Below the pieces are notes generated by a model that made no database searches, was not told the DNA's origin, and saw only the letters and a program-made list of their open reading frames with translations. From contig DMPB01000075.1 in the NCBI GenBank assembly GCA_003456175.1, positions 39,842-47,663 of the forward strand: a DNA stretch of 7,822 nt. Direction: 5' to 3'. Both the position numbers and the translations under genes were made by a program. Shown piece after piece: positions 1 to 7,822 of this stretch; position 1 is the stretch's first letter, and every line of letters starts with the position of its first letter. The DNA comes from Chitinophagaceae bacterium (GTDB lineage Bacteria; Bacteroidota; Bacteroidia; Chitinophagales; Chitinophagaceae).

Positions 1-2458
1 TAACAAAAGTATCCCTACGCCCGCCAGTGTTATTGGGCATGAAGTAGGTGAGTGGCATGTTACGCATGATAAATTAGTGTACTATATGCGTGCATTAGCA
101 GCAGCTGCACCCGATAGAATTAAATACGAAAAACTAGGCACTACTTACGAAGGCCGTGAGCAGTTAGCATTGATTATTACCAGTAGTAACAATCATAAAA
201 ACCTTGAACAAATACGCAAGCAACATGTGCAACTTACCAACGGTACTGCTGCTAAAGTAGATGGTATGCCTGTTGTAGTATGGATGGGTTTTAGCATACA
301 TGGCAACGAGAGTAGTGGCTCTAATGCTTCTATGTTATCGGCGTATTATTTAGCGGCTGCACAAGGAGCTTCGGTAGATAGTTTGTTACAACATACGGTG
401 ATATTGTTAGACCCAAGTTTTAACCCCGATGGGCTAAACCGTTTTGCAAGTTGGGCAAATACTCATAAAAGTATGACGCCTGTTACCGACCCCGCAGCTC
501 GTGAGTTTAATGAAATATGGCCGGGTGGCCGTTTCAACCATTATTGGTTTGATTTGAATAGAGATTGGTTGCCAGCACAACATCGCGAAAGTCAGCATCG
601 CTTACAACTATTTCATGCGTGGAAGCCGAATATTTTAACGGATCATCATGAAATGGGTAGTAATGCTACTTTCTTTTTTCAACCCGGTGTGCCTTCGAGA
701 GTTAACCCCAATACACCGTGGCAAAATCAAGAGCTTACAGGTGCTATTGCACAGTTTCATGCTAAGTTTTTAGATAGCATTGGTAGCATGTATTATACCA
801 AAGAAGGCTTCGATGATTTTTATTATGGCAAAGGTTCTACTTATCCGGATATTAACGGTAGCGTAGGTATTTTGTTTGAGCAAGCAAGTAGCCGCGGCCA
901 TGCACAAGAAACAGATAATGGTGTGCTTACATTTCCTTTCACCATTCGCAATCAGTTTACAACAACCCTTTCTACATTAGCAGCGGCACAGCATTTGCGT
1001 ACTACCTTGTTACAATATCAAAATAATTTTTATGTACAAGCAATGAACGATGCGAAAGCTGCTGCTACTAAAGCTTACATTATTGGCGATGCTAGCGATA
1101 AAGGCAAAACAAAAGCTTTTGTGCAAATGCTATTACGTCATCACATTGAAGTGTATGAAGTGGGTAATTCAGTAAAGCAAGATGGCTTGCAATTCAATGT
1201 GGGTAATGCTTACATTGTACCAACCAACCAATCACAATATCGACTCATTAAAACAATATTCGAAAAAAATACCACGTATAAAGACAGTCTTTTTTACGAT
1301 GTAACTGCATGGACGATGCCTTTAGCTTTCGGTATACCACACGCATCATTGGGTGCGAATTATACCACTTACATGGGTAAGGCAGTCACTCAAATTACAC
1401 CAGCAGAAGGTAAGTACCTTGCGGTAAATAATGCAGTTGCTTACGCATTTGATTGGACGGAATTTGAAGCACCAAAAGTATTGCAGCAGTTGTTACACAA
1501 GGGCTTAAAAGTGAAAGTAGCAACACAACAATTTCAAACCAATACCGCTATTGGAAAAAAGCAATTTAGCTATGGAAGTATTGTAATTCCAGTACAAATT
1601 CAATCGATGCCGCATGCTGCCGTACAAGCATTATTACAACAAGTAGCAACAGAAAGTAATGTAACCATTTATGGTTTATCAACAGGTTTTGCAAGCGATG
1701 GTATAGACTTAGGTAGCCCAAGTTTAGCTACGGTTAAAAAGCCTAGTGTAATGATGTTTGGCGGTAATGGTACATCGCCTACCGATGTTGGCGAAATTTG
1801 GCATTTGTTAGACACACGCTTTCAGCTACCTGTTAGCATTGTTGATGTAGAACGTTTTAATAGTATTAATGCTAGTAGGTACAATGTAATTATTATGCCA
1901 TCGGGTGGTTATAACACGCTTGATAAGGCAGCACAAGAAAAATTAAAAACTTGGGTAAGTGCTGGCGGTACTTTAATTGCTACAGAAGATGCTACGAAGT
2001 GGTTGGCTAACAATGGTTTCACGAAAGTTTTATTTACAAGTGATGAAACCAAACGAGATACCACAGCCAACTTACCTTTCTACTTACGTAGCGATGAAAT
2101 GAGAGCTAAAGAAATGACAGGCTCACTGTTTGAAGCAACACTTGATACTACGCATCCGCTCTGTTATGGATATACTACATCAACCGTAACAGTTTTTAAA
2201 AGTAACACCCTATTTATGGATCAGAATAATAGTCCATACGATAGTCCGGTAATGTACACCAACAACCCTTTGCAAAGTGGTTATGTGTTTAGAGCATATA
2301 AAGATAAAATCAAAAATTCTGCTGTTATAAACATTGATAATGTTGGGCGTGGTAGAATCATATCAATGGTAGACAATTTGAACTTCAGAGCATTTTGGTT
2401 AGGTACGAGTAAGTTATTTATGAATGCTATTTTCTTTGGAGATGTTACGCGTAATTAA
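1..2458 (+). CDS. M14-family zinc carboxypeptidase with C-terminal glutamine-amidotransferase-like domain (5' partial)
   Basis: This is a metallo-carboxypeptidase, probably exported, that should remove C-terminal residues from peptides. The frame is open from base 2, so the gene begins left of the window. The GTG at 77 is an internal Val, because the 25 codons before it (…IPTPASVIGHEVGEWHVTHDKL) match the usual N-terminal part of this family. Counting that Val as residue 1, the zinc ligands are H75 and E78 (HGNES) and a His in DHHE (190-191), and the likely catalytic Glu is E268 (LFEQASSRG). FDLNRDW (158-164) is also typical of the family. Residues about 557-645 (VMMFGGNG…VIIMPSGGY…GGTLIATED) resemble a class I glutamine-amidotransferase-like fold, common as a tail in Bacteroidota M14 proteins; no nucleophilic Cys is visible there, so it is probably non-enzymatic. 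Probably only the signal peptide and a short stretch are missing. The gene converges on the helicase gene. The family call is firm; the substrate is unknown. Confidence 0.93.
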   Translation, partial: NKSIPTPASVIGHEVGEWHVTHDKLVYYMRALAAAAPDRIKYEKLGTTYEGREQLALIITSSNNHKNLEQIRKQHVQLTNGTAAKVDGMPVVVWMGFSIHGNESSGSNASMLSAYYLAAAQGASVDSLLQHTVILLDPSFNPDGLNRFASWANTHKSMTPVTDPAAREFNEIWPGGRFNHYWFDLNRDWLPAQHRESQHRLQLFHAWKPNILTDHHEMGSNATFFFQPGVPSRVNPNTPWQNQELTGAIAQFHAKFLDSIGSMYYTKEGFDDFYYGKGSTYPDINGSVGILFEQASSRGHAQETDNGVLTFPFTIRNQFTTTLSTLAAAQHLRTTLLQYQNNFYVQAMNDAKAAATKAYIIGDASDKGKTKAFVQMLLRHHIEVYEVGNSVKQDGLQFNVGNAYIVPTNQSQYRLIKTIFEKNTTYKDSLFYDVTAWTMPLAFGIPHASLGANYTTYMGKAVTQITPAEGKYLAVNNAVAYAFDWTEFEAPKVLQQLLHKGLKVKVATQQFQTNTAIGKKQFSYGSIVIPVQIQSMPHAAVQALLQQVATESNVTIYGLSTGFASDGIDLGSPSLATVKKPSVMMFGGNGTSPTDVGEIWHLLDTRFQLPVSIVDVERFNSINASRYNVIIMPSGGYNTLDKAAQEKLKTWVSAGGTLIATEDATKWLANNGFTKVLFTSDETKRDTTANLPFYLRSDEMRAKEMTGSLFEATLDTTHPLCYGYTTSTVTVFKSNTLFMDQNNSPYDSPVMYTNNPLQSGYVFRAYKDKIKNSAVINIDNVGRGRIISMVDNLNFRAFWLGTSKLFMNAIFFGDVTRN

Positions 2459-2459
2459 G

Positions 2460-2473
2460 CATTTACCGTAAGG
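2460..2473 (+). repeat. Iterated word CATTTACCGTAAGG, copy A
   Basis: This is an exact copy of a 14-base word found four times in the window. It begins one base after the TAA stop (2456-2458) of the M14 peptidase gene and 20 bases before the GC-rich hairpin. With the stop codon it shares 18 identical bases (TAAGCATTTACCGTAAGG) with copy D at 7764-7781. Its core TTACCGTAA is a near-palindrome around one central base. Its function is unknown. Confidence 0.8.
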
Positions 2474-2493
2474 GTGTAGTATTGGAATTGAAT

Positions 2494-2530
2494 ATTACTA
2501 TGGGGCGGCCGAAGGCCGCCCCATAGTAAT
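2494..2530. terminator. GC-rich perfect hairpin between convergent genes, probable bidirectional terminator
   Basis: A perfect 17-bp inverted repeat (2494-2510 with 2514-2530) closes on a GAA triloop. The inner stem GGGGCGGCC is entirely G+C in an otherwise AT-rich region, and the outer stem is ATTACTAT. It sits between the stops of the convergent M14 (+) and helicase (-) genes, so it can fold in either transcript. Neither side has a good U-tract (TAAAGGC follows on plus, ATTCAATT on minus), so it is not a textbook intrinsic terminator. It could instead protect the 3' end or be a REP-like element. Confidence 0.7.
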
Positions 2531-2543
2531 TAAAGGCAATAGC

Positions 2544-5366
2544 TTACGCAAATAAGAAAGCAATATCGTCGGCAGTTAATTGCTTAATAAAGCCAGCATC
2601 TTCGGTAATAAGTTCGTCGGCTACACGTTGCTTACGTTGTTGCAGTTGCAGTATTTTTTCTTCAATACTGTCTTTACAAATCATACGATAAGCAAAAACA
2701 TTTTGTTGTTGCCCAATGCGATGTGTTCTATCAATAGCTTGTTGTTCTGCGGCGGGGTTCCACCATGGATCTACCAAGTACACATAATCGGCTGCTGTTA
2801 GTGTTAAGCCTACGCCACCTGCTTTTAAACTTATTAAAAATATCTTTTCTTCGTTTGTTTGCTGAAATTGCTGTACCAAATCCAGGCGTGTATGCGCTGC
2901 GGTGCTACCATCTAGATATAAATAAGGTATATCGTATTGTGTAAGCATAGCGGCGATGCGTTGTAACATACCCGTGAATTGCGAGAATACCAATACTTTA
3001 TGCTGTTGACTATGCAGTTGTATTTCTTGTAGTAAGGCTTCCATTTTAGCAGAAGAAAAACTACCATCGGCATATTCAGGTACAAGTTGCGGTGCATTAC
3101 AAATTTGGCGTAGCCTAGTTAATGCTTCTAAAATATACATCGTATTTTTTCCTACGCCATCTGTTTGTATTTGTGTTGTTAACTTTTGCTGATAACGTTT
3201 TTTTACTTCATCGTACACTGCTTGCTGATCGGCATGCATACGGCACCATAATATACTTTCTGTTTTAGCTGGCAAATCGGTAGCTACTTGTTGTTTGGTT
3301 CTTCGCAGTAAGAATGGGTGTAATATTTTCTTTAATTGTTTTGCTTTGTTGGTATCATTGAATTTGTCAATGGGTATACTAAAGTGCTGTGTGAAAAAGG
3401 TATGTGTACCCAATAAGCCCGGTTGTGCCCACTGAAACTGACTGTATAATTCGTCGGTATTATTTTGAATAGGCGTACCACTAATTAATAAGCGATTTCT
3501 ACTTTGTAAAGCATACAAAGCTTTTGTAGCTAATGCATTTTTATTTTTAATACTATGACTTTCGTCGGCAATTACATAACCCCAAGTTTTATGTTGTAGC
3601 GTATCAACATCTGTGCGAACAGTACCATAGGTGGTAAGTATCACATGATGTTCACTATTAGTGCTCACTTGCCAATTTCTATTGCTACCGTGATAAATAC
3701 TGTAACGAATTTCAGGTGCAAATTTTTGTAATTCTGCTTCCCAATTAAACAATAGTGAAGTAGGGCACACCACTAAATGTTGTTCTTGTGGGTAAGCATG
3801 TATTAAGTATTGTAGAAAGCAAATGGTTTGTAATGTTTTACCAAGGCCCATATCATCTGCCAAACAACCGCCTAAATTCCAACTATCTAATAAACACATC
3901 CATCTGAAGCCAGCTTCTTGGTATGGACGTAATGTTGCTTGTATACCTTGCGGTAAATGAATAGGCTGGTGTTGTTGCGCTAAATATTGTTGCCAAGCAA
4001 TCTGATGTAATGATGTGTTGTTATTTGCGAGTAATGGTAGTTGCTCTAGCAAACTGAAATGACCTTGGTGTAACGAGATAACATCTTCTTGAACGTTACC
4101 TAAGAGAAACAACCAACCATATTGTTGTTGCCAGTTATCGGGAAGTACGCCTAGTGTTCCATCTTCAAGTAGCAATAATTGCTCCTTATGTTGAAATGCT
4201 TTTTGTAATGTATTCAGCGCCACTGCCTGTGTTCCAAAATGTACACTAGCAGTTATTTGAATAGTATTATTACTGTTAAGGCGTTCTAATGTAATATTGG
4301 GTGTATGTGGGTTGTATTTAAAGTGTTGAAGCTGTGTAAAGCCACTCACTTCAATACCTTCAGATTGCATTGTTCTATAAAACTTAACGAGCCATTGATT
4401 TTTTTCGGCCTCTTTAAAAGAAAGGTAACAATAGCCTTGGCTTCCTTGTTGTGCAAAACTTTTATGCGTTGCCTTGATTATATTCCACAGTTGTTGTTCC
4501 GTTGGTTTATTACGATGTATAATGTATTGTGTAGTTCCTTCTTGTACTATAAAACTATCAGATGCATTTTCTGGTAGTTCAAATTGCTGATAACTAAATT
4601 GTGGTGTAATCATCAAAAAACTATCGTTCAATTCACTCAGTTTAATGCTTGTTGTGGGTAACACATCAATGTGAATTTTTTCAAAAAGTATATCGGCCTG
4701 TACTTGATAGTGTTGTTGGAGTGGTAACAGGTGATGTTCGATTAAAAATCCTACATCGTTAGCATGTACTTCAAAATAGCCTTTCGGATACCGAAGTAAT
4801 ACATCAATATCTTTTTGTTCTGGAATAAAAAACTCATTTCTACTTTTCAGTAAACCGCCTATAATAGAAAAATCATTAGGAGGAAATATTGTTTCACCCA
4901 CCTGCAAGCCAAGCATCAATCTGTATTTGCCTATCGTTGGTTCAACTACTTCAAAATGTAAGCGAGGCACAATGGTACTAATAGCTGCTGGCTTTACTTC
5001 ACTGGTTGTAATTAGCAGCGGGTCAATAAATTCATAATATAGCGGCATTAAATGCAAGAAGGGTCGCATTTGTTGTAAGCCTTTTAAAATATAGCGTTGC
5101 TTTGCTAACAATAATGCTTGTTCATCGGTAATATGAAGTGTTTGTAAGTGTAGTTGAATACTTTCTTGTGTAAGTTGTTGTAAGTAGTAAAATACACCTT
5201 GCGGTAAATATTTGAAATCTGCTTTTAAGTTACTTTGTTGTAGTGGAATTGATTTTAATGCAAATGTTTTTGCATTCTCTTGAATCAATAATTTTTTGAT
5301 TTGAATATTATTTGGCTTTCTAATATCTAACAATAAGCCAGCGGTGGTTCTAAGTTTTGTTGCCAT
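2544..5366 (-). CDS. SNF2/Rad54-family DEAD-like helicase (ATP-dependent dsDNA translocase)
   Basis: This is a cytoplasmic superfamily 2 ATPase of the Swi2/Snf2 type, expected to translocate on duplex DNA and remodel protein-DNA complexes. All the core motifs are present: LRPYQEAGFRW (479-489), Walker A DMGLGKT (505-511), CPTSLLFNW (534-542), DESH box (601-604), SGTPIQNN (629-636), FSQF (794-797), LKAGGVGLTLTAAD (847-860) and DRTHRIGQ (879-886). The 470 residues before the motor have no motif I recognise, and there is no Cys/His SWIM zinc finger, which many bacterial relatives carry. Glutamine is unusually frequent (about 99 of 940 residues by hand count). The start is ATG at 5364-5366 with no Shine-Dalgarno. 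A weak match to the Bacteroidota -7 box (TAATCTTG, minus strand, 5386-5393) lies 20 bases upstream, without a clear -33 box. The S10 gene lies upstream on the same strand, but an intrinsic terminator separates them, so they are probably not an operon. The biological role is not evident. Confidence 0.93.
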   Translation of the reverse strand: MATKLRTTAGLLLDIRKPNNIQIKKLLIQENAKTFALKSIPLQQSNLKADFKYLPQGVFYYLQQLTQESIQLHLQTLHITDEQALLLAKQRYILKGLQQMRPFLHLMPLYYEFIDPLLITTSEVKPAAISTIVPRLHFEVVEPTIGKYRLMLGLQVGETIFPPNDFSIIGGLLKSRNEFFIPEQKDIDVLLRYPKGYFEVHANDVGFLIEHHLLPLQQHYQVQADILFEKIHIDVLPTTSIKLSELNDSFLMITPQFSYQQFELPENASDSFIVQEGTTQYIIHRNKPTEQQLWNIIKATHKSFAQQGSQGYCYLSFKEAEKNQWLVKFYRTMQSEGIEVSGFTQLQHFKYNPHTPNITLERLNSNNTIQITASVHFGTQAVALNTLQKAFQHKEQLLLLEDGTLGVLPDNWQQQYGWLFLLGNVQEDVISLHQGHFSLLEQLPLLANNNTSLHQIAWQQYLAQQHQPIHLPQGIQATLRPYQEAGFRWMCLLDSWNLGGCLADDMGLGKTLQTICFLQYLIHAYPQEQHLVVCPTSLLFNWEAELQKFAPEIRYSIYHGSNRNWQVSTNSEHHVILTTYGTVRTDVDTLQHKTWGYVIADESHSIKNKNALATKALYALQSRNRLLISGTPIQNNTDELYSQFQWAQPGLLGTHTFFTQHFSIPIDKFNDTNKAKQLKKILHPFLLRRTKQQVATDLPAKTESILWCRMHADQQAVYDEVKKRYQQKLTTQIQTDGVGKNTMYILEALTRLRQICNAPQLVPEYADGSFSSAKMEALLQEIQLHSQQHKVLVFSQFTGMLQRIAAMLTQYDIPYLYLDGSTAAHTRLDLVQQFQQTNEEKIFLISLKAGGVGLTLTAADYVYLVDPWWNPAAEQQAIDRTHRIGQQQNVFAYRMICKDSIEEKILQLQQRKQRVADELITEDAGFIKQLTADDIAFLFA

Positions 5367-5416
5367 ACATTGTTCGCAAAGAGTGCAAGATTACGAAAGC
5401 TTATAGTAGTACCCAT

Positions 5417-5448
5417 AAAAAACAGCGATAGTAATTACTACCGCTGTT
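5417..5448 (-). terminator. Intrinsic terminator of the S10 peptidase gene
   Basis: Read on the minus strand, a near-perfect hairpin (arms 5435-5448 and 5421-5434) starts about 20 bases after the S10 stop. Its last two bases begin a run of six T (5422-5417), which is a classic intrinsic terminator. The single irregular pair (5428/5441) would be A-C in a plus-strand RNA but a tolerated G-U in a minus-strand RNA, which supports use by the minus-strand gene. It separates the S10 transcript from the helicase gene. Confidence 0.85.
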
Positions 5449-5450
5449 AT

Positions 5451-5464
5451 CATTTACCGTAAGG
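5451..5464 (+). repeat. Iterated word CATTTACCGTAAGG, copy B
   Basis: This is an exact copy of the 14-base word. It lies in the 103-base gap between the helicase and S10 genes, six bases past the S10 stop and two bases from the terminator hairpin. In the sense of the S10 transcript it reads CCTTACGGTAAATG, so its orientation to the preceding gene is opposite to copies A and D. It has no matching partner nearby and is not part of the hairpin stem. Confidence 0.8.
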
Positions 5465-5469
5465 TAATA

Positions 5470-6969
5470 TTATTTAGTACTTAAAGCCCAATCAAAGAAA
5501 GTATCAACATCTTTTTTGAATTGTATCATATCTGGAATATTGATGTAATACATGTGTCCGGAATTATAGAAATAGTGTTTCACGTTGCTTTGTAATTCTG
5601 GGCGTAAAAACATGTGTGCTACATCGTACTTAGCTGTGAAATAGGGAGTTGCAAAATCGTAATAACCACTTCCAACATACACTTTTAGTGCAGGGTTTTT
5701 GTGCATAGCATCGCGAAGGCTTTCTGCTACATTTAAAAACTGGTTTTGAACGTTGTTATAGTTCCAAGGGTACACGCTGCCAAAAATATTGTAGGGCTTT
5801 TCTTCTTTAAAATTTAAGTGTTTTTGAAAGTAATCGTTCATAGCACTTGTAAAAGGGCCATCAATATTGGTAAAGGAAGGGTCGTAGCTTACGTTTTCAC
5901 CGGCATCATCTAAATCTCTACCAGTAAAGCGGGCATCTAACCTGCCAATGGTTAAGCCATCAGTTCTGCGTAATTCTTTATAAAATCTATTTTCTTCAAC
6001 ACGCAAATTAGCTTGTAGAATATAAGCTTTGCTTAAGCCTGTGTAATAGCTCATTTTTGCTGCTATTTTTTCTTTTTCTGCAGGTGTAAGCCAATCGCCT
6101 TTTAATAATGCAAGGGCATATTCATTCATCGCAAAGGCTTCGCTTTCTTGTAACGCCTTTTGTAAATTTTGCTGCAATTCAGGGGCTAATTTTTTGTGAT
6201 ACCAAGCGGCGGCAGTATACGATGGTAGGTATAATGCTCTCGGCAAATCGTTGCCTACGTAGTAATCGTTAGTGCCGAAATTAAGTACAGGAGATATTAA
6301 GAAAATACCATTGATATAAATACGATAGCTATCTTGTAAGAATTTTGCTAAGCCCGAAGCTCTAATGGTGCCATAACTTTCGCCTGCTAAAAATTTAGGT
6401 GAACCCCAACGTTCGTATTTACTTAAGAAGCTTCTGATGAAATTTCCAACACTCTGCACATCTTCTACATAACCATGAAATTGCTTGGGGTTTTCGCCAC
6501 TTACTGCTCTACTAAAACCAGTTGCAACAGGGTCTATAAATACCATGTCGCTTTTATTAAGCCAGCTATATTCATTGTCTATAATATCGTATGGCGGTGC
6601 CGTTGCTGTACCATCATTTTCAAGCTTTACACGTTTAGGGCCTAAAGCACCCATGTGTAACCACACCGATGACGAACCTGGCCCACCATTAAAGGCAAAT
6701 GTAACCGGACGTTTTGCAGCATCTTCACCATCTTTTCTGTAGTAAGTGAAAAATACTTTTGCAATCGTTTTGCCAGTATCATTTTTTAAATCTAAGTAAC
6801 CCGTATGCGTAGTATATGCAATTGCTTTGCCAGCTACTGTATTAGTGCCTTTACTCACTGTAGCAGTAATACCAGTAGGTACTATTTCTACCGTTGTTTT
6901 TGCTACATTAGGTTGTGCCCAAACTTGTATGCCGTAGCAACAACTTAAAATAAATAATAATTGTTTCAT
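5470..6969 (-). CDS. Secreted S10-family serine carboxypeptidase
   Basis: This is an alpha/beta-hydrolase serine carboxypeptidase (MEROPS S10), expected to release C-terminal residues from peptides outside the cytoplasm. NGGPGSSS (94-101) forms the oxyanion-hole region, S198 in GESYG is the nucleophile, D438 (GYYDFATPY) is the acid, and H472 (NSGHMYY) completes the triad. IDPVATGFS (145-153) is another S10 hallmark. At 499 residues it has the usual length for bacterial members. The N-terminus MKQLLFILSCCYGIQVWAQ looks like a signal peptide, probably cut near VWA-Q. The paired Cys at 10-11 makes a lipoprotein signal conceivable, but ILSC is a poor lipobox and comes very early. ATG at 6967-6969 is the natural start because it opens the signal sequence; no Shine-Dalgarno is seen. 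It has its own terminator downstream and diverges from the flavin-protein gene. It may work in peptide scavenging alongside the M14 enzyme, which is an inference from shared chemistry. Confidence 0.92.
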   Translation of the reverse strand: MKQLLFILSCCYGIQVWAQPNVAKTTVEIVPTGITATVSKGTNTVAGKAIAYTTHTGYLDLKNDTGKTIAKVFFTYYRKDGEDAAKRPVTFAFNGGPGSSSVWLHMGALGPKRVKLENDGTATAPPYDIIDNEYSWLNKSDMVFIDPVATGFSRAVSGENPKQFHGYVEDVQSVGNFIRSFLSKYERWGSPKFLAGESYGTIRASGLAKFLQDSYRIYINGIFLISPVLNFGTNDYYVGNDLPRALYLPSYTAAAWYHKKLAPELQQNLQKALQESEAFAMNEYALALLKGDWLTPAEKEKIAAKMSYYTGLSKAYILQANLRVEENRFYKELRRTDGLTIGRLDARFTGRDLDDAGENVSYDPSFTNIDGPFTSAMNDYFQKHLNFKEEKPYNIFGSVYPWNYNNVQNQFLNVAESLRDAMHKNPALKVYVGSGYYDFATPYFTAKYDVAHMFLRPELQSNVKHYFYNSGHMYYINIPDMIQFKKDVDTFFDWALSTK

Positions 6970-7099
6970 ATAGTATCTGTATTATGCTTGTAAGATAATT
7001 GATTGTAACATCTGAAATACAGTGTATCAAAATCCTGCGGCGAAGTTTTATGTTCGTTAGGTAATTACAACTATTTATGCACTACAATGTTATCATTAC
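6970..7099. promoter_or_regulatory. Divergent intergenic region with both promoters of the S10 and flavin-protein genes
   Basis: These 130 bases separate two divergent start codons, so they must hold both promoters unless one gene is leaderless or driven from elsewhere. On the plus strand TATTTATG (7072-7079), 21 bases before the ATG at 7100, differs by one base from the Bacteroidota -7 box TAnnTTTG; no convincing -33 TTTG is seen upstream of it. On the minus strand TATCTTAC (6997-6990) is a weaker candidate for the S10 gene. No operator palindrome or riboswitch-like structure was seen, and the iterated 14-base word is absent here. Confidence 0.4.
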
Positions 7100-7717
7100 A
7101 TGGAATTACAACACATAGATAAAGTTACCATTGCTAGTTGGGATCGTTTCTATAGAGCCAATGCTATCAATGCTTTGGTAGGTGTTAAACCTGTTAGTTT
7201 AATTGGCACTATTAGTAACGCTGGTACACCCAATGTAGCAGTTTTCAGTAGTATGGTACACTTAGGCAGTAACCCTGCTTTAATAGGTTATATCAATCGT
7301 CCGCGAGCCGCCGCACCCGATACCTTGGCAAATATTGAAGCAACTGGTGTGTACACCATTAATCATATTCATGCATCGTTTGTAGCGCAGGCACATCAAA
7401 CAAGTGCTAAATATCCATCAGAGGTAGATGAGTTTGAGGCTGTTGGTTTAACGCCCATTTACCGTAAGGGTTGTGTAGCCCCATTTGTGCAAGAGAGTAT
7501 GTTGCAATATCAATTACAGTTAGTTGAAATAGTTCCTATTCAACACAATGGTACTTTTCTGGTGATTGGTAGTGTTGAAAATATTTGGTTACCGCATAAT
7601 GTATTGCAAGCCGATGGATTTATAGACGTTGCGAGTATAGGTACTATAAGTAGTGCGGGTAACGATGCGTACTACACCACGCAATTATTGCAACGTTTTG
7701 CATATGCTAAACCATAA
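7100..7717 (+). CDS. Flavin-reductase-like FMN-binding split-barrel protein
   Basis: This 205-residue cytoplasmic protein belongs to the flavin reductase-like family (DIM6/NTAB type), which binds FMN in a split barrel and typically reduces flavin with NAD(P)H or acts as the reductase of a two-component system. Supporting stretches are KPVSLIGTISNAGTPNVAVFSS (30-51, the family's flavin-binding opening), DTLANIEATGVYTINH (74-89), and the second half EFEAVGLTP…APFVQESMLQYQLQLVEI (111-144) with a barrel strand FLVIGSVENIWL (153-164). Length is normal for the family. The start is ATG at 7100, preceded by AT-rich sequence without a Shine-Dalgarno. It stands alone, with no monooxygenase partner in view, so the substrate cannot be named. 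An exact copy of the iterated 14-base word lies in frame at residues 119-124 (PIYRKG), in a loop region I expect to be variable in the family. Confidence 0.87.
   Translation: MELQHIDKVTIASWDRFYRANAINALVGVKPVSLIGTISNAGTPNVAVFSSMVHLGSNPALIGYINRPRAAAPDTLANIEATGVYTINHIHASFVAQAHQTSAKYPSEVDEFEAVGLTPIYRKGCVAPFVQESMLQYQLQLVEIVPIQHNGTFLVIGSVENIWLPHNVLQADGFIDVASIGTISSAGNDAYYTTQLLQRFAYAKP
7456..7469 (+). repeat. Iterated word CATTTACCGTAAGG, copy C (inside a coding region)
   Basis: This exact 14-base copy lies within the flavin-protein gene and is translated as part of P-I-Y-R-K-G. It is the only exact copy in a coding region and is not near a hairpin, so the word is not purely a 3'-end element. Confidence 0.75.
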
Positions 7718-7718
7718 A

Positions 7719-7745
7719 AAAGAGCAACATTTATTGTTGCTCTTT
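7719..7745. terminator. Probable bidirectional intrinsic terminator after the flavin-protein gene
   Basis: A perfect 11-bp stem (7719-7729 with 7735-7745, core GAGCAACA) has a five-base loop TTTAT and begins two bases after the stop codon. On the minus strand the right arm side ends in six T (7721-7716), the classic form. On the plus strand the tract is only CTTTCACTT, so termination is probably stronger for a minus-strand gene arriving from the right. This fits a convergent partial gene at the edge. Confidence 0.85.
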
Positions 7746-7763
7746 CACTTGCTATTATAGCCA

Positions 7764-7777
7764 CCTTACGGTAAATG
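7764..7777 (-). repeat. Iterated word CATTTACCGTAAGG, copy D
   Basis: This exact copy lies on the minus strand (CCTTACGGTAAATG on plus), 18 bases from the preceding terminator hairpin. Read on the minus strand it follows a TAA stop by one base, giving the same 18 bases as copy A after the M14 gene. Its placement relative to stop and hairpin therefore mirrors copy A. Confidence 0.8.
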
Positions 7778-7778
7778 C

Positions 7779-7822
7779 TTATTCACCTTCGATACGGGAT
7801 GATTTTTTATGATAGCCTTTAG
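7779..7822 (-). CDS. Probable C-terminal end of an unidentified minus-strand gene (partial)
   Basis: Only 13 full codons and the stop are visible, reading …KGYHKKSSRIEGE and ending in TAA (7781-7779). The product cannot be identified from so little. It is called because the hairpin at 7719-7745 has its best T-tract on the minus strand, and because the stop, single base and iterated word repeat the arrangement after the M14 gene. A second minus-strand frame (…KAIIKNHPVSKVNKHLP), ending inside the iterated word, is also open here and cannot be excluded. Confidence 0.4.
   Translation of the reverse strand, partial: KGYHKKSSRIEGE

Follow-up and report, generated by a model that had tools for sequence, protein, structure and literature searches.

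A dispersed family of short hairpin words in a Chitinophagaceae genome: a possible self-DNA tag read as a folded single strand

A first-pass annotation of a 7,822-nt stretch of DNA from a Chitinophagaceae bacterium (contig DMPB01000075.1; hereafter the window) noted that one 14-base word occurs four times in it, judged this to be far beyond chance, and likened the word to DNA uptake sequences or to chromosome-organising words such as Chi, KOPS and matS. The locus thus raises the question of whether the repetition is a local accident or belongs to the whole genome, and of what a word of this kind may be doing there.

Results

Copies in the window and in the genome

The four exact copies are borne out, and three further ones with at most two mismatches lie in the same window (Table 1). 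Allowing three mismatches, there were seven matches against 0.77 expected, a number that none of 200 shuffled sequences reached. The genome assembly (3.12 Mb in 213 contigs, 81% complete) carries the exact word ATTTACCGYAAGG 642 times on one strand and 654 times on the other (1,296 over both strands), with no copy of the reversed control; with up to two mismatches the counts were 1,022 and 1,016, against 28 and 22 for the control. This genome-wide presence rules out a local duplication, and the initial observation is therefore real and larger than stated. The hairpin family described below thus exceeds 1,000 copies, with an estimated total of 2,400, or about one per 2.4 kb on each strand.

Table 1. 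Hairpin words in the window and the corresponding matches to the 14-base word
Element (foot-stem-loop-stem)	Position	Strand	Match to the 14-base word	Context
ATTT-ACC-GCAA-GGT	1416..1429	-	1417-1430 (-), at most 2 mismatches	Within M14 peptidase gene, antisense to the gene
ATTT-ACC-GTAA-GGG	2461..2474	+	2460-2473 (+), exact	2 bases past the stop of the M14 peptidase gene; A-G at the outer position, hence unpaired
ATTT-GC-GTAA-GC (eighth, shorter relative, 2-bp stem)	2542..2553	-		Helicase gene 3' end; opposite the 2461 copy, on the other side of the convergent gap
ATTT-ACC-GCAA-GGT	3945..3958	-	3946-3959 (-), at most 2 mismatches	Within SNF2 helicase gene, sense
GTTT-ACT-GAAA-AGT (weak candidate)	4842..4855	-		Foot GTTT; membership doubtful
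ATTT-ACC-GCAA-GGT	5196..5209	-	5197-5210 (-), at most 2 mismatches	Within SNF2 helicase gene, sense
ATTT-ACC-GTAA-GGT	5452..5465	+	5451-5464 (+), exact	Gap from S10 peptidase stop codon to helicase start
ATTT-ACC-GTAA-GGG	7457..7470	+	7456-7469 (+), exact	Within flavin reductase gene; outer pair unpaired
ATTT-ACC-GTAA-GGT	7763..7776	-	7764-7777 (-), exact	Downstream of flavin reductase gene, past a terminator-like hairpin (called by scan on the - strand)

Hairpin architecture

Comparison of the copies showed that the word is a hairpin family of 12 to 16 letters rather than a fixed 14-mer. An ATTT foot is followed by a stem, usually ACC/GGT or GCC/GGC, that closes on a G[T/C/A]AA loop. When foot and loop were held fixed and the inner pair left free, 265 of 266 copies were paired (CG 246, TA 11, AT 4, GC 4), so that all four Watson-Crick pairs occur at this position. 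The outer pair was complementary in 227 of 303 copies and unpaired in the other 76, with strong covariation (chi-square p = 3e-34), while two control columns obtained by sliding the test gave p = 0.98 and 0.39. With TTT before the stem and GNAA inside it, complementary stems of 3 bp numbered 306 against 15 in a direct-repeat control, and those of 4 bp 33 against 5; for 2-bp stems the figures were 133 and 70, the control being weak here. The foot abuts the stem directly in 322 copies, against 9, 4, 1 and 1 copies with spacers of 1 to 4 bases. The core is all-or-none: the main word CATTTACCGTAAGGT has 143 copies, and each single change at TTT, at stem pairs 2 and 3 or at loop positions 1, 3 and 4 leaves 0 or 1. 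Among these neighbours the loops GGAA and GTGA had no copies, GGAA appearing once in another count. Strong conservation extends over about 15 bases and the flanks are nearly random.

Under both energy sets the 2-bp-stem variant is unstable alone. For the ACT/AGT stem, 42 of 200 shuffles fold as DNA equally well; a protein would therefore have to hold these forms in shape. As RNA the hairpin has greater stability than as DNA. Stem covariation by itself leaves open which strand is read.

Position relative to genes

Context was scanned for 367 copies in 556 kb, genes being taken as long open frames rather than curated annotation (spacing and context counts drew on 556 to 754 kb out of 3.12 Mb in the assembly, with N at 6% of the positions in the 754 kb). 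Of the 367 copies, 214 lie within genes, 139 of them antisense. A crude codon model, whose reading frames fit badly, predicted 47% sense copies in genes, against the 35% observed. In codirectional intergenic gaps 39 copies are sense and 36 antisense. Orientation in intergenic gaps is thus neutral to transcription, as expected of a word that would act at the DNA level. The absence of the word from the divergent gap of the window is correct, but it does not extend to the 556 kb scanned, where 24 copies fall within the 10.9 kb that such gaps make up.

Coding copies that could be aligned, after dropping matches below 45% identity or above an E value of 1e-30, showed no insertion in 21 of 24 cases; on this and on the nearly random flanks we reject spread by insertion. 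At the copy within the flavin reductase gene of the window, the protein of one relative (L071) aligns ungapped with differing residues. A plasmid search placed only the flavin reductase. As to foreign DNA, a 15 kb low-GC island with a phage integrase carries no copy of the word, although few islands were seen. On a contig that bears glycan genes, two stretches of 5 kb are likewise devoid of it.

Spacing along each strand

Same-strand pairs 100-1000 bp apart numbered 71, whereas shuffling the orientations gave 111.6 +/- 7.6, and none of 2,000 shuffles fell as low as the observed value. The coefficient of variation of same-strand gaps was likewise low (0.685 against 0.904 +/- 0.035; 0 of 2,000). 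Over the same distances opposite-strand pairs were hardly depleted (152 against 169 +/- 12 for uniform positions), and below 100 bp they were in excess (64 against 19.3 expected); several of those listed at 50-70 bp flank, as judged by eye, an inverted repeat. The orientation-shuffle and inverted-pair tests kept all loci, and gave concordant results once the island and the N-rich contigs were taken out; in one other run of the strand-spacing test, loci below 8 kb were dropped, as were two that contain islands. The strand-spacing test covered this genome alone. Spacing is therefore counted per strand, with an exclusion that acts mainly on the same strand, and it is thus likely that the word is read on single-stranded DNA.

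Strand use over 30 stretches of the 213-contig assembly was more even than chance (chi-square 13.3 on 30 df), so that no replication polarity is seen. On this balance we reject a replication-oriented word, and with neither polarity nor regional clustering over these stretches the proposal of a Chi, KOPS or matS equivalent is not supported.

Other genomes, viruses and RNA families

In 393 other genomes of the family, ATTTACCGYAAGGT occurs 0 to 2 times each. Among 394 other genomes of the phylum a single one stands out (G076, same order but another family), with 27 copies against 0 in the control, or 28 against 5 in another count; its copies keep foot and loop unchanged on a GCC/GGC stem. A codon effect, suggested by two copies in one protein that read LPQG in frame, was considered for this genome and rejected: of ten copies inspected among the 27, only three encode LPQG in their longest open frame, and the others differ from these in frame and orientation and have flanks that are unrelated. 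This genome is a weak second bearer, and one genome alone carries the word in force. Two further candidate bearers (L074, with a repeat gene, and L364, with a repetitive gene) were rejected, as their repeated words sit inside single genes. A close relative (G433) has 852 copies of TTGCGTCGCACACTT at one mismatch, but the conserved stretch around them is at least about 65 bases long, and the repeat is of a different kind, a longer MITE/REPIN-like element.

Among the matches listed for viral contigs, at least 120 in number, the exact 14-mer occurs once per stretch and no inverted pair was present. An Rfam search of the window gave no hit at the gathering score; of four sub-threshold hits, two overlap words (DapZ, 28.4 against 56 bits; L20_leader, 22 against 58.7 bits).

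Candidate proteins

ComEC and DprA are present, but they are also found in relatives without the word and therefore do not single out this genome. A T2SSE search of the 81%-complete assembly gave one 56-position match above the cut-off and one below it, and no convincing type IV pilus motor. A search of the same assembly for Y1_Tnp had no match. A GIY-YIG nuclease, considered as a lead to the reader, was set aside, since the assembly yielded nothing beyond one frame of UvrC size and the terminal part of a larger, fused-type protein.

Discussion

Our preferred reading, which we hold tentatively and at somewhat short of even chances, is that the mini-hairpin family is a self-DNA tag that is read once the single strand has folded, probably when DNA is taken up by natural transformation or during the ensuing recombination. 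In the cytoplasm, transforming and recombining DNA takes a single-stranded form. In this species a putative protein of DNA import or recombination would bind the folded strand through the ATTT foot and GNAA loop, and incoming strands bearing the tag would be integrated or protected more often. Tagged alleles would consequently spread by molecular drive until about one tag per 2.4 kb was present per strand. Since the imported strand could be either one, each would need its own tag, and a second tag on the same strand within about 1 kb would bring no added benefit.

Other readings have to be weighed against this one. The best placed among them, though unlikely, is a Chi-like recombination signal, in which a resecting nuclease-helicase, or a loader behind it, would meet the hairpin on one strand and switch to repair, so that each direction of resection would need its own copy. 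Chi sites (RecBCD/AddAB) are short linear words, present in many copies per genome, whereas the word here is a folded hairpin, in which the letters of the stem may vary provided that pairing is kept. Chi is described as read on one strand, as we suppose for this word, and such a per-strand need would give strand-specific spacing. Against it stand the lack of polarity over the 30 stretches and the presence of the word in force in one genome, and weakly in one more, of hundreds.

Two further alternatives appear improbable, and to the same degree. The first is a REP-like element, its hairpin and 5' ATTT foot being bound by a relative of the Y1 (HUH) transposases that either spread it in the past or processes it at present. 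REPs are described as extragenic elements 20-40 bp long, tagged in most cases by GTAG or CGTC, and TnpA-REP (RAYT) recognises them in a similar manner, as a GTAG foot plus hairpin, on single-stranded DNA and strand-specifically. The likeness lies in the 5' tetranucleotide foot, the zero-spacer paired hairpin and the high copy number of REPs and REPINs, and would include single-stranded reading. In contrast, the elements here have 12-16 bases with a strongly conserved part of just about 15, their foot is ATTT and not GTAG, more than half lie in genes, mostly with no insertion where they can be aligned, and the 81%-complete assembly shows no Y1 transposase.

The second is an ordinary double-stranded uptake sequence of a type IV pilus, in which stem pairing would be a by-product of a two-fold symmetric site. 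In the literature, the DUS of Neisseriaceae and the USS of Pasteurellaceae occur in thousands of copies on both strands, about one per 1-1.5 kb; they are linear, and binding takes place at the surface, on double-stranded DNA and with type IV pili. Judged on these accounts, copy number, density and absence from the island match, as do the shortness of the word, its use of both strands, its higher density between genes, the inverted pairs, the genic copies and the scarcity in foreign DNA. However, a stem of 2, 3 or 4 pairs shifts foot and loop apart, which is hard to reconcile with a fixed double-stranded site, and the same-strand exclusion contrasts with uptake in H. influenzae, described as independent of orientation. 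The compensating stem of variable length, the Bacteroidota host and, in this 81%-complete assembly, the want of a convincing pilus motor are further differences. The uptake-sequence interpretation of the first-pass annotation is therefore partly supported: the word runs through one whole genome and is almost restricted to it, is dense in intergenic DNA and often forms inverted pairs, but its covarying stem and per-strand spacing, both missed by that annotation, fall outside the double-stranded model.

Lastly, an RNA element, a GNRA-tetraloop hairpin bound in transcripts by an RNA-binding protein, is very improbable: GUAA, GCAA and GAAA are indeed GNRA loops and the RNA hairpin is the more stable one, but an mRNA element is rejected by the orientation counts, neutral in codirectional gaps and mostly antisense in genes, and the near absence of the GNRA loops GGAA and GTGA and the lack of an Rfam match at the gathering score also argue against it.

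The tag that we favour has partial parallels elsewhere. Neisserial NTS repeats with the Ssn single-strand GIY-YIG nucleases modulate transformation through a repeat read on single-stranded DNA, as we suppose for this word, but the present assembly shows only the UvrC-sized and fused-type GIY-YIG frames mentioned above. HIP1 of cyanobacteria is a single palindrome (GCGATCGC), highly iterated in some lineages and linked to methyltransferases; like it, the present word is a highly iterated genome word of restricted lineages but, unlike it, is asymmetric, with foot, loop and variable stem.

Stated more broadly, and with more reserve, the genome may bear a folded-DNA watermark, its two strands tiled separately about every 2.4 kb by a mini-hairpin of foot and GNAA loop that is recognised in single-stranded DNA. 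What is conserved would be a shape and not a fixed string of letters. Self would then be discriminated from foreign DNA inside the cell, after strand separation, and not at the surface. To our knowledge, the watermarks described so far for gene exchange are linear, and cells sense them at their surface, on double-stranded DNA. The finding gives a search something testable to aim at, namely a protein with affinity for a mini-hairpin of defined form, and it provides two statistics applicable to any genome, stem compensation across copies and same-strand exclusion. If the reading is true, bacteria can mark their own DNA also by means of a folded single strand.

Copy number and distribution

The first-pass annotation listed four exact copies of a 14-mer in the window and took its repetition to be far beyond chance. 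All four are present, with three further copies within 2 mismatches, and at up to 3 mismatches the window holds 7 matches vs 0.77 expected (0/200 shuffles gave as many). The excess extends to the whole assembly (3.12 Mb in 213 contigs, 81% complete), where counts at up to 2 mismatches were 1,022 + 1,016 for the word and 28 + 22 for the reversed control. Exact ATTTACCGYAAGG occurs 642 + 654 times (control 0), and once in G001, the sole other genome of the genus searched. A density of 0.76 words per kb over 754 kb extrapolates to about 2,370 copies. Among named records, the S10 peptidase had its best matches in MAGs labelled Sphingobacteriales or Chitinophagaceae and in Terrimonas ferruginea, which would place the host near Chitinophagaceae.

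Features with coordinates in the window and in a word-free locus of the same genome
Feature	Location	Coordinates	Content
Genes identified by Pfam	window	1-7717	M14 peptidase, SNF2 helicase, S10 serine carboxypeptidase, flavin reductase-like protein
Perfect 17-bp inverted repeat, 3-base loop	window	2494-2530	attactatggggcggcc gaa ggccgccccatagtaat; lies in the convergent gap, flanked by its two facing words
Word-free stretch	L034, a locus on contig C6 or C28	1-15000	low GC, phage integrase, two-component pair

No T run behind the inverted repeat was called in the scan of the window.

At 1 mismatch, YATTTACCGYAAGG was counted 1,883 times in the host genome (control 9) and 0 to 28 times in each of 98 relatives, nearly all with controls of similar size; the highest relative was G076 (28 vs control 5), a genome of the same order but another family. 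Exact ATTTACCGYAAGGT was found 929 times in the host and 0 to 2 times in each of 393 other genomes of the family, and exact ATTTRCCGYAAGGY occurred 1,312 times in the host and 0 to 4 times in each of 394 other genomes of the phylum except G076, which has 27 (control 0). We inspected 10 of the 27 G076 copies, lying within 11.2 kb of 52% GC (L377-L385). All 10 read ATTT-GCC-G[C/T]AA-GGC between unrelated flanks, and one ATTT-GCC-GAAA-GGC copy lies in the same 11.2 kb; the longest open frame encoded LPQG in three, the other seven lying in other frames or orientations. G076 therefore bears this hairpin too, if weakly, with a GC-rich GCC/GGC stem and 27 copies by one pattern.

In 110 stretches of at least 6 kb each, a search for dispersed 11-mers of any sequence yielded the host word, a longer repeat in the relative G433 and one repetitive gene; an earlier dispersed-word scan also yielded a repeat gene in L074. 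The close relative G433 (L071, L285-L304) carries about 852 copies of TTGCGTCGCACACTT at 1 mismatch, within a longer conserved repeat and often as inverted pairs. Several other relatives have this repeat in smaller numbers (75 in G435), and it resembles a REPIN or MITE family.

Anatomy of the word

Alignment of 355 core copies disclosed nothing strongly conserved outside about 15 bases (the best position, G at -12, reached 0.18 bits), which argues against its being a copy of some longer element. The copies make up a hairpin family, consisting of a foot ATTT (sometimes TTTT), a stem, a loop G[T/C/A]AA and the complementary stem. Stems following TTT were counted on both strands of 556 kb, with direct-repeat stems as control. 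Complementary stems of three bases numbered 306 vs 15 controls (ACC 216, GCC 44, ACT 13, plus others), those of four bases 33 vs 5, and those of two bases 133 vs 70 (AC 72, GC 15). When the pair was allowed to vary between a constant foot and loop, the inner pair was Watson-Crick in 265/266 copies, all four kinds being seen, the middle pair in 247/249 and the outer pair in 227/303 (p = 3e-34); two slid columns, used as pairing control, gave p = 0.98 and 0.39. CATTTACCGTAAGGT (143 copies in 754 kb) tolerates changes in its first two bases, at loop position 2 and in the outer pair. Variants with one altered base in TTT, in stem pair 2 or 3, or at loop position 1, 3 or 4 have 0 or 1 copies each. 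As DNA, single strands with the two common stems are predicted to fold at -1.7 to -3.4 kcal/mol, and as RNA at -3.2 to -5.2 kcal/mol; the ACT/AGT stem has weaker values (-0.8 and -1.2 kcal/mol), and no folding of the two-pair variant alone was predicted.

Genes, gaps and strand-by-strand spacing

Of the 367 three-pair copies (556 kb, 475 called frames), genes contained 214 (75 sense, 139 antisense), gene edges 9 and intergenic DNA 144. Since intergenic DNA makes up 8.8% of bases, the density is about 2.9 per kb between genes vs 0.44 within them. Convergent gaps were densest (36 copies in 7.1 kb), and codirectional gaps held 39 sense and 36 antisense copies. The earlier observation that divergent gaps lack the word holds in the window, but 24 copies in 10.9 kb of such gaps limit that rule to it. 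Sense copies made up 35% of those in genes vs 47% under a crude codon model, which misplaces frames, predicting mostly antisense frame 0 where antisense frame 2 was observed. Alignment to a relative at 45% identity or more was possible for 24 of the 217 coding words (150 genes). The word was free of gaps in 21 of the 24, and residue identity was 40% inside it (115 residues) vs 56% in the flanks (673). The alignable coding words thus occupy variable spots and mostly resemble the product of substitutions. Of 129 5-kb windows, 7 were word-free: five lie on contigs C6 and C28, which bear L034 and L047, the latter with word-free parts, glycosyltransferases and a capsule-synthesis gene; the other two contain some N.

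Spacing was analysed with 539 words on 47 contig pieces (754 kb). Below 100 bp, inverted neighbours were in excess (64 vs 19.3 expected) and same-strand neighbours scarce (7 vs 19.0). From 100 to 1000 bp there were 71 same-strand pairs vs 168 for uniform positions, and vs 111.6 +/- 7.6 when orientations alone were shuffled and positions kept (0/2,000 as low); opposite-strand pairs were 152 vs 169 +/- 12 (39/500 as low). Same-strand gaps, with a mean of 2,431 bp, were more even than chance (CV 0.685 vs 0.904 +/- 0.035; 0/2,000). The result was the same without N-rich and island contigs (474 words; 64 vs 100.5, 0/1,000), and a simulation keeping gene and gap classes (355 words) agreed with the same-strand depletion; in these 355 words, neighbours alternated in orientation in 61% of cases vs 50%. 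Therefore, words on the two strands are not interchangeable, a pattern suggesting that whatever counts them sees single strands. Deletion between close direct repeats could also thin same-strand pairs, but between 14-base repeats hundreds of bases apart it is probably too rare.

Possible mechanism

ComEC (C187), which passes single strands, and DprA (C194) are present in the host, and in 8/9 and 6/7 of the relatives searched, respectively. In the 81%-complete assembly, T2SSE motors gave one short match above the cut-off and one below, GIY-YIG hits comprised a frame of UvrC size and the end of a larger protein, and no Y1 transposase matched. By the completeness estimate 19% of the genome is missing, so these negatives are provisional. 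Among the literature matches listed on Bacteroidetes uptake sequences, single-strand nucleases, Chitinophagaceae competence and highly iterated words, none described this word or any hairpin word whose copies are counted on each strand separately.

These observations are consistent with molecular drive, in which a candidate step would act on single-stranded DNA, recognise the folded foot, stem and loop, and so spread the words. As published examples show, TnpA-REP can bind a foot plus hairpin strand-specifically. The distance between DUS in Neisseria corresponds to the length of conversion tracts, a precedent for drive fixing word intervals of 1 to 2 kb. In H. influenzae, uptake was independent of word orientation. 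The natural place for such a step would be transformation and the ensuing strand exchange, where either strand may enter the cell and a single tag per fragment would be enough.
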